A DNA stretch of 64,000 bases from Nocardioides daphniae (GTDB taxonomy: Bacteria; Actinomycetota; Actinomycetes; Propionibacteriales; Nocardioidaceae). The stretch spans positions 1,116,001 through 1,180,000 of the forward strand of contig NZ_CP038462.1 in NCBI RefSeq assembly GCF_004777465.1. The letters are read 5' to 3'. This document shows positions 1 to 64,000 of the stretch, in pieces. The translations under genes and the position numbers were made by a program. Each line of letters begins with the position of its first letter. Within the stretch, counting starts at the first letter, position 1. The notes under the pieces were generated by a model. The model did no database searches, was not told the DNA's origin, and was given only the letters and a program-made list of their open reading frames with translations.

Positions 1-2
1 GT

Positions 3-41
3 CGTGGCGCGCCCGCCGGCGCGGAGCGGGTCGGGGTCTGA
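3..41 (+). CDS. C-terminal tail of an upstream gene, possibly mreD
   Basis: Only the last 12 codons are in the window; the TGA at 39-41 overlaps the ATG of mrdA (TGATG). The same overlap occurs between mrdA and rodA, so this looks like the previous gene of one operon. In bacteria the gene before the PBP2/RodA pair in the mre cluster is usually mreD. The residues themselves (small and charged) are not diagnostic, so the identity is inferred from context only. Confidence 0.4.
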   Translation, partial: RGAPAGAERVGV

Positions 42-2239
42 TGGCGGTCACCGGGGCTGAGCGGAGCCGGCTGCGCCTGCTGGTGCTGCGCGCCCTCGTG
101 CTCACGCTCTTCCTCACCCTCTTCGCCCGCCTCTACTACCTCCAGGTCGTCGGCGGCGACGACTACCGCGCCAAGGCGGCCGACCAGTCGGTGCGCGACA
201 TCGTCGTGCAGCCGCAACGCGGACTGGTCGTCGACGACATGGGCCGTCCCCTGGTCGCCAACCGGCTGAGCTGGGTCGTCTCGATCGACCGCTCCGTGCT
301 GCGCAAGCTGGAGGAGGACGAGCGCGACAAGCTCGTGGCCCGGGTCGCCACTGCGGTCGACCAGCGACCGGCCAAGGTCGAGCGGCGACTCCTCGACTGC
401 GGCTCGAGCGGCGCCGAGTCGGGTGTCTGCTGGAACGGCTCGCCCTTCCAGGCCGTCCCGGTGGCCACCGACGTCGACCAGGCGGTCGCGCTGCGCATCC
501 TCGAGCAGCCCGAGGACTACCCGGGCGTCGTCGTCGAGCAGCAGAACGTGCGCTCCTACCCCTCGCCCTTCGGCGTCAACCTGGCCCACGTGCTCGGCTA
601 CCTCAGCCCGATCACCGAGGAGGAGTTCGACTCGGCCTCCGAGGCGGACGACCGCTCGCTCAACGGTGCCTCGGTCGTCGGCCGTGCCGGCGTGGAGCGG
701 CAGTACGACGAGTGGTTGCGCGGCATGCCCGGCTACCGGCGCGTCTCGGTCGACTCGATGGGCCGCGTCCTGGGCGACGACAGCGAGATCGCCAGCACGC
801 CGGGCGACACGCTGGTCACCTCCATCGACGCCAAGGTGCAGGCGACGGTCGAGAAGGAGCTGGCCCGCTCGATCGCCACCCAGCGCGCCACCGTCGACAA
901 GGTCACGGGCCGCAAGTTCGCGGCCGACTCCGGCGCCGCGGTGGTGCTGGAGGCGAAGACCGGACGGGTGGTCGCGATGGCCAGCCAGCCGACGTACGAC
1001 CCCGAGGTCTGGGTCGACGGCATCACCGACAAGGAGCTGGCGCGCCTCTACTCCGAGAAGGCCGGCACCCCGCTGCTCTCGCGGGTCACCCAGGGCCAGT
1101 TCGCGCCGGGCTCGACCTGGAAGCCCTTCATGACCGCGGCGGCGCTGCGCAACGGCTACAGCGCCGACACCCGCCTCCCGTGCGGGGCCAGCTACCAAGT
1201 GGGCAACCGCCCCTTCAAGAACTTCGAGTCGGGCACCTACGGCACCATCGGCTTCGCCAAGGCGCTCGAGGTCTCCTGCAACACCTTCTTCTACGCGATC
1301 GGGCACAACTACTGGAAGAAGTTCGGCTCCGACGTCGACGACGTAGACGCGCGTGACCCGCTGGTGGAGGGCGCCCAGGAGTGGGGCTTCGGCTCCGAGA
1401 CGGGCATCGACCTGCCGGGCGAGGCGTCGGGCCGGATCGCCGACCGGGCGTGGAAGCGTGCCTACTACGACTCGCAGAAGAGCTACTACTGCGGCATCGC
1501 CAAAAAGCCGCAGACGGCCGACACCTCGGCGTTCCTGTACAAGTTCGCGCGTGAGTTCTGCGTCGAGGGCTACGCCTACCGCGCCGGCGACGCCGTCAAC
1601 TTCTCCATCGGGCAGGGCGACACCATGGTGACGCCGCTCCAGCTCGCCGTCGGCTACGCCGCCCTCTCCAACGGCGGCACGCTGTGGCAGCCCCGGGTGG
1701 GCAAGGCGATCGTGACGCCCGAGGGCGAGGTCATCCAGCAGATCAAGCCGAAGAAGGCCGGCAAGGTGAAGTCGACCAAGGCCCAGCTCGCCTTCATCGA
1801 CGACGCGCTCAAGGGCGTCGCCAGCGTCGGCACGATGAGCTGGAAGCTCGGCGGCTTCCCGCTCGACCAGGTCCCGATCCGCGCCAAGACCGGCTCCGCC
1901 GAGGTCTACGGCAAGCAGTCGACCGGGTGGGTGGCCAGCTACACCAAGGACTACGTCGTCATCATGATGATCAGCCAGGGCGGCACCGGCTCGGGCTCCA
2001 CCGGTGACTCGGTGCGCAAGATCTGGGAGACCCTGTACGGCGTCGAGGGCGACCGCGTCGTCCCGCGCCGCGCCGCGATCCCCGGCACCACGGCCCCCAC
2101 CGAGCTCCCGACCTTCGCGGAGGACGGCTCGATCCTGCCGCCCGTCGGCCCGATGACCGACAACCCCAAGAAGAAGGCGGGCAAGAAGGCCGGCGCGAAG
2201 GCCGGCCAGGGTGCCGGCACTGCGGGAGGGGCGCAGTGA
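41..2239 (+). CDS. mrdA: Penicillin-binding protein 2 (peptidoglycan D,D-transpeptidase)
   Basis: Membrane-anchored class B penicillin-binding protein, 732 aa, which cross-links peptidoglycan during cell elongation together with RodA. One N-terminal membrane segment (about residues 13-32) is followed by the PBP dimerisation domain and the transpeptidase domain. All three active-site motifs are visible: STWK near residue 358 (catalytic serine), SCN near 412 and KTGSAEV near 616. The C-terminus carries a low-complexity Lys/Ala tail (KKKAGKKAGAKAG) that is not part of the fold. The start ATG overlaps the previous stop and the stop overlaps the rodA start, indicating translational coupling in an mre/mrd operon. 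The alternative, a division-specific FtsI, is disfavoured by the rodA partner and the PBP2-like organisation. Confidence 0.93.
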   Translation: MAVTGAERSRLRLLVLRALVLTLFLTLFARLYYLQVVGGDDYRAKAADQSVRDIVVQPQRGLVVDDMGRPLVANRLSWVVSIDRSVLRKLEEDERDKLVARVATAVDQRPAKVERRLLDCGSSGAESGVCWNGSPFQAVPVATDVDQAVALRILEQPEDYPGVVVEQQNVRSYPSPFGVNLAHVLGYLSPITEEEFDSASEADDRSLNGASVVGRAGVERQYDEWLRGMPGYRRVSVDSMGRVLGDDSEIASTPGDTLVTSIDAKVQATVEKELARSIATQRATVDKVTGRKFAADSGAAVVLEAKTGRVVAMASQPTYDPEVWVDGITDKELARLYSEKAGTPLLSRVTQGQFAPGSTWKPFMTAAALRNGYSADTRLPCGASYQVGNRPFKNFESGTYGTIGFAKALEVSCNTFFYAIGHNYWKKFGSDVDDVDARDPLVEGAQEWGFGSETGIDLPGEASGRIADRAWKRAYYDSQKSYYCGIAKKPQTADTSAFLYKFAREFCVEGYAYRAGDAVNFSIGQGDTMVTPLQLAVGYAALSNGGTLWQPRVGKAIVTPEGEVIQQIKPKKAGKVKSTKAQLAFIDDALKGVASVGTMSWKLGGFPLDQVPIRAKTGSAEVYGKQSTGWVASYTKDYVVIMMISQGGTGSGSTGDSVRKIWETLYGVEGDRVVPRRAAIPGTTAPTELPTFAEDGSILPPVGPMTDNPKKKAGKKAGAKAGQGAGTAGGAQ

Positions 2240-3420
2240 TGAACCAGGTCCCTCGCCGCACCGGCTTGCGTGGCCCCGGCTTCGACTGGCTGCTGATGGC
2301 CGCCGTGCTCGGTCTGCTGGTCATCGGCACCCTGGTGATCTGGTCGACCACCTCCTCGCGTGAGGCACTCACCGGCGGCGACTCCACGGCGTACCTGCGC
2401 AAGCAGCTGGTCAACCTCGCCATCGGCGGGGTGCTCATGGTGCTCGTCATGGCCACCGACCACCGGTGGGTCCGCATCCTCGCCCCGGTCGTCTACCTGG
2501 GCGCGATCGTCGGCCTCGTCCTGGTGCTCCTCATCGGCTCGGAGGCCAACGGCTCGCAGTCGTGGCTGCGGGTGGCCGGCATGTCGATCCAGCCGTCGGA
2601 GTTCGCCAAGCTGGCGGTCGTCATCGGGATGGCGCTGCTGGTCGCCGAGCGCACCGAGGGCAACTGGCGGCGTCAGGTCGGCACCCCCGAGGTGTTCGGC
2701 ATGCTGCTCATCGCCGGCATCCCCGCGGCCCTGATCCTGCTGCAGCCCGACCTCGGCACGATGCTCGTGCTCAGCGCGACCGTCTTCGGCGTGCTGGCGG
2801 TCTCGGGCGCCCCGCGCCGGTGGCTCGGCGGGCTGGTCCTCGGCGGCGTCGCGGCGGCCACCGCCGCGGTGACTCTGGGGGTGCTGAAGCCCTACCAGGT
2901 CGACCGCTTCATGGCCTTCACCGATCCGGGCCTCGACCCGTTGGGTGCGGGCTACAACACCGAGCAGGCCCGCATCGCGGTCGGCAACGGTGGTCTGTGG
3001 GGCCAGGGCCTCTTCGAGGGCTCGCAGACCCAGGCCGGCTTCGTGCCGGAGCAGCACACCGACTTCATCTTCACCGCCGTCGGCGAGGAGCTGGGCCTGC
3101 TGGGTGCCGGGGCGGTCATCGCCCTGACCTGTCTGGTGATCTGGCGGGCGCTGTCGATCTCGTTCGCCACCGACGACATGTTCGGTCGGGTCGCGGCGGC
3201 GGGGATCGCCTGCTGGTTCGGCTTCCAGGCCTTCCAGAACATCGGCATGTGCCTGGGCATCATGCCCGTGACCGGCGTGCCGCTGCCGTTCGTCTCCTAC
3301 GGCGGTTCGTCGATCTTCGCGGGCATGCTCGCGGTCGGCCTGCTGCAGAACATCCACCTGCGCTCCAGCGCCGGGATGCCGGGCGCGACGCTGTCGACCC
3401 GGTCGTACGCCCTGCGCTGA
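2239..3420 (+). CDS. rodA: Rod-shape SEDS peptidoglycan polymerase RodA
   Basis: Multi-pass membrane glycosyltransferase of the SEDS (RodA/FtsW/SpoVE) family, about 393 aa, which polymerises lipid II glycan strands with its cognate PBP2 encoded immediately upstream. About ten hydrophobic segments are visible, and the family signature GVPLPFVSYGGSS lies near residues 350-362. The ATG at 2239 shares its first base with the mrdA stop; a GTG at 2236 is in frame, but GGGAGGGG at 2224-2231 is better spaced for the ATG. RodA is preferred over FtsW because of the adjacent mrdA and the lack of division genes such as murG or ftsQ nearby. Confidence 0.92.
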   Translation: MNQVPRRTGLRGPGFDWLLMAAVLGLLVIGTLVIWSTTSSREALTGGDSTAYLRKQLVNLAIGGVLMVLVMATDHRWVRILAPVVYLGAIVGLVLVLLIGSEANGSQSWLRVAGMSIQPSEFAKLAVVIGMALLVAERTEGNWRRQVGTPEVFGMLLIAGIPAALILLQPDLGTMLVLSATVFGVLAVSGAPRRWLGGLVLGGVAAATAAVTLGVLKPYQVDRFMAFTDPGLDPLGAGYNTEQARIAVGNGGLWGQGLFEGSQTQAGFVPEQHTDFIFTAVGEELGLLGAGAVIALTCLVIWRALSISFATDDMFGRVAAAGIACWFGFQAFQNIGMCLGIMPVTGVPLPFVSYGGSSIFAGMLAVGLLQNIHLRSSAGMPGATLSTRSYALR

Positions 3421-3459
3421 GCCCCGCGCCGAGCTCACTGCCGGGCCCGGGCGTCGGGG

Positions 3460-4581
3460 TCAGGGCACCATCGACACGAAGACGAAGGCAGCCAGCAGGG
3501 TCAGGTGCACGACGCCGTGCAGCGGCTTCGCCCGGCCCTGCCCCACGGTCAGCACCGAGACCATCATCGTGAGCGCCAGCAGCACCATCTGCATCGGCAG
3601 CAGCCCCAGTTCGAGGCCGCCGTCGAGCCAGACCATGGCCACGGCGATGGTCGGGATGGTGAGTCCGATGGAGGCCATCGCCGAGCCGTAGCCCAGGTTG
3701 AGGCTGTTCTGCACGCGGTCGCGTGACGCGTTGCGCACCGCGGAGATCGTCTCGGGGGCGAGGACCACCAGGGCGATCACGACACCGACCACCGTGTAGG
3801 GCAGCCCCAGCGAGGAGACGCCGCTCTCGATCGTGGGGGAGAGCAGCTTGGCCAGGCCGATCACGCTGACCAGGGCGACCAGCAGCAGGCCGACGCTGGT
3901 CCACGTCTCGGTGGAGGTGGGCGGGTCGGCGTGGTCGTCGCCGTCGAGGTCGAGCAGGCCGGTCACCCGGCCGAACTCGTCGCTGCTCACCGGCACGAAG
4001 AAGTCGCGGTGGCGCACCGTCTGGGTGAAGACGAAGACGACGTAGAGGACCAGCGAGACCACGGCGGCGAAGGCCAGCTGGGAGGTCGAGAACTCACGCA
4101 CGTGGCCCGACTCGGTGAAGCTCGGCAGCACCAGCGTCATCCCGGCCAGGGTGATCACGGTGGCCAGGGCTGCCCCCGTGCCCGAGGCGTTGAAGCTGAC
4201 CAGGTGGTGCTTGGTGGCCCCGACGAGCAGTGAGATGCCGACGATGCCGTTGAGGGTGATCATCAGGGCCGCGAAGACGGTGTCCCGGGCGTAGGTGCTC
4301 GCCCCGTCGCCGCCGGAGACCATGAGCATGACGATCAGCCCGACCTCGATCACCGTCACCGCGACGGCCAGGATCAGGGAGCCGAACGGCTCACCGACCT
4401 TGTGCGCGACGACCTCGGCGTGGTGCACCGAGGCCATCACCGCGCCGACGAGGGTGAGGGCGATGGCGACCAGGACGGCCCAGTGCTCGTGGTTGGCCCA
4501 GGTGGCCACCAGCAGGAGCAGAGCCAGTGGCGGGACCGCCACCGTCCAGCGGAACTTTCCGCGGACGGTGGAGGTTGTCAT
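3460..4581 (-). CDS. chaA: Calcium/proton antiporter (ChaA/CaCA family)
   Basis: Integral membrane cation/proton exchanger of about 373 aa with 10-11 hydrophobic segments. Both alpha-repeat signatures of the CaCA superfamily are visible: AVAVTVIEVGLIVMLM in the N-terminal half and VVIALVVLAPETISAVRNA in the C-terminal half, each with the conserved acidic residue within a helix. It probably expels Ca2+ (or Na+/K+) in exchange for protons. I chose ATG 4581, 20 bases after the kinase stop. An in-frame ATG at 4632 would overlap the kinase gene and add a non-conserved leader; neither has a strong Shine-Dalgarno sequence. It follows the histidine kinase on the same strand and may be co-transcribed with it. 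Confidence 0.82.
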   Translation of the reverse strand: MTTSTVRGKFRWTVAVPPLALLLLVATWANHEHWAVLVAIALTLVGAVMASVHHAEVVAHKVGEPFGSLILAVAVTVIEVGLIVMLMVSGGDGASTYARDTVFAALMITLNGIVGISLLVGATKHHLVSFNASGTGAALATVITLAGMTLVLPSFTESGHVREFSTSQLAFAAVVSLVLYVVFVFTQTVRHRDFFVPVSSDEFGRVTGLLDLDGDDHADPPTSTETWTSVGLLLVALVSVIGLAKLLSPTIESGVSSLGLPYTVVGVVIALVVLAPETISAVRNASRDRVQNSLNLGYGSAMASIGLTIPTIAVAMVWLDGGLELGLLPMQMVLLALTMMVSVLTVGQGRAKPLHGVVHLTLLAAFVFVSMVP

Positions 4582-4601
4582 GGGGAGAAACTTACGGGGG
4601 G

Positions 4602-6640
4602 TCACTCGGGGGTCGAGGAGTCGGCTGGCCACTGGGCCGCCGGCAGGGTGAACGCGAAGGTCGCGCCTCCGCGCTCGTTGGTGCAGGCGGAGATCTGTCC
4701 GCCGTGCCGCTCGACGATCCGGCGGCAGGCCGCCAGCCCCATGCCGTAGCCCTCCTTGTCCTGGGCCGCCCCCGAGGCACGGTGGTAGTCGTCGAAGATG
4801 CGGTCCTCCTCGCCCACGGGCAGGCCGATGCCCTCGTCGCTGACCTCCACGCGGACCCAGCCCCGTTGGTCGGGCACCGACCGCACGGTGATCGTCGGCG
4901 TCGCGCCCGGGCGTACGAACTTGGAGGCGTTGCCGATCAGGTTGGCCAGGAGCTGTCGCACCAGTCCCAGGTCGGCGCGGACGTGGTGCGGGGTGTCGAC
5001 GGTGAAGACGTGGGGGCCGGTCTCGCTCGCGTGCGCGACCACGGCGCGCACGGGCGTGGCCAGGGGGAAGGCCTCCAGGAAGAGGGCCCCCTCGCGGACG
5101 ACCGTGTAGTCGAGCCAGTCCGAGATCACCTCACGCATCCGGCGGTTGCTCGCGCGGGCCCTGACCAGCAACGCGCCGGCCTCCTCGGGGTCACGGCTGC
5201 TGAGCGCCTCCTCGGCCATCTCGAGCCAGCCCTCCAGGCTGGTCAGCGGCGAGCGCAGGTCGTGCGCCACCAGGCCGGCGAAGCCGCTCAGCTCCTGCAG
5301 GCGGGCGTGGTGCTCGGTGATGTCGGTGAGGAAGAGCATCCAGCCGTCCTCGGGGTCGGCGCTGACCCGGGTGACGGTCTGGCGCAGGAGCCGTGACCCG
5401 TCGTCGACGCCGAGGTTGATGTAGGCGGCCTCGATCAGCTCCTGGTCGCTGAGGCTGGAGCCATCCAGCCGGGTGAGGCCGAACCACGACGTCCAGCTCT
5501 CCGGGGGGCTGGCCGGGAACGAGCGTCCCAGGAGGGTGACCGCGGCGCCGTTGTACATGCGTATGTCGAGGTGCCGGTCGACCAGGATGACGCCGTCGTG
5601 CATCGACTCGAAGACGTTCTGCAGGATCTCCAGCCGTCGTCTGGCTCGGCCGCGCTCGCGCTCGAGGTCCTCGACCAGCTGCTCGCGCCGCTGGCTGAGC
5701 TGGGCGACCAGGAGGGCGACCAGGATGAAGGTGGAGACCACCAGGTCCATCACGGTGCCCAGCGGCACCGGGCTGTCGGCGTTCTCGATCGTGTTCAGCG
5801 ACGGTGAGAAGAGGATGCTCACCAGCCCGATCAGGAGTCCGAAGGTGTTCGTCACCCAGGGCCCGTGGGTGAGCGCCACGTAGACGACGGGGAGCACCGC
5901 CAGCCAGGCCATGTTGACGCGCCGGTGGAGTACACCCACCACAACAGCCCGACCGAGAGGAGCCAGACGGCCAGGATGCGCAGCCACGGCTCACGCAGGG
6001 TGGCCGGGGACCAGGTCCCGAACGTGATGAGCGTCGTGGCGCCGCCGACGCTGGTGACGACGAAGACGTGGGCCATCCACTGCAGCGCCACGCTGGTCGA
6101 GACGTGGCCCAGGTGGAGGCCCGGCGCGGCGCCGATCACCAGCCCGACCGCTCCGCTGACCAGGGCCCCGACGGCCAGCAGGCCCAGGTCGCGGGCCGAG
6201 GTGGGGGCCCAGTTGCGGACCCACGCGTTGCGCCAGGCCGTCACCCCCGTCAGGTGGGGGTGGGCGGGGGAGCGCAGGACGTGGCGGCCCCAGCGGTAGA
6301 GGAAGGCCATCAGGAAGGCCTGGAGCGGGACGGCCACGACGCTGCGGGCGGTGTCCGAGGCCGACGCGTCCATGGACAGTGCGGTCGCGGCGGCCATGAC
6401 CGCGAGCGTTGCGACGGTCAGGGCGAAGCGTCGGGTGGGCCGTGGGAGCAGGCCGGGGGCGTTCCAGTCGAGGGTGATCCAGGTGAAGGCGACGGTCGAG
6501 AAGAGCCAGACGTGGGGCATCTGGCCGACCTCGCCGGTCGCCTCGGCGCCGTAGACGGACAGGCACAGCACAGCGGCAGCGATCCCCCACAGGACCCAGT
6601 ACCACTTGTCCGGTCGCTCGACCGTCGTTGCCGCCGCCAC
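4602..6640 (-). CDS. MASE1-PAS sensor histidine kinase (frameshifted)
   Basis: Sensor kinase of about 680 aa split between two frames. The N-terminal frame (6640 to about 5920) encodes roughly eight membrane helices resembling a MASE1 sensor. The second frame encodes the last helices, a PAS domain (FESMHDGVILVDRHLD), a HisKA dimerisation helix with phospho-acceptor GLVAHDLRSPL, and a HATPase domain with N box (NLIGNASKF), G1 (DEGIGL) and G2 (GYGMGLAACRRI). The reading frame slips near 5919-5924 in GGCGCG; the total length is one base short of a multiple of three, so one missing base restores a single protein. The start is GTG 6640, preceded by GGGGAGAGGG. No response regulator is adjacent. 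The break may be a sequencing error. Confidence 0.8.
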
Positions 6641-6779
6641 GGTGTCCCTCTCCCCGGGCAGACGCCCGACCCCCCACGAAACTGCCCACACTCTAGGGGC
6701 ATCGGCTCTCGGCTGCGGTCCAACTGGAGTTTCGGCGTACCCTTGTTGACCGTCCTGATCCCGACCGGTGAGGTCCCGC

Positions 6780-8762
<1,983 letters not shown>

Positions 8763-8770
8763 GGGCGACG

Positions 8771-9046
8771 ATGGCACGCAAGGACGAGGAGCCCAAGGGC
8801 CGCCCGACGCCTCCGCAGAAGGGGGAGCGTCCCGGCATCGAGGAGGCGTTCCGTTCCTCCGGCGAGGGGCCGAGCGCCGCCGCGGGCTTCGCCACCGCAG
8901 GCGTCTTCGTGCTGATCGCGCTGGCGATCGGGGGAGTGGTCTGGGGTGCGGCGCAGCTCGACATCCCGATGTTCCCGGTGGTGCTGGTCGTGATCGCCGC
9001 GCTCTTCGGCGCCTTCACTCTGCTGCAGCGCAGCGTCAAGGACTGA
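8771..9046 (+). CDS. Small two-helix membrane protein
   Basis: 91-aa protein with a charged, proline-rich N-terminal 40 residues and two hydrophobic segments (about residues 38-58 and 64-84) ending in a basic tail. It starts nine bases after the radical SAM stop with a GAGGG Shine-Dalgarno sequence, so it is probably co-transcribed. The architecture suggests a cytoplasmic tail followed by a helical hairpin. I do not recognise a function. Confidence 0.7.
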   Translation: MARKDEEPKGRPTPPQKGERPGIEEAFRSSGEGPSAAAGFATAGVFVLIALAIGGVVWGAAQLDIPMFPVVLVVIAALFGAFTLLQRSVKD

Positions 9047-9060
9047 CGTACGACCCGGGC

Positions 9061-10274
9061 TCAGGCCGCGCGGGCAGCCCTCGCGGCCCGAGCGGCGATC
9101 TGGTCCTCGAGGCGCATCGGGCGACCGACGTACATGCCCAGGGCCACGAGCGGCACCAGCAGGCCGAGCATCAGCACCAGCGGCCAGGTCCAGCCGTCGG
9201 TCGCGCCGTGCACCAGCCCGACCACGAACGGGCCGGGCGCCGCGATCAGGTAGCCGACCGACTGCGCGAAGCCTGACAGTGCAGCGGTGCCCTCGGGCGT
9301 CCGCGCGCGCAGGCTGATCAGCACCAGGATCAGCGGGAAGGTCATCGCTCCGACGCCGCTCAGGGCTGCCCACAGTGGCGCCACCCGCTCCGGGAGCACC
9401 AGCAGCCCGACGAAGGCGACCGGGTAGCAGGCCATCACCGCGAGCATCAGCGGGCGCTGGTCGTGGACCCGGCCGACCAGTGTCGGCAGCACCAGGCTGA
9501 GCGGGATGCCGACCGCGGCGATGACGCCGACGAAGAGGCCCGCCTCGGTCGCGGAGTAGCCGTTGTCGCGCCACAGCTGCGCGAACCAGCCGAACATCGT
9601 GTACGCGAGTGCGGACTGCACGCCGAAGAAGCCGGCGAGGGCCCAGCCCAGCGGCGTACGCGCGACCTGGCCGAACGTGATCGTGGCCGCGCGCTCCTCG
9701 GGTCGCCGGTCGTGAACCATCAGGCTGATCCACGGCAGGGCGGCGAGTGCAGCCAGCACGGCCCACAGCCCCAGCCCCCAGCGCCAGCTGCCGAGGGCGT
9801 CGGAGACCGGCACGGTGGCGGTGAAGGCGAGGGTGAGCCCGACCGCCATCGCGGTCGTGTAGAGCGCGGTCGCGGTGCCGATCCGCCGCGGGAAGTGCAG
9901 CTTGACCAGCGAGGGCGTCAGCACGTTGGCGCAGGCCATGCCCGAGACCGCGAGCAGGGTGAAGAGCAGGAAGAGCACCTGGTCACCGGTGAGTGCGCGC
10001 AGGGTGAGCCCGGCGACGACGGAGACCAGGGAGAGGAAGAGCACCCGGTGCAGTCCCACCGTGCGCGCCAGCCAGGGCGCCGCGGCGCCGACGAGCGCGA
10101 AGGCGAGCACCGGCAACGAGGTCAGCAGGCCGGCCGTGGGGGCGAGAGGTCGAGGCCCGCACGCACCTCCGCGAGGACCGGTCCGACGCTCACCGCCGCG
10201 GGTCTCAGGTTGAGGGCCAGGAGGACCAGACCGAGGAGGACGAGTGTGCGGTTGCGGGGGGACACCTGATTCAT
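9061..10274 (-). CDS. MFS transporter, CynX/NimT-like (frameshifted)
   Basis: Twelve-helix major facilitator transporter of about 404 aa. The first helix and the LNLRPAAVSVGPVLAEV stretch, typical of the CynX/NimT (cyanate/nitroimidazole) group, lie in one frame starting at ATG 10274. The remaining eleven helices continue in another frame from PTAGLLTSLPVLAFALVG. The frames join at the run of five G at 10138-10142; one additional G restores the protein and the total length is one base short, so this looks like a homopolymer error. The gene sits on the opposite strand between two genes usually found together (radical SAM and DUF2344), suggesting later insertion. The substrate cannot be told from sequence. 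Confidence 0.8.
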
Positions 10275-10340
10275 TCTCGTCCCGCCCACCCCCGCCCGAC
10301 GAAATCGGAGATGGCGGCCCGGCCGGGCTACCGTGTGGCC

Positions 10341-11057
10341 GTGCCACGTACGCAGCCCGAGCAGCAGGCCCCGCCCGTCCAGCGACTTCGCGTCCGCTAC
10401 GCCAAGCGGGGACGTCTGCGCTTCACCAGCCACCGCGACTTCTCGCGTGCCTTCGAGCGGGCGATCTTCCGCGCACGCCTGCCCATGGCGTACTCCTCGG
10501 GATTCAACCCGCACCCGCGCATCTCGTACGCCGGGGCCGCGCCGACCGGATCGGCGTCCGAGGCGGAGTACCTGGAGATCGGCCTGGCGCAGGTGCTCGA
10601 CCCGGCCGAGGTGCACCGCATGCTCGACGAGTCGCTGCCCGACGGCCTCGACGTGCTCGAGGTCGTGGAGTCGCCCGGCGGCTCGCTGGCCGATCTCCTG
10701 CAGGCCAGCCGCTGGCGCATCACGCTGCCCGGCGCCGGTGACCTCAACGGTCTCGTGGAGGCCTTCCTGGCCGCGGAGACGGTGACCGTGGAGCGGATGA
10801 CGAAGAAGGGCCTGCGCGAGTTCGACGCCCGCGCCGCCGTGCTCTCCCTCGAGGCGCAGACCTCGGGCGACGTCACGGTGCTCGACGTCGTCATCGAGCA
10901 CGTGGTCCCGGCCGTGCGCCCCGACGACGTGCTGACCGCGCTGGCCTCGGTGGGGGAGTTCCCGACCGGGATCGTGCCGCTGCTGACCCGGGTCGCCCAG
11001 GGCCCCCTGGAGCGTGCGACCGGCACGGTGCGCGACCCGCTGACGCCTGCGTCATAG
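10341..11057 (+). CDS. TIGR03936 family / DUF2344 protein, radical SAM partner
   Basis: About 238 aa. The N-terminal motif RLRVRYAKRGRLRFTSHRD followed by YSSGFNPHPRISYA is characteristic of DUF2344/TIGR03936, the domain linked or fused to the TIGR03960 radical SAM protein encoded at 6780-8762. I start it at GTG 10341: TACCGT lies at 10329-10334, exactly six bases upstream, and no Shine-Dalgarno sequence is present, matching the leaderless pattern of this window. A GTG at 10335 is the alternative. It lies upstream of rne in the conserved actinobacterial order. Biochemical role unknown; it probably assists the radical SAM enzyme. Confidence 0.8.
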   Translation: MPRTQPEQQAPPVQRLRVRYAKRGRLRFTSHRDFSRAFERAIFRARLPMAYSSGFNPHPRISYAGAAPTGSASEAEYLEIGLAQVLDPAEVHRMLDESLPDGLDVLEVVESPGGSLADLLQASRWRITLPGAGDLNGLVEAFLAAETVTVERMTKKGLREFDARAAVLSLEAQTSGDVTVLDVVIEHVVPAVRPDDVLTALASVGEFPTGIVPLLTRVAQGPLERATGTVRDPLTPAS

Positions 11058-11408
11058 GGACGTTTGCGCGGCCGTGTGCGAGAATGACGGCGGTCGCACC
11101 GTGCGGCACCCGTCACAGGGTGTGACCCGACGACGTTCTCGCCGTGCTGGTCCGTCCAGCTCGGCACGTGGGATGAAGGTCGTCACCAGACCGCGACGCG
11201 GCCCGGGGAGTCGGTGACAGAGGCCCCCCGCGTACCTCCTGGGAGACCGGGTGGGCGAGGGCCCCGCGACCGCGGCAGGTGACCGACACGCTTCCCGCGA
11301 CGCAGCAGCGGAGGGGTCGCCGCCACCTACAGGCTTTGCGTCAGGCTCCTGGACACTCGGGGCCCGGCGTCCTACACCCCGGTGCCAGGCACCGGTCGAG
11401 GAGCTCAC
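11058..11408 (+). promoter_or_regulatory. Long leader region of rne
   Basis: 351 bases without a convincing protein-coding gene. A possible -10 (GAGAAT, 11080-11085) lies near its 5' end, which would give an untranslated leader of about 300 bases rich in G+C and short inverted repeats. The 3' end holds the GAGGAG ribosome-binding site (11398-11403). RNase E leaders in enterobacteria mediate autoregulation; whether this one does is inference. Confidence 0.35.
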
Positions 11409-14400
11409 GTGCTCGACGACACCACTCCCGCTGACGAGAACGTCACTACCCCCGCCTCGGCGGAGGAGCCGCAGGCCCCGGCGGCGAAGAAGGCCCCCGC
11501 GAAGCGGGCAGCCGCGAAGAAGGCTCCGGCCAAGAAGGCCGCCGCCAAGCGCACCACCAAGAAGGCGGCGGCTCCCGCCGCCGAGACGACCGAGGCGCCC
11601 GAGGCTGCCGCAGCCGAGCCCACTGCCGAGCCCGCTGCCGAGGCTCCTGCTGCCGGCGAGACCGCCGAGGCCGCGCCCGCCAAGAAGGCCGTCGCGAAGC
11701 GCACCCGCAAGGCCCCGGCCAAGAAGGTCGCCGCACCTGCCGAGGTCGCTGCCCCCGCCGAGAGCGCGCTCCCCGTCGACGACCAGCCCGCCGCCGCTGC
11801 GCCCGAGGCTGACGCGGCCGCCGAAGCGCCTGCCGAGAAGCCGGCCAAGAAGGCTGCCGCCAAGCGCACCGCCGCGAAGAAGACCGCCAAGAAGGCTCCG
11901 GCCAAGAAGGCCGCTGCTGCCCAGGTCGCCCCTGACGCTGCTGCGCCCGCTGCTGAGGCGGACGCCGCGCCCGCCGCCGACGCCGCCGAGGGGGCCAGCG
12001 ACACCCTGCCCCTCTTCCAGGCTCCCGAGCCGGCGAAGAAGGCGGCCGCCAAGCGCACCCGCAAGCGCGCCGTCAAGGCCGTCGAGGTCGCGCCGGAGGT
12101 GACCGAGGAGGTCGCCGAGGAGGAGACCGACGAGGCTGCTGCCCGCGAGGTCGGCGCCGAGGCCGCTGGGGCCGAGACGGCCGAGGCGGCCGACGAGGCT
12201 GCCGAGGCTGCTGACTCCGCCGAGGCCGGTGACGAGTCCGACGACAACGGCGACGAGGACGGCGAGGGCACCCCGAGCCGCCGTCGCCGTCGCCGCGGTG
12301 GCCGTCGTCGCCGCAAGTCGGGCGACTCCTCCGCCGAGAACGGTGACGACAACGGCGACGAGTCCGACGCCGAGGGTGACAGCAGCTCCGACGAGAGCGG
12401 CGACAAGTCCGCCGACGACAAGTCCGACTCCGACGACTCCGATGACGAGGGCGGCTCCTCGAGCTCGCGCCGCCGTCGCCGTCGCCGCCGCTCGGGCGAC
12501 TCCGACTCCGGCTCCAGCGACGACCCGGAGAACACCGTCACCCGGGTCCGTTCCTCGCGCACCGGCGAGGACCAGATCACCGCGCTGGCCGGCTCCACCC
12601 GCCTCGAGGCGAAGAAGCAGCGGCGCCGCGAGGGCCGCGAGGCCGGTCGCCGTCGCGCCCCGATCGTGAGCGAGGCCGAGTTCCTGGCCCGGCGCGAGGC
12701 CGTCGATCGCGTCATGGTGATCCGCCAGAAGAAGGACCTCACCCAGATCGCCGTCCTCGAGGACAAGGTCCTCGTCGAGCACTACGTCGCCCGCGAGGCG
12801 CAGACGTCGCTGATCGGCAACGTCTACCTGGGCCGCGTGCAGAACGTGCTTCCCTCGATGGAGGCCGCCTTCATCGACATCGGCAAGGGCCGCAACGCGG
12901 TGCTCTACGCCGGTGAGGTCAACTGGTCGGCCCTCGGCCACAAGGACGGCCAGGCGCGCAAGATCGAGTCCGTGCTCAGCCCGGGACAGCCCGTCCTGGT
13001 GCAGGTCACCAAGGACCCGATCGGCCACAAGGGCGCCCGCCTCACCAGCCAGGTCTCCCTGGCCGGTCGCTTCCTGGTCTACGTGCCGGACGGCACCACC
13101 TCGGGCATCTCCCGCAAGCTCCCCGACACCGAGCGCAACCGTCTCAAGACGCTGCTCAAGGAGATCGTCCCGGACAGCGCCGGCGTCATCGTGCGTACGG
13201 CTGCCGAGGGTGCCAGCGAGGAGGAGCTGACCCGCGACGTCGAGCGGCTCAAGGCCCGCTGGGAGGACATCGAGTCCAAGGCCCGCGGCAACGCGCCGCA
13301 GCTGCTCTACGGAGAGCCCGACCTGACGCTGAAGGTCGTCCGCGACCTCTTCACCGAGGACTTCTCCAAGCTCGTCATCGAGGGTGACGACGCCTGGGAG
13401 ACCGTCTCCTCCTACGTCGAGCACGTCGCTCCCGACCTCGCCGACCGCGTCGAGAAGTACGCCCCGGCAGACGCCGCCTCGGCGATCCAGGGCGACGTCT
13501 TCGCGACGTACCGCATCGACGAGCAGATCGCGAAGGGCCTCGACCGCAAGGTCTGGCTCCCCTCGGGTGGCTCGCTGGTCATCGACCGCACCGAGGCGAT
13601 GACCGTCGTCGACGTCAACACCGGCAAGTTCACCGGCTCCGGGGGCAACCTCGAGGAGACGGTGACCAAGAACAACCTCGAGGCCGCCGAGGAGATCGTC
13701 CGCCAGCTCCGGCTGCGCGACATCGGCGGCATCATCGTCGTCGACTTCATCGACATGGTCCTCGAGTCCAACCGTGACCTGGTGGTGCGCCGCCTCGTCG
13801 AGTGCCTGGGCCGTGACCGGACCCGGCACCAGGTCGCCGAGGTCACGTCGCTCGGCCTCGTCCAGATGACGCGCAAGCGCATCGGCACGGGCCTGCTGGA
13901 GTCGTTCTCGACCGACTGCGAGCACTGCAACGGCCGCGGCGTCGTGACGCACGCGCACCCGATCGAGTCGAAGTCCGGCGGCAGCTCCTCCGACGACGAG
14001 GGCCGCCGTGGCCGCGGTCGCCGGGGCCGGGGCCGCGACAACGACAAGCATTCCGAGAAGCAGGGCGACCAGTCCTCCGACAAGCAGCAGTCCGACAAGC
14101 AGCAGTCCGACAAGCAGTCGGAGAAGCAGTCCGACCAGCGTCCGGAGAAGCAGGACGGCCAGGAGAAGCAGTCCGGACGCAGCCGAGGCCGCGACCGTGA
14201 CCGTGACCGCCAGCCGGCCGCGGCCGGGGCGCCCTCACCGAAGGACGTCGCCGCCATGGCGCGCCACGAGGAGGCCACTGCCGCCGACGAGGCTGCCCAG
14301 TCCACGGAACAGGCTCCTGCCGAGGTGAAGGCACCCGAGGTGGGGCTGTCCCAGAGCTCCGAGGCTCCCGAGAAGCCGGTCGAGCGTGCTCCTGAGAAGG

Positions 14401-14762
14401 TGGCCGAACCGGAGACGGTCGAGGCGGCCGATCCGACCGCCGACGCCGCCCCCAAGGTCGTCACGCGTACGCGGCGCGGTGCGTCGCGTCGTACGGCCAT
14501 CACCACCGCGACCTCGACGGCGATCGTCGTCACCGCCGACCCCACTCCCGCCGCCGTCGAGACCGCCCCTGAGCCGGTCTCGGAGGAGGCACGGCCCAAG
14601 GTCGTCACCCGCACCCGTGGACGCGCTGCGGCGCGCCCTGCGGGCCCGCCCAGCGACGACGCCAGCACCGGCGCCGGCGCGGACGGAGCGGCGGAGGACG
14701 CCGGCGCGGAGTCGTCGGTGGAGCACGTCCCCGTGAAGAAGAAGGGGACGCGCAAGCGTTGA
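11409..14762 (+). CDS. rne: Ribonuclease E/G family endoribonuclease
   Basis: Large RNase E/G of about 1117 aa for mRNA decay and rRNA processing. Residues 1-210 form an Ala/Lys-rich tail of histone-H1-like KKAPAKKA repeats, followed by acidic and Arg-rich stretches to about residue 400. The S1 domain contains YLGRVQNVLPSMEAAFIDIG. The catalytic DNase I-like core has the two acidic metal sites in VVDVNTGKF and VVDFIDM, and the zinc-link motif CEHCNGRG. A disordered C-terminal extension carries Arg/Gly-rich and repeated KQSDKQ segments, typical of scaffolding arms. GTG 11409 is preferred because GAGGAG is five bases upstream; an ATG at 11382 has no ribosome-binding site. It lies upstream of rplU-rpmA-obg, the usual order. 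Confidence 0.93.
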   Translation: MLDDTTPADENVTTPASAEEPQAPAAKKAPAKRAAAKKAPAKKAAAKRTTKKAAAPAAETTEAPEAAAAEPTAEPAAEAPAAGETAEAAPAKKAVAKRTRKAPAKKVAAPAEVAAPAESALPVDDQPAAAAPEADAAAEAPAEKPAKKAAAKRTAAKKTAKKAPAKKAAAAQVAPDAAAPAAEADAAPAADAAEGASDTLPLFQAPEPAKKAAAKRTRKRAVKAVEVAPEVTEEVAEEETDEAAAREVGAEAAGAETAEAADEAAEAADSAEAGDESDDNGDEDGEGTPSRRRRRRGGRRRRKSGDSSAENGDDNGDESDAEGDSSSDESGDKSADDKSDSDDSDDEGGSSSSRRRRRRRRSGDSDSGSSDDPENTVTRVRSSRTGEDQITALAGSTRLEAKKQRRREGREAGRRRAPIVSEAEFLARREAVDRVMVIRQKKDLTQIAVLEDKVLVEHYVAREAQTSLIGNVYLGRVQNVLPSMEAAFIDIGKGRNAVLYAGEVNWSALGHKDGQARKIESVLSPGQPVLVQVTKDPIGHKGARLTSQVSLAGRFLVYVPDGTTSGISRKLPDTERNRLKTLLKEIVPDSAGVIVRTAAEGASEEELTRDVERLKARWEDIESKARGNAPQLLYGEPDLTLKVVRDLFTEDFSKLVIEGDDAWETVSSYVEHVAPDLADRVEKYAPADAASAIQGDVFATYRIDEQIAKGLDRKVWLPSGGSLVIDRTEAMTVVDVNTGKFTGSGGNLEETVTKNNLEAAEEIVRQLRLRDIGGIIVVDFIDMVLESNRDLVVRRLVECLGRDRTRHQVAEVTSLGLVQMTRKRIGTGLLESFSTDCEHCNGRGVVTHAHPIESKSGGSSSDDEGRRGRGRRGRGRDNDKHSEKQGDQSSDKQQSDKQQSDKQSEKQSDQRPEKQDGQEKQSGRSRGRDRDRDRQPAAAGAPSPKDVAAMARHEEATAADEAAQSTEQAPAEVKAPEVGLSQSSEAPEKPVERAPEKVAEPETVEAADPTADAAPKVVTRTRRGASRRTAITTATSTAIVVTADPTPAAVETAPEPVSEEARPKVVTRTRGRAAARPAGPPSDDASTGAGADGAAEDAGAESSVEHVPVKKKGTRKR

Positions 14763-14807
14763 CGGAGGCTGGGTGGGCCCTCCCGGGTCCGCGCGGCAGC
14801 GCTCGTT

Positions 14808-14836
14808 TTGCACTGCCGCACCAGCCCCCGTAGTAT
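14808..14836 (+). promoter_or_regulatory. Promoter of rplU-rpmA-obg
   Basis: TTGCAC at 14808-14813 and TAGTAT at 14831-14836 are separated by exactly 17 bases, a near-consensus housekeeping sigma-70/SigA promoter. Transcription would start near 14843 and leave a leader of about 125 bases before rplU that could carry a ribosomal-protein control element; I see no recognisable conserved fold in it. Confidence 0.65.
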
Positions 14837-14968
14837 TGACCCTCGGTGTTCGAAGCACCTCCCTGCGTGTTGCGCAGGCTGTTGATCCAACGGCCGCGAG
14901 ACGTGGGCGCCCTGAGTTTTGGAAGTTGTTGACGGGACCTTCTGGTCCGACGAGGAGAGTGAGTCGCG

Positions 14969-15271
14969 GTGTACGCGATCGTGCGCAGTGGCAGCAAGCA
15001 GCAGAAGGTTGTTGTTGGCGATGTCATCGAGATCGACAAGGTCGAGACCGCCGTCGGCGAGTCCGTCTCCCTTCCCGTCGTGATGGTGGTGGACGGCGAG
15101 TCCGTCACCGCCACCGGTCTGGACAAGGCCTCCGTGGCCGCTGAGGTCCTCGGCGGCACCAAGGGTCCGAAGATCGTGATCCAGAAGTACAAGAACAAGA
15201 CCGGCTACAAGAAGCGCCAGGGTCACCGTCAGAAGTACACCCAGGTCAAGGTCACCGCAATCAACGTCTGA
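14969..15271 (+). CDS. rplU: 50S ribosomal protein L21
   Basis: 100-aa L21, starting [17 protein letters not shown] and ending with the basic [19 protein letters not shown] segment that binds 23S rRNA. Start GTG 14969 is preceded by GAGGAGAG. Length and sequence are normal for actinobacterial L21. It is followed 36 bases later by rpmA, the invariant partner. Confidence 0.97.
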
Positions 15272-15307
15272 CGCGTCTGCGCCAGTAACACCCCGAAGGA
15301 CTGAGTA

Positions 15308-15562
15308 ATGGCACACAAGAAGGGTGCGGCCTCCACCAAGAACGGTCGCGACTCCAACGCACAGCGCCTCGGCGTGAAGCGCTACGGCGGTCAGCTCGTC
15401 AACGCCGGCGAGATCATCGTCCGCCAGCGTGGCACCCACTTCCACCCGGGTGCCGGCGTCGGCCGCGGTGGCGACGACACGCTGTTCGCGCTGGTCGCGG
15501 GCGCCGTGGAGTTCGGCACCAAGCGTGGTCGCAAGGTCGTCAACATCGTCTCCGGCGAGTGA
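15308..15562 (+). CDS. rpmA: 50S ribosomal protein L27
   Basis: 84-aa L27 beginning [19 protein letters not shown], the flexible N-terminus that reaches the peptidyl-transferase centre, followed by GVKRYGGQ and [10 protein letters not shown]. No N-terminal extension of the Firmicutes type requiring cleavage is present. It lies between rplU and obg in the standard order, with a GAAGGA ribosome-binding site. Confidence 0.97.
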
Positions 15563-15592
15563 TCTGACGCTTCACCACACCAAGACATCAGG

Positions 15593-15625
15593 CGAAGGGC
15601 GCTCCTAGAATCAGGGCGCCCTTCG
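15593..15625 (+). terminator. Hairpin between rpmA and obg (attenuator or partial terminator)
   Basis: CGAAGGGCGC (15593-15602) and GCGCCCTTCG (15616-15625) form a perfect 10-bp stem with a 13-base loop, 30 bases after rpmA. There is no U-run. The loop also contains TAGAAT (15606-15611), which could be a -10 for obg, so the element may instead be a promoter region. Confidence 0.45.
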
Positions 15626-15678
15626 GCGTTCGCACCACCCCTGCAGCACTTCGCAGCACCTTTCCCCAGGAGAACCCC

Positions 15679-17220
15679 ATGGCCGTCCCCACTTTCGTCG
15701 ATCGGGTGACGTTGCACGTCGCCGCTGGTCGCGGCGGCCACGGTGTCGCCTCCGTCCATCGGGAGAAGTTCAAGCCCCTCGGCGGCCCCGACGGCGGCAA
15801 CGGAGGTCCGGGTGGATCGGTGATCCTCCGCGTCGACCCCGACGTCACCACGCTGATCGACTACCACCACAGCCCGAAGCGCAGCGCGCAGAACGGCGCC
15901 GGCGGTGCCGGTGCCCACCGCAACGGCGCGCACGGCGCCGACCTGGTGCTGCCGGTGCCCGACGGCACCGTCGTCACCGACATGCAGGGCAACGTGCTGG
16001 CCGACCTCGTGGGCCCCGGCACCGAGATGGTCGTGGCCCAGGGTGGCCGCGGTGGTCTCGGCAACGCTGCGCTGGCCTCGGCCAAGCGCAAGGCTCCCGG
16101 CTTCGCGCTGCTCGGTGAGCCGGGCGAGGAGCTGCAGATCGGCCTCGAGCTCAAGGTCGTCGCCGACATCGGCCTGGTGGGCTACCCCAGCGCCGGCAAG
16201 TCGTCGCTGATCGCCGCGATCTCGCGGGCCCGCCCCAAGATCGCCAACTACCCCTTCACCACCCTGGTGCCCAACCTCGGCGTGGTCCGCGCCGGCGACA
16301 CCGTCTTCACGGTCGCCGACGTGCCCGGCCTGATCGAGGGCGCGGCCGACGGGCGCGGCCTGGGCCACGACTTCCTGCGCCACATCGAGCGCTGCGCGGC
16401 GATCGTGCACGTGGTCGACACCGCGTCGATCGAGCCGGGTCGCAACCCGGTCGACGACCTCGCCGCCATGGAGCACGAGTTGGCCCGTTACGGCGGCCTC
16501 GAGGACCGTCCGCGCCTGGTCGCCCTCAACAAGGTCGACGTGCCCGACGGTGCCGAGATCGCCGAGATGGTGATCGACGACCTGCGCAAGGAGGGCCACC
16601 TGGTCTTCCCGATCTCCGCGGCCAGCGGCCAGGGCACCAAGGAGCTCATCTTCGCGATGGCCGAGATCGTCCAGCGTTCGCGCGCGGAGAAGCCGGTCGT
16701 CGAGGCGCAGCGCATCGTGCTGCGGCCCCCGGCCATCGCCGGTGGCGGCGACTTCGAGGTCGTGCGCGAGGGCGACACGTGGCGCGTGCGCGGCGAGAAG
16801 CCCGAGCGCTGGGTCCGCCAGACCGACTTCTCCAACGAGGAGGCCGTGGGCTACCTGGCCGACCGCCTCAACCGTCTCGGCATCGAGGAGACGCTCGTCA
16901 AGAAAGGGGCCGAGGAGGGCGACGCCGTCGTCATCGGTCCCGTCGACAACTCCGTCGTCTTCGACTTCAAGCCGTCCATCGAGGCCGGGGCCGAGATGCT
17001 TGGCCGTCGCGGCGAGGACCAGCGCCTGCGCGAGGACCGTCCCGCGGCCCAGCGTCGTCGCGACATCCAGGAAGCCCTGCCCGACCGCGGAGAGAACGAG
17101 ACGCGTGCCGACGTGGCGCGCCGTCTCGACCGCGAGATGCGCCCCGGTGTCGGCCCGATGTCCTACGAGATCGGCTCGAAGGACGACCCCGACTGGGCCG
17201 AGGACGACCCCGACGCATGA
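15679..17220 (+). CDS. obgE: GTPase Obg/CgtA
   Basis: 513-aa ribosome-associated GTPase. The N-terminal Gly-rich Obg fold (residues 1-158) contains [16 protein letters not shown]. The G domain shows G1 [10 protein letters not shown]2 [11 protein letters not shown]3 DVPGLIEGA and G4 NKVD. The C-terminal OCT domain follows from about residue 350, then an actinobacterial acidic tail. The ribosome-binding site is AGGAGAA. The last base pairs overlap proB (ATGA). Confidence 0.95.
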
Positions 17221-18358
17221 GTGGGGCGAGCAGCGCGCAGGCCGGCGGCCTGCGTGAGGACGTACGCAGCGCCAAGCGCGTCGTGGTCAAGATCGGTTCC
17301 TCGTCGCTGACCACCAACGGCGGAGGGCTCGAGCCCGACCGCATCGCCGAGCTGGTCGACGTGCTCGCAGCCGTCCGCGCCCGCGGCGCCGAGGTCGTGC
17401 TGGTCTCCTCCGGCGCCATCGCTGCCGGCCTGACCCCGCTGGGCCTGGCCACCCGCCCGAGCGCACTGGCGCTGCAGCAGGCGGCCGCCTCGGTCGGCCA
17501 GGGACTGCTGGTGCACCACTACCAGCAGCAGTTCGCGCGCCACTCGATCACCACCGGCCAGGTGCTGCTCACCGTCGACGACGTGATCCGCCGCGCCTCC
17601 TACCGCAACGCCCACCAGACCATCTCGGCGCTCCTCGACCTGGGTGTGGTGCCGGTTGTCAACGAGAACGACACCGTCGCCACCTCCGAGATCCGCTTCG
17701 GGGCGACAACGACCGGCTCGCCGCGCTGGTCGCGCACCTGGTGCACGCCGACCTGCTGGTGCTGCTCTCCGACGTCGACGCCCTCTACGACGGACCGCCC
17801 AGCCGCCCCGGCGTACGACGCCTGCGCGACGTCCGCTCCGACGCCGACCTCGACGGCGTCGAGATCGGCTCCGTCGGCTCCGCGGTGGGCACGGGCGGCA
17901 TGGTCACCAAGGTCGAGGCCGCCCGGATCGCCACCGGCGCCGGGATCCCCGTCGTGCTGACCTCGGCCGCCAACGCGGGTGCCGCGCTGGCCGGCGAGGA
18001 GGTCGGCACGCTCTTCCACGCGACCGGTCGCCGCCGGCCGATCCGCCATCTCTGGCTGGCCCACGCCACCGAGGGCAAGGGCAGCCTGGTGCTGGACGCC
18101 GGAGCGGTGCGTGCCGTCGTCGAGCGCGGCGCCTCCCTGCTGGCCGCGGGCGTCACCCATGTCGAGGGCAGCTTCGTCGCCGGTGACCCGATCGACCTGG
18201 CCGGTCCTGACGGGGTCGTCGTGGCCCGTGGGCTGGTCAACTTCGACGCCGCGGAGATCCCGGGCCTGCTGGGGCGCTCGACGGGTGACCTCAAGGAGGA
18301 GTTCGGCGACGCCTACGACCGGGCGCTGGTGCACCGTGACGACCTCGTCCTGCTCTGA
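17217..18358 (+). CDS. proB: Glutamate 5-kinase (frameshifted)
   Basis: First enzyme of proline synthesis, phosphorylating glutamate; about 380 aa when reconstructed. The amino-acid kinase domain starts [11 protein letters not shown] and contains [10 protein letters not shown] and [11 protein letters not shown]. At the GGGG run 17700-17703 the frame is lost right before the conserved [11 protein letters not shown], which continues in another frame together with the C-terminal PUA domain. The length is one base short and one extra G restores everything. Since ProB is rarely dispensable, a sequencing error is likely. ATG overlaps the obg stop. Confidence 0.88.
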
Positions 18359-18394
18359 GGTGGCCCACCCCGCCTGCCGTAGGCTGGTCCGGTC

Positions 18395-19585
18395 ATGACG
18401 AGCGCCGTGCCGAGCACCACCTACCTGGACCACGCCGCGACCACCCCCATGCTGCCGGTCGCCGTGGAGGCGATGACGCGCCACCTCACCGAGGTCGGCA
18501 ACGCCAACTCGCTGCACGCCGCCGGGCGGCGCGCACGCCGGGTCGTGGAGGAGAGCCGTGAGGCGATCGCGGCCGCCATCGGCTGCCGCCCGGGCGAGGT
18601 CGTCTTCACCTCCGGCGGCACCGAGGCCGATAACATGGCGCTCAAGGGCGTCCTGTGGGCCCGCAAGGCGCAGGACCCGCGCCGCACCCGCATCCTGACC
18701 ACCGCGGTCGAGCACCACGCCGTGCTCGACCCGCTGGAGTGGTTGGCCAAGCGTGGCGAGGCCGAGGTCGAACTGCTGCCCGTTGACCGGGCCGGGCGTC
18801 TCGACCTCGAGGCGCTGCGTACGTCGATCGAGCGCGACCCCACCTCGGTCGCCCTGATCTCGGTGATGTGGGCCAACAACGAGGTCGGCACGCTGCAGCC
18901 GATCGACGAGGTCGTGGCGATCGCCACCGAGCACCAGATCCCCGTGCACACCGACGCCGTCCAGGCCGTCGGCGCCGTGCCCGTCGACTTCGCCGCGAGC
19001 GGCGTCGACGCCCTGACCTTCACCGGCCACAAGCTGGGCGGACCCTACGGCATCGGGGCACTGGTCGTACGCCGCGAGCTGCGCGTCGACCCGCTGCTGC
19101 ACGGTGGCGGTCAGGAGCGCGGCATCCGCTCCGGCACCCTCGACCCGCCGGCGGTCGCCGGGCTCGCCGCCGCGGTGACTGCTGCGGTGGCTGCCCGCGA
19201 GGCGCACGCCGCCAAGGTCTCCGCGCTACGCGACGACCTGGTGCGACGCGTGGTCGAGGTCGTCCCCGACGCCCACCTGCACGGTGACCCGGAGCTCCGG
19301 CTGCCCGGCAACGCGCACGTGGGCTTCCCCGACTGCGAGGGCGACTCGCTGCTGATGCTGCTCGACGCCCAGGGCATCGCCTGCTCGACGGGGTCGGCCT
19401 GCTCGGCCGGCGTGCCGCAGCCCTCCCACGTGCTGCTGGCGATGGGCTGCGACCCGGTGCAGGCGCGCCACTCGCTGCGCTTCTCCTTCGGCCACACCAG
19501 CACGGCTGCCGACGTCGACGCGGTCGTCGCGGCGATCGGTCCGGCCGTGGAGCGCGCCCGCCTGGCGATGCGCAGGCCGTCGTGA
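18395..19585 (+). CDS. Cysteine desulfurase (IscS/NifS-like)
   Basis: 396-aa PLP-dependent class V aminotransferase-fold enzyme that removes sulfur from cysteine as a protein persulfide. The N-terminal [10 protein letters not shown], the PLP lysine in [10 protein letters not shown] (about residues 209-218) and the mobile-loop catalytic cysteine in [10 protein letters not shown] (about 329-338) are all present. It overlaps mnmA by the GTGA at 19582-19585, which fits a role as the sulfur donor for tRNA 2-thiouridine. TAGGCT lies nine bases before the ATG without a ribosome-binding site, so the transcript may be leaderless. Confidence 0.92.
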
Positions 19586-20678
19586 GAGTTCTCGCCGCGA
19601 TGTCCGGGGGAGTGGACTCCGCCGTCGCTGCCGCGCGCGCCGTCGAGGCCGGCCACGACGTGACCGGCGTCCACCTGGCGCTGTCGCGCAACCCCGCGTC
19701 CTACCGCAGCGGCGCCCGCGGTTGCTGCACGATCGAGGACTCCAACGACGCGCGGCGGGCGGCCGATGTGATCGGCATCCCGTTCTACGTGTGGGACATG
19801 TCGGACGAGTTCCACGAGGGCGTCGTCGAGGACTTCATGGACGAGTACGCCGCCGGCCGCACCCCGAACCCGTGCCTGCGCTGCAACGAAAAGATCAAGT
19901 TCGCCGCGGTGCTCGACCGGGCGCTGGCGCTGGGCTTCGACGCCGTCGCGACCGGCCACTACGCGCAGCTGCGCACCGGGGCCGACGGCCTGATCGAGAT
20001 GCACCGGGCGGTCGACCACGGCAAGGACCAGTCCTACGTGCTGGGTGTGCTCACCCAGGAGCAGCTGGCCCACTCGCTCTTCCCGCTGGGGACACCTCCA
20101 AGCCGGTGGTCCGCGAGGAGGCTGCGCGTCGGGGCCTGCTGGTCGCCGACAAGCCGGACTCCCACGACATCTGCTTCGTCGCCGACGGCGACACCGCCGG
20201 CTGGCTCAAGGAGAAGCTCGGCGACCGGGCCCCCAACGACGGTGGGGACATCGTCGACGACGCCACCGGCGAGGTGCTGGGGCAGCACGCGGGGACGTAC
20301 GGCTTCACGATCGGTCAGCGCAAGGGACTGCGGATCGGTCGTCCGGCGCCCGACGGCAAGCCGCGCTTCGTGCTGGACATCGAGCCCGTGTCGGGGACCG
20401 TACGCGTGGGCTCGCGCGACCGGCTGGCGGTGGACGCGATCGACGCCGACCGCGCCCGCTGGTGCGGCACCGTGCCGGAGCGCGTCGCGGGGACCGTGCA
20501 GCTGCGCGCCCACGGCGACGAGCACCGTGCGGTGGTGACCACCGACGGCGAGAAGGTGCGCGTCGAGCTGCTCGACCACGCGACCGGCATTGCGCCCGGC
20601 CAGGCGGTCGTGATCTACGACGGCAGCCGCGTCGTCGGCTCGGCGACGATCACACAGGCGCACCGGGTGACGGTGTGA
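19582..20678 (+). CDS. mnmA: tRNA-specific 2-thiouridylase MnmA (frameshifted)
   Basis: Thiolates U34 of Lys/Glu/Gln tRNAs; about 365 aa reconstructed. The PP-loop [12 protein letters not shown] is at the N-terminus; the first catalytic cysteine lies in [14 protein letters not shown], with ATGHYAQL after it. The second catalytic cysteine is in [11 protein letters not shown] in the other frame, followed by the beta-barrel C-terminus. The frame breaks at GGGG 20088-20091, in the middle of FPLGDTSKP; one missing G explains it. GTG start within GTGA shared with the desulfurase stop. Confidence 0.9.
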
Positions 20679-21763
20679 GTCTGCTGCTGCCGGGCGACGA
20701 GGGCTTCGGGGCTTCCGAGACGACGTCGACCGAGGTCGTACGCACGGGGCCGCTCGCGACGGGCATCGGCTCGATGCCCGGGGGAGAGGTGCTCCAGGAG
20801 GCCGACAACGCGCGTGCCTACACGGAGGCGGTGCGCGTCGTCCTGGGTGAGCTGGAGGACGGTGCCCACCTGCCCGAGCTGCCCGGACGCGGCGCGGTCG
20901 CCGACATGGTCGGGCGCGGCCTCGCGCTGGTCGCCGGCCTCGGTGCCGACCTGCAGCCTGCCGGGTGGCGCCTGACCGGTGGACCCGGCGGGCTCGACCA
21001 GCGGCGTGCGCGGTCGCTGCTCGCTCAGGACCTCGACACCGTCGAGGAGCTGACCCAGGGCTACGAGGGCACCTTCAAGGTGCAGGTCGCCGGCCCGTGG
21101 ACGTTGGCCGCGACGGTCGAGAAGCCGCGCGGCGACAAGGTGCTCTCTGACTTCGGCGCCCGACGTGACCTGGCTCAGGGGCTGGCGGAGGGCCTGCGCG
21201 ACCACGTCGCTGACGTACGCCGTCGCGTGCCGTCTGCGGCTCGCCTCGTCGTGCAGGTCGACGAGCCGGCGCTGTCGGCCGTCATGCAGGCCCACGTGCC
21301 GACCGCGAGCGGCTTCGGGCGGCACCGCCGCGTCGATCCGCCCGAGGCGTCGGCGTTGCTGGCCGAGGTGCTGGGGGCGGTGACGGACGCCGGCGCCGAG
21401 CCGTGGGTGCACTCGTGTGCCGCGGACGTCCCGTGGGACCTGGTCAGCGACGCCGGAGCCGTCGGCCTGCTGGTCGACCTGGACCGGGTCGACGCCGTCG
21501 CGATCGACCACCTCGCTGCTCACTTGGAGCGCGGGGGAGTGCTGGGCCTGGGCGTGCTCCCGAGCACGGACCCGACCGGCGCGATCGGCGACAAGGCCGT
21601 GACCGAGCGCGTGCTGCGCTGGCTCGACATGGTCGGCTTCGACCCCGAGGAGGTCGCGCCGCGGATCGTGGTCACGCCGAGCTGTGGGTTGGCTGGCGCG
21701 AGTACGACGTGGGCTCGCCGCGCGTTGTCGTTGGCGGCGGCGACGGCGCGGCACCTGTCCTGA
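20675..21763 (+). CDS. MetE-like methionine synthase domain protein (B12-independent type)
   Basis: 362-aa protein similar to the catalytic C-terminal half of cobalamin-independent methionine synthase (UROD/MetE-like barrel). Visible features: GPLATGIGSMPG at the N-terminus, QVAGPWTLAATVE, the acid motif VQVDEPALSAV, and likely zinc ligands in WVHSCAAD and TPSCGLAGAS. It is half the length of true MetE and lacks the N-terminal duplicated barrel, so the methyl donor may differ. GTG start overlaps the mnmA stop (GTGA), so it belongs to the desulfurase-mnmA operon. Confidence 0.85.
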   Translation: MSLLLPGDEGFGASETTSTEVVRTGPLATGIGSMPGGEVLQEADNARAYTEAVRVVLGELEDGAHLPELPGRGAVADMVGRGLALVAGLGADLQPAGWRLTGGPGGLDQRRARSLLAQDLDTVEELTQGYEGTFKVQVAGPWTLAATVEKPRGDKVLSDFGARRDLAQGLAEGLRDHVADVRRRVPSAARLVVQVDEPALSAVMQAHVPTASGFGRHRRVDPPEASALLAEVLGAVTDAGAEPWVHSCAADVPWDLVSDAGAVGLLVDLDRVDAVAIDHLAAHLERGGVLGLGVLPSTDPTGAIGDKAVTERVLRWLDMVGFDPEEVAPRIVVTPSCGLAGASTTWARRALSLAAATARHLS

Positions 21764-21816
21764 CGGAGACGCGTCGACGCGCTGCCGTGCGCCTGTATGG
21801 GCGTGCGACCCGCCAG

Positions 21817-22251
21817 TCAGGCGTACGTCGGGATGAGGCGGGAGTCTGCCAGTGCTGCCGTCCGGTGCGCGGCGGCCTCAAGATAGGCGGGGTTCTCGAG
21901 CATGGCCCGGAAGGCTGCCGGGCTGGGATACCGCACCGTCATCATCCCGTCCCACTGCTCGCCCGCGGGGCCGATGAACGTCGGTCCACAGGTGCTGAAG
22001 TGCTCCATCGACCCGCCGATCTCGGCGAGCGCGGCCTGCGCCGCCGCGCCGTACCTTTTGTAGGCCTCGGCGCCGGAGATCGGTGCGTCGGGGGCGAGGT
22101 CGGGGTGGTCCGAGTAGTCGGCGACGTCGCGGAACCGCACCAGGTTGAGCATGACCACCGGTCGATCGGCGTCCAGCTGCTCCAGCGCCGCGAACTGGGC
22201 GGCGGTGGGCTCGACACTGCGATGCGCCGTGGGAGGAAGTTCTGTCTCCAT
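21817..22251 (-). CDS. DUF1330-like small protein
   Basis: 144-aa protein with a ferredoxin-like dimeric alpha/beta-barrel pattern: PVVMLNLVRFRD, AYKRYG and MMTVRYPSPAAFRAMLENPAYLEAAAHRTAAL, resembling DUF1330/EthD-like proteins. Function unknown. I use ATG 22251 (METELPP) and not 22257, because TAGCGT lies six bases upstream (22263-22258), matching the leaderless pattern. Confidence 0.75.
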   Translation of the reverse strand: METELPPTAHRSVEPTAAQFAALEQLDADRPVVMLNLVRFRDVADYSDHPDLAPDAPISGAEAYKRYGAAAQAALAEIGGSMEHFSTCGPTFIGPAGEQWDGMMTVRYPSPAAFRAMLENPAYLEAAAHRTAALADSRLIPTYA

Positions 22252-22257
22252 GCGCAC

Positions 22258-22314
22258 ACGCTAGTGCTGGGTCGTCCTTCCGATGGAGAAGCAGCAGGGG
22301 CAACGAACTATCGT
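22258..22314. promoter_or_regulatory. Divergent leaderless promoters
   Basis: The 71-base gap between two divergent genes holds TAGCGT reading left (22263-22258), six bases before ATG 22251, and TATCGT reading right (22309-22314), eight bases before ATG 22323. No ribosome-binding site is present on either side. Confidence 0.5.
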
Positions 22315-22322
22315 GGTGCGCG

Positions 22323-22691
22323 ATGATCACCCGCCGTGCTGCCGCCCAACGCCTCGACATCCCCGTCGAGATGGCCACCCGCAACGGTCTGCCGTCGAAG
22401 CTCACCGAGGCGCAGCTGCGTCAGATTGAGGACAACCCGCCGCCGTGGCTTGTCCAGTCGCGCGCCAACCGCACCGGCAAGAAGCCGGTGTGGGTCGACC
22501 TCGAGTGCAGCGTGTGCGGTTTCGCCGAGAAGGCCCGGCCAAAGAAGTGGTGGCCGGCGTTCACCCACCTAGCCTGCGAGCACCACCGTGCCTCGGGCCT
22601 GCCGCCGGTACCGGCGGGGGAGCAGCGCGCGGAGTATCCGGGCATCGGGAGCCGGTTCGTCGGGTTCGTGGACTTCCCGCTGGATCTGTAG
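22323..22691 (+). CDS. Conserved hypothetical protein with Cys/His pairs
   Basis: 122-aa protein. The N-terminal 30 residues (ITRRAAAQRLDIPVEMA) look like a helix-turn-helix or head-binding motif. CSVC at about residues 59-62 and the later HLACEHH could together bind zinc. KKWWP and YPGIGSRFVGFVD appear as conserved blocks. I do not recognise a named family. It flanks the NACHT island on its left. Confidence 0.7.
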   Translation: MITRRAAAQRLDIPVEMATRNGLPSKLTEAQLRQIEDNPPPWLVQSRANRTGKKPVWVDLECSVCGFAEKARPKKWWPAFTHLACEHHRASGLPPVPAGEQRAEYPGIGSRFVGFVDFPLDL

Positions 22692-22776
22692 GGGATTACC
22701 GCCGCTCGGCCTCACGGGGCGAGGTGCTTGGACGGGGTGCGTGACTCCACCCACAAAGACGCATCACATTCGCCGC

Positions 22777-23273
22777 TCAGTCTGAGCTGTAATCGTCAGG
22801 GTGTAAACCTCCGGCTTCGAGCAACAATCCGGCCAAATGGTTAGCCAGTTCTGCGGAACCCTTGGGCACGAATTGCGCAGGTGTTGAAGCCGCCTATTAA
22901 TCTCCTCCGGTTGGCAGTACCCACGTGCCAACCTGTCCAAGTAGGCCAGTTCGTCGACAGCACGCTTCTCAAGGGTCTTTCCCAGCGGGACGACCGCGAC
23001 CAGCGACCACGGGACGCCAGTGCGGACCGATCTGATCAGGTTTCCCTTCAATTCACGCCAGGCATCGACATGCTCGCGGCCGGTCGGGTGAGGCTTTGTC
23101 AGATCGTCCAGATCGTCCAGATCGTCCAGGTCGCCTCAGCATTGCCGTGAGCATCGGCCGCGAGCAGCTCTTCCCAGCAGATTCACAGAGTATCCATCAG
23201 GCCGCCACTGGTGCGCGAGGCCTCGGTGGCCCCAAGCACTTACGACAACGTCAACTGGTAAGGCAATGGTCAT
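22777..23273 (-). CDS. Small NACHT-associated protein (frameshifted, reconstructed)
   Basis: Reconstructed protein of about 165 aa whose ATG (23273) lies 12 bases after the NACHT stop. Three frame changes are needed: one extra base near 23188 (NLL then EELLAADAHGNAEA), one missing base near 23132 (into LDDLDDLDDLTKPHPTG) and one missing base near 22858 (CPRG then SAELANHLAGLLLEAGG), ending at TGA 22777-22779. The middle segment GREHVDAWRELKGNLIRSV is clearly protein-like. The C-terminal frame is supported by its similarity to the remnant at 26209-26331. No known domain recognised; helical and acidic. It may be a genuine pseudogene, but similar indels are found throughout this window. Confidence 0.5.
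23100..23129. repeat. 9-bp tandem repeat AGATCGTCC x3
   Basis: Three perfect copies plus a partial unit. On the minus strand they encode LDD-LDD-LDD inside the small NACHT-associated gene, so unit gain or loss would change the protein by three residues without shifting the frame. Confidence 0.8.
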
Positions 23274-23285
23274 TACGTAGGAGAA

Positions 23286-26127
23286 CTAGTCTCCGAGCAA
23301 GCCGACCCTCCCGGTCATCCAGTTCTTCCCCCAGCGAGGGAAGAGGGCGTTCACGGCACGCTTCGTCGTGGCCCTGTCGGGAGCAGAAACGCGCGGCAAC
23401 TTAAGCCGCTCCCATTCAAGCTCGGCCTCCAGCGTGTCTAATTCGGCGTCGGCTATGCGGTTCTCCTCACGGTGTGACACCAACGACGCGATGCTGAATC
23501 CGAGGAGTGCCTCAAGTTCCTCAACGACCCATCCAAATCTGCCAGTGAGTTCCCAAGTGACCATTGCGCAGATGAGCGCGAACCTGCGCGACTCCGGGCA
23601 GTCCGCCCTGGGCGCCTGATTCGCCTCAGCCAGCACCGCTGCCAGCATCTCATAGAGTTTCTTGGCCTCATCGTAAGAGAAGCGCGGTTTCTCGCTACCG
23701 TCCATCTCCAAGTGCACTTCAACCAGACTTGGCGGGATTGTTCCCTCCAGGATTCCAGCCGAAAGAATAGCTTTCCCGGCAGGCCGCGGAGCGCCGCCCA
23801 CCGCTGGAGCGAACCACTTTCGGTCAAGAGACGAGCCAAGTTCGGCGATGCCCAAGTAGTGCTTTCCGTAGAAGCGAGTCCATTCGTCTTGAATACCGCC
23901 AGTCGCTAGCGCCTGGCTCCAACATGAACCTAGGAGTTCTTCCCATTCATGGCCGCGCTGGACCACACCTGTTTCGAGAGAGAACTCGGCCCACGCCCTG
24001 AGTAGGGTATTCGTTCTTCCAGGGGAAAGTGCAGCATCCTCAGGTTTGCCGATCTCGGACGGATCTAGGGCATAGGCCCCTACTCGCTCTCGAGGGTTGC
24101 GCGGAAGTGCGAACAGGTGACTCGAGATTGTTGTTGCGTTCGCGTTCCAATCGTTTGAAAGGGCCTTGAACGCCTCTTCGATCATTTCGTCAAGATGCCG
24201 TGGGCGCAAGTTCAGAACTCCAGCAATTCGCAAACGAAGCGGCAACAAGGTGCCAACGATTCGCTCCTTTTCCTTCAGCGCGTTGATGATGTCTCGAACT
24301 CGATCACGCTGACCTGCCTCGGCTGCGCTGACGATAAGTTCCGGAAGGACGGACCCTGGATTCTTCCGATAGGTCTCGTAAATGATGTCCGCAATTCGAG
24401 CAGTGTCCGAGATAGTTCGCACGGTTCCTTCGGCGGCGAAGTACTCCATGAAGGTGCGGTGGGTAAAAACGAAGACCCGCTCCCCGTGACGGGATCCATC
24501 CACCCCGAGCAACCACGCGCGATCTGCGCAGAACTCAAGGAATGCGCTTGCCCGCTGGCGTGAATGTCCTTGAAGAACCCCGGCGCTGTCCCGCAGGTAT
24601 CCAGCGATTACGTCTCGCAGTTGGCGCTCTTCGATGCCCGCTTGAACGCTTTCGCTCCGGAAGAAGAACATTGCGATCTCTTCCATAATGTCTTGGCCGT
24701 GATTGATGTGATCCGCGGGCTGATCGATATCGCGCATCGAGTCCCAGCGACGAAATAGAAGGTCGGCGCAATCAGAGTAGACAGAGCGGCGGTTTCGTGG
24801 GATATGGCCACGATTCTTATAGAGGGCGCAAAGAAGCGAGAGCATCAGTGGGTTCTCTGCGAGCTCCGGGGATGTCGCGACCTCCTTCATAAATGGCTCG
24901 ACGCGCTCAAACCCCCCTTCCTCGCTGGAGAACCATTTCTCGGCATATTCTCGCGTCTGGGCCAGCGTGAAGGGGCGAAGCCTGAACCGACCGAAGGTGC
25001 GATCAAGCGGCGCGTCCTCGTACCCCACTTCTCGGCAAGTTACCAGAATGGCGCTGAGTGGATACTGCCTCGAGAAACTCTGAATCTGTTCTACTACTTT
25101 GATTCTCTTGGACTTTTCGAGCGCTTCGTCGAGCCCGTCGAAGATTACGTATGCCCTGCCCAGTAGCAGCAGTGTTTCAACATCACTGCGGTCGACCAAG
25201 GTATCCTGATAGAGCCGCTGCACGGCGGTGACCAATTCATCTAGGATTAGGTTTTCGGCATTGAGTTCACGGACACGAATCAAGAGCGGGCGTGCGATTC
25301 GCTTTCGTCGGCGATCATAGTCATGATGCGTTGGGTCAATGTGCTTTTCCCGTTGCCAGGGTGCCCGTGACCACTGCGCGTACTCGCCGCCCAAGACCAA
25401 TCGCCTCGCGTGTTGAGACATTCTCGCCGTCAAGGGTTTGCAGATCTCGCTGAATGTAGAGATCCCCGAGTGTCTTATCGGGGTGAGATTCCAGGGAGTG
25501 ATGAAGATCCATATTTCCGAAGCGCCCGGCAGCTTGGCTTCGTATCTCACGGGCTCGTTCGGCGACCCGAGAGAGAAGCGCGATATTGGCGACTGTGGCG
25601 ACTTCTAAATAGCGACGTAGCCATCTGGGATGGCTTGCCAAGCCCCCGGGAATCGGGATAGTGGCTTTTCGCTCGAGAAGTTGGTTGCGCTCCTCTGAGG
25701 ACAGCGCTCCTGATGATTCTTCAGGTAGGAGCTCATCAATTCGCTCAACAAGGGCGGTCCACAGCGGTTCGATTTGGTACTCAAAGATTGATTCGTTGTC
25801 AATCGCCGCGGAGAAGACGTTTTCAAAGGACTTCTTAAGGTCCGCAAATTGTTCGGCTTGAGCCTCTGATGGATAGAGTGCACGTATATAGCAAGCAGCT
25901 TCGACCAGCATGAGAATATTTGGGTGATTCAGGACCTGTGTGATCTTTCGAAATTGCGCCTCGGTGAGGATTACTTCATCAAGAAAGTCCACGGCGAAGG
26001 TAGAGTCCGGCGGCGGCAGTGCGACTTGAGGAGAGTCGTCTGTTAAGACGTGCCAAGTTCGCGAAATCGCACGCGCCACTAGATCGCCCAATGCTGCTGT
26101 GAGCATCCCGAGCGTGAAGGGGTCCAC
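23286..26127 (-). CDS. NACHT-domain (NLR-like) NTPase, frameshifted
   Basis: Reconstructed protein of about 947 aa. An alpha-helical N-terminal domain (residues 1-245, MDPFTLGMLTAALGDLVARA onward) is followed by the P-loop GHPGNGKST near residue 255, the NACHT Walker B VIFDGLDEA near 327-335, VTCREVG as sensor, and FTHRTFMEYFAAE as the conserved ARC motif; the C-terminal 400 residues are helical. The P-loop sits in a third frame, so two missing bases are needed (near 25363 and 25292); the length agrees with that. Bacterial NACHT proteins include anti-phage NLR-like ATPases. GC content and codon use are visibly lower than in the neighbours, suggesting transfer. The effector activity of the N-terminal domain is not recognised. 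Confidence 0.8.
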
Positions 26128-26208
26128 GAATACTCCATTCAGAAGGCCGCACTGCTTCCAGTCGCGGCGAGCCTCATAGCCTGGGCTTGCGCTGTCCCAC
26201 CTTCAGGC

Positions 26209-26331
26209 TCACAGCAGTTGACAGTGTAGGAGTCGGGGGTCCAAACCGCCGGCTCCGACCACGCTTCTTGCGATTTGGTTGGTCAGGTTGCGGAAGCCGA
26301 GCGGCGCAGATGCGCCGGGTCGAGAGTCCCC
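26209..26331 (-). pseudogene. Remnant of a second copy of the small NACHT-associated gene
   Basis: On the minus strand FRNLTNQIARSVVGAGGLDP, ending at TGA 26209-26211, aligns with SAELANHLAGLLLEAGGLHP at the end of the gene at 22777-23273, and the DNA is alignable over about 70 bases (for example TCCGCA...AACCA and GCCGG.GGTTT). Only the C-terminal part is present; a frame change near 26296 separates it from a possible HLRR segment. It lies directly after the 26332-26841 gene, upstream of the NACHT gene. Confidence 0.5.
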
Positions 26332-26841
26332 TTACCCGCGTTCCGGCCAGCGCCACTCGACCACCACGGCCGCCCCGACATCAGCGGTGCGCCATGCGTC
26401 GCACAGATCGTCCAGGCGTACGAACACCTGCTCGAGCTCGCGGTCGGAGATCTCGGTCGGTGGTGGGTCCTGGAGAACGTAGTGGCTGCTCGGCAGATGG
26501 CCGCGACGGCGCAACCAGCGCGGGTAGACCTGGGCGACGAGTTCTTCGGACCGCCCCATCTCGGTTCCGGTGGACCTGTTTCGCCGTTCGACCTGACGCG
26601 CCCATCCTTTGGTGCGTAGTTCCTCGGTGGGCACAAAGGTTCCAGCGTTGCCGCCTGCAGCGAGCTGGCCGAAGATTCCGTCTCGCAAGCCGAACTCTTC
26701 TTCGACGACAAGATGCACGAGGTCGTGGGGGATCAGGTCGGAGTAACCGGGCGCCGGGTCCATGCGGAGGTCGCCGTGCTGGTCGCGCAGTATCGCGACG
26801 GCGTACCGGTGGGGTCCGGTGCGCTCAAATCTCACCTGCAT
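26332..26841 (-). CDS. Conserved hypothetical protein
   Basis: 169 aa. Opens with QVRFERTGPHRYAVAILRD and contains IPHDLVHLVVEEEFGLRDGIFGQLAAGG, a histidine-rich amphipathic block that looks conserved; the C-terminal half is helical. No domain recognised. ATG 26841 has TAGCCT six bases upstream and no ribosome-binding site (putative leaderless). GC content is normal for the host, so it marks the right edge of the NACHT island. Confidence 0.7.
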   Translation of the reverse strand: MQVRFERTGPHRYAVAILRDQHGDLRMDPAPGYSDLIPHDLVHLVVEEEFGLRDGIFGQLAAGGNAGTFVPTEELRTKGWARQVERRNRSTGTEMGRSEELVAQVYPRWLRRRGHLPSSHYVLQDPPPTEISDRELEQVFVRLDDLCDAWRTADVGAAVVVEWRWPERG

Positions 26842-26978
26842 CCCGTCAGGCTAGGCACCGGTGCTCAGCGTCGCGACTGGTTATCACTGCGCGCAGTGCA
26901 GAGTCGGCGCGCCACCACACCCGTACGCAAACCAACGAACCCGCAGACGTGTCGAGTTGGGGCCGAGATACTGCCGGC

Positions 26979-27833
26979 ATGCGCAAGAGGGGCTGGGGTG
27001 CGATCGCGGGCTGTCTGCTGCTCGCTCTCCTCGGCCTCGCGGCGTTCGGTTGCCAGTCAAGTGACAGCACCGTCGGGAGTCGGAGCCACTGGTAGGCCGA
27101 GGACGGTTCCTGGATCGAGCGCGCGTTCGGTGACTCACCCCAGCAGCCGGCGCCGACGAAGACGCCGGCCGCTGCTCCACCCTCGGCCTCCAAGCCGCCC
27201 GAGCTCGACGACACCCTGCTCCAGGCTTACCTGAGGGCCCTGCCTGCCGCCGACAGGACGCTTTTCGACCACTACCGCGACGCCTCGCTGGGTCAGGGCA
27301 CGTGGATCGTGGCTGCTCCCATGACGGTCGAGGAGGCTCGTCTGCGGCTTCTCGGTCCAGATCCGCAGCCTGCGCGACGAAGTGACTTCACCAGCGGTCT
27401 CTCGTCGGCGTACGCCTTACTCCAGGTGGGGACCGGAGTGGTCGCGTGGGAGTGGTCCGGGTTCGCCGATCCTCCGCGACGGCTGCTCGTCGAGCTGTCC
27501 CGCAACGGGGCCACGAGCGCTGTGGTCACGGACAATGTGGAGGGCATGACGCGTTTCGGCTACGCCCGCGACGGCCAAGTCGTCTTCGACGCCAGTGAGT
27601 ACGCCTTCGTTGACAGCATCGAAGAGATCCCGGTCGAGGTCCGCGACCTTGCCCGCCTTGCCTGGGAAGATCTCGACGGCCCAAGCCGCGAGACCGCCGA
27701 CTGGGCGACCGTGGGGTTGGCCATGGCTGCGAAGGTCACGGGCGTACGCGTCGACTCGCAAGTGCAAGACGTCAAGGGCAAGAAGAACTGGTACGCCGTC
27801 CCCCTGCCGTGGGGCGCAGAGGAGGACCACTGA
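26979..27833 (+). CDS. Lipoprotein with DUF6461-like domain, interrupted by in-frame TAG
   Basis: The first 38 codons encode a lipoprotein signal (MRKRGWGAIAGCLLLALLG...AFGC with a lipobox cysteine), ending in TAG 27093-27095. The same frame stays open afterwards with a Pro/Ala linker and then a domain containing GTGVVAWEWSGF and MTRFGYARDGQVVFD, resembling DUF6461. The continuous frame on both sides suggests one gene with a nonsense change or base-call error. GTG 27309 is the start if only the distal part is translated. GATACT six bases before ATG 26979 suggests a leaderless transcript. Confidence 0.55.
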
Positions 27834-27866
27834 CAGGGGTCCCGGGAGCGGGCCTATCCTCACCCC

Positions 27867-28391
27867 GTGCCCGACCACGCCCTTGAGCTCTCCTTCGACG
27901 CGGAGTCCACCGCCGCTGTGGTGGCGCAGTGGGAGGCACTGAAGTCGGCGGGGCTGCCGTCACAGGCGGACCACCGGTCGATGACCAACGCGCCGCACCT
28001 GACCCTCGTCGCCGCGAGGGGCGTGCCCGAAGCAGCCCAGGCGGCTGGCCGGGACACCGTCGGGCCGCTCCTGCCCACGCCCATCGTCTCCCGGGGACTG
28101 GTCCTCTTCGGTCAGGGCGCCCGGGTGACCGTGGCCCACCTGGTGGAGCCGAGCGCGGCCCTCGCCAGGGCTGCCGCCGAGATCCGGGCACTGGTGCCTG
28201 CGCTGCGCCACCCGGTCTGGACGCCGCACGTCACGCTGGCCCGGCGCGTCCCGCGGGGGCTGTTGCCCGACGTACTCGAGGTGTTGCAGTCCACCGACGC
28301 ACCCGACGAGCTGATCTGTGACCGCCTGCGCTGGTGGGACCCGGACCTAGGCACGATCGAGGACGTTGCCGTGGCCGGCTTCGACGCCTGA
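27867..28391 (+). CDS. 2'-5' RNA ligase/phosphodiesterase superfamily protein
   Basis: 174-aa 2H phosphoesterase-fold protein. The two HxT/S-type motifs that define the family are seen as PHLTLVA (about residues 49-55) and PHVTLAR (about 115-121). Such proteins act on 2',3'-cyclic or 2'-5' phosphodiester bonds of RNA or nucleotides; the substrate is unknown here. GTG 27867 is chosen because TATCCT is exactly six bases upstream (27855-27860). Confidence 0.8.
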   Translation: MPDHALELSFDAESTAAVVAQWEALKSAGLPSQADHRSMTNAPHLTLVAARGVPEAAQAAGRDTVGPLLPTPIVSRGLVLFGQGARVTVAHLVEPSAALARAAAEIRALVPALRHPVWTPHVTLARRVPRGLLPDVLEVLQSTDAPDELICDRLRWWDPDLGTIEDVAVAGFDA

Positions 28392-28447
28392 CGCGACTCA
28401 CGCTCTGGTGCCGGGCCTGGCGAGCGCCAACGGATAGCGTTCAGGCG

Positions 28448-30178
28448 GTGTCCAGCTCTCGCCGATCCAGCTCCCGCCGGCGCGGCACGTCCCGCCGCGG
28501 CAGCACGAAGCAGGCGCAGCGACCGCTCCCGACCGCCGGACCGGGGGAGCGGATCTGGGTCCTCGACGTCCCCTACGGCACGCAGGTCGACGGCGCCACC
28601 TGGCACCCGGCGGTCAGGACCCACCTGTACGTCGGGCGTACGTTGCCCGCGCACCTCGCGGCGTACGCCCCGGGCCCCTACACGCTGGGACGGTTCGTCG
28701 AGAACTCGCTCAACCCCGACGACCCGACGCCCAACCCGGAGCCGACCGAGGCGCTCGAGCCACGGCAGATCCAGTTCGAGGCGGCCGACGCGATCGCGGA
28801 GCGAGCCGCAGCCGGTGGCCGACAGTTCCTGTTGGCCGACGAGCCCGGCGTCGGCAAGACAATCTCCGCGGTCCTGGGCGCGACCGCGGTCGGTGACCTC
28901 CGGGGCGCGCAGCGCGTGCTGGTCGTGGCGGACCGCCCGGCTGCGATCACGATCGGCCACTGGTGCCGCACGATCACCGCACTCGGCGACGGCGGCCTCG
29001 ACTGGGTCGTCATCACCTGGGACCGGCTGGAGAAGGTCAAGGACCACACGTGGGCCGTGATCATCGCCGACGAGGCCCACGCGCTGCGCCGCACGACCAC
29101 CAAGCGGTGGAAGCTGTGGGCGCGGATCTCCGGCCACGGCAAGGCGCACGACAAGGCGCCGTTCGTCATCGCCACCACCGCCACGCCGGGCCACACGCCG
29201 CTCGAGCTGCCGTACCTCGCACCGTCGTACGCGCAGGTCCTCGACGAGCCGATGAAGGAGTGGACGTCGGCGACGCAGCCCGGGGCCGCGTTCGCGACCG
29301 CGCTCGAACGTCACGGCGTCGCGGTTGAGCACGGCCGCTACGGCGCGACCTGGACGACCGATCCGGCCCGACGTGCAGCCGACCTCAAGCTCGTACGCGG
29401 CTGGCTCACCGACACCGGTCCGCCCGCGATGCTGCACCGCGCCGCGCCGTGGGGGCCGGTGCCGATCTCCGGCATGCCGGTCACGCTGACGCCGACCGAA
29501 CGGGCAGCGTACGAGGCGGAGTGGGGTGAGTTCTGCCGCGAGATGGACATCGCCCGCCGCGGCCGCAACGTCGCCAAGGGCCGCGCTGCGCTGCTGCGCT
29601 TCCGGCAGAAGGCCGGGCTGATCCGGGTCGACTCGACGGTCGACTGGATCGTCCAGCAGGTGCAGGCCGAGCGGCAGGTCGCCTGCTCGGTCGAGTTCGT
29701 CGGCACCGCTGCCGACCCCATCGCCGACCGGCTGCGCGACGCCGGCCTCGAGGTCGCCACCATCTACGGGCGCGATCGATTCGACGCGGAGGCCGAGCGG
29801 CTCAAGTTCCAGACCGGGCAGGCGAAGGTCTGCGTCTTCACCACCGTCGCCTCGATCAGCCTGCACGCCGGTGAGACGCTGGCCGACGGCCGCCAGGCCA
29901 GCACCGAGCCACGCGTCGGCGTCTTCCACCAGGCCCGCTTCTCCGGGATCGCCGGACGCCAGGTGACCGGGCGGACGCACCGCGACCACCAGGTCTCCCC
30001 GTGGCACATCGCGTTCGCCGAGGGCACCGTCGAGGAGCAGGTCGGCAAGGTGATGGTCGAGCGGATCGCGGCCGCCTCCGACACCGTGGGCAGCGACACC
30101 AGCGGACTCACCGACCTCGCTGAGCTGCTCGGCGCCGACTGGTTGCCACCGGCGGCGCTGGTCGAGGGCGACGCCTGA
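28448..30178 (+). CDS. SF2 (SNF2-like) DNA helicase, phage-type
   Basis: About 576-aa helicase/translocase. An Arg/Ser-rich basic N-terminus (residues 1-25) may bind DNA or RNA. Motif I is DEPGVGKTISA near residue 136, motif II is IADEAHALRR, motif III is ATTATPG, and the second RecA lobe ends with GRQVTGRTHRDHQ (motif VI). The compact lobes without insertions resemble helicases of actinophages and their cellular homologues. It starts at GTG 28448, seven bases after TAGCGT (28435-28440). No obvious nuclease partner is adjacent. Confidence 0.75.
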   Translation: MSSSRRSSSRRRGTSRRGSTKQAQRPLPTAGPGERIWVLDVPYGTQVDGATWHPAVRTHLYVGRTLPAHLAAYAPGPYTLGRFVENSLNPDDPTPNPEPTEALEPRQIQFEAADAIAERAAAGGRQFLLADEPGVGKTISAVLGATAVGDLRGAQRVLVVADRPAAITIGHWCRTITALGDGGLDWVVITWDRLEKVKDHTWAVIIADEAHALRRTTTKRWKLWARISGHGKAHDKAPFVIATTATPGHTPLELPYLAPSYAQVLDEPMKEWTSATQPGAAFATALERHGVAVEHGRYGATWTTDPARRAADLKLVRGWLTDTGPPAMLHRAAPWGPVPISGMPVTLTPTERAAYEAEWGEFCREMDIARRGRNVAKGRAALLRFRQKAGLIRVDSTVDWIVQQVQAERQVACSVEFVGTAADPIADRLRDAGLEVATIYGRDRFDAEAERLKFQTGQAKVCVFTTVASISLHAGETLADGRQASTEPRVGVFHQARFSGIAGRQVTGRTHRDHQVSPWHIAFAEGTVEEQVGKVMVERIAAASDTVGSDTSGLTDLAELLGADWLPPAALVEGDA

Positions 30179-30199
30179 GCGTGCGAGCCGACGTCAGGC
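30173..30199. terminator. Bidirectional terminator hairpin
   Basis: GCCTGA (30173-30178) pairs with TCAGGC (30194-30199), extended inside by CGT/ACG, spanning the stops of two convergent genes. No U-run on either side. Confidence 0.45.
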
Positions 30200-31029
30200 G
30201 CGGGTCGCCACCACCGCGTAGAGCGTGACCGAGAAGACGAACGACCCCTGCGCCGCACTCTGCTCGAGATCCTGACGCCACGACGCGCCCTCGCCCGCAG
30301 CCTCGGCCCGGCGGGTGGCCTCCTCCAGCACCATCGAGACCGGCGGCTGGCCCAGGTCACGCGGACGCAGCATCAGCACCTCCGTCGTGACGCGCGCATC
30401 GACGAACCCGTGGCGCAGCACGAGGTCGAGCAGCTGGGCGCCGGCGGCCGGTGACGGCCCGCCACCCCAGCTCTCGCGCCAGACCGCAGCCATGTGCGGG
30501 TCGCCGGGCCAGGTCGCGAGCGTGCGCCAGTCGGTGTCGATCAGCCCGACGCGACCGCCGGGGCGCAACGCCCGCGCCATCTCGCGGACCGCGACCACCG
30601 GGTCGGTGAGGTGCTGCAGCACGCGCTCGGAGCGTACGAGGTCGAGCGCGGCGTCGGCGACCGGGAGCCGGTCGGCGCTCCCGCTGACGAACCGCGCCGG
30701 GTTGCGTGCTGCCTCCCCACGGCGGCGGGCCTCGGCCAGCATCGTCCCGCTCGGATCCACGCCCGTCGCTGAACCGGTCGGAGCGACCGACACGGCCAGG
30801 CCGCGGACGTCCTCGCCGGTGCCGCAGCCGACGTCCATCACGTGCATGCCGGGTAGCGGGTCGAGCTGCTCCAGCAGCCAGGCGTGCAGCCGCTGGATCG
30901 GCGGCAGCTGCGCCTGGACGTCCAGGGCAGCCAGCGCGGCGGCGCGCGCCTCGTCGGAGGAGGAGTCGACGTCGGAGAACGACGGCGCGTCCCCAGCCGG
31001 CTCGTCCTGTCCCTGTCCACTGTCGTCAT
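30194..31029 (-). CDS. Class I SAM-dependent methyltransferase (N-terminal frameshift possible)
   Basis: About 279 aa. Motif I is VMDVGCGTGEDVRG, the post-I acidic residue lies in TGVDPSGTM, and LDLVRSERVLQHL and LRPGGRVGLIDTDWRT follow, typical of methyltransferase type 11. The C-terminal region is cap-like. ATG 31029 has GGAGG five bases upstream but its frame breaks within eight codons; one extra G in the CCC run (plus strand 31011-31013) joins it to the main frame. The alternative is GTG 31033 in the main frame, which has poor spacing. Substrate unknown. Confidence 0.75.
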
Positions 31030-31114
31030 GCACCCCTCCAGTGACCGCCCGCGGGTGGGGCCGCGTCAAGAGGCGGTGGGGTGTCGGCTGGCCGTCGGGG
31101 AGTAGAACGAGGCG

Positions 31115-31462
31115 ATGGAGACCTTCGAGATCCGCTCGATCGGGCACGTCCACAACGACCGGACGGACGTGCAGGAGAGCGACCACTGGGGTGCCGTACG
31201 CAGCACCATCGTCGTCGACGCACGGTTCGGGCACGCCTGCCTGCAGGGGCTGGAGCAGTTTTCGCACGTGGAGGTGCTGTACGTCTTCGACCGGCTCCCC
31301 GAGCCCGACCACGTCAGGGAGCCCGCGCCCTACCGGGGTCGCGCCGACCTGCCCCCGATGGGGATCTTCGCCGGCTGCGGGCCGCGGCGCCCCAACCGCA
31401 TCGGAGTGACGCGCTGTGCGATCGAGTCGGTGGCGGGCCGTGAGCTGGTCGTCGTGACCCAG
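31115..31462 (+). pseudogene. trmO: 3'-truncated trmO (tRNA N6-methyladenosine methyltransferase)
   Basis: The first about 115 residues match the TrmO/TsaA (UPF0066) beta-barrel: IRSIGHVHND, FSHVEVLYVFDRLPE, MGIFAGCGPRRPNRIGVTRC and IESVAGRELVV. The expected last block (GLD-A-DGTP-LDIKPY) is not present in any frame; the similarity ends near 31460 and the stop of the copper ATPase gene begins at 31499 on the other strand. The plus frame then stays open for 2.2 kb antisense to that gene, which is meaningless. The copper cassette therefore seems to have replaced the 3' end of trmO. Confidence 0.65.
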
Positions 31463-31498
31463 GAGGGCAGGCATCGGGCAGCTGCCCCACGGCGCCCC

Positions 31499-33869
31499 TC
31501 AGGTCAGCCGCTGGACCCGCAGCCGCAGCGCGTTGACGATGACGCTGACCGACGACAGGGCCATGGCAGCCGCCGCGATCACCGGCGACAGCAGCCACCC
31601 GAAGACGGGGTAGAGCACGCCCGCCGCGATGGGGATGCCCGCGACGTTGTAGCCGAACGCGAGGACGAGCCCCCGACGGATGTTGCCCATGACCGCGTGC
31701 GAGAGCCGGTGAGCCGAGGCGATCCCGGTGAGGTCGCCGCGCAGGAGGGTGACACCCGCCGACTCGATGGCCACGTCGGTGCCGGTGCCCATGGCCAGGC
31801 CCACGTCAGCGGCAGCGAGGGCCGGGGCGTCGTTGACGCCGTCGCCCGCGAAGGCCACCACGCGTCCCTCGGCCCGGAGCCGGTTGACCACGTCAGCCTT
31901 GTGGGCCGGGAGGACCTCTGCCTCGACCCGGTCGATCCCGAGTCGGGCGGCCACGGCGCCGGCGGTGACCGCGTTGTCGCCGGTGAGCATGATGACCTCG
32001 ATGCCCTCCTCGCGCAGCGCAGCCAGGGCTGCCGGGGTGCTCTCCTTGACCTGGTCGGCGATCCCGACGACCCCGGCGAGGGTGCCGTCCACGGCGACGA
32101 GGACCGCCGTCGCCCCGGTGCGCCGCAGCTCATCGGCCTCGGCGTCCAGGTCGGTGGCGTCGATGCCCCGGTCGTTGAGGAAACCTGCCGTGCCGATCGC
32201 CACGGAGTGCCCCTCGACGGTGCCGACGACACCCTTGCCGGCAGGGGCGTCGAAGTCGCTCACCTCGGGCAGGCGGGCGTCGTACGCGGCGAACCTGCCC
32301 TCCTTGGCTCCCTCCACGATGGCGCGGGCCAAGGGGTGCTCCGAGGCGTTCTCCACGGCTGCGGCGAGGCGCAGGAGGTTGGCAGGGGAGAGGCCGGTCC
32401 CTTCGGCGGTCTCGACGGCGACGACCGCGGGTCGGCCCTCCGTGAGGGTCCCCGTCTTGTCGACCACGACCGTGTCGACCTTCTCCATCCGCTCGAGTGC
32501 CTCGGCGTTCTTGATGAGCACGCCCAGCTGGGCGCCACGTCCGACGCCGACCATGATCGACATGGGCGTGGCCAGGCCCAGCGCACAGGGGCAGGCGATG
32601 ATCAGCACGCTGACGGCGACCAGGAGCGCGTGGGCCAACCTGGGCTCAGGGCCCACCACGGCCCAGACGATGGAGGCGAGCACGGCGACGCCGATCACGC
32701 TCGGCACGAACACCGCGGACACCTTGTCGACCGTCCGCTGGATGGGTGCGCGCGAGCGCTGTGCCTCGGCCACCATGCTGACGATGCGAGCCAGCATGGT
32801 GTCGTGCCCGACGGCGCCGGCGCGCACGAGCAGCGCACCGGTCTGGTTGAGCGTGCCGCCGATGGCCTCGTCCCCGACGTGCTTGCTCACCGGCATCGAC
32901 TCGCCGGTCACCAAGGACTCGTCGACGGCAGACCTGCCGTCCTCGACGCGCCCGTCCACCGGGATCTTCTCGCCGGGGCGTACGCGGAGCAGGTCACCGA
33001 TGACGACCTGGTCCAGCGTCACGTCCTCGTCGGTGCCGTCCTCGCGGACGCGGCGTGCGGTCTTGGGCGAGAGGTCGAGGAGCGCCTTGATGGCGCCGGA
33101 GGTCGCCTCCCGCGCCCTCAGCTCGAGGACCTGTCCGAGCAGGACGAGCGTGGTGATGACGGCGGCGGCCTCGAAGTAGACCTCGACCACCCCGTCCTCA
33201 CGGAACGCCTCGGGGAAGATGCCCGGCGCGACCGTCGCCACGACGGAGAACAACCAGGCGACGCCGGTCCCCATGGCGATCAGCGTGAACATGTTGAGCT
33301 GCCGCGTCCGCACCGAGGTCCACCCTCGGGTCAGGAACGGCCAGCCGGCCCACAGCACGACCGGGGTGGCGAGCAGCAGCTGCAACCAGGCGGACGTCGA
33401 CGCGGCGACGTTGTCGTGCAGCCACGGGACGAAATCGCGGCCCATGCCCAGGACGACGACGGGGCGACAGGGCGACGCCGATCCAGAAACGACGGGTCAT
33501 GTCGCGCAGCTCGGCGGAGGGGCCGGCGTCGGCGGTGGCGAGGACCGGTTCGAGCGCCATGCCGCAGATCGGACAGGTGCCCGGGCCGTCCTGGCGGATC
33601 TGGGGGTGCATGGGGCACGTGTACTCGACCACCTCGGAGGTCGGGGGCGGCGCCGGGGACGCTGCCTGGGACTCCGGGCCTTGTGCGTGGATGAACTGCT
33701 GCGGCGCGGCGAGGAACTTGTCGCGGCAGCCGGACGAGCAGAAGTGGAACCTGTCGCCGTGGTGGTCCACGTGCTCGGCGGTGGTCGGGTCGACCTGCAT
33801 GCCGCACACGGGGTCAGTGACCAGGTCCGTCGTGGAGTCGGCGTGGTGGTGGTGGCCGTGGTTCGTCAT
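31499..33869 (-). CDS. copA: Copper-translocating P1B-type ATPase with YHS and His-rich N-terminus (frameshifted)
   Basis: About 790 aa reconstructed. The N-terminus has HGHHHH, a YHS domain (DPVCGMQVD ... [12 protein letters not shown]) and a heavy-metal-binding motif ([22 protein letters not shown]). The ATPase core shows the actuator TGES, the metal-site CPC in [11 protein letters not shown], the phosphorylated DKTGT, MLTGDN and [13 protein letters not shown] indicates Cu+/Ag+ export. The frame changes at CCCC near 33469 (one extra base or two missing), between FWIGVAL and [10 protein letters not shown]. Expressed from the CsoR-like promoter directly upstream; ATG 33869 follows TATGTT by six bases. 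Confidence 0.85.
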
Positions 33870-33875
33870 GGTTCC

Positions 33876-33903
33876 AACATACCCCCGGGGGGTATGTAGT
33901 CAA
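33876..33903 (-). promoter_or_regulatory. Copper-responsive promoter with CsoR-type operator
   Basis: Read on the minus strand: TTGACT (33903-33898), 16 bases, TATGTT (33881-33876), then six bases and the ATG of the ATPase. The spacer contains the palindrome ATACCCCCGGGGGGTAT (33879-33895), close to the known TACCCC-N-GGGGTA operators of CsoR-family copper repressors. Binding there would block both hexamers. No csoR gene is visible in the window. Confidence 0.7.
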
Positions 33904-34053
33904 GAGGGTCCAAGGTCCTTTTCAGAGGCGTGCAGCGTCGACCGTTGCGCGCCCGCGCGGCGCCCCGCCTCGACGCGTCGAGCAGGGCGGTGAGGCTCAG
34001 GTGCAACGCTTTCGGTGATGGCCACGGACGGCGTCCTGCCCTAGTCTGCGACG

Positions 34054-34808
34054 GTGATGACCGACTTCGGACGTGACCTCCGCGTCGGTACGTGGAACGT
34101 CGAGTACGGCCGTGGCGTCGAGAAGAACCGCCGCCGACTCGACCTGCTGACGGACCGTGCGGCGCACCTCTGGGTCCTCACGGAGACCCATGACCACCTC
34201 GACCTGTCAGCCACACACCGGCCGATCCACTCGGAGCATCGCGATGAGATCCCGGGCGGTCGCTGGGTGACGCTCTGGACCGCGCTCCCCGTCATCGAGC
34301 GCCTGCCCACCGCCGATCCGGGTAGGAGTGTCGCCGCCCGGCTGGACGGTGGCACCGCAGGTGAGGTCGTCGCGTACGGGACGGTCCTGCCCTGGAACGG
34401 CGACGTCGGACCCCACCCGAACCGCCCGGCCAAGGGGTGGGAGGAGTTCGCCCGTGTCGTGCCGGGGCAGGGGAGGGAGTGGGCGGCCCTGCGTCGACAA
34501 TTTCCGGACGCCACGGTGGTCGTGGCTGGCGACCTCAACCAGGACCTCGGCGGCCGGCACTACTACGGCACTCACGCATGTCGCCGGTTGCTCACCGAGG
34601 CGCTGGACGGTGCAGAACTGACGTGCCTGACCACGACTGACCGGTTCGCCCCGGACGCGCTGGAGCATCCCCGATCGACCACGTCGCCGCGTCAAGGTCG
34701 AGCATGAGGCACGCGACGTACGTCGAAGGCTGGAACAACGTCGTCGACGGTGCTCGGTTGAGCGACCACGGGGGAGTGGTGGTGACCTTCCGGGGCCTGG
34801 AGGTGTGA
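34054..34808 (+). CDS. Endonuclease/exonuclease/phosphatase family protein (frameshifted)
   Basis: About 251 aa reconstructed. DNase I-like motifs: LRVGTWNVEYGRG with the metal-binding Asn, LTETHD with Glu, VVVAGDLNQDL with the Asp/Asn pair, and the C-terminal SDHGGVVV with the catalytic His, which lies in a second frame. The frame breaks at CCCC near 34670; one added C gives IDHVAASR and the intact C-terminus, ending at 34808. Start GTG 34054 lies six bases after TAGTCT (34042-34047). Substrate unknown. Confidence 0.75.
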
Positions 34809-34836
34809 CCGCCCGTCAGCGTCCCTCAGGTTTCGC

Positions 34837-35415
34837 TCAACTCTGGCGCGCGGCGAGCGCCAGGCCCGCGGACCACCCGGGCAGTCGCCCGTTCGCCGGC
34901 GGAGTGAGCGTCTCCATGACGTGGCCGGACCGCGCCAGCACCCAGGCGACCATCGAGTTGGAGTTCCACATCTCGCCCGCCCCGAGCTCGTCCCTGCCCC
35001 AGATCAGCGGCGGGACCTCGCGCAGGACGCGGAGCACCGCAGCGACCTGACTCGGGTCGTCGGTGGTGCGGACGGGGCTCTCCACCGCCTCGGCGAGGTC
35101 AGGGATTGTGCCGTCCGGCCAGCACCTCACCTCGTAGCGGAACGCCCGGAACCGGCCGAGCCACCTGGCCCCGACCGGGCCCTCGCAGACGACGCCCCGT
35201 TCACCGGCAGGCACGTTCCACACCGGCCCCATCTCGACCGCGTACGTGGTCGCGTCAGCGTGCACCACCAGGGCGCAGTGGTAGAGGTCGAGCGCAGGCC
35301 GGTGCTCACGGCGCGACACCCACCACTCGTACGCCCGTCCGTTGCGGCGTACGAAGCGGCCGCCGGCGCCCAGCGGCAGCCAGTACAGGTCGACCCAGGC
35401 GGGGGATCCGGACAT
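34837..35415 (-). CDS. Conserved hypothetical protein
   Basis: 192 aa. Conserved-looking blocks are VDLYWLPLGAGG, LDLYHCALVVHAD, AVEMGPVWN and EMWNSNSMVAWVLARSG. The order of a His near residue 50 and the WNSNS motif near 155 recalls a papain-like fold, but I cannot confirm this. ATG 35415 has GAGGTGA upstream; longer in-frame extensions lack a site. Confidence 0.65.
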   Translation of the reverse strand: MSGSPAWVDLYWLPLGAGGRFVRRNGRAYEWWVSRREHRPALDLYHCALVVHADATTYAVEMGPVWNVPAGERGVVCEGPVGARWLGRFRAFRYEVRCWPDGTIPDLAEAVESPVRTTDDPSQVAAVLRVLREVPPLIWGRDELGAGEMWNSNSMVAWVLARSGHVMETLTPPANGRLPGWSAGLALAARQS

Positions 35416-35474
35416 CTCGTCACCTCGCGCCCAGTCAGTCAAGACCTCGTGGGCCCTCCGTGGAAGGGGGCCGC

Positions 35475-35888
35475 TCAGGTGGGGAGGCCCTGGGCCGCCA
35501 TCCACTCGGGGTCCGGAGCCACCGGCTGCACCAGCTCGATGACGAGCCCCTCTGGCCCGGCCAGCTGCACGCGGCGCTGCCCCCACGGCTCAGTGACCAG
35601 TTCCTTGAGCACCGTGGCTCCGCCCTCCGCGAGCCGGGCGTGCTCCGCATCGACGTCCGAGACCTCCAGGGCGAGCATCGCTCCTTGGAGTCCGGCCGAC
35701 TGCTCGACCCAGGTGTCGTGGTCGTGCTTCACGAAGTCGACGGCCAGCGCCGTGTGGTCAGGGTGCTGGGTGCTGGCGTACCACCCCAGGTCGGCCACGA
35801 CCCGGAAGCCGAGGTGCTGGTCGAACCAGGCGCCGGCTGCCGACGGGTCCTTCACCGCGAATGCTGCTCCTACTCGTCCCACCTGCAT
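35475..35888 (-). CDS. VOC (glyoxalase/bleomycin-resistance) family protein
   Basis: 137 aa with the paired beta-alpha-beta-beta-beta module: FAVKDPSAAGAWFDQHLGFRVV, LALEVSDVDAEHARLAEGG, VTEPWGQRRVQLAGPEGLVIELVQ. The Glu in IELVQ and His residues could bind a metal. ATG 35888 follows GAGGAG by about eight bases. Substrate unknown; a lyase, dioxygenase or resistance role is possible. Confidence 0.8.
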   Translation of the reverse strand: MQVGRVGAAFAVKDPSAAGAWFDQHLGFRVVADLGWYASTQHPDHTALAVDFVKHDHDTWVEQSAGLQGAMLALEVSDVDAEHARLAEGGATVLKELVTEPWGQRRVQLAGPEGLVIELVQPVAPDPEWMAAQGLPT

Positions 35889-36019
35889 GCCCACTCCTCT
35901 TCGTCGCACGAAGTCGGTGAGTCTGGCACGGCGGAGGTGGGCCGGCCACCCGTTATCCGTCGAGTCAGGGACGGCCCGGTTCCGCGGTCGGCGGGAGCAA
36001 AGCGACCTACAGTGCGCTC

Positions 36020-36486
36020 GTGCCCTTGTGGAAAAGCCTCGCCCAGTTCTACGCAACGTTCCTGATTGGCGGCGTTGCGTTGGTGCTGCTCCTCCACTGG
36101 GCGGGAATCGAGGAAGAGCCCGGCCACTTCGGTTGGCTCTTTCCTGTCCTTGCTGCAGCAGGAACGTATGGCCGGGTGAGCGATCACCGAGAAGCAGTCA
36201 CAGTCGGGTCGAGTGGGGGAGCGCGTCGCGCGCCATGGCTCAGGGCGACGCAGCACGTGTTCGGTTGGGTGGCTGCCTTCGGTGCCATCGGCGTCGCCTG
36301 GTAGTGGGGGGGGTCGGCTTCGACGAGGCAGAGACCTACGGAATGGCCACGCGGGCGACAAACCTCAGGATGGTGGCGCACTTCTGGATCGCCGTGAGTG
36401 GTCTCGGGGGTCTCGCGGCCACGCTGGCTGTGGGCGCCCTCGCTGCTCGCCGACCGGGCAGAGCTGACGCTCCTGACCACGACTGA
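36020..36486 (+). CDS. Four-helix membrane protein (frameshifted)
   Basis: About 155 aa reconstructed with four hydrophobic segments. The first frame runs from GTG 36020 to TGG TAG at 36300; one added G gives GVAWVVGGVGFDEAETYG and continues to 36486, and the length is one base short. GTG 36020 is six bases after TACAGT (36008-36013). Unknown function. Confidence 0.6.
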
Positions 36487-36534
36487 CCACGGAGAGTCTT
36501 GGTGACCTGCCGGGGCCGTCGGACCCGTCGGGTG

Positions 36535-36699
36535 TCAGCCACGGAAGTGTTCGCGCACCTGAGCAGCCTGTTCGGTCGTGAGTTGCCAGCGCGCGTAGGG
36601 GACAGACTGCCAGCCCTGGGCACGCAGCCACTGACGAATGGTTCTGTCGCTGACTCCCAGGTCGCGCGCCAGCTGCTGAGGAGTGATCGGCTCAGTCAT
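36535..36699 (-). CDS. 54-aa helix-turn-helix protein
   Basis: A very short gene. Residues 4-28 (PITPQQLARDLGVSDRTIRQ and following) form a MerR/excisionase-like helix-turn-helix, followed by a wing (WQSVPYARWQLT) and a final helix. ATG 36699 is six bases after TAGGTT on the minus strand with no ribosome-binding site. It resembles small DNA-binding proteins that read a DNA site or regulate one gene; the target is unknown. Confidence 0.7.
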   Translation of the reverse strand: MTEPITPQQLARDLGVSDRTIRQWLRAQGWQSVPYARWQLTTEQAAQVREHFRG

Positions 36700-36759
36700 G
36701 GACCGAACCTAGTGGGCCGAAGGAGGGCCCGTCGGCTGTCTCGCGGCGAAAGACAAGAA

Positions 36760-36781
36760 GCCCCGGGCAACCGCCCGGGGC
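36760..36781 (-). terminator. Intrinsic terminator downstream of the DHA2 exporter
   Basis: GCCCCGGGC (36760-36768) pairs perfectly with GCCCGGGGC (36773-36781) around a four-base loop. On the minus strand it is followed by the T-rich TTCTTGTCTTT, as expected for termination of the gene ending at 36800. Confidence 0.8.
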
Positions 36782-36799
36782 CCCTCGCACCAGCTCAGG

Positions 36800-38464
36800 T
36801 CAGACCGCAGCCGTCTCCGGCGCAGCCTCCTCCTCGCCACCGCGGCGCTTGCGCACCTGGCCGAGCTCCTCGGGCTGCACGCGCATGAACGACACCATCA
36901 CGATCGAGGCCACGATCATCAGGCCGGCGGCGGCCATGAAGGCGGCGGTTGCGCCCTCGGTGAACGAGGTCTGGAAGAGGACCGTGTCGAGCATCGACTG
37001 CCCGGCCCCCGGCACCACCGCGTCCGGGTCGATGCCGCGGGCCTCGAGCAGGCTGCGTACCTCCGGCGTCACCGCCTCGGAGCGGTCGTTGATGAAGTGC
37101 AACGACACGGTGCTGAGCAGTCCGAGGCCGAAGGCGCCACCGATCTGGGTGACCGTGTTGAGCACCGACGAGCCGACGCCCTGGTCCTCGTCCTTGATGT
37201 TGTGGATCGCGGTGAGCGTCATCGGCACGAAGACCAGACCCATGCCCAGGCCCATCAGTGCCAGGAACGGGAAGAGGTCGGCGAGGTAGGTGAACGAGTC
37301 GCCGCCGACGCCCTCGCCGGCCAGCGTACGAGCGACCGCGTGGGCGGGGGAGTCGTCGACCGTGTAGAACGAGAAGCCGAAGAGGCCGCCCGCGGCGAAC
37401 AGGGTGCCGGCGCCGGTGATCCACCGGATCGAGAAGCGCGTCACCAGCTGCGAGGCGACGATCGTGCCGACCATGACCGACATCGAGAACGGCAGGAACG
37501 CCAGCCCGGCCTTGAAGGGCTCGTAGCCGACGATCCGCTGCACGAACTGGCCGTTGAAGTAGAACATCGACATCATCGCCATCGAGGCGAAGAGCATCGC
37601 GGCGAACGAGGTGCCACGGGTGCGGTCCTTGATGATGCGCAGCGGCAGCAGCGGGTGCTCCACGCGCTTCTCGATGACCATGAAGACCACGATGAGGGCG
37701 ATGCCGAGCAGGCTGAAGATGATCGTCTCCGGGTGCGTCCAGCCGCCGTCCGCGTCGCCGGCCTTGGTGAGCCCGTAGACCAGCGCGAACATGCCGAGCG
37801 TGCCGGTCAGCGCGCCCGGGATGTCGAGCGGGTTGCGGTTGCGGGCCGACTCGGCCAGCCAGCGCGGCGCCAGCAGCGCGGCGACGAAGCCGATCGGGGC
37901 GTTGATCAGCAGGGTGAGGCGCCAGCCGGTGACCTCCAGGCCGAAGATCGAGTCGATGCCGGTCAGCCAGCCACCCACCAGCAGTCCCATCGCGGCGCCG
38001 ATGCCGGACATGGCGGCGTAGACGCCCATCGCCTTGTTGCGCGGCGGGCCGGCAGGGAAGTTGGTGGCGATCAGGGCCAGCGCGGCGGGCGAGGCGAGCG
38101 CGGCGCCCACGCCCTGCAGACCGCGGGCGAAGAGCAGCATCCAGCCCTCGGTCGCGAAGCCGCCGAGCAGCGACGCGGTGCCGAAGATGACCAGGCCGAT
38201 GGTGAACGTGCGACGTCGCCCGAGCATGTCGCCGAGGCGACCACCGAGGATGAGCAGACCACCGAAGGTGAGGGCGTACGCCGTCACCATCCAGGTCAAC
38301 GCGGACTGGCTGAGGTCCAGGTCGCGCGCGACGTGCGGCAGAGCGATGTTGGTGATGGTCGCGTCGAGCACGAGCATCAGCTGGACGACGGAGATCAGGA
38401 CCAGCGCCTTGCGCAGGCTGACGCCGGCTGCGGAGGCGCCGGAGTCGGGGAGGGAGGTGCTCAT
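36800..38464 (-). CDS. DHA2-family (EmrB/QacA) multidrug exporter
   Basis: 554-aa 14-helix major facilitator exporter. Motif C/D1 region QLMLVLDATITNIALPHVA in helix 1, GGRLGDMLGRRRTFTIGL (motif A) after helix 2, and RGLQGVGAALASPAALALI (motif B/C) are all present. Proton-driven drug efflux is likely; the substrate cannot be told. Upstream, the sequence to ligA (38465-38636) is a divergent promoter region. No adjacent TetR/MarR regulator. Confidence 0.88.
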   Translation of the reverse strand: MSTSLPDSGASAAGVSLRKALVLISVVQLMLVLDATITNIALPHVARDLDLSQSALTWMVTAYALTFGGLLILGGRLGDMLGRRRTFTIGLVIFGTASLLGGFATEGWMLLFARGLQGVGAALASPAALALIATNFPAGPPRNKAMGVYAAMSGIGAAMGLLVGGWLTGIDSIFGLEVTGWRLTLLINAPIGFVAALLAPRWLAESARNRNPLDIPGALTGTLGMFALVYGLTKAGDADGGWTHPETIIFSLLGIALIVVFMVIEKRVEHPLLPLRIIKDRTRGTSFAAMLFASMAMMSMFYFNGQFVQRIVGYEPFKAGLAFLPFSMSVMVGTIVASQLVTRFSIRWITGAGTLFAAGGLFGFSFYTVDDSPAHAVARTLAGEGVGGDSFTYLADLFPFLALMGLGMGLVFVPMTLTAIHNIKDEDQGVGSSVLNTVTQIGGAFGLGLLSTVSLHFINDRSEAVTPEVRSLLEARGIDPDAVVPGAGQSMLDTVLFQTSFTEGATAAFMAAAGLMIVASIVMVSFMRVQPEELGQVRKRRGGEEEAAPETAAV

Positions 38465-38537
38465 CGATGTCCTCGGTCAAAGGTGGAGACGGCCGAGTGC
38501 GGCCTTCTGCATGCTAGGTGCTCGCTCCCCGCCGTGA

Positions 38538-40739
<2,202 letters not shown>

Positions 40740-40767
40740 GCGCTGGGCACCCTCAGAAGCCCAGCGC
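40740..40767. terminator. Bidirectional terminator between ligA and the SGNH gene
   Basis: GCGCTGGGC (40740-40748) and GCCCAGCGC (40759-40767) form a perfect 9-bp stem with a ten-base loop, directly after the ligA stop; the stop of the convergent gene (40753-40755) lies in the loop. No U-run. Confidence 0.65.
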
Positions 40768-41698
40768 CTCCAGCACCAACCCCGCGACCGCCTGCTGGCC
40801 CTCCGCGAACGGGTGGAACTGCAGCGCCCGCGAGAAGTCCGTCTCCGGTCCGTTGACCCACGGCTCGTCGGAGCAGATCTCGTGGCCCTCGCTGGCCTTC
40901 CACAGATCGACCAGCTCCACGTCGGTCGCCTTCGCGGCCTGGCGCAGCGCCCGGTCGAGGCGCTCGGCGACCTGACGGGCGTACGCGTTGTCCCCACGCG
41001 CCAGCAGCAGCGACTCGCAGCCCTTCTCGGGCGTCAGCTGCGGGTAGTTGACGAGCACGATTCGCGCCTGCGGGCTGCGCTCGCGCACCTCCTCGACGAC
41101 CGCGCGCACCCTGCTGCGTACGCCCCAGCGCCGACAGCAACGTGTCGCGTCCGCCGCGACGCAGCGCAGCCCGGCACGGCGAGCCCTGCGGGTCGCGCAC
41201 GGCGAGCTGGGGGCAGCGGCCGGTCAGCGTGCCGAAGACGTCGAAGTCGTTGCCACCGATCCCGATCGTGACCAGGTCGGTCTCCGGGGTCAGCGCGTCG
41301 AACTGCGGCGCGACCCGCTGCTGCAGCACCGTCGTCTGCGGCCTCGTCATGTGCGTGGTGTCCGCGCCCGAGCAGCTCACGTCGACGAGCTCCGGGCCCG
41401 GCTGGTTGCCGGCGGCGTCGCGCAGTGCGGCCGCGACCAGCGACGGATAGTTGCTGGTCGAGCGGTAGCAGCCCTCGGCCTCCACCGCGTCGGGCACGAA
41501 CGGAGCGGCCGTGAAGGAGTCGCCGAGCGCCACGTAGCGCGAGGGGACGTCGGCGCTGCTGACGCCGTCCACCTCGTCGACGGCGTCGTCCACGGCCGAG
41601 CAAGCACCCAGCAGCGTCAGTGCCACCAACGCCGCACCCGTGGAGAGGGCGCGACGGCGGCGCGCGGGCGCCGGGCGCGGTGCTCGGGTGCGGGTCAT
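40753..41698 (-). CDS. SGNH/GDSL-family lipase-like lipoprotein (frameshifted)
   Basis: About 315 aa. A lipoprotein signal peptide (RRRRALSTGAALVALTLLGAC, written here from positions near residue 13) places it on the outer face of the membrane. SGNH blocks: I in YVALGDSFTAAPF (Ser nucleophile), III in GIGGNDFD, V in QFHPFAEGQ (His). The frame shifts near CCCC 41123-41126; removing one base gives LLSALGVRSRVRAVVEEV. ATG 41698 is preceded by GAGGGAGA. An extracellular esterase or lipase of the actinobacterial type is likely. Confidence 0.78.
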
Positions 41699-41778
41699 CG
41701 TCTCCCTCTCGTCGGAGGGACGAGCGTACGTCCGGGTCCCACACCGTGGACGCATCGACCGGGTCAATAGGATGGGGC

Positions 41779-41829
41779 GTGACCTCGTCCGTACGCCGAT
41801 CAGCGGACGCAGGATCCCTCGTTTCGTAG
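41779..41829 (+). CDS. Possible 16-codon leader peptide of gatCAB
   Basis: GTG 41779 opens a 16-codon frame ([16 protein letters not shown]) that stops at TAG 41827-41829, 13 bases before gatC. TAGGAT (41768-41773) lies five bases upstream, so the transcript could be leaderless and begin with this ORF. It may simply be untranslated leader. Confidence 0.35.
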
Positions 41830-41842
41830 GTTAGGAAAACCA

Positions 41843-42142
41843 TTGCCCGAGATCACCCGCGACGAGGTCGCGCACCTGGCCAACCTGGCCAGGATCGACC
41901 TCTCCGACGCCGAACTCGACCACCTCGCTCCGCAGCTGAACGTGATCCTCGAGTCGGTCGCCTCGCTGAGCGACGTGGTGAGTGCCGACGTGCCGCCCAC
42001 CTCGCACCCGCTGCCGCTGACGAACGTCTTCCGTGAGGACGTCGTACGCCCCGGCCTCACCGCCGAGCAGGCGCTGGCCGCCGCCCCGGCGAGCGAGCAG
42101 CAGCGATTCATGGTTCCGCGCATCCTGGGAGACGAGCAGTGA
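41843..42142 (+). CDS. gatC: Asp/Glu-tRNA(Asn/Gln) amidotransferase subunit C
   Basis: 99-aa GatC, the belt subunit that stabilises GatA-GatB. Starts [22 protein letters not shown] and contains [15 protein letters not shown]. The start is TTG 41843, with TAGGAAAA upstream. GTGA overlap with gatA. The trimeric enzyme converts misacylated Glu-tRNA(Gln) and, where needed, Asp-tRNA(Asn) to the amidated forms. Confidence 0.93.
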
Positions 42143-43668
42143 CCGACTGGACCCGCAAGACCGCCGACGAGCTGGCCCAGGCCCTCGCCGCCGGTGAGGT
42201 GACGAGCGTCGAGCTGACGCAGGCACACCTCGACCGCATCGCCGCCGTCGACGGCAACGCCGACGCCGGCATCCACGCCTTCCTCCACGTCGACGCCGAG
42301 GGCGCGCTCGCCCAGGCGAAGGCCTCCGACGAGCGCCGTGCCGCCGGCACCCCCGCCTCGTACCTCGACGGCGTGCCGATCGCGGTCAAGGACGTGCTCG
42401 CCACCGAGGGCGTCCCGACGACCGTGGCCTCCAAGATCCTCGAGGGCTGGATCCCGCCCTACGACGCGACCGTGGTGAAGAAGCTGAAGGAGGCGGGCCT
42501 CCCGATCCTCGGCAAGACCAACATGGACGAGTTCGCGATGGGCTCCTCCACCGAGCACTCCGCCTACGGCCCGACCCGCAACCCCTGGGACCAGACCCGC
42601 ATCCCGGGCGGCTCCGGTGGTGGCTCGGCGGCCGCGGTGGCCGCCTTCGAGGCGCCGCTCGCGCTCGGCACCGACACCGGCGGCTCGATCCGCCAGCCCG
42701 CGGCCGTGACCGGCTCGGTCGGCGTGAAGCCGACCTACGGCGGCGTCTCGCGCTACGGCCTCGTCGCGATGGCCAACTCGCTCGACCAGGTCGGCCCGGT
42801 CACCCGCACCGTGCTCGACTCGGCGCTGCTCCACGAGCTGATCGGCGGCCACGACCCGCTCGACTCGACCTCGATCGACGCGCCCGTGCCCGCTTTCGCG
42901 GACGCCGCCCGCCAGGGTGCCGCCGGTGACCTGAGCGGCCTCAAGGTCGGCGTCATCCGCGAGCTCCAGGGCGAGGGCTACCAGCCCGGCGTCCAGGCCC
43001 GCTTCGACGAGTCGCTCGACCTGCTGCGCGCCGCCGGCGCCGAGGTCGTCGAGGTGTCGTGCCCCAACTTCGTGCACGCGCTGGCGACCTACTACCTGGT
43101 GATGCCGTGCGAGGCGTCCTCCAACCTCGCCAAGTTCGACGCCATGCGCTACGGCCTGCGGGTCACCCCCGACGGCGACCCGAGCGCCGAGGACGTCATG
43201 CGCGCCTCGCGTGACGCGGGCTTCGGAGACGAGGTCAAGCGCCGCATCATCATCGGCACGTACGCCCTCTCGAGCGGCTACTACGACGCCTACTACGGCC
43301 AGGCGCAGAAGGTCCGCACGCTGATCACCCAGGACTTCGAGGCCGCCTTCGCGCAGGTCGACGTCCTGGTCAGCCCCACCTCGCCGACCACCGCCTTCAA
43401 GCTGGGCGAGAAGCTCGACGACCCGATCGCGATGTACCTCAACGACCTCGCGACCATCCCGGCCAACCTGGCCGGCGTGCCCGGCATCAGCCTGCCCAAC
43501 GGCCTGGCCGACGAGGACGACCTGCCGTCGGGCTTCCAGATCCTGGCGCCGGCGACCGAGGACGTCCGGCTCTACCGCGTCGGCGCCGCCCTCGAGGCCG
43601 CGCTGGAGAAGAACTGGGGCGGTCCGTTGCTCGACCGCGCCCCCGAGCTGGAAGGGGTCAGCGCATGA
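42139..43668 (+). CDS. gatA: Asp/Glu-tRNA amidotransferase subunit A (amidase)
   Basis: 509-aa amidase-signature subunit that hydrolyses glutamine and passes ammonia to GatB. Catalytic triad: lysine in [11 protein letters not shown] (about residue 79), serines in [12 protein letters not shown] and [15 protein letters not shown] start overlapping gatC, and a 4-base ATGA overlap with gatB, give a coupled gatCAB operon. Confidence 0.96.
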
Positions 43669-45182
43669 GCGCCGCGACCGCCAAGCTGAAGACCTTCGAC
43701 GAGGCACTCGCCGCGTTCGACCCGGCGCTGGGCCTCGAGGTCCACGTCGAGCTCAGCACGAACACCAAGATGTTCTGCGGCTGCCCGACCGAGTTCGGCG
43801 CCGAGCCCAACACGCAGGTCTGCCCGACCTGCCTGGGCCTGCCCGGCGCCATGCCGGTCGTCAACGGCAAGGCCGTCGAGGCCGCCATCCGCATCGGCCT
43901 GGCGCTCAACTGCGAGATCGCCGAGTGGTGCCGCTTCGCCCGGAAGAACTACTTCTACCCGGACATGCCGAAGAACTTCCAGACCTCGCAGTACGACGAG
44001 CCGATCGCCTTCGAGGGCTACATGGACGTCACCATCGAGGGTGACGACGGCGAGCCCGAGATCTTCCGCGTGGAGATCGAGCGCGCCCACATGGAGGAGG
44101 ACACCGGCAAGTCGCTGCACGTCGGTGGCGCCACCGGCCGCATCCACGGGGCCGACTACTCGCTCGTCGACTACAACCGTGCCGGCATCCCGCTCATCGA
44201 GATCGTCACCAAGCCGATCACCGGCGCCGGGGCCAAGGCACCTGCCGTCGCCCGGGCGTACGTCGCCCAGCTGCGCGACCTGATCGTCGCCCTCGGCGTC
44301 TCCGACGCCCGCATGGACCAGGGCTCGATCCGCGCCGACGTCAACCTCTCGCTCGCCCCCAAGGGCGCCGAGAAGCTCGGCACCCGCACCGAGACGAAGA
44401 ACGTCAACTCGCTGCGCTCGGTCGAGCGGGCGGTGCGCTACGAGATCCAGCGCCACGCGGCGATCCTCACCGACGGCGGCTCGATCCTCCAGGAGACCCG
44501 CCACTGGCACGAGGACACCGGCGTCACCACGTCGGGTCGCGAGAAGTCCGACGCCGAGGACTACCGCTACTTCCCCGAGCCCGACCTGGTGCCCGTCGCC
44601 CCGTCGCGCGAGTGGGTCGAGGAGCTGCGCGGCACCCTGCCGGAGAACCCGACCGTCAAGCGGGCCCGCCTGCAGGCCGACTGGGGCTTCACCGACCTGG
44701 AGATGCGCGACACCATCGGTGCCGGCGCCTTCGGCCTCGTCGAGCAGACGGTCGCCGAGGGGTGCGCCCCGCAGGCCGCCCGCAAGTGGTGGCTCGGCGA
44801 GATGGCCCGTCGCTCCAACGAGAGCGGCGTCGAGATCAGCGAGCTGGGCATCACTCCCGCGCAGGTGGCGAAGATCCAGGCGCTCGTCGACGCGAAGACG
44901 ATCAACGACAAGCTGGCTCGCCAGGTCATCGAGGGCGTCCTCGCGGGCGAGGGCTCGCCCGAGGAGGTCGTCGAGAAGCGCGGCCTGGCCGTGGTCTCCG
45001 ACGACGGCGCCCTCTCGGCTGCCGTCGACAAGGCGATCGAGGCCAACCCCGACGTGGCCGACAAGATCCGTGACGGCAAGGTCGCTGCGGCCGGTGCCCT
45101 CATCGGTGCGGTGATGAAGGAGATGCGCGGGCAGGCCGACGCCGGCCGCGTGCGCGAGCTGATCATCGAGAAGCTGTCCTGA
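43665..45182 (+). CDS. gatB: Asp/Glu-tRNA amidotransferase subunit B
   Basis: 505-aa kinase/transamidase subunit. Signature [17 protein letters not shown] and [15 protein letters not shown] near the N-terminus (the Cys pairs bind zinc in many members), and [16 protein letters not shown]. The C-terminal helical and YqeY-like tail binds tRNA. Full length; the next gene is 354 bases downstream. Confidence 0.96.
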
Positions 45183-45219
45183 CCCACGGCGTACGCACGC
45201 CCTGACCCCTGCGGTCCGC

Positions 45220-45274
45220 AACTGCCGAGCTGATGCCCCGACACCCCGGTGCCGGCCGCATCAACTCGGCAGTT
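45220..45274. repeat. Long imperfect palindrome after gatB
   Basis: AACTGCCGAGCTGATGC (45220-45236) pairs with GCATCAACTCGGCAGTT (45258-45274): 17 base pairs with one G-T pair, with a smaller CACC/GGTG stem in the loop. It can terminate gatCAB transcription, or be a copy of an intergenic repeat family. No U-run. Confidence 0.7.
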
Positions 45275-45329
45275 CTCGTTGGGGGGGACGACAAGTCGGC
45301 GGCGGACCCGATCGGGGGTACAGTGCTGC

Positions 45330-45455
45330 CTTCGTGGCGACCGCCGCGACACCTGCACGCCCGTCACGGGGAAAGCCGGTCCAAGTCCGGCGCTGACCCG
45401 CAACCGTGGGCACGGAGAGATCCGTGCGAGCCGGAACGCCTGTGACGACGCGTCC
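45330..45455 (+). promoter_or_regulatory. Cobalamin riboswitch aptamer
   Basis: The conserved B12-box region is clear: GGGGAAAGCCGGTCCAAGTC, then CGGCGCTGACCCGCAACCGTG (45389 on) and GAGCCGGAACGCCTG at 45428-45442, with the ACACCTGCACGCC 5' arm. A -10 hexamer TACAGT at 45319-45324 would start the RNA just before it. The whole leader lies ahead of the ECF uptake operon at 45537-51673, so cobalamin would repress it. Confidence 0.9.
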
Positions 45456-45481
45456 GAACAACACACGCTGTCGTGGAAAGC

Positions 45482-45530
45482 AGCGGGTTCGACTCCATGA
45501 CGGAGTGTTCCCGCTGGTGCAGCGGGAAGG
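45482..45530 (+). promoter_or_regulatory. Riboswitch expression platform with competing hairpins
   Basis: AGCGGG (45482-45487) can pair with CCCGCT (45510-45515), extended by ACTCC/GGAGT. The same CCCGCT can instead pair with AGCGGG at 45521-45526, which overlaps the Shine-Dalgarno sequence GGGAAGG of the next gene. The two folds exclude each other and would switch translation on or off. Confidence 0.55.
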
Positions 45531-45536
45531 ACTGAC

Positions 45537-47144
45537 ATGCTTCGCAGCACGCGCACCCGCGCCGCGTTCGTCGCGGCCACCGCCCTCGTCGTCACCGGCC
45601 TGGGGCAGGTGCCGGCCCAGGCGGCCACCGACTCCTCCCCGGCGCAGCTCGCCGGGACGTGGATGACGGGCAACCTCAACGGTGACGGACTGCTCACCGG
45701 GGCGTACGCCGACGACAAGGGTGAGACCCAGACGTTCACCGACTACGGCAGCAGCGTCGACCTCGCGCTCTCCCTGGACGCCGTGGGGGGCGACGCCGCG
45801 ACCGTCACCCGCATCACCGACGCGATCGCAGCGCAGGTCGGCGACTACACCGCGCCCTGGGGCGACGTGTACGCCGGCTCCTCGGCCAAGGCGATGACCC
45901 TTGCGGTCAGCCAGGGACGCGACCCGCGCACCTTCGGAGGCCGCGACCTGCAGGCCCAGGTCGAGGGCAGGGTCATCACCACGGGTGCCTCCACGGGGCG
46001 CATCGAGGACCTCTCCGCCTGGGGCGACTACGCCAACAGCATCGGCCAGGCGTTCGCCGCCCGTGCGCTGACCGCCGCCGGATCGAGCCTGGCCGACGAG
46101 GCGACCGACTACCTGCTGCTCCAGCAGTGCGACGCGGGCTTCTTCCGCCTCGACTTCACCAAGGACAAGGCCGCGGCCGACCAGACCTGCGACGGCGCCT
46201 CCGGCGCGGTCGACGCCGACGGCCCGGACGTGACCGCGCTGGTCGCCCTGCAGCTGGCGGCCATCGAGTCGCCCGACGCCGACGTGACCGCTGCGCTCGC
46301 CGACGCGAAGACCTGGCTGGCCGCCCAGCAGGCGGCCGACGGTGGCTTCGGCAGCACTGACAACGGAGCCAACGCCAACAGCACCGGCCTGGGCGGTTGG
46401 GCGCTCGCCGAGCTCGGTGACACCGCTCGGGCGACGAAGGCCGCGACCTGGCTGCGCGCCCGTCAGGTCGTCGGGGCCTGCGACGGCAAGCTGGCCCCCG
46501 AGACCGGCGCCATCGCCTACAGCGACGAGGCGCTCGCCGCCGGCCGCAAGGACGGCATCGCCGACCCGCTCGACCGCGTGCAGTGGATCATTGCCGGCGC
46601 CCAGGGCCTGGCAGGTCTCGCCTCGGCGCCCGCCACCAGCGCCAAGGACAAGGTCACCGCGCCCCGGTTCGCCAAGGCGGGCTCGAAGGTCACCTTCACC
46701 GTCACCGGCCTCGCCGCCGGTGAGCGCGGTTGCCTCAGCGGTGCCGTCGGCACCCGCACCCTCGTCGGCACCGGCTCGGCCCTCAAGGCTGTCGCCACCC
46801 TCAAGGCGGGCACCCGCAGCGTGACGCTGCGTACGGCGACCGCCACCGGCACCAGCAGCGTCACCGGCACGGTCACCGTGCTCGGCAAGAAGAAGCTCAA
46901 GGTGAGCCTCGCCAAGAAGCAGGTCAAGCGCAACGCCAAGGTCAAGGTCACCGTCAAGGGCCTGGCCCGCGGCGAGAGGGTGACCGTCAAGGTCCGCGGC
47001 AAGAAGGTCGCCACCGGCACCGCCAACGCCAAGGGCGTCCTGGTCCGCACCGTCAAGGTCGGCAAGGCCCGGGGCGTTGCGAGGGTGGCCGTCCAGGGGC
47101 AGTACGCCACGCGTACGGGCACCGCGAAGATCCGGGTGCGATGA
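45537..47144 (+). CDS. Secreted alpha/alpha-barrel repeat protein of the cobalamin operon
   Basis: 535 aa. Signal peptide of about 29 residues ending PAQA. Residues 40-370 hold prenyltransferase/squalene-oxidase-type repeats (WLAAQQAADGGFG, ANSTGLGGWALAELG, ATDYLLLQQCDAGFF), the alpha6/alpha6-barrel fold also used by the N-terminal domain of animal transcobalamin and intrinsic factor. The C-terminus is Ig-like and Lys-rich. First gene after the B12 riboswitch, with a GGAAGGA site. It likely captures cobalamin outside the membrane; this is inferred from fold and context, not shown by binding residues. Confidence 0.75.
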   Translation: MLRSTRTRAAFVAATALVVTGLGQVPAQAATDSSPAQLAGTWMTGNLNGDGLLTGAYADDKGETQTFTDYGSSVDLALSLDAVGGDAATVTRITDAIAAQVGDYTAPWGDVYAGSSAKAMTLAVSQGRDPRTFGGRDLQAQVEGRVITTGASTGRIEDLSAWGDYANSIGQAFAARALTAAGSSLADEATDYLLLQQCDAGFFRLDFTKDKAAADQTCDGASGAVDADGPDVTALVALQLAAIESPDADVTAALADAKTWLAAQQAADGGFGSTDNGANANSTGLGGWALAELGDTARATKAATWLRARQVVGACDGKLAPETGAIAYSDEALAAGRKDGIADPLDRVQWIIAGAQGLAGLASAPATSAKDKVTAPRFAKAGSKVTFTVTGLAAGERGCLSGAVGTRTLVGTGSALKAVATLKAGTRSVTLRTATATGTSSVTGTVTVLGKKKLKVSLAKKQVKRNAKVKVTVKGLARGERVTVKVRGKKVATGTANAKGVLVRTVKVGKARGVARVAVQGQYATRTGTAKIRVR

Positions 47145-48024
47145 GCCCGACCTCCCCCCGGAGGCGTCTCGCCGGGTCCGTCGCCGCACTCCTCGTGGGT
47201 GCGGCGGCGGGCGTCGGCCTGCTGGCCCCCGCACCCGCCCACGCGGCGGCGTGCAGCGGCGCCTCGGGCGTCACCGTGGTCGTCGACTTCGCCGAGCTCG
47301 GGGAGGGGGTGACCGCCGGGTGCGCACCCGACGGCGGGCGCGCCCGGGGGCTGTTCACCGCCGCGGGCTACACGCTGACCACTGCCACCAAGGCGCCCAG
47401 CTTCGTCTGCCGGGTCAACGGCCTGCCCGCCTCCGACCCGTGCGTCGACGCCGCACCGCCGGACGCGTACTGGAGCCTGTGGTGGGCCGACGGCAAGGGC
47501 GGCTCGTGGGTCTACGCCTCGCTGGGCGTCGACGCCCTCAAGATCCCCGACGGCGCCTACCTCGCCTTCTCATGGCACCAGGGCAGCGGCAAGGCCCAGC
47601 CGCCCTCCACCGTGCCGGTCTCGCGCACCGAGCCAACGAAGAAGCCGGCCCCCAGCCGGAAGCCCGCGCCGAAGCCGGCCCCGACGAAGAAGGGCGGCGG
47701 CAGCACGTCCGGCCCCGCCCCGACCGCAGCGCCGACGAACGTCCCGGGAGCCCCGGACGCCACTGCCTCCGGCACGCCGACCGCCTCGGCCTCCGCGTCA
47801 CCCACCAACAGCGCCTCGCCGAGCGCCGACGAGCCGACCCCGGGGAGACCTTCTCGGTCGACCCCGACCTCCCAGCCGACCAGATCACGGCCGGCCCCGA
47901 GGACACCGTGACCGTCGCCGACGACGACGTCACGGGTCTGCCCGGCTGGGTCGCGCCCGTGGTCGTGCTGGTCCTCCTGGGCGCCGGCGTCGCCGTCGTC
48001 CTCGTCCGTCGACGGCAGGTCTGA
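47141..48024 (+). CDS. Membrane-anchored DUF4430-like (transcobalamin beta-domain-like) protein, frameshifted
   Basis: About 294 aa. Signal peptide, then a 120-residue domain with four cysteines and the signature AYWSLWWADG ... WVYASLGVDALKIPDG, similar to DUF4430, the beta domain that closes over cobalamin in transcobalamin/intrinsic factor. A long Pro/Thr/Ser/Lys-rich stalk and a single C-terminal membrane helix (VAPVVVLVLLGAGVAVVLV) followed by RRRQV anchor it. The stalk and helix join at GGGG 47842-47845, where one G is missing. ATG overlaps the previous stop. Confidence 0.7.
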
Positions 48025-48032
48025 GCGCGGTC

Positions 48033-49219
48033 ATGACCGTCGTCGCCGACGCCACAGCACACGCCCGGGGCCATGCCCCCGCCCGCCGGGTGCGGTTCCC
48101 CCGTGAGCTGCACCCGGTGGCGTGGTGGATGTGGGCGGCCGGCGTCGCGGCGGCGGCCTCCAGCACCACCAACCCGTTGCTGCTGGCGCTGCTCATCGCG
48201 GTGACCTGGCTGGTCGTGGTGAGCTGCCGTGGTGACGGCACGTGGGCCCGCTCGTTCAAGCTCTACCTGTGGCTCGCGGTGCTCACGGTCGTGATCCGGA
48301 TCTTCTTCCGCGTGCTGCTCGGCGGCACCGACCAGGGCCACGTCATGCTCCACCTGCCGACGATCCCGCTGCCGCACTGGGCGGCGGGCATCCAGCTGCT
48401 CGGGCCGGTGACGCGGGAGCAGGTGCTCGCCGGGCTGTACGACGGACTCCAGCTCGCCGCCATCCTGGTCGCCTTCGGTGCCGCCAACGCGCTCGCCAAC
48501 CCCAAGCGGCTGCTCAAGACCCTGCCGCCCGCGCTCTACGAGATCGGCAGCGCCCTCGTCGTCGCCGTCTCGGTGCTGCCGCAGCTCGTCGACAGCGCGC
48601 GCCGCGTCAAGCACGCGCAGGAGCTGCGCGGCGGCGTGGAGGGCCGGATCCGAGGGATGCGCCGCCTGCTCGTGCCGGTGCTCGAGGACGCCTTCGACCG
48701 CTCGCTCGGGCTGGCCGCCGGCATGGACGCCCGCGGCTACGGCCGCTCCGGCGACCTCGACCGGCGTACGCGCGTGGTCACCGGCACCCTGATGGTCGCC
48801 GCCCTCATCGGCACCTGCGTCGGTGTCTACGGCTTCCTCGACCGGACCACCCCCCGCTGGCTCGGACTCCCGATGCTGGCCGTGGGAGCGGCCTGCGCCG
48901 TGGCCGGCATGACGAGCGCGGGGCGTCGGGTCCGACGCACCCGCTACCGCCCCGACCGCTGGCAGGGCCCGGAGATCGCGATCGCCGCCAGCGGCGTCGT
49001 GGCCGCGACCGGCGTGTGGTGGGTCGCGACCTCGACCATGACCGTCGCCCACCCGGGCGTGACCGGGGTGCCCACGCTGACCCTGACGGCGCTGCTGGCA
49101 CCGTTGGTCGCACTGGTGCCGCTGCTCGCGGCGCCACCGCCCCTGACGGTGACCACCCGCCAGCCCGCCAGCACCCACACCCCACCGCCAGCCCCACCAG
49201 AGAGGAAGGACCGTCGTGA
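48033..49219 (+). CDS. ECF transporter transmembrane subunit EcfT (frameshift near 3' end)
   Basis: About 395 aa with hydrophobic helices in two groups. The EcfT coupling region shows LPPALYEIGSALVVAVSVLPQL, the Ala-Arg-Gly-type motif in DARGYGRSGDL, and AQELRGGVEGR. It anchors the ATPases to the S component. The frame from 48033 stays open past the next gene; a stop TGA at 49217-49219 in the neighbouring frame overlaps GTG 49216 (GTGA), so one missing base near the C-rich 49180-49190 stretch is likely. It lies eight bases after the preceding stop. Confidence 0.8.
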
Positions 49220-50833
49220 TCGCACTGCGTGGCATCGAGTTCGGCTACGACGACCAACCCGTCCTGGCCGGGGTCGACCTCGAGATCGAGGAGGGCGAGC
49301 TCGTCCTCCTCGCCGGCCCCACCGGGTCGGGCAAGTCGACGCTGCTCGGTGTCGTCACCGGGCTGGTGCCCACCTACTCCGGCGGCACGCTGCGCGGTGA
49401 CGTCACTTGGGACGGCGAGAGCATCCTCCACCTGCCGGCCCGGGAGCGTGCCGGACGGATCGGCTTCGTCGGCCAGAACCCGGCCGCCTGGTTCGTCACC
49501 GACACGGTGGAGGAGGAGCTGGCCTACGCCATGGAGCAGCTCGGCCTGCCGGCCGCCACCATGCGCCGCCGTGTCGAGGAGACCCTTGACCTGCTCGGCA
49601 TCGCCGACCTGCGCCACCGCGACCTGCGCACCCTGTCGGGCGGGCAGCAGCAGCGCGTCGCGATCGGCGCCGTGCTGACGATGCATCCGCGGCTGCTGGT
49701 GCTCGACGAGCCGACCTCGGCCCTCGACCCGACCGCTGCCGAGGACGTGCTCGCCACGCTCACCCGCCTGGTCCACGACCTCGGCGTCTCGGTGCTGCTG
49801 GCCGAGCACCGCATCGAGCGCGTCGTCCCCTTCGCCGACCGGATGGTCCTGGTGCGCGGCGACGGCACCGTCGAGGTCGACGTGCCGCAGGTGGTGCTCG
49901 AGCGCTCACCGATCGCGCCGCCGCTGGTCGACCTGGGCCGCTCGGTCGGCTGGAGCCCGCTGCCCCTCACCGTCCGCGAGGCGCGCCGGCGGGCTGCTGC
50001 GCTGCGTACGCCCCTCGCGGAGGCCCTCGAGGTGCCTGCGACCGCGCCCACCGACCAGCCCGCGCCCACGGCACGCCGTGCTCGAGGCCCGCGGGCTCTC
50101 CGTCGCGCACCGCACGACACCGGTGCTCGACGGCGTCGACCTGGCCCTGCACGCCGGCCACGTGACGGCGCTGATGGGACGCAACGGCGCCGGCAAGTCG
50201 ACCCTGCTGTGGACGCTGCAGGGACGGTTGGCCCGCGTCGGCGGGACGCTGCTCAACGCCGGGCGTGACCCGCACGCCGTGGCCCGCGACGAGCGTCGGA
50301 CACTGACCGGGATGGTGCCGCAGAGCGCCGCCGACCTGCTCTACCTGGAGAGCGTCTCCGAGGAGTGCGTGGCCGCCGACGCAGCCGCCGACGCCGAGCC
50401 CGGGACCTGTCGTGCGCTGCTCGACCGGCTCGTGCCCGGCCTGGACGACGAGAGCCACCCGCGCGACCTCTCCGAGGGGCAGAAGCTGGCGCTGGCGGTC
50501 GCCGTCGTGCTGACCACCCGCCCCGCCGTGCTGCTGCTCGACGAGCCGACCCGCGGCCTGGACTACCCGGGCAAGGCGGCGCTGTCGACGATCCTGCGTG
50601 AGCTGGCCGGCGAGGGCCACGCCGTGCTGGTGGCCACCCACGACGTCGAGTTCGTGGCGCTCACCTGCGACCGCGTCGTGGTGCTCGCCGAGGGTGAGGT
50701 CGTCTCCTCGGGCCCGACCCGCGAGGTGGTGGCTGAGTCGCCCTCCTTCGCGCCGCAGGTGACCAAGGTGCTGGGCCCGCCGTGGCTGAAGGTGGCCGAG
50801 GTCGAGAAGGCGTTGCAGGGGAGCCTGGCGTGA
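49216..50833 (+). CDS. Double ECF/ABC ATPase (EcfA-EcfA', frameshifted or two genes)
   Basis: Two complete ABC cassettes in tandem. First: Walker A GPTGSGKST, signature LSGGQQQ, Walker B LLVLDEPTSALD. Second: Walker A GRNGAGKST, signature DLSEGQK (degenerate), Walker B VLLLDEPTRGLD. They are joined by a short Pro/Ala linker but lie in different frames; removing one C near 50075 makes one protein of about 539 aa. Alternatively the second starts at GTG 50078 as a separate gene. Energises cobalamin uptake with EcfT and the S component. Confidence 0.82.
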
Positions 50834-51673
50834 GCACGACCTCGACCCGGGCGGGGGAGGCGCTGCACGTGCCCGACCCGCGGATGCGGATCGGGCCGCG
50901 CTCGGCGCTGGTGCTCGTGCTGGTCTCGGTGGTCGGCCTGATGATGCTGGGCTGGCCGCTGATCCTCGACGCCCCGGCCGACGGGGCCCGGGTCGACCCA
51001 CCTTTCCTCTTCGTGGCGCTGCTGCCGCTGCTGCTGGTGATGGTGCTGGCCGAGATGACCGAGGGCGGCATGGACGCCCGCACGCTGGCGCTCCTGGGGC
51101 TGCTCTCGGCGATCAACGGCGTGCTGCGCGGGCTCGGTGCCGGCGTCGCCGGGGTGGAGCTGATCTTCTTCCTGATGGTGCTGGCGGGGCGGGTCTTCGG
51201 GCCGGCCTTCGGCTTCGTCCTCGGCTGCACGTCGCTCTTCGTCTCGGCCCTCTTCACCGCCGGCATCGGGCCCTGGCCCCTTCCAGATGCTGGTGGCCGG
51301 CTGGGTCGGGATGGGCGCCGGCCTGCTGCCGCGCCGTCCGCGCGGTCGCGCCGAGGTGGCGATGCTGGTCGTCTACGGGGTGCTGGCGGCCTACGCCTAC
51401 GGCCTGCTGATGAACCTGTGGGGCTGGCCGCTGGCGCTGGGCATCGAGGTGCCCGGCTACGAGGCGACCGAGCTCTCCTTCGTCTCCGGGGCGCCGCTGC
51501 TGGAGAACCTCAAGCGCTTCGGCCTCTACACGCTGGTCACCTCGACGGGCGGCTGGGACACCGGCCGAGCCGTGACCAACGGGCTGATGATCGCGCTGGT
51601 CGGGCCCGCCGTGCTCAGCACGCTGCGCCGGGCCGCCCGCCGCGCCGTCGTGCAGCGGGTCCCGGCCTCCTGA
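50830..51673 (+). CDS. ECF transporter S component, predicted cobalamin-specific (frameshifted)
   Basis: About 281-aa membrane protein with six or seven helices: LVLVSVVGLMMLGWPLIL, FVALLPLLLVMVLAEM, then GPWPFQMLVAGWVGMGAGLLPRR, matching the GPW-PFQM-GWVG-G-G-L motif of large S components. The frame changes in CCCC near 51281 (one extra base). Start GTG overlaps the ATPase stop. Cobalamin specificity follows from the upstream riboswitch and operon, not from residues. Convergent with the next gene, 12 bases away. Confidence 0.75.
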
Positions 51674-51685
51674 CCGCGGGCCGGG

Positions 51686-52864
51686 TCACCGGCGTACGCG
51701 CAGGATCCGGTCGTCGTCGGGCGCCGGGTCGCCGCGCCCGTCGTGGTTGGAGGTGGTGACCCAGAGGCCGTCCTCGGCCGCGACGACGGTGCGCATCCGG
51801 CCGTACTCGCCGACGAAGTGGGCCGTGCTGTCGACCTCGTCGCCGTCGACCGTGACCTGCCACAGCCGCTGGCCGCGGAGTGCGCCGAGCCAGAACGAGC
51901 CGTCGGCCCAGGCCAGCCCGGAGGGGGAGGCCTCGTCGGTGCTCCAGACCGCCACCGGGTCGGTGAGCCCGCGGCCCTCCCCGCCCCGGGCCATCCCCTC
52001 GACCTGCGGCCAGCCGTAGTTGGCCCCGGCCTCGATCCGGTTGAGCTCGTCGAAGGAGTCGGCGCCGAACTCGCTGGCGTACAGCTGTCCCTGGTCGTCC
52101 CACGCCAGCCCCTGCACGTTGCGGTGGCCGATCGAGTAGACCGGGGAGCGGCCGAAGGGGTTGTCCGGGGCGGGGCGCCCCTCGGCGGTGATCCGCAGGA
52201 TCTTGCCGGCCAGCGACGTCTCGTCCTGCGCCAGCTCGGGCTCGCCGGCGTCGCCGGTGGAGACGTAGAGGTAGCCGTCGGGGCCGAAGGCGATCCGTCC
52301 GCCGTCGTGGTAGTCGGCCCGCGGGATCCCGGTGAGCACCGGCTTCCACGGGCCGAGCCGGTCCCCGTCGAAGGTGGCGGTGAGGACCCGGTTGTCCTCG
52401 CCGGTGGTGACGTAGACGAAGACCCGCTCCACGCCGGCCTCGGCCAGCGAGGCGATGCCCAGCAGGCCGCCCTCGACGCTGGGCCCCTGGCCGGGATCGG
52501 TGCGGACGACGCCGAGGTCGGTGGTCGACCACGACCGGTCCTTGCCCTGGCCCTCGTCCGGGGTCAGGTGCAGCACCTTCCACGAGTCGCGCTCGGTGAC
52601 CAGCGCGGAGCCGTCGGCGAGGAAGGTGACGCCCCACGGCACCCGCAGGCCCTCGGCGACCGCACCGCGTACGCGTGGCTCGCCGGCGCTGGTCGACCCG
52701 TCGGGGGAGGCAGTGGGCGAGGGAGTGGGGGAGGCCGACTCCTGGACGGTCGGCGTCTGCACGCCGTCGGGGCCGTCACCCTCCGTGTCGCCGCACGCGG
52801 CGAGGAGGGGCGCCACCAAGCCGACCGCGACCACCGCGGAGAGTCGGCGTCGGGAGCTGCGCAT
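51686..52864 (-). CDS. PQQ-dependent sugar dehydrogenase-like lipoprotein (GSDH family)
   Basis: 392 aa. Lipoprotein signal (VAPLLAAC), a Ser/Thr/Pro linker, then a six-bladed beta-propeller: LRVPWGVTFLADGSALVTER, VEGGLLGIASL, HDGGRIAFGPDGYLYVSTGD, SIGHRNVQGLAWD and GANYGWPQVEG, the hallmark of soluble glucose/sorbosone dehydrogenases. Catalytic His in HRNVQG. It oxidises sugars outside the cell if PQQ is supplied. GGAGGT lies five bases before the ATG. Confidence 0.88.
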   Translation of the reverse strand: MRSSRRRLSAVVAVGLVAPLLAACGDTEGDGPDGVQTPTVQESASPTPSPTASPDGSTSAGEPRVRGAVAEGLRVPWGVTFLADGSALVTERDSWKVLHLTPDEGQGKDRSWSTTDLGVVRTDPGQGPSVEGGLLGIASLAEAGVERVFVYVTTGEDNRVLTATFDGDRLGPWKPVLTGIPRADYHDGGRIAFGPDGYLYVSTGDAGEPELAQDETSLAGKILRITAEGRPAPDNPFGRSPVYSIGHRNVQGLAWDDQGQLYASEFGADSFDELNRIEAGANYGWPQVEGMARGGEGRGLTDPVAVWSTDEASPSGLAWADGSFWLGALRGQRLWQVTVDGDEVDSTAHFVGEYGRMRTVVAAEDGLWVTTSNHDGRGDPAPDDDRILRVRR

Positions 52865-52945
52865 GGGGGACCTCCGGGCTCGATGGCGACGATCGACGTG
52901 AAGTCAGCGTAGCCACGGCGCCTGAGAGGCCTCTGAAATGCAAAT

Positions 52946-52992
52946 CGCCCCGGCCCTCCCGCTCACGTCATTGTGGACGGGGGACCGGGGCG
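52946..52992. other. Strong GC hairpin in a divergent intergenic region
   Basis: CGCCCCGGCCCTCCCG (52946-52961) faces CGGGGGACCGGGGCG (52978-52992) across a 16-base loop, giving a stem of about 14 pairs with one mismatch. It lies between divergent genes (52865-53172), where no terminator is needed, so it may end a small RNA or be a remnant; the rest of this 308-base stretch shows no gene. Confidence 0.45.
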
Positions 52993-53035
52993 GCCCTTGC
53001 AGGGAGCCCTGCGGAAGACACTAGGAATGCCGCGC

Positions 53036-53060
53036 GTCACACGCGTCACGCTCGTGTGAC
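53036..53060. promoter_or_regulatory. Operator-like inverted repeat
   Basis: GTCACACG (53036-53043) and CGTGTGAC (53053-53060) form a perfect 8-bp inverted repeat with nine bases between, upstream of the DrrAB-like exporter genes. The regulator is unknown. Confidence 0.45.
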
Positions 53061-53172
53061 ATCTGTGTGAACGATCGAGGGCCGTCCCGGGCACCCGAAA
53101 AACCCCTGTCGCACCGTCGGCGCCCGGGCGTACGGTGGGGAACCGGACGCGTTCGTGCGGACTGGGGGAGAC

Positions 53173-54192
53173 ATGACGGATCCGAGTGCCGGGCCAGCCA
53201 TCCAGGCCATCGACCTGGTGAAGCACTACGGCGACACGGTCGCCGTCGACGGGGTGAGCTTCAGCGTGCCCCGCGGCACGGTGATGGGCCTGCTCGGCCC
53301 CAACGGTGCCGGCAAGACCACGACGGTGCGGATGATGACCACGCTGACGCGCCCCACCAGCGGCACCGCCCGGGTGGCCGGTCACGACGTGGTCCGTGAG
53401 CCCGACGCGGTGCGCCGGTCGATGGGCCTGACCGGCCAGACCGCGACGGTCGACGAGCTGCTCACCGGCACCGAGAACATCGAGCTCGTCGGGCGGCTCT
53501 ACGGCCTGGACCGGGCGACCGTGCGTCGCATCGGCGCCGACCTGCTCGAACGTTTTTCGCTCACCGACGCCGCCAAGCGGGTCGTGAAGACCTACTCGGG
53601 TGGCATGCGTCGACGCCTCGACCTGGCGGTGAGCCTCGTGGCGACGCCGCCCGTGCTCTTCCTGGACGAGCCCACCACCGGCCTCGACCCACGCTCGCGC
53701 GTCGAGCTGTGGGACGTGCTCCGCGGGCTGGTCGACGACGGGACGACGCTGCTGCTGACCACGCAGTACCTCGAGGAGGCCGACCAGCTGGCCGACGAGA
53801 TCGTGGTGATCGACCACGGCGGGATCATCGCGCAGGGCACCCCGCTCCAGCTCAAGGACGACTCGGGGCGGGCGGCGCTGGTGGTCACCGTCTCGCGCGC
53901 CGAGGACCTCGAGCGGGCCGAGGGGCTGCTGCGCACGGTCGGCAGCGAGGTGCACGTCGAGGCGGCCTCCCGCCGGCTGACGTCGCCCGCCCAGGGGCTG
54001 GGGGACGTCACCGCGGTCGCGGCTGCCTTCGAGCACAGCGGCATCGAGCTGGACGACCTGGGCCTGCAGCGCCCGAGCCTCGACGACGTCTTCCTGCACC
54101 TCACCGGGCGCCGGGCCGAGGACGACCGCAACGACGGTGCGCCCGACGACGGACCGGCCGACCGCCAGAGCCACCTGGAGGCGAAGCGATGA
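53173..54192 (+). CDS. DrrA-like ABC exporter ATPase
   Basis: 339-aa daunorubicin-resistance-type ATPase. Walker A GPNGAGKTTT, signature YSGGMRRRLDLA, Walker B PVLFLDEPTTGLDP and H-loop region LLLTTQYLEEADQLAD, followed by the C-terminal DrrA extension of about 100 residues. ATG 53173 has GGGGGAG seven bases upstream; GTG 53155 is in frame but without a site. Pairs with the permease through an ATGA overlap. Probably a drug or lipid exporter. Confidence 0.9.
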   Translation: MTDPSAGPAIQAIDLVKHYGDTVAVDGVSFSVPRGTVMGLLGPNGAGKTTTVRMMTTLTRPTSGTARVAGHDVVREPDAVRRSMGLTGQTATVDELLTGTENIELVGRLYGLDRATVRRIGADLLERFSLTDAAKRVVKTYSGGMRRRLDLAVSLVATPPVLFLDEPTTGLDPRSRVELWDVLRGLVDDGTTLLLTTQYLEEADQLADEIVVIDHGGIIAQGTPLQLKDDSGRAALVVTVSRAEDLERAEGLLRTVGSEVHVEAASRRLTSPAQGLGDVTAVAAAFEHSGIELDDLGLQRPSLDDVFLHLTGRRAEDDRNDGAPDDGPADRQSHLEAKR

Positions 54193-55016
54193 CCGCCCTC
54201 GAACGCCCCGCCATCCGGCACACCTCGCTGGCCCGGCAGTCGTGGGCGATCACCCGACGCAACCTGATCCACATCCGCCGGATGCCGGAGATGCTGCTCG
54301 ACGTCACGCTGCAGCCGGTGATGTTCGTGCTGCTCTTCGCGTACGTCTTCGGGGGCGCGATCTCGGTCCAGGGGGCCGCCGACGGCTACCGTGAGTGGCT
54401 GCTCGGCGGGATCATGGCGCAGACCATGGCCTTCGCCTCCTTCATCGTCGCGGTCGGGCTCACCGCCGACATCGACAAGGGGATCGTCGACCGGATGCGG
54501 TCGCTGCCGATCCACCTCGGGGCCGTCCTGGTGGGGCGCAGCCTGTCCAGCCTGGTGCACTCGTCGCTCGGCATCGTGGTCATGAGCTTCACCGGGCTGG
54601 TCGTCGGCTGGCGGATCCGCGGCTCGCTGCTCGACGCGGTGACGGCCTACGGACTGCTGGTGCTCTGGGCCTTCGCGATGATCTGGATCGGCATCCTGGT
54701 GGGGTCGACGATGCGGTCGGTGGAAGCCGTCAACGGCGTGATGTTCACCGTGATGTTCCCGCTGACCTTCCTCTCCAACGCCTTCGCCCCGACCGAGCGG
54801 ATGCCCGAGGTCCTGCGGGTGGTCGCCGAGTGGAACCCGATCTCCGCGCTGGTCCAGGGCGTGCGCGAGCTGTGGGGCAACACCACGCCGGTCGCCTCCG
54901 ACGCCGCCCTGCCGCTGCAGCACCCGGTGCTGGCGACGGTGCTCTGGTGCATCGGCATCACGGTGCTCGTCGCCCCGATGGCGTTGCGCGCGTTCAAGCG
55001 TCGTACGCAGGACTGA
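54189..55016 (+). CDS. DrrB-like ABC-2 exporter permease
   Basis: 275-aa ABC-2-type permease with six helices: N-terminal amphipathic RRNLIHIRRMPEMLLD, then VMFVLLFAYVFGGAI, and the late conserved PLTFLSNAFAPTERMPEVLR and WNPISALVQGVRELWG, typical of DrrB. Start ATG overlaps the ATPase stop. Confidence 0.9.
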   Translation: MTALERPAIRHTSLARQSWAITRRNLIHIRRMPEMLLDVTLQPVMFVLLFAYVFGGAISVQGAADGYREWLLGGIMAQTMAFASFIVAVGLTADIDKGIVDRMRSLPIHLGAVLVGRSLSSLVHSSLGIVVMSFTGLVVGWRIRGSLLDAVTAYGLLVLWAFAMIWIGILVGSTMRSVEAVNGVMFTVMFPLTFLSNAFAPTERMPEVLRVVAEWNPISALVQGVRELWGNTTPVASDAALPLQHPVLATVLWCIGITVLVAPMALRAFKRRTQD

Positions 55017-55075
55017 CGGCGTGCGGGACGCGTCCGCCAGACCGGGGGACATCTCGGGAACAAAGCGACTGGTTG

Positions 55076-55092
55076 ATGGTTGAACCAACCAT
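55076..55092. promoter_or_regulatory. Inverted-repeat operator over the monooxygenase start
   Basis: ATGGTTGAACCAACCAT is a perfect 7-bp inverted repeat with a three-base spacer and includes the start codon at 55091. An additional TGGTTGA half-site sits directly upstream (55070-55076). This size fits a MarR- or TetR-type dimer. Confidence 0.5.
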
Positions 55093-56112
55093 GAAGAAGC
55101 TGGGATTCCTCAACTTCGGACACTGGTCCGACTCGCCCCACTCGCAGGTGCGCAGTGCTGCCGACACCTGCTCCAGTCGATCGACCTGGCGGTCGCGACC
55201 GAGGAGCTGGGTGGCGACGGCGCCTACTTCCGGGTGCACCACTTCGCCCGCCAGCTCGCCTCGCCCTTCCCGCTGCTCGCGGCGGTCGGGGCGAAGACCG
55301 AGCGGATCGAGATCGGCACGGGCGTCATCGACATGCGCTACGAGAACCCGATGTACATGGCCGAGGACGCAGGCGCCGCCGATCTGATCTCGGGCGGCAG
55401 GCTCCAGCTCGGCATCAGCCGGGGATCACCGGAGCAGGTCGTCGACGGCTGGCGCTACTTCGGCTACGCCCCTGCCGAGGGCGAGGACCACGCCGGGATG
55501 GCGCGCCGCCACACCGAGGTGCTCCTCGAGGTGCTCAAGGGGGAGGGGTTCGCCCAGCCCAACCCGCGACCGATGTTTCCCAACCCGCCGGGCCTGCTGC
55601 GGGTCGAGCCGCACTCGCCGGGCCTGCGCCAGCGGATCTGGTGGGGCGCCGCCTCGGAGGCGACCGTCCGGTGGACCGCCCGCATGGGGATGAACCTGAT
55701 GAGCTCCACCCTGGTCGCCGACGAGACCGGTGAGCCCTTCCACGTGCAGCAGCGCCGCCAGATCGAGGCGTTCCGCGAGGAGTGGGCGGCCGCCGGCCAC
55801 GACTGGGAGCCGCGGGTCTCGGTGAGCCGGTCGATCATGCCGATCACCACCGACCTCGACCGGGCGTACTTCGGCGGCGACGCGGAGAGCCGTGACCAGG
55901 TCGGCCAGATCGAGCCGCAGCTGCGTGCGGTCTTCGGGCGCTCGTACGCCGCGGAGCCCGACGTGCTCGTCGACCAGCTCGCCGGCGACGAGGCGCTGCA
56001 GCTCGCCGACACGGTGCTGCTGACGGTCCCCAACCAGCTGGGCGTCGACTACAACGCCCACCTGCTGGAGTCGCTGATCACCCAGGTGGCGCCCGGCCTC
56101 GGCTGGCGCTGA
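55091..56112 (+). CDS. LLM-class flavin-dependent monooxygenase (frameshifted)
   Basis: About 340 aa with a luciferase-like TIM barrel. [11 protein letters not shown] in the first strand, then in the second frame [39 protein letters not shown] and [16 protein letters not shown], the standard conserved strands. The frame breaks at ACCTG near 55167; one extra C gives [18 protein letters not shown]. Oxidises an unknown substrate with FMNH2 or F420. The palindrome over the start suggests tight repression. Confidence 0.82.
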
Positions 56113-56203
56113 GCCGCCCTCGCGCGTCCGCGCCCGGTGCCCACCTCCCTGCGGGGATGGGCACCGGCCTGACGGCCCGCGCGCGCGGACTACCATCGCT
56201 CCC

Positions 56204-57886
56204 ATGAGCGACGCCCCCGACATCAAGCCCCGGTCCCGCGACGTCACGGACGGCATCGAGAAGGCCGCCGCCCGCGGCATGCTCCGCGCGGTCGGCATGG
56301 GTGACGACGACTTCGCCAAGCCGCAGATCGGCGTGGCGTCGTCGTGGAACGAGATCACCCCCTGCAACCTCTCCCTCGACCGGTTGGCCAAGGCCGTCAA
56401 GAACGGCGTGCACGCCGCTGGCGGCTACCCGCTCGAGTTCGGCACCATCTCCGTCTCCGACGGCATCTCGATGGGCCACGACGGCATGCACTACTCGCTG
56501 GTGTCGCGCGAGGTCATCGCCGACTCGGTCGAGGTCGTCATGTCGGCCGAGCGCCTGGACGGCTCCGTCCTGCTGGCCGGCTGCGACAAGTCGCTGCCCG
56601 GCATGCTCATGGCCGCTGCCCGCCTCGACCTCTCCAGCGTCTTCCTCTACGCCGGCTCGACGATGCCGGGCAACGTCGACGGCAAGGACGTCACGATCAT
56701 CGACGCCTTCGAGGCCGTCGGCGCCTGTCTGGCCGGCAAAATCACCGAGGACGAGGTCAAGAAGGTCGAGAAGGCCATCTGCCCCGGCGAGGGCGCCTGC
56801 GGCGGCATGTACACCGCCAACACCATGGCCTCCATCGGTGAGGCACTCGGCATGAGCCTGCCCGGCTCCGCCGCCCCGCCGGCCGTCGACCGTCGTCGTG
56901 ACGGCTTCGCGCACCGCTCGGGCCAGGCGGTCGTCAACCTGCTCAAGCACGGCATCACCGCGCGCCAGATCATGACCCGCGAGGCCTTCGAGAACGCCAT
57001 CGCCATCACCATGGCGCTCGGCGGCTCCACCAACGCCGTGCTGCACCTGCTGGCGATCGCGCGTGAGGCCGACGTCGACCTCGAGCTCGCCGACTTCAAC
57101 CGCATCGGCGACCGTACGCCGCACCTCGCGGACATGAAGCCCTTCGGCAAGTACGTGATGACCGACGTCGACAAGATCGGCGGCATCCCGGTCGTGATGA
57201 AGGCGCTGCTCGACGCGGGCCTGATGAACGGCGACGTGCTCACCGTGACCGGCAAGACGCTCGCCGAGAACATCGAGGACCTCAACCCGAAGGCCGTCGA
57301 CGGCAAGGTGATCCTCCCGGTCTCCTCGCCGATCCACAAGGACGGTGGCCTGACCATCCTCGAGGGCTCGCTGGCCCCCGAGGGCGCGGTCATCAAGTCG
57401 GCCGGCTTCGACGCCGAGGTCGTGACCGCGACCGCCCGCGTCTTCGACCGCGAGCGCGCCGCGCTCGACGCGCTGGCCGAGGGCAAGATCGTCAAGGGCG
57501 ACGCCGTGATCATCCGCTACGAGGGCCCCAAGGGCGGCCCCGGCATGCGCGAGATGCTCGCGATCACCGGCGCGATCAAGGGCGCCGGCCTCGGCAAGGA
57601 CATCCTGCTGATCACCGACGGCCGCTTCTCCGGCGGCACCACCGGTCCGTGCATCGGCCACGTCGCCCCCGAGGCGTCGCACGGCGGTCCGATCGCCTTC
57701 GTCCAGGACGGCGACCAGATCACCCTGGACATCCCGAACCGCTCGCTCGAGCTGCACGTCGACGCCGAGGAGCTGGCCCGTCGCCAGGAGGGCTGGGAGC
57801 CGCAGCCGCCGAAGTTCACCCACGGCGTGCTGGGCAAGTACTCCAAGCTGGTCCAGTCCGCCAGCCAGGGTGCCGTCCTCTTCTGA
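56204..57886 (+). CDS. ilvD: Dihydroxy-acid dehydratase
   Basis: 560-aa Fe-S dehydratase of branched-chain amino acid synthesis. Conserved cysteine in AGCDKSLPG and in [17 protein letters not shown], and the PALDAL-type and KGGPGMREM (glycine-rich) motifs, then [13 protein letters not shown] near the C-terminus. It is intact in one frame. TACCAT lies seven bases before the ATG, a putative leaderless promoter. Confidence 0.95.
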
Positions 57887-57926
57887 CCTGCACCGATGGA
57901 CTAGGTCCAAAAAAGTACGACGTATT

Positions 57927-57958
57927 AGGCCCGTTCCGGGGACACCCGGAGCGGGCCT
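57927..57958 (+). terminator. Terminator downstream of ilvD
   Basis: GGCCCGTTCCGG (57928-57939) pairs with CCGGAGCGGGCC (57946-57957) with one G-U pair, and A57927/T57958 extend the stem; the loop is six bases. No U-run. Confidence 0.65.
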
Positions 57959-58006
57959 CGTGCATGCTGCGCGGTGGGGACTCGTCAGACCACAGAAGGT
58001 TCACGC

Positions 58007-61000
58007 ATGCCGCAGCGCCGTACGTCCATGTCGATCCGCGCCCTGACAGCACCGGCCGTGCTGCTGGCGATGGTCGCCTCCGCCTTTGCCGTCCTCCCGG
58101 CGGCCACCGTCGAGGCGGCCGTGCCGGTGGCCGACAGCCCGGCCGCGATCGAGCCGCAGCCCGAGTACGGGCCCGGGCGCCTCAAGAACGCGACCCCGAT
58201 GACGCAGGGCTGCGTCGTGAAGAAGTCGCGGGTGGTCAAGCACCTCAAGAAGGGCGCGAAGTGCGCCCCCGGCAGCACCAAGGTCGAGTTCAAGGTCAAG
58301 GTCCCCACCCAGCTCTGCCTCATGCCCGGCGGCGTGCTCAAGTCCTTCGGTTCGTTCCGTACGTGTGACGCCCGCGGCGGCTTCAGCCAGCGCGGCCTGG
58401 CCAACAACAAGACCCTCTTCTGCGCCGTCCCCGGCAAGCAGGTGCGGTGGGCGCCCAAGCCCAAGAAGTGCGTACGCCCCGAGAAGTCGTGGACGCTGCG
58501 CAACCACCACCCCGTCTCGCTCACCCTCGGCGGCGGCATCGTCGACGAGAACGCCGGCAAGGACGCGGTCGTCGGCACGCTCCACACCGTCGACATCGAC
58601 CCCGGTGACGTGCAGCGCTACAGCCTGGTCGCCGGCGCCGGCTCCACCCACAACTCGCTCTTCCGGATCGCCGACGGACGGCTGCTCGCCGCGCCGACCT
58701 CGACCACGAGGCGGGGGAGACCCTCAAGGTCCGCGTGATGGTCCGCGACTACCGTCGCGGCAAGCTGGTCCGCCCCTTCACCGTCACCGTGGCCGACGTC
58801 AACGAGGCGCCCCGCGACCTCGCCCTCGACCGCACCGAGGTCGCCGAGAACGCGCCGTCGGCACCCAGGTCGGCACGCTCAGCGCCTCCGACCCCGACGA
58901 CGGCGACACGCTCACCTACGCCCTCGACGGCTCCGCCCTCGACAACGACGACTTCGAGGTCGACGGCGCCCGCCTCCTCACCGCGGCCTCGTTCGACCAC
59001 GAGGCGACCCCGCAGCGGTCGGTCCGCCTCACGGTGACCGACCGCGGCGGCCTGACCCGGACCACCGACGTGACGATCGCCGTCACCGACGTCAACGAGG
59101 CCCCGACGGCGCTGGCGCTGAGCCGCAACATCGTCGTCGAGAACGCCCCCGCCGACACGGTGGTCGGCACCATCGAGGTCACCGACCCCGACGCAGGCGC
59201 CCCGTACCGCTTCCAGGTCCTGCCCGGCGCCGACGGTGACGACTTCGCGGTCCGCGGCGACCAGCTCGTCAGCAGCCGCCCCTGGACCACGAAGAGCAGG
59301 AGACCCGCACCGTCCGGGTCGAGGTCACCGACGCCGAGGGCGTCACCTTCTCCGCCCCGCTCCGGGTCCGCGTCACCGACGTCAACGAGGCGCCCACCGC
59401 GCTGGTGATCGCCGGCGATGAGGTCGCCGAGAACGCACCCGCCGGCACGGTCGTCTCCACGCTGACCGGCTCCGACCCGACGACGGTGACACGCTGTCGT
59501 ACGCCTTGGCCACCGGCGCTGGCGACGGGGACAACTCCCTCTTCCAGGTCGTCGGCGACGAGCTGCGCGTCAAGCAGCCGCTGGACCACGAGGCCGCCGC
59601 CACCCGCAGCGTCCGGCTCAAGGTCACCGACGCCGCCGGCCTCACCTTCGAGCGCACCCTCACCGTCGACGTCACGGACGTGAACGAGGCTCCGACCGGC
59701 CTGCGGATCAGCAGGGCCGACGTCGACGAGAACGTCGCCCTGCGCACCGTGGTCGGCCGGCTCGCCGCCGACGACGAGGACGCGGACGACACGCAGACCT
59801 TCTCGCTGGTGACCGGCACCGGCGACGCCGACAACGCCTACTTCGCCGTCGACGGCACGCAGCTGGTCACCGCCCGCGCGCTCGACCACGAGGCGGCCGA
59901 CACCCGCAGCGTCCGCGTGCGGGTCACCGACGCCGCCGGCGCGACCCACGAGCGCGCCCTCGTCATCACCGTCAACGACCTCAACGAGGGCCCGCGCGAC
60001 CTGGCCCTCGACGTCGACGAGGTGGAGGAGAACTCCGCTGTCGGCACCGTCGTCGGTTCCTTCTCCGCGAGCGACGAGGACGACGCCGACTCGCTCACGT
60101 ACGCCCTCGTGCCCGGCGCGGGCGACGGCGGCAACGCCCTCTTCGACGTCGACGGCGACGAGCTCGTCGTGGCGGGTGCCCTCGACCACGAGGCCGCCGG
60201 CTCCCACAGCATCCGTGTGAAGGTCTCCGACGGAGCGGGGGAGCAGGTCACCCGGACGTTCACGATCACCGTCCTCGACGTCAACGAGGCGCCCTTGGCG
60301 CCGACGCTGGGCGACGACCGCGTCCGCGAGGACGCCCCCGCCGGCACCGTCGTCGGCCGCTTGGCGAGCACCGACCCCGACGGTGACAGCCTCACCTACG
60401 CGCTGGCCACCGGCCCGGGACGACGACAACGACGACTTCGAGGTCGTTGGCGACGAGCTGCGTACGAAGCGGGCCCTCGACTTCGAGGCCCGACGCGACC
60501 TGAGCGTGCGGGTCCGGGTCAGCGACGGATCGCTCTTCGCCAGCAGCGCCTTCGACGTGACCGTGGTCGACGTCGACGAGGCGCCCACCGCCCCGGCACT
60601 CGACAACTCCGACGTCGACGAGAACGTCACCGGTCTCGTCGGTGAGCTGTCCGCCACCGACCAGGAGGGCCAGCCGCTGACCTTCTCCCTGGCCACGGGC
60701 GCGGGCGACACCCACAACCACCAGTTCGACGTGGTCGGCACCGAGCTGCGTACGAAGGTCGGGCTCGACTTCGAGGCCGGCGCCACCCGCTCCGTGCGCG
60801 TCCTGGTCACCGACGGCACCAACCCGGTCCCCAAGGTCGTCGAGGTCACCGTCAACGACGTCAACGAGGCGCCCTTCGACCTGGTCCTGGACGGAGCCGA
60901 GGTCGCCGAGAACGTCACCGGCGTGGTCGGCACCCTCTCGGCTGACGACGTGGACGCGGGTGACGCGCTCACGTTCGCGCTGGTCACCGGCACGGGGGAC

Positions 61001-64000
61001 ACCCACAACGCCCAGTTCGAGGTCGTCGGCGACGAGCTGCGTACGAAGGCTGGCCTGGACTTCGAGGCCGGCGCGACGCGCTCGGTGCGTCTCCAGGTCT
61101 CCGACCGCGCTGGCCTCACCGCGACGAAGGTCGTCGAGGTCACCGTCACCGACGTCAACGAGAGCCCTGGCCAGCCCGCCCTGGACAACGACGACGTCGG
61201 CGAGAACGCCGCGGACGCCTTGGTCGGCACCCTGTCGGCCTCCGACCCCGACGCGCGTACGACGCTGACCTTCAGCCTGGTCGCCGGCGCAGGGGACGCC
61301 GACAACGCCCTCTTCACGGTGGTCGGCGACGAGCTGCGCACCCGCAGCGGGCTCGACTTCGAGGTCGCCGCCACGCGCAGCGTGCGGGTGCTGGTCAGCG
61401 ACGGGGCACTCACCGCCTCGCGCCAGCTCACGATCACCGTCAACGACCGCAACGACGCCCCGACCGGCATCGCGCTCACCCCGAGCACGGTGGCGGAGAA
61501 CGCCGCCGACACCGTCGTGGGCGCCCTGGGCGCCGACGACCAGGACGGTGACACCCTCACCTGGTCCCTGGTCAGCGGCACCGGTGACGCCGACAACGCG
61601 GCCTTCGCCGTCGACGGCGACGAGCTGAAGACCCGCGCGGGTCTCGACTTCGAGGCCGGGGACGAGCGCAGCGTGCGCGTCCAGGCGTACGACGGCACCG
61701 CCCGTGTCGAGCGTGCCCTCACCGTCACCGTCGACGACGTCAACGAGACCCCCTCCGCGGTCACCCTGGACTCGCTGACGGTGGCCGAGGACACCGCCTC
61801 CGCACGGGTCGGCGGTCTCTCCGCGAGCGACCCCGACGGGGACGCGCTCACCTACGCCCTGGTGGCCGGCAGCGGCGACACCGACAACGCCCTCTTCACG
61901 ATCGACGACGGGGTGCTGCGGACCAAGGCCTCCGGCGTCGACTTCGAGGCGAAGCCGACCCGCACCGTGCGGATCGCAGCCTCCGACGGCTCCCTGAGCG
62001 GCGCGGGCACCGCGTTCACGATCTCCGTCGTCGACCGCAACGACGCCCCGTCGTCGATCACCCTCGACCCGACCAGGATCCGTCTCGACGCCTCGGTCGG
62101 CGACGTGGTGGGCACGCTGGCTGCTGCCGACGTCGACGCGACGAAGAACCACACCTTCACCGACGTCTCCGTCGACGGCACCCACTCCGGGCACGGCCTC
62201 TTCACCATCGACGGTGACGAGGTCAAGGTCGCCCGGTCCCTGGCCGGACTCTCCGTGGGCTCGGTCGACCTCCGGGTGCGCGTCGACGACCCGTGGGCGG
62301 CTGACCGTACGCAGGACGCCTCGCTGACCCGCGTGGTCCGCATCGACCTGCTCAGCGCCCGTGCGATCACCCTCGACACCTCGAGCGTCGACGAGAACGC
62401 AGCCGGCGGCACCACCGTCGGCGCCCTGACCTACGTCGACCCGCTGGCTGTCGGGCCCTACACGTTCGCCCTGACGCCGGGCTCCCGCGACAACGGCGAC
62501 TTCGAGGTCGTCGGCCATGAGCTGCGGACCCGCGTCACCTTCGACCACGAGGTCACGCCTCGTCGCACGGTCGAGGTGCAGGTCTTCGCCGGTGGTGCGG
62601 CGCTCTTCACCGCGACCCTCGACGTGGATGTCGACGACGTCAACGAGGCGCCGACCAGCCTGACGCTCTCGTCGGCGACGGTCGCCGAGAACGCATCCGG
62701 CGCGACGGTCGGCACCCTCTCGGGCACCGACCCCGACGCGGGCGCGTTCCTGTCGTACGCCCTCGTGCCGGGCGCGGGGGACACGCACAACGCCCAGTTC
62801 ACGATCGTCGGCGGCACGCTGCGCACCGTCGGTGCGCTCGACTTCGAGGCGGAGGAGACCCGGCAGGTGCGGGTCGCCGTCAGCGACGGCAGCCTCTCCC
62901 TGGAGCGTACGTTCGTCGTCGAGCTGGTCGACCGCAACGACGCCCCGACCGCTGTCGCGCTGAGCGACACCACCGTCCTGGACTCCGCCCTCGCGGGTGA
63001 CGTCGTCGGCACGCTGACGGCCACCGACGCCGACGTCACGAAGCCGCACGTCTTCACCGAGGTCGCCGGCGGCGACCACGGCGGCCTCTTGACCGTCGCC
63101 GACGGTCACGTCGAGGTCGCGGGATCCCTGCTCGGCGTCTCCGGGGACAAGACGATCAAGGTCCGTGTCACCGACACGTGGGGCGGGGTGACGCACACGT
63201 ACGAACAGCTGCTCACGGTCACCGTCGCGCCGGACATCCGCGGTGCCCTCGCGCTCAGCAACGACTCGTTGCCGGAGAACTCGGCGTCCGGGACCACGGT
63301 GGGCGACCTGTCGTTCTCCGGGGTCGGGACCGGGCCGTACACGTACACGCTCGGTGCCTCCGCACCGTTCACGCTCACCGGCGCCACGCTGCGCTCGGGA
63401 CGTTCGTTCGACCACGAAGCCCAGGCGCAGTACGTCGTGCCCGTCACCGTGCGTGACGCCGCCGGCCGCAGGTGGACCCGCGAGGTGACGGTCGACGTCG
63501 CCGACGTCGACGAGGCGCCTGTGCGTTCGACGACGGTGATGGACCTCGAGGAGAACGACCCGTCCGCCGGGTTCAGTGCCCGGTTCGACGACCCGGAGGC
63601 GCGCCCGTGACCTACCGGTTCGCGACGTGCGCGGGCTTCCCGGACGAGAACCACCGCTTCACCCTGACCACGACCGGCGCCAGCGCCGACGTGCGCAGGC
63701 GTACGCCGATGGACTTCGAGGACCCGTCGAACAACCGGGTGCGCGTCTGCCTGGAGGCCAGCGACGGGTCCCTCACGACCACGTACGTCGTGGACGAGCA
63801 GGCCCTGGACAGGAATGAGCCGACGACCGACATCACGCTCTCCCGTGCCGTGGCCGACCCCGCGGTGGCCGTCGGCACCGTCGTCGGCACGTTGACCGCC
63901 GTCGACCCCGACAGCCGCAAGCCCGTGATCACCGACGTCTCCACGACGGAGTCCGGAGCCGGCTACTTCGAGGTCGTCGGCAACGAGCTCCGCGTCGCGC
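58007..64000 (+). CDS. Giant secreted cadherin-repeat protein (partial, multiply frameshifted)
   Basis: Begins at ATG 58007 (AGAAGG upstream) with a signal peptide of about 40 residues and a Cys-containing basic N-terminal domain (about 130 aa), then cadherin-like repeats of about 95-100 aa; 19 repeat starts (pattern V-ENA-GTVVGTL) are visible up to the window end, each with LDFE/LDHEA and a closing DVNEAP or DRNDAP calcium motif. Frame shifts occur near 58700, 58860, 59278, 59476, 60418 and 63607, each explained by one missing base in a short run. The protein continues beyond 64000. Probably a surface adhesin or matrix protein binding Ca2+. Confidence 0.8.

Follow-up and report, generated by a model that had tools for sequence, protein, structure and literature searches.

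A riboswitch-led operon of Nocardioides daphniae with a probable role in corrinoid uptake and a putative two-chain counterpart of transcobalamin

What is the function of an operon that places a riboswitch ahead of two surface proteins and a transporter? The operon lies in the window, by which we mean the whole 64,000-nucleotide stretch analyzed (G000:C1:1116001-1180000, from a single-contig genome of 3.56 Mb), whose proteins have Nocardioides as their nearest named relatives. It is flanked by GatB (43665-45182) on one side and by a convergent glucose/sorbosone dehydrogenase-like gene (51686-52864) on the other. An earlier note had read it as a cobalamin uptake operon in which the two halves of transcobalamin are encoded by separate genes. 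The gene set that it listed was borne out by the open reading frames (ORFs), the Pfam matches and a model of homologous leaders: the riboswitch is followed by P1, P2, EcfT, two EcfA ORFs and an S component, all on the forward strand. Taken as a whole, the operon is likely to serve uptake of a corrinoid, most likely cobalamin.

The whole window gave no match to Rfam at gathering level, and its leader scored 23.1 bits with RF00174 (45373-45418). Because the gathering cut-off is 31.5, we would class the leader, by homology, as a divergent cobalamin-type riboswitch and not as an Rfam-scored member. The homology was captured in a model, R1, built from 26 aligned homologous leaders (25 loci and the window itself). 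R1 places the window leader at 45355-45461 with 111 bits, the window being one of its 26 training rows. The 26 leaders have the cobalamin riboswitch core sequence and covarying helices (RF00174, clan CL00101), with two-sided compensatory changes in 15 of 31 predicted pairs, and the RF00174 cut-off is passed at the same place in three of seven Nocardioides loci tested (L022, L025 and L043). On the R1 score and the covariation, the claim of a cobalamin riboswitch holds, though RF00174 is sub-threshold in the window.

The leader accompanies P2 in nearly all loci. R1 detects it ahead of P2 in 62 of 64 window-type loci, which come from Nocardioides, Pimelobacter, one Aeromicrobium and one further Actinomycetota record (two, L066 and L067, are near-copies in one assembly), and in 37 of 39 when the 25 training loci are excluded. 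The two misses, L029 and L034, are on contigs with just 121 and 802 bases ahead of the P2 match. Loci with a second, SCO2322-type P2 were picked by protein and not by RNA, and 34 of 38 carry an R1 leader. One of these loci (L096) is from the window's genus and 37 are from other families of the class. They were drawn from 102 genomes above the NF040672 cut-off among 296 searched, as 12 loci from different families plus a single locus from each of another 26 genera; contig-end hits in G020, G021 and G042 were omitted. R1 misses two loci whose contigs begin shortly upstream (L131 and L137) and two in which EcfT was not found either (L147 and L148). Rfam clan models score above their cut-offs in 22 of the 38 loci (7/12, 13/20 and 2/6). 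Operon and riboswitch thus go hand in hand, and homologous operons without a B12 riboswitch, which the earlier note had named as evidence against itself, are confined to a few loci.

Some loci show variations. L062 has its strong riboswitch after P1 and before P2 (9694-9800), with a weaker one before P1 (8024-8121); L065 also has a strong one between the two genes (9727-9834). Because of this position, P1 may be separately regulated in both. The window's own genome has one further R1 match at E ≤ 0.001 (L151, G000:C1:1942115-1942213), a second cobalamin-type riboswitch that precedes genes resembling, by eye, those of the cobalt transporter CbtB/CbtA. A core-like motif at 27494 was dropped as a riboswitch candidate for its appearance of coding sequence.

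Downstream of the aptamer, a predicted expression platform (45480-45531) would perform the switching. In the predicted fold (z -2.37), GCAGCGGG (45480-45487) and CAGCGGGAA (45520-45528) compete for TTCCCGCTG (45508-45516), and the platform hairpin masks part of the ribosome binding site GGGAAGGA (45524-45531). The strict platform motif is present in 23 of 62 leaders and absent from 39, compared with 5 of 1280 random stretches.

The operon encodes EcfT together with two ATPases and an S component, in agreement with the ECF transporter first proposed. EcfT, the CbiQ-type transmembrane subunit (48033-49400), matches PF02361 with 33 bits (cut-off 25), and its ORF runs into EcfA at the 3' end. The EcfA-EcfA region (49216-50833) encodes two ABC ATPase domains, here in two ORFs (49216-50268 and 50078-50833). 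The S component (50830-51673) is of the PF12822 type; it scores 23.8 bits in the window, below the cut-off of 30.7, which is passed only in intact relatives (36.1 and 36.9 bits in two of them). By sequence, it finds no PDB chain at E up to 10.

P2 (47141-48024) starts at a position (47141) that overlaps the P1 stop. It comprises a signal peptide, a beta-type domain (modeled for 47246-47623), a Pro-rich stalk and a C-terminal hydrophobic stretch; signal peptides and membrane helices were assigned by eye. The structure model has strands at 9-14 and 22-27, a helix at 33-39, strands of an insert at 44-47 and 50-57, and strands at 74-81 and 105-112. This is a beta-grasp fold in which the helix is followed by a two-strand insert, and the insert's conserved hydrophobic residue, F53, occurs in at least 90% of 120 P2 rows. 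By structure match, the model resembles the beta-type domain of transcobalamin, with 10-18% identity over the aligned part. P2 can therefore be assigned by its modeled fold to the transcobalamin-like SLBB proteins, and may well bind cobalamin. In the earlier note it was a transcobalamin beta-type, DUF4430-like domain. The fold match upholds the first half of this description; for the second, the Pfam DUF4430 profile matched none of 120 P2 members at E up to 0.1. With hhalign, window-type P2 against a profile of 18 DUF4430 proteins gave 0.7%, which is not significant, and that profile searched against the PDB listed no transcobalamin. In UniRef, one P2 relative (P0151) bears the name of a DUF4430 protein. 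Both P2 types (P0182, P0329, P0344 and P0350) carry a precomputed assignment to Pfam accession PF28005, which appeared in none of our Pfam scans, that of P0182 included; a newer Pfam model may already unite the two types.

P1 (45537-47144, 535 aa) has, by eye, a signal peptide and an Ig-like C-terminal region. Its sequence profile searched against the PDB matched squalene-hopene cyclase with E 1.1e-15 (1.8e-35 with a broader alignment, in repeat-level matches). The best solved relatives by sequence are this cyclase and complement thioester domains; no transcobalamin chain was found at E up to 10 among the matches listed (50, and the best 60 of 65). P1 thus has alpha/alpha-toroid repeats, as the earlier description of an alpha/alpha-barrel repeat protein had it. 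Squalene-hopene cyclase, complement thioester domains and the alpha domain of transcobalamin are all alpha/alpha toroids. The last is described as such in the part of PMC1796856 at hand, and by fold class P1 is a plausible equivalent of the transcobalamin alpha half. Some P1 relatives have LPXTG wall-anchor names or ends.

A second P1-like match lies upstream of the P2-adjacent one in 23 of 64 loci (L038, L039, L041, L043, L045-L047, L049-L051, L055, L057-L061, L066, L067, L069, L071, L075, L076 and L080), and circular permutation might have started from such tandem copies. Parts of P1 and P2 share one frame in P0329, P0344 and P0350; these were not counted as fusions because the junctions resemble read-through of frame errors.

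The P2 and P1 genes of other lineages fall into the families NF040672 (SCO2322) and NF053823 (SCO2321), respectively; P1 scores with the latter are 581.9 bits in L085, and 195.1 in L091 and 264 in L139, both below the cut-off of 300. Profile comparisons indicate that the halves of both proteins are exchanged between the two types. The N-half of window-type P2 corresponds to the C-half of SCO2322 (68.4%, versus 0.2% for the N-half), and its C-half corresponds to the N-half of SCO2322 (92.7%, versus 0.4% for the C-half). In natural order, the full P2 profiles reach a score of 38.3 (86.3%); once the halves are exchanged and a linker of 25 columns is removed, the score is 62.0 (97.0%, E 1.1e-10). 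The 42 control pairs reached at most 2.7%. In P1, the N-terminal stretch of the window type pairs with the last repeat of the other type (97.9%, versus 5.0% for the remainder), and swapping lifts the full score from 140.9 (169 columns) to 205.6 (269 columns; E 8.9e-29); unrelated-family controls were run for P2 only. By the structure match, the window-type order of P2 is that of transcobalamin. The SCO2322 profile against the DUF4430 profile gives 80.2% in natural order, 83.0% swapped (77 versus 46 columns) and 86.2% for the C-half alone, and adds little on domain order.

In sequence searches, the two P2 types are mutually exclusive in the window's family (f1, taken to be Nocardioidaceae): 34 of its 37 genomes have window-type P2 (E 2.7e-28 or better) and three (G166, G709 and G736) have SCO2322-type P2 over the cut-off. 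The G166 locus (L096) retains the riboswitch and the ECF genes. Both types occur together in G688 and G720 (f114) and in G731 (f2). At G688:C18:118315-123410 and G720:C1:5290493-5295572 there are two close window-type P2-like matches in opposite orientation, with SCO2322-type P2 elsewhere.

We propose the following scheme, which builds on the riboswitch family (by homology), the gene content, the P2 fold and the co-occurrence of these parts. At low intracellular cobalamin the riboswitch would permit translation of P1, and at high cobalamin the hairpin would hide the ribosome binding site. P2, held at the membrane via its Pro-rich stalk, would catch the corrinoid with its beta domain. Where present, the secreted toroid P1 would close over the P2-bound corrinoid like the alpha domain of transcobalamin, and P2 would deliver the corrinoid to the S component of a dedicated, ATP-driven ECF transporter. 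The general scheme without closure by P1 is very likely; closure of P1 over P2 has about an even chance.

Part of the doubt about P1 comes from the SCO2322-type loci. EcfT was found by tblastn in 33 of the 38. A P1-like ORF lies upstream of EcfT in 18 of these 33, in 16 cases downstream of an R1 match (L131 and L137 have none), and two loci are ambiguous (L130 and L145). The remaining 13 leave at most 1014 nt from riboswitch to EcfT. Because they have no room for P1, the module core is P2, EcfT, EcfA-EcfA and S, with P1 optional, which corrects the earlier reading. L095 has a P1-like ORF and no EcfT match in the stretch read, and L147 and L148 have SCO2322-type P2 and neither riboswitch nor EcfT in the 4.6 kb read. 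P1 might then be a wall-anchoring, spacing or unrelated toroid protein, with P2 as sole receptor. The loci without room for P1 and its cyclase and complement relatives favor this reading, but a P1-like ORF stands upstream of EcfT in 18 of the 33 loci, 16 of them with a riboswitch match ahead of it, and toroid-SLBB fusions are reported in bacteria (PMC1796856, as far as available), and we hold it to be somewhat doubtful.

In the wider phylum, PF14478 matches occur in 76 of 396 genomes, with a cobalamin-clan riboswitch in three of seven PF14478 regions read. L119 has the same order: an AdoCbl-II riboswitch, a 1537-aa DUF4430 surface protein, a 246-aa DUF4430 protein and then a double ATPase, preceded by a 308-aa ORF where EcfT would stand and followed by a 229-aa ORF where S would stand (EcfT and S were identified from order and length). 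The P1 profile also matches proteins of L121 (E 6.1e-8) and L123 (E 3.6e-8). Among five large surface proteins outside the class, Pfam found DUF4430 in four, plus propeller-like families, and a toroid family weakly in one (SQHop N-terminal, E 0.0099).

The window's copy of the operon has three frame breaks. The hydrophobic C-terminus of P2 sits in another frame (47845-48021) after a break near 47840; in 63 of 64 relatives the end of P2 is an Arg-rich tail. The EcfA halves occupy different frames here and form one ORF in 62 of 62 relatives, and S is broken near 51276-51281 and is one ORF in 60 of 61 relatives (L042 is the exception). A gene outside the operon is also frame-broken near 55170, relative to L021, and because of this we favor assembly indels, which it suggests short of proof. 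The breaks could also mean that the operon is a decaying remnant in this strain. We keep this alternative because the genome has CbiC and the organism therefore probably makes its own B12, but the open P1 frame, the break outside the operon and the mostly intact relatives make decay unlikely. Import of cobalt ions or of a B12 precursor such as cobinamide, bound by the surface proteins while the riboswitch only reports B12 status, would suit an EcfT of the CbiQ family and the CbtB/CbtA-like genes at the genome's only other R1 match, yet is improbable given a PF12822-like substrate subunit, the likeness of P2 to cobalamin carriers and the absence of CbiM and CbiN from the operon proteins covered by the Pfam scan. 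A precursor such as cobinamide may nevertheless be among the ligands.

Several points count against the proposed scheme: the absence of DUF4430 matches, of a specific link between P1 and the transcobalamin alpha domain and of a solved relative of S; the three frame breaks; L147 and L148; and probable B12 synthesis, unlike the B12-enzyme-poor bacteria of PMC1796856 (as far as its available text goes). The broadest form of the proposal is a cobalamin-triggered two-chain clamshell of toroid and beta-grasp in Actinomycetia, with both chains circularly permuted in Nocardioidaceae-like genomes relative to most other lineages, and with function, gene order and riboswitch retained; we consider the case for it evenly balanced. 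If true, it would give a testable function to two function-less families, SCO2321 and SCO2322 (the latter passes its cut-off in 102 of the 296 genomes from the class, some of them about 1.3-1.5 Mb in size), and a natural split transcobalamin whose ligand-induced closure could be studied directly. Two circular permutations in one operon would be an unusual case for protein evolution.

How does the operon compare with known systems? The corresponding operons with NF053823 (SCO2321) and NF040672 (SCO2322) have homologous P1 and P2, under names that carry no function and with circularly permuted domain order. In the literature searched, mostly non-subscription journals and including the accessible part of PMC8123684, we found no account of the actinobacterial P1/P2 system, and the sole match for SCO2321-2325 concerns a delivery peptide. 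ECF-CbrT of Lactobacillus delbrueckii shares ECF-type B12 import and has an ECF module common to another S component (PMC5997447, in part); a PDB search with the window's S sequence, taken to E 10, gave no chain and so revealed no kinship to CbrT. Animal transcobalamin, haptocorrin and intrinsic factor share the beta-domain fold with P2 at 10-18% identity, but are single polypeptides with endocytic uptake and no transporter gene; human transcobalamin domains, expressed separately, assemble on cobalamin (PMC5599065, consulted in part). The closest precedent is the 2007 prediction by Burroughs and co-workers (PMC1796856, in the part at hand) that bacterial transcobalamin-like SLBB proteins with CbiO/CbiQ genes scavenge B12, in bacteria usually without key B12 enzymes. 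The general idea of such a receptor, offered in the earlier note as possibly novel, was therefore already in print. That system shares the secreted beta-grasp protein with hairpin insert, the alpha/alpha-toroid partner, the CbiO/CbiQ genes and the predicted B12 scavenging. Its SLBB proteins are often fused to the toroid in one chain and come from low-GC Gram-positives, planctomycetes and some euryarchaea, and the word riboswitch is absent from the part of the text available. The window system differs in being actinobacterial, two-chained, riboswitch-led and present in permuted types; within the literature searched, the actinobacterial P1/P2 branch, the two-chain split, the riboswitch link and the permutation are new.
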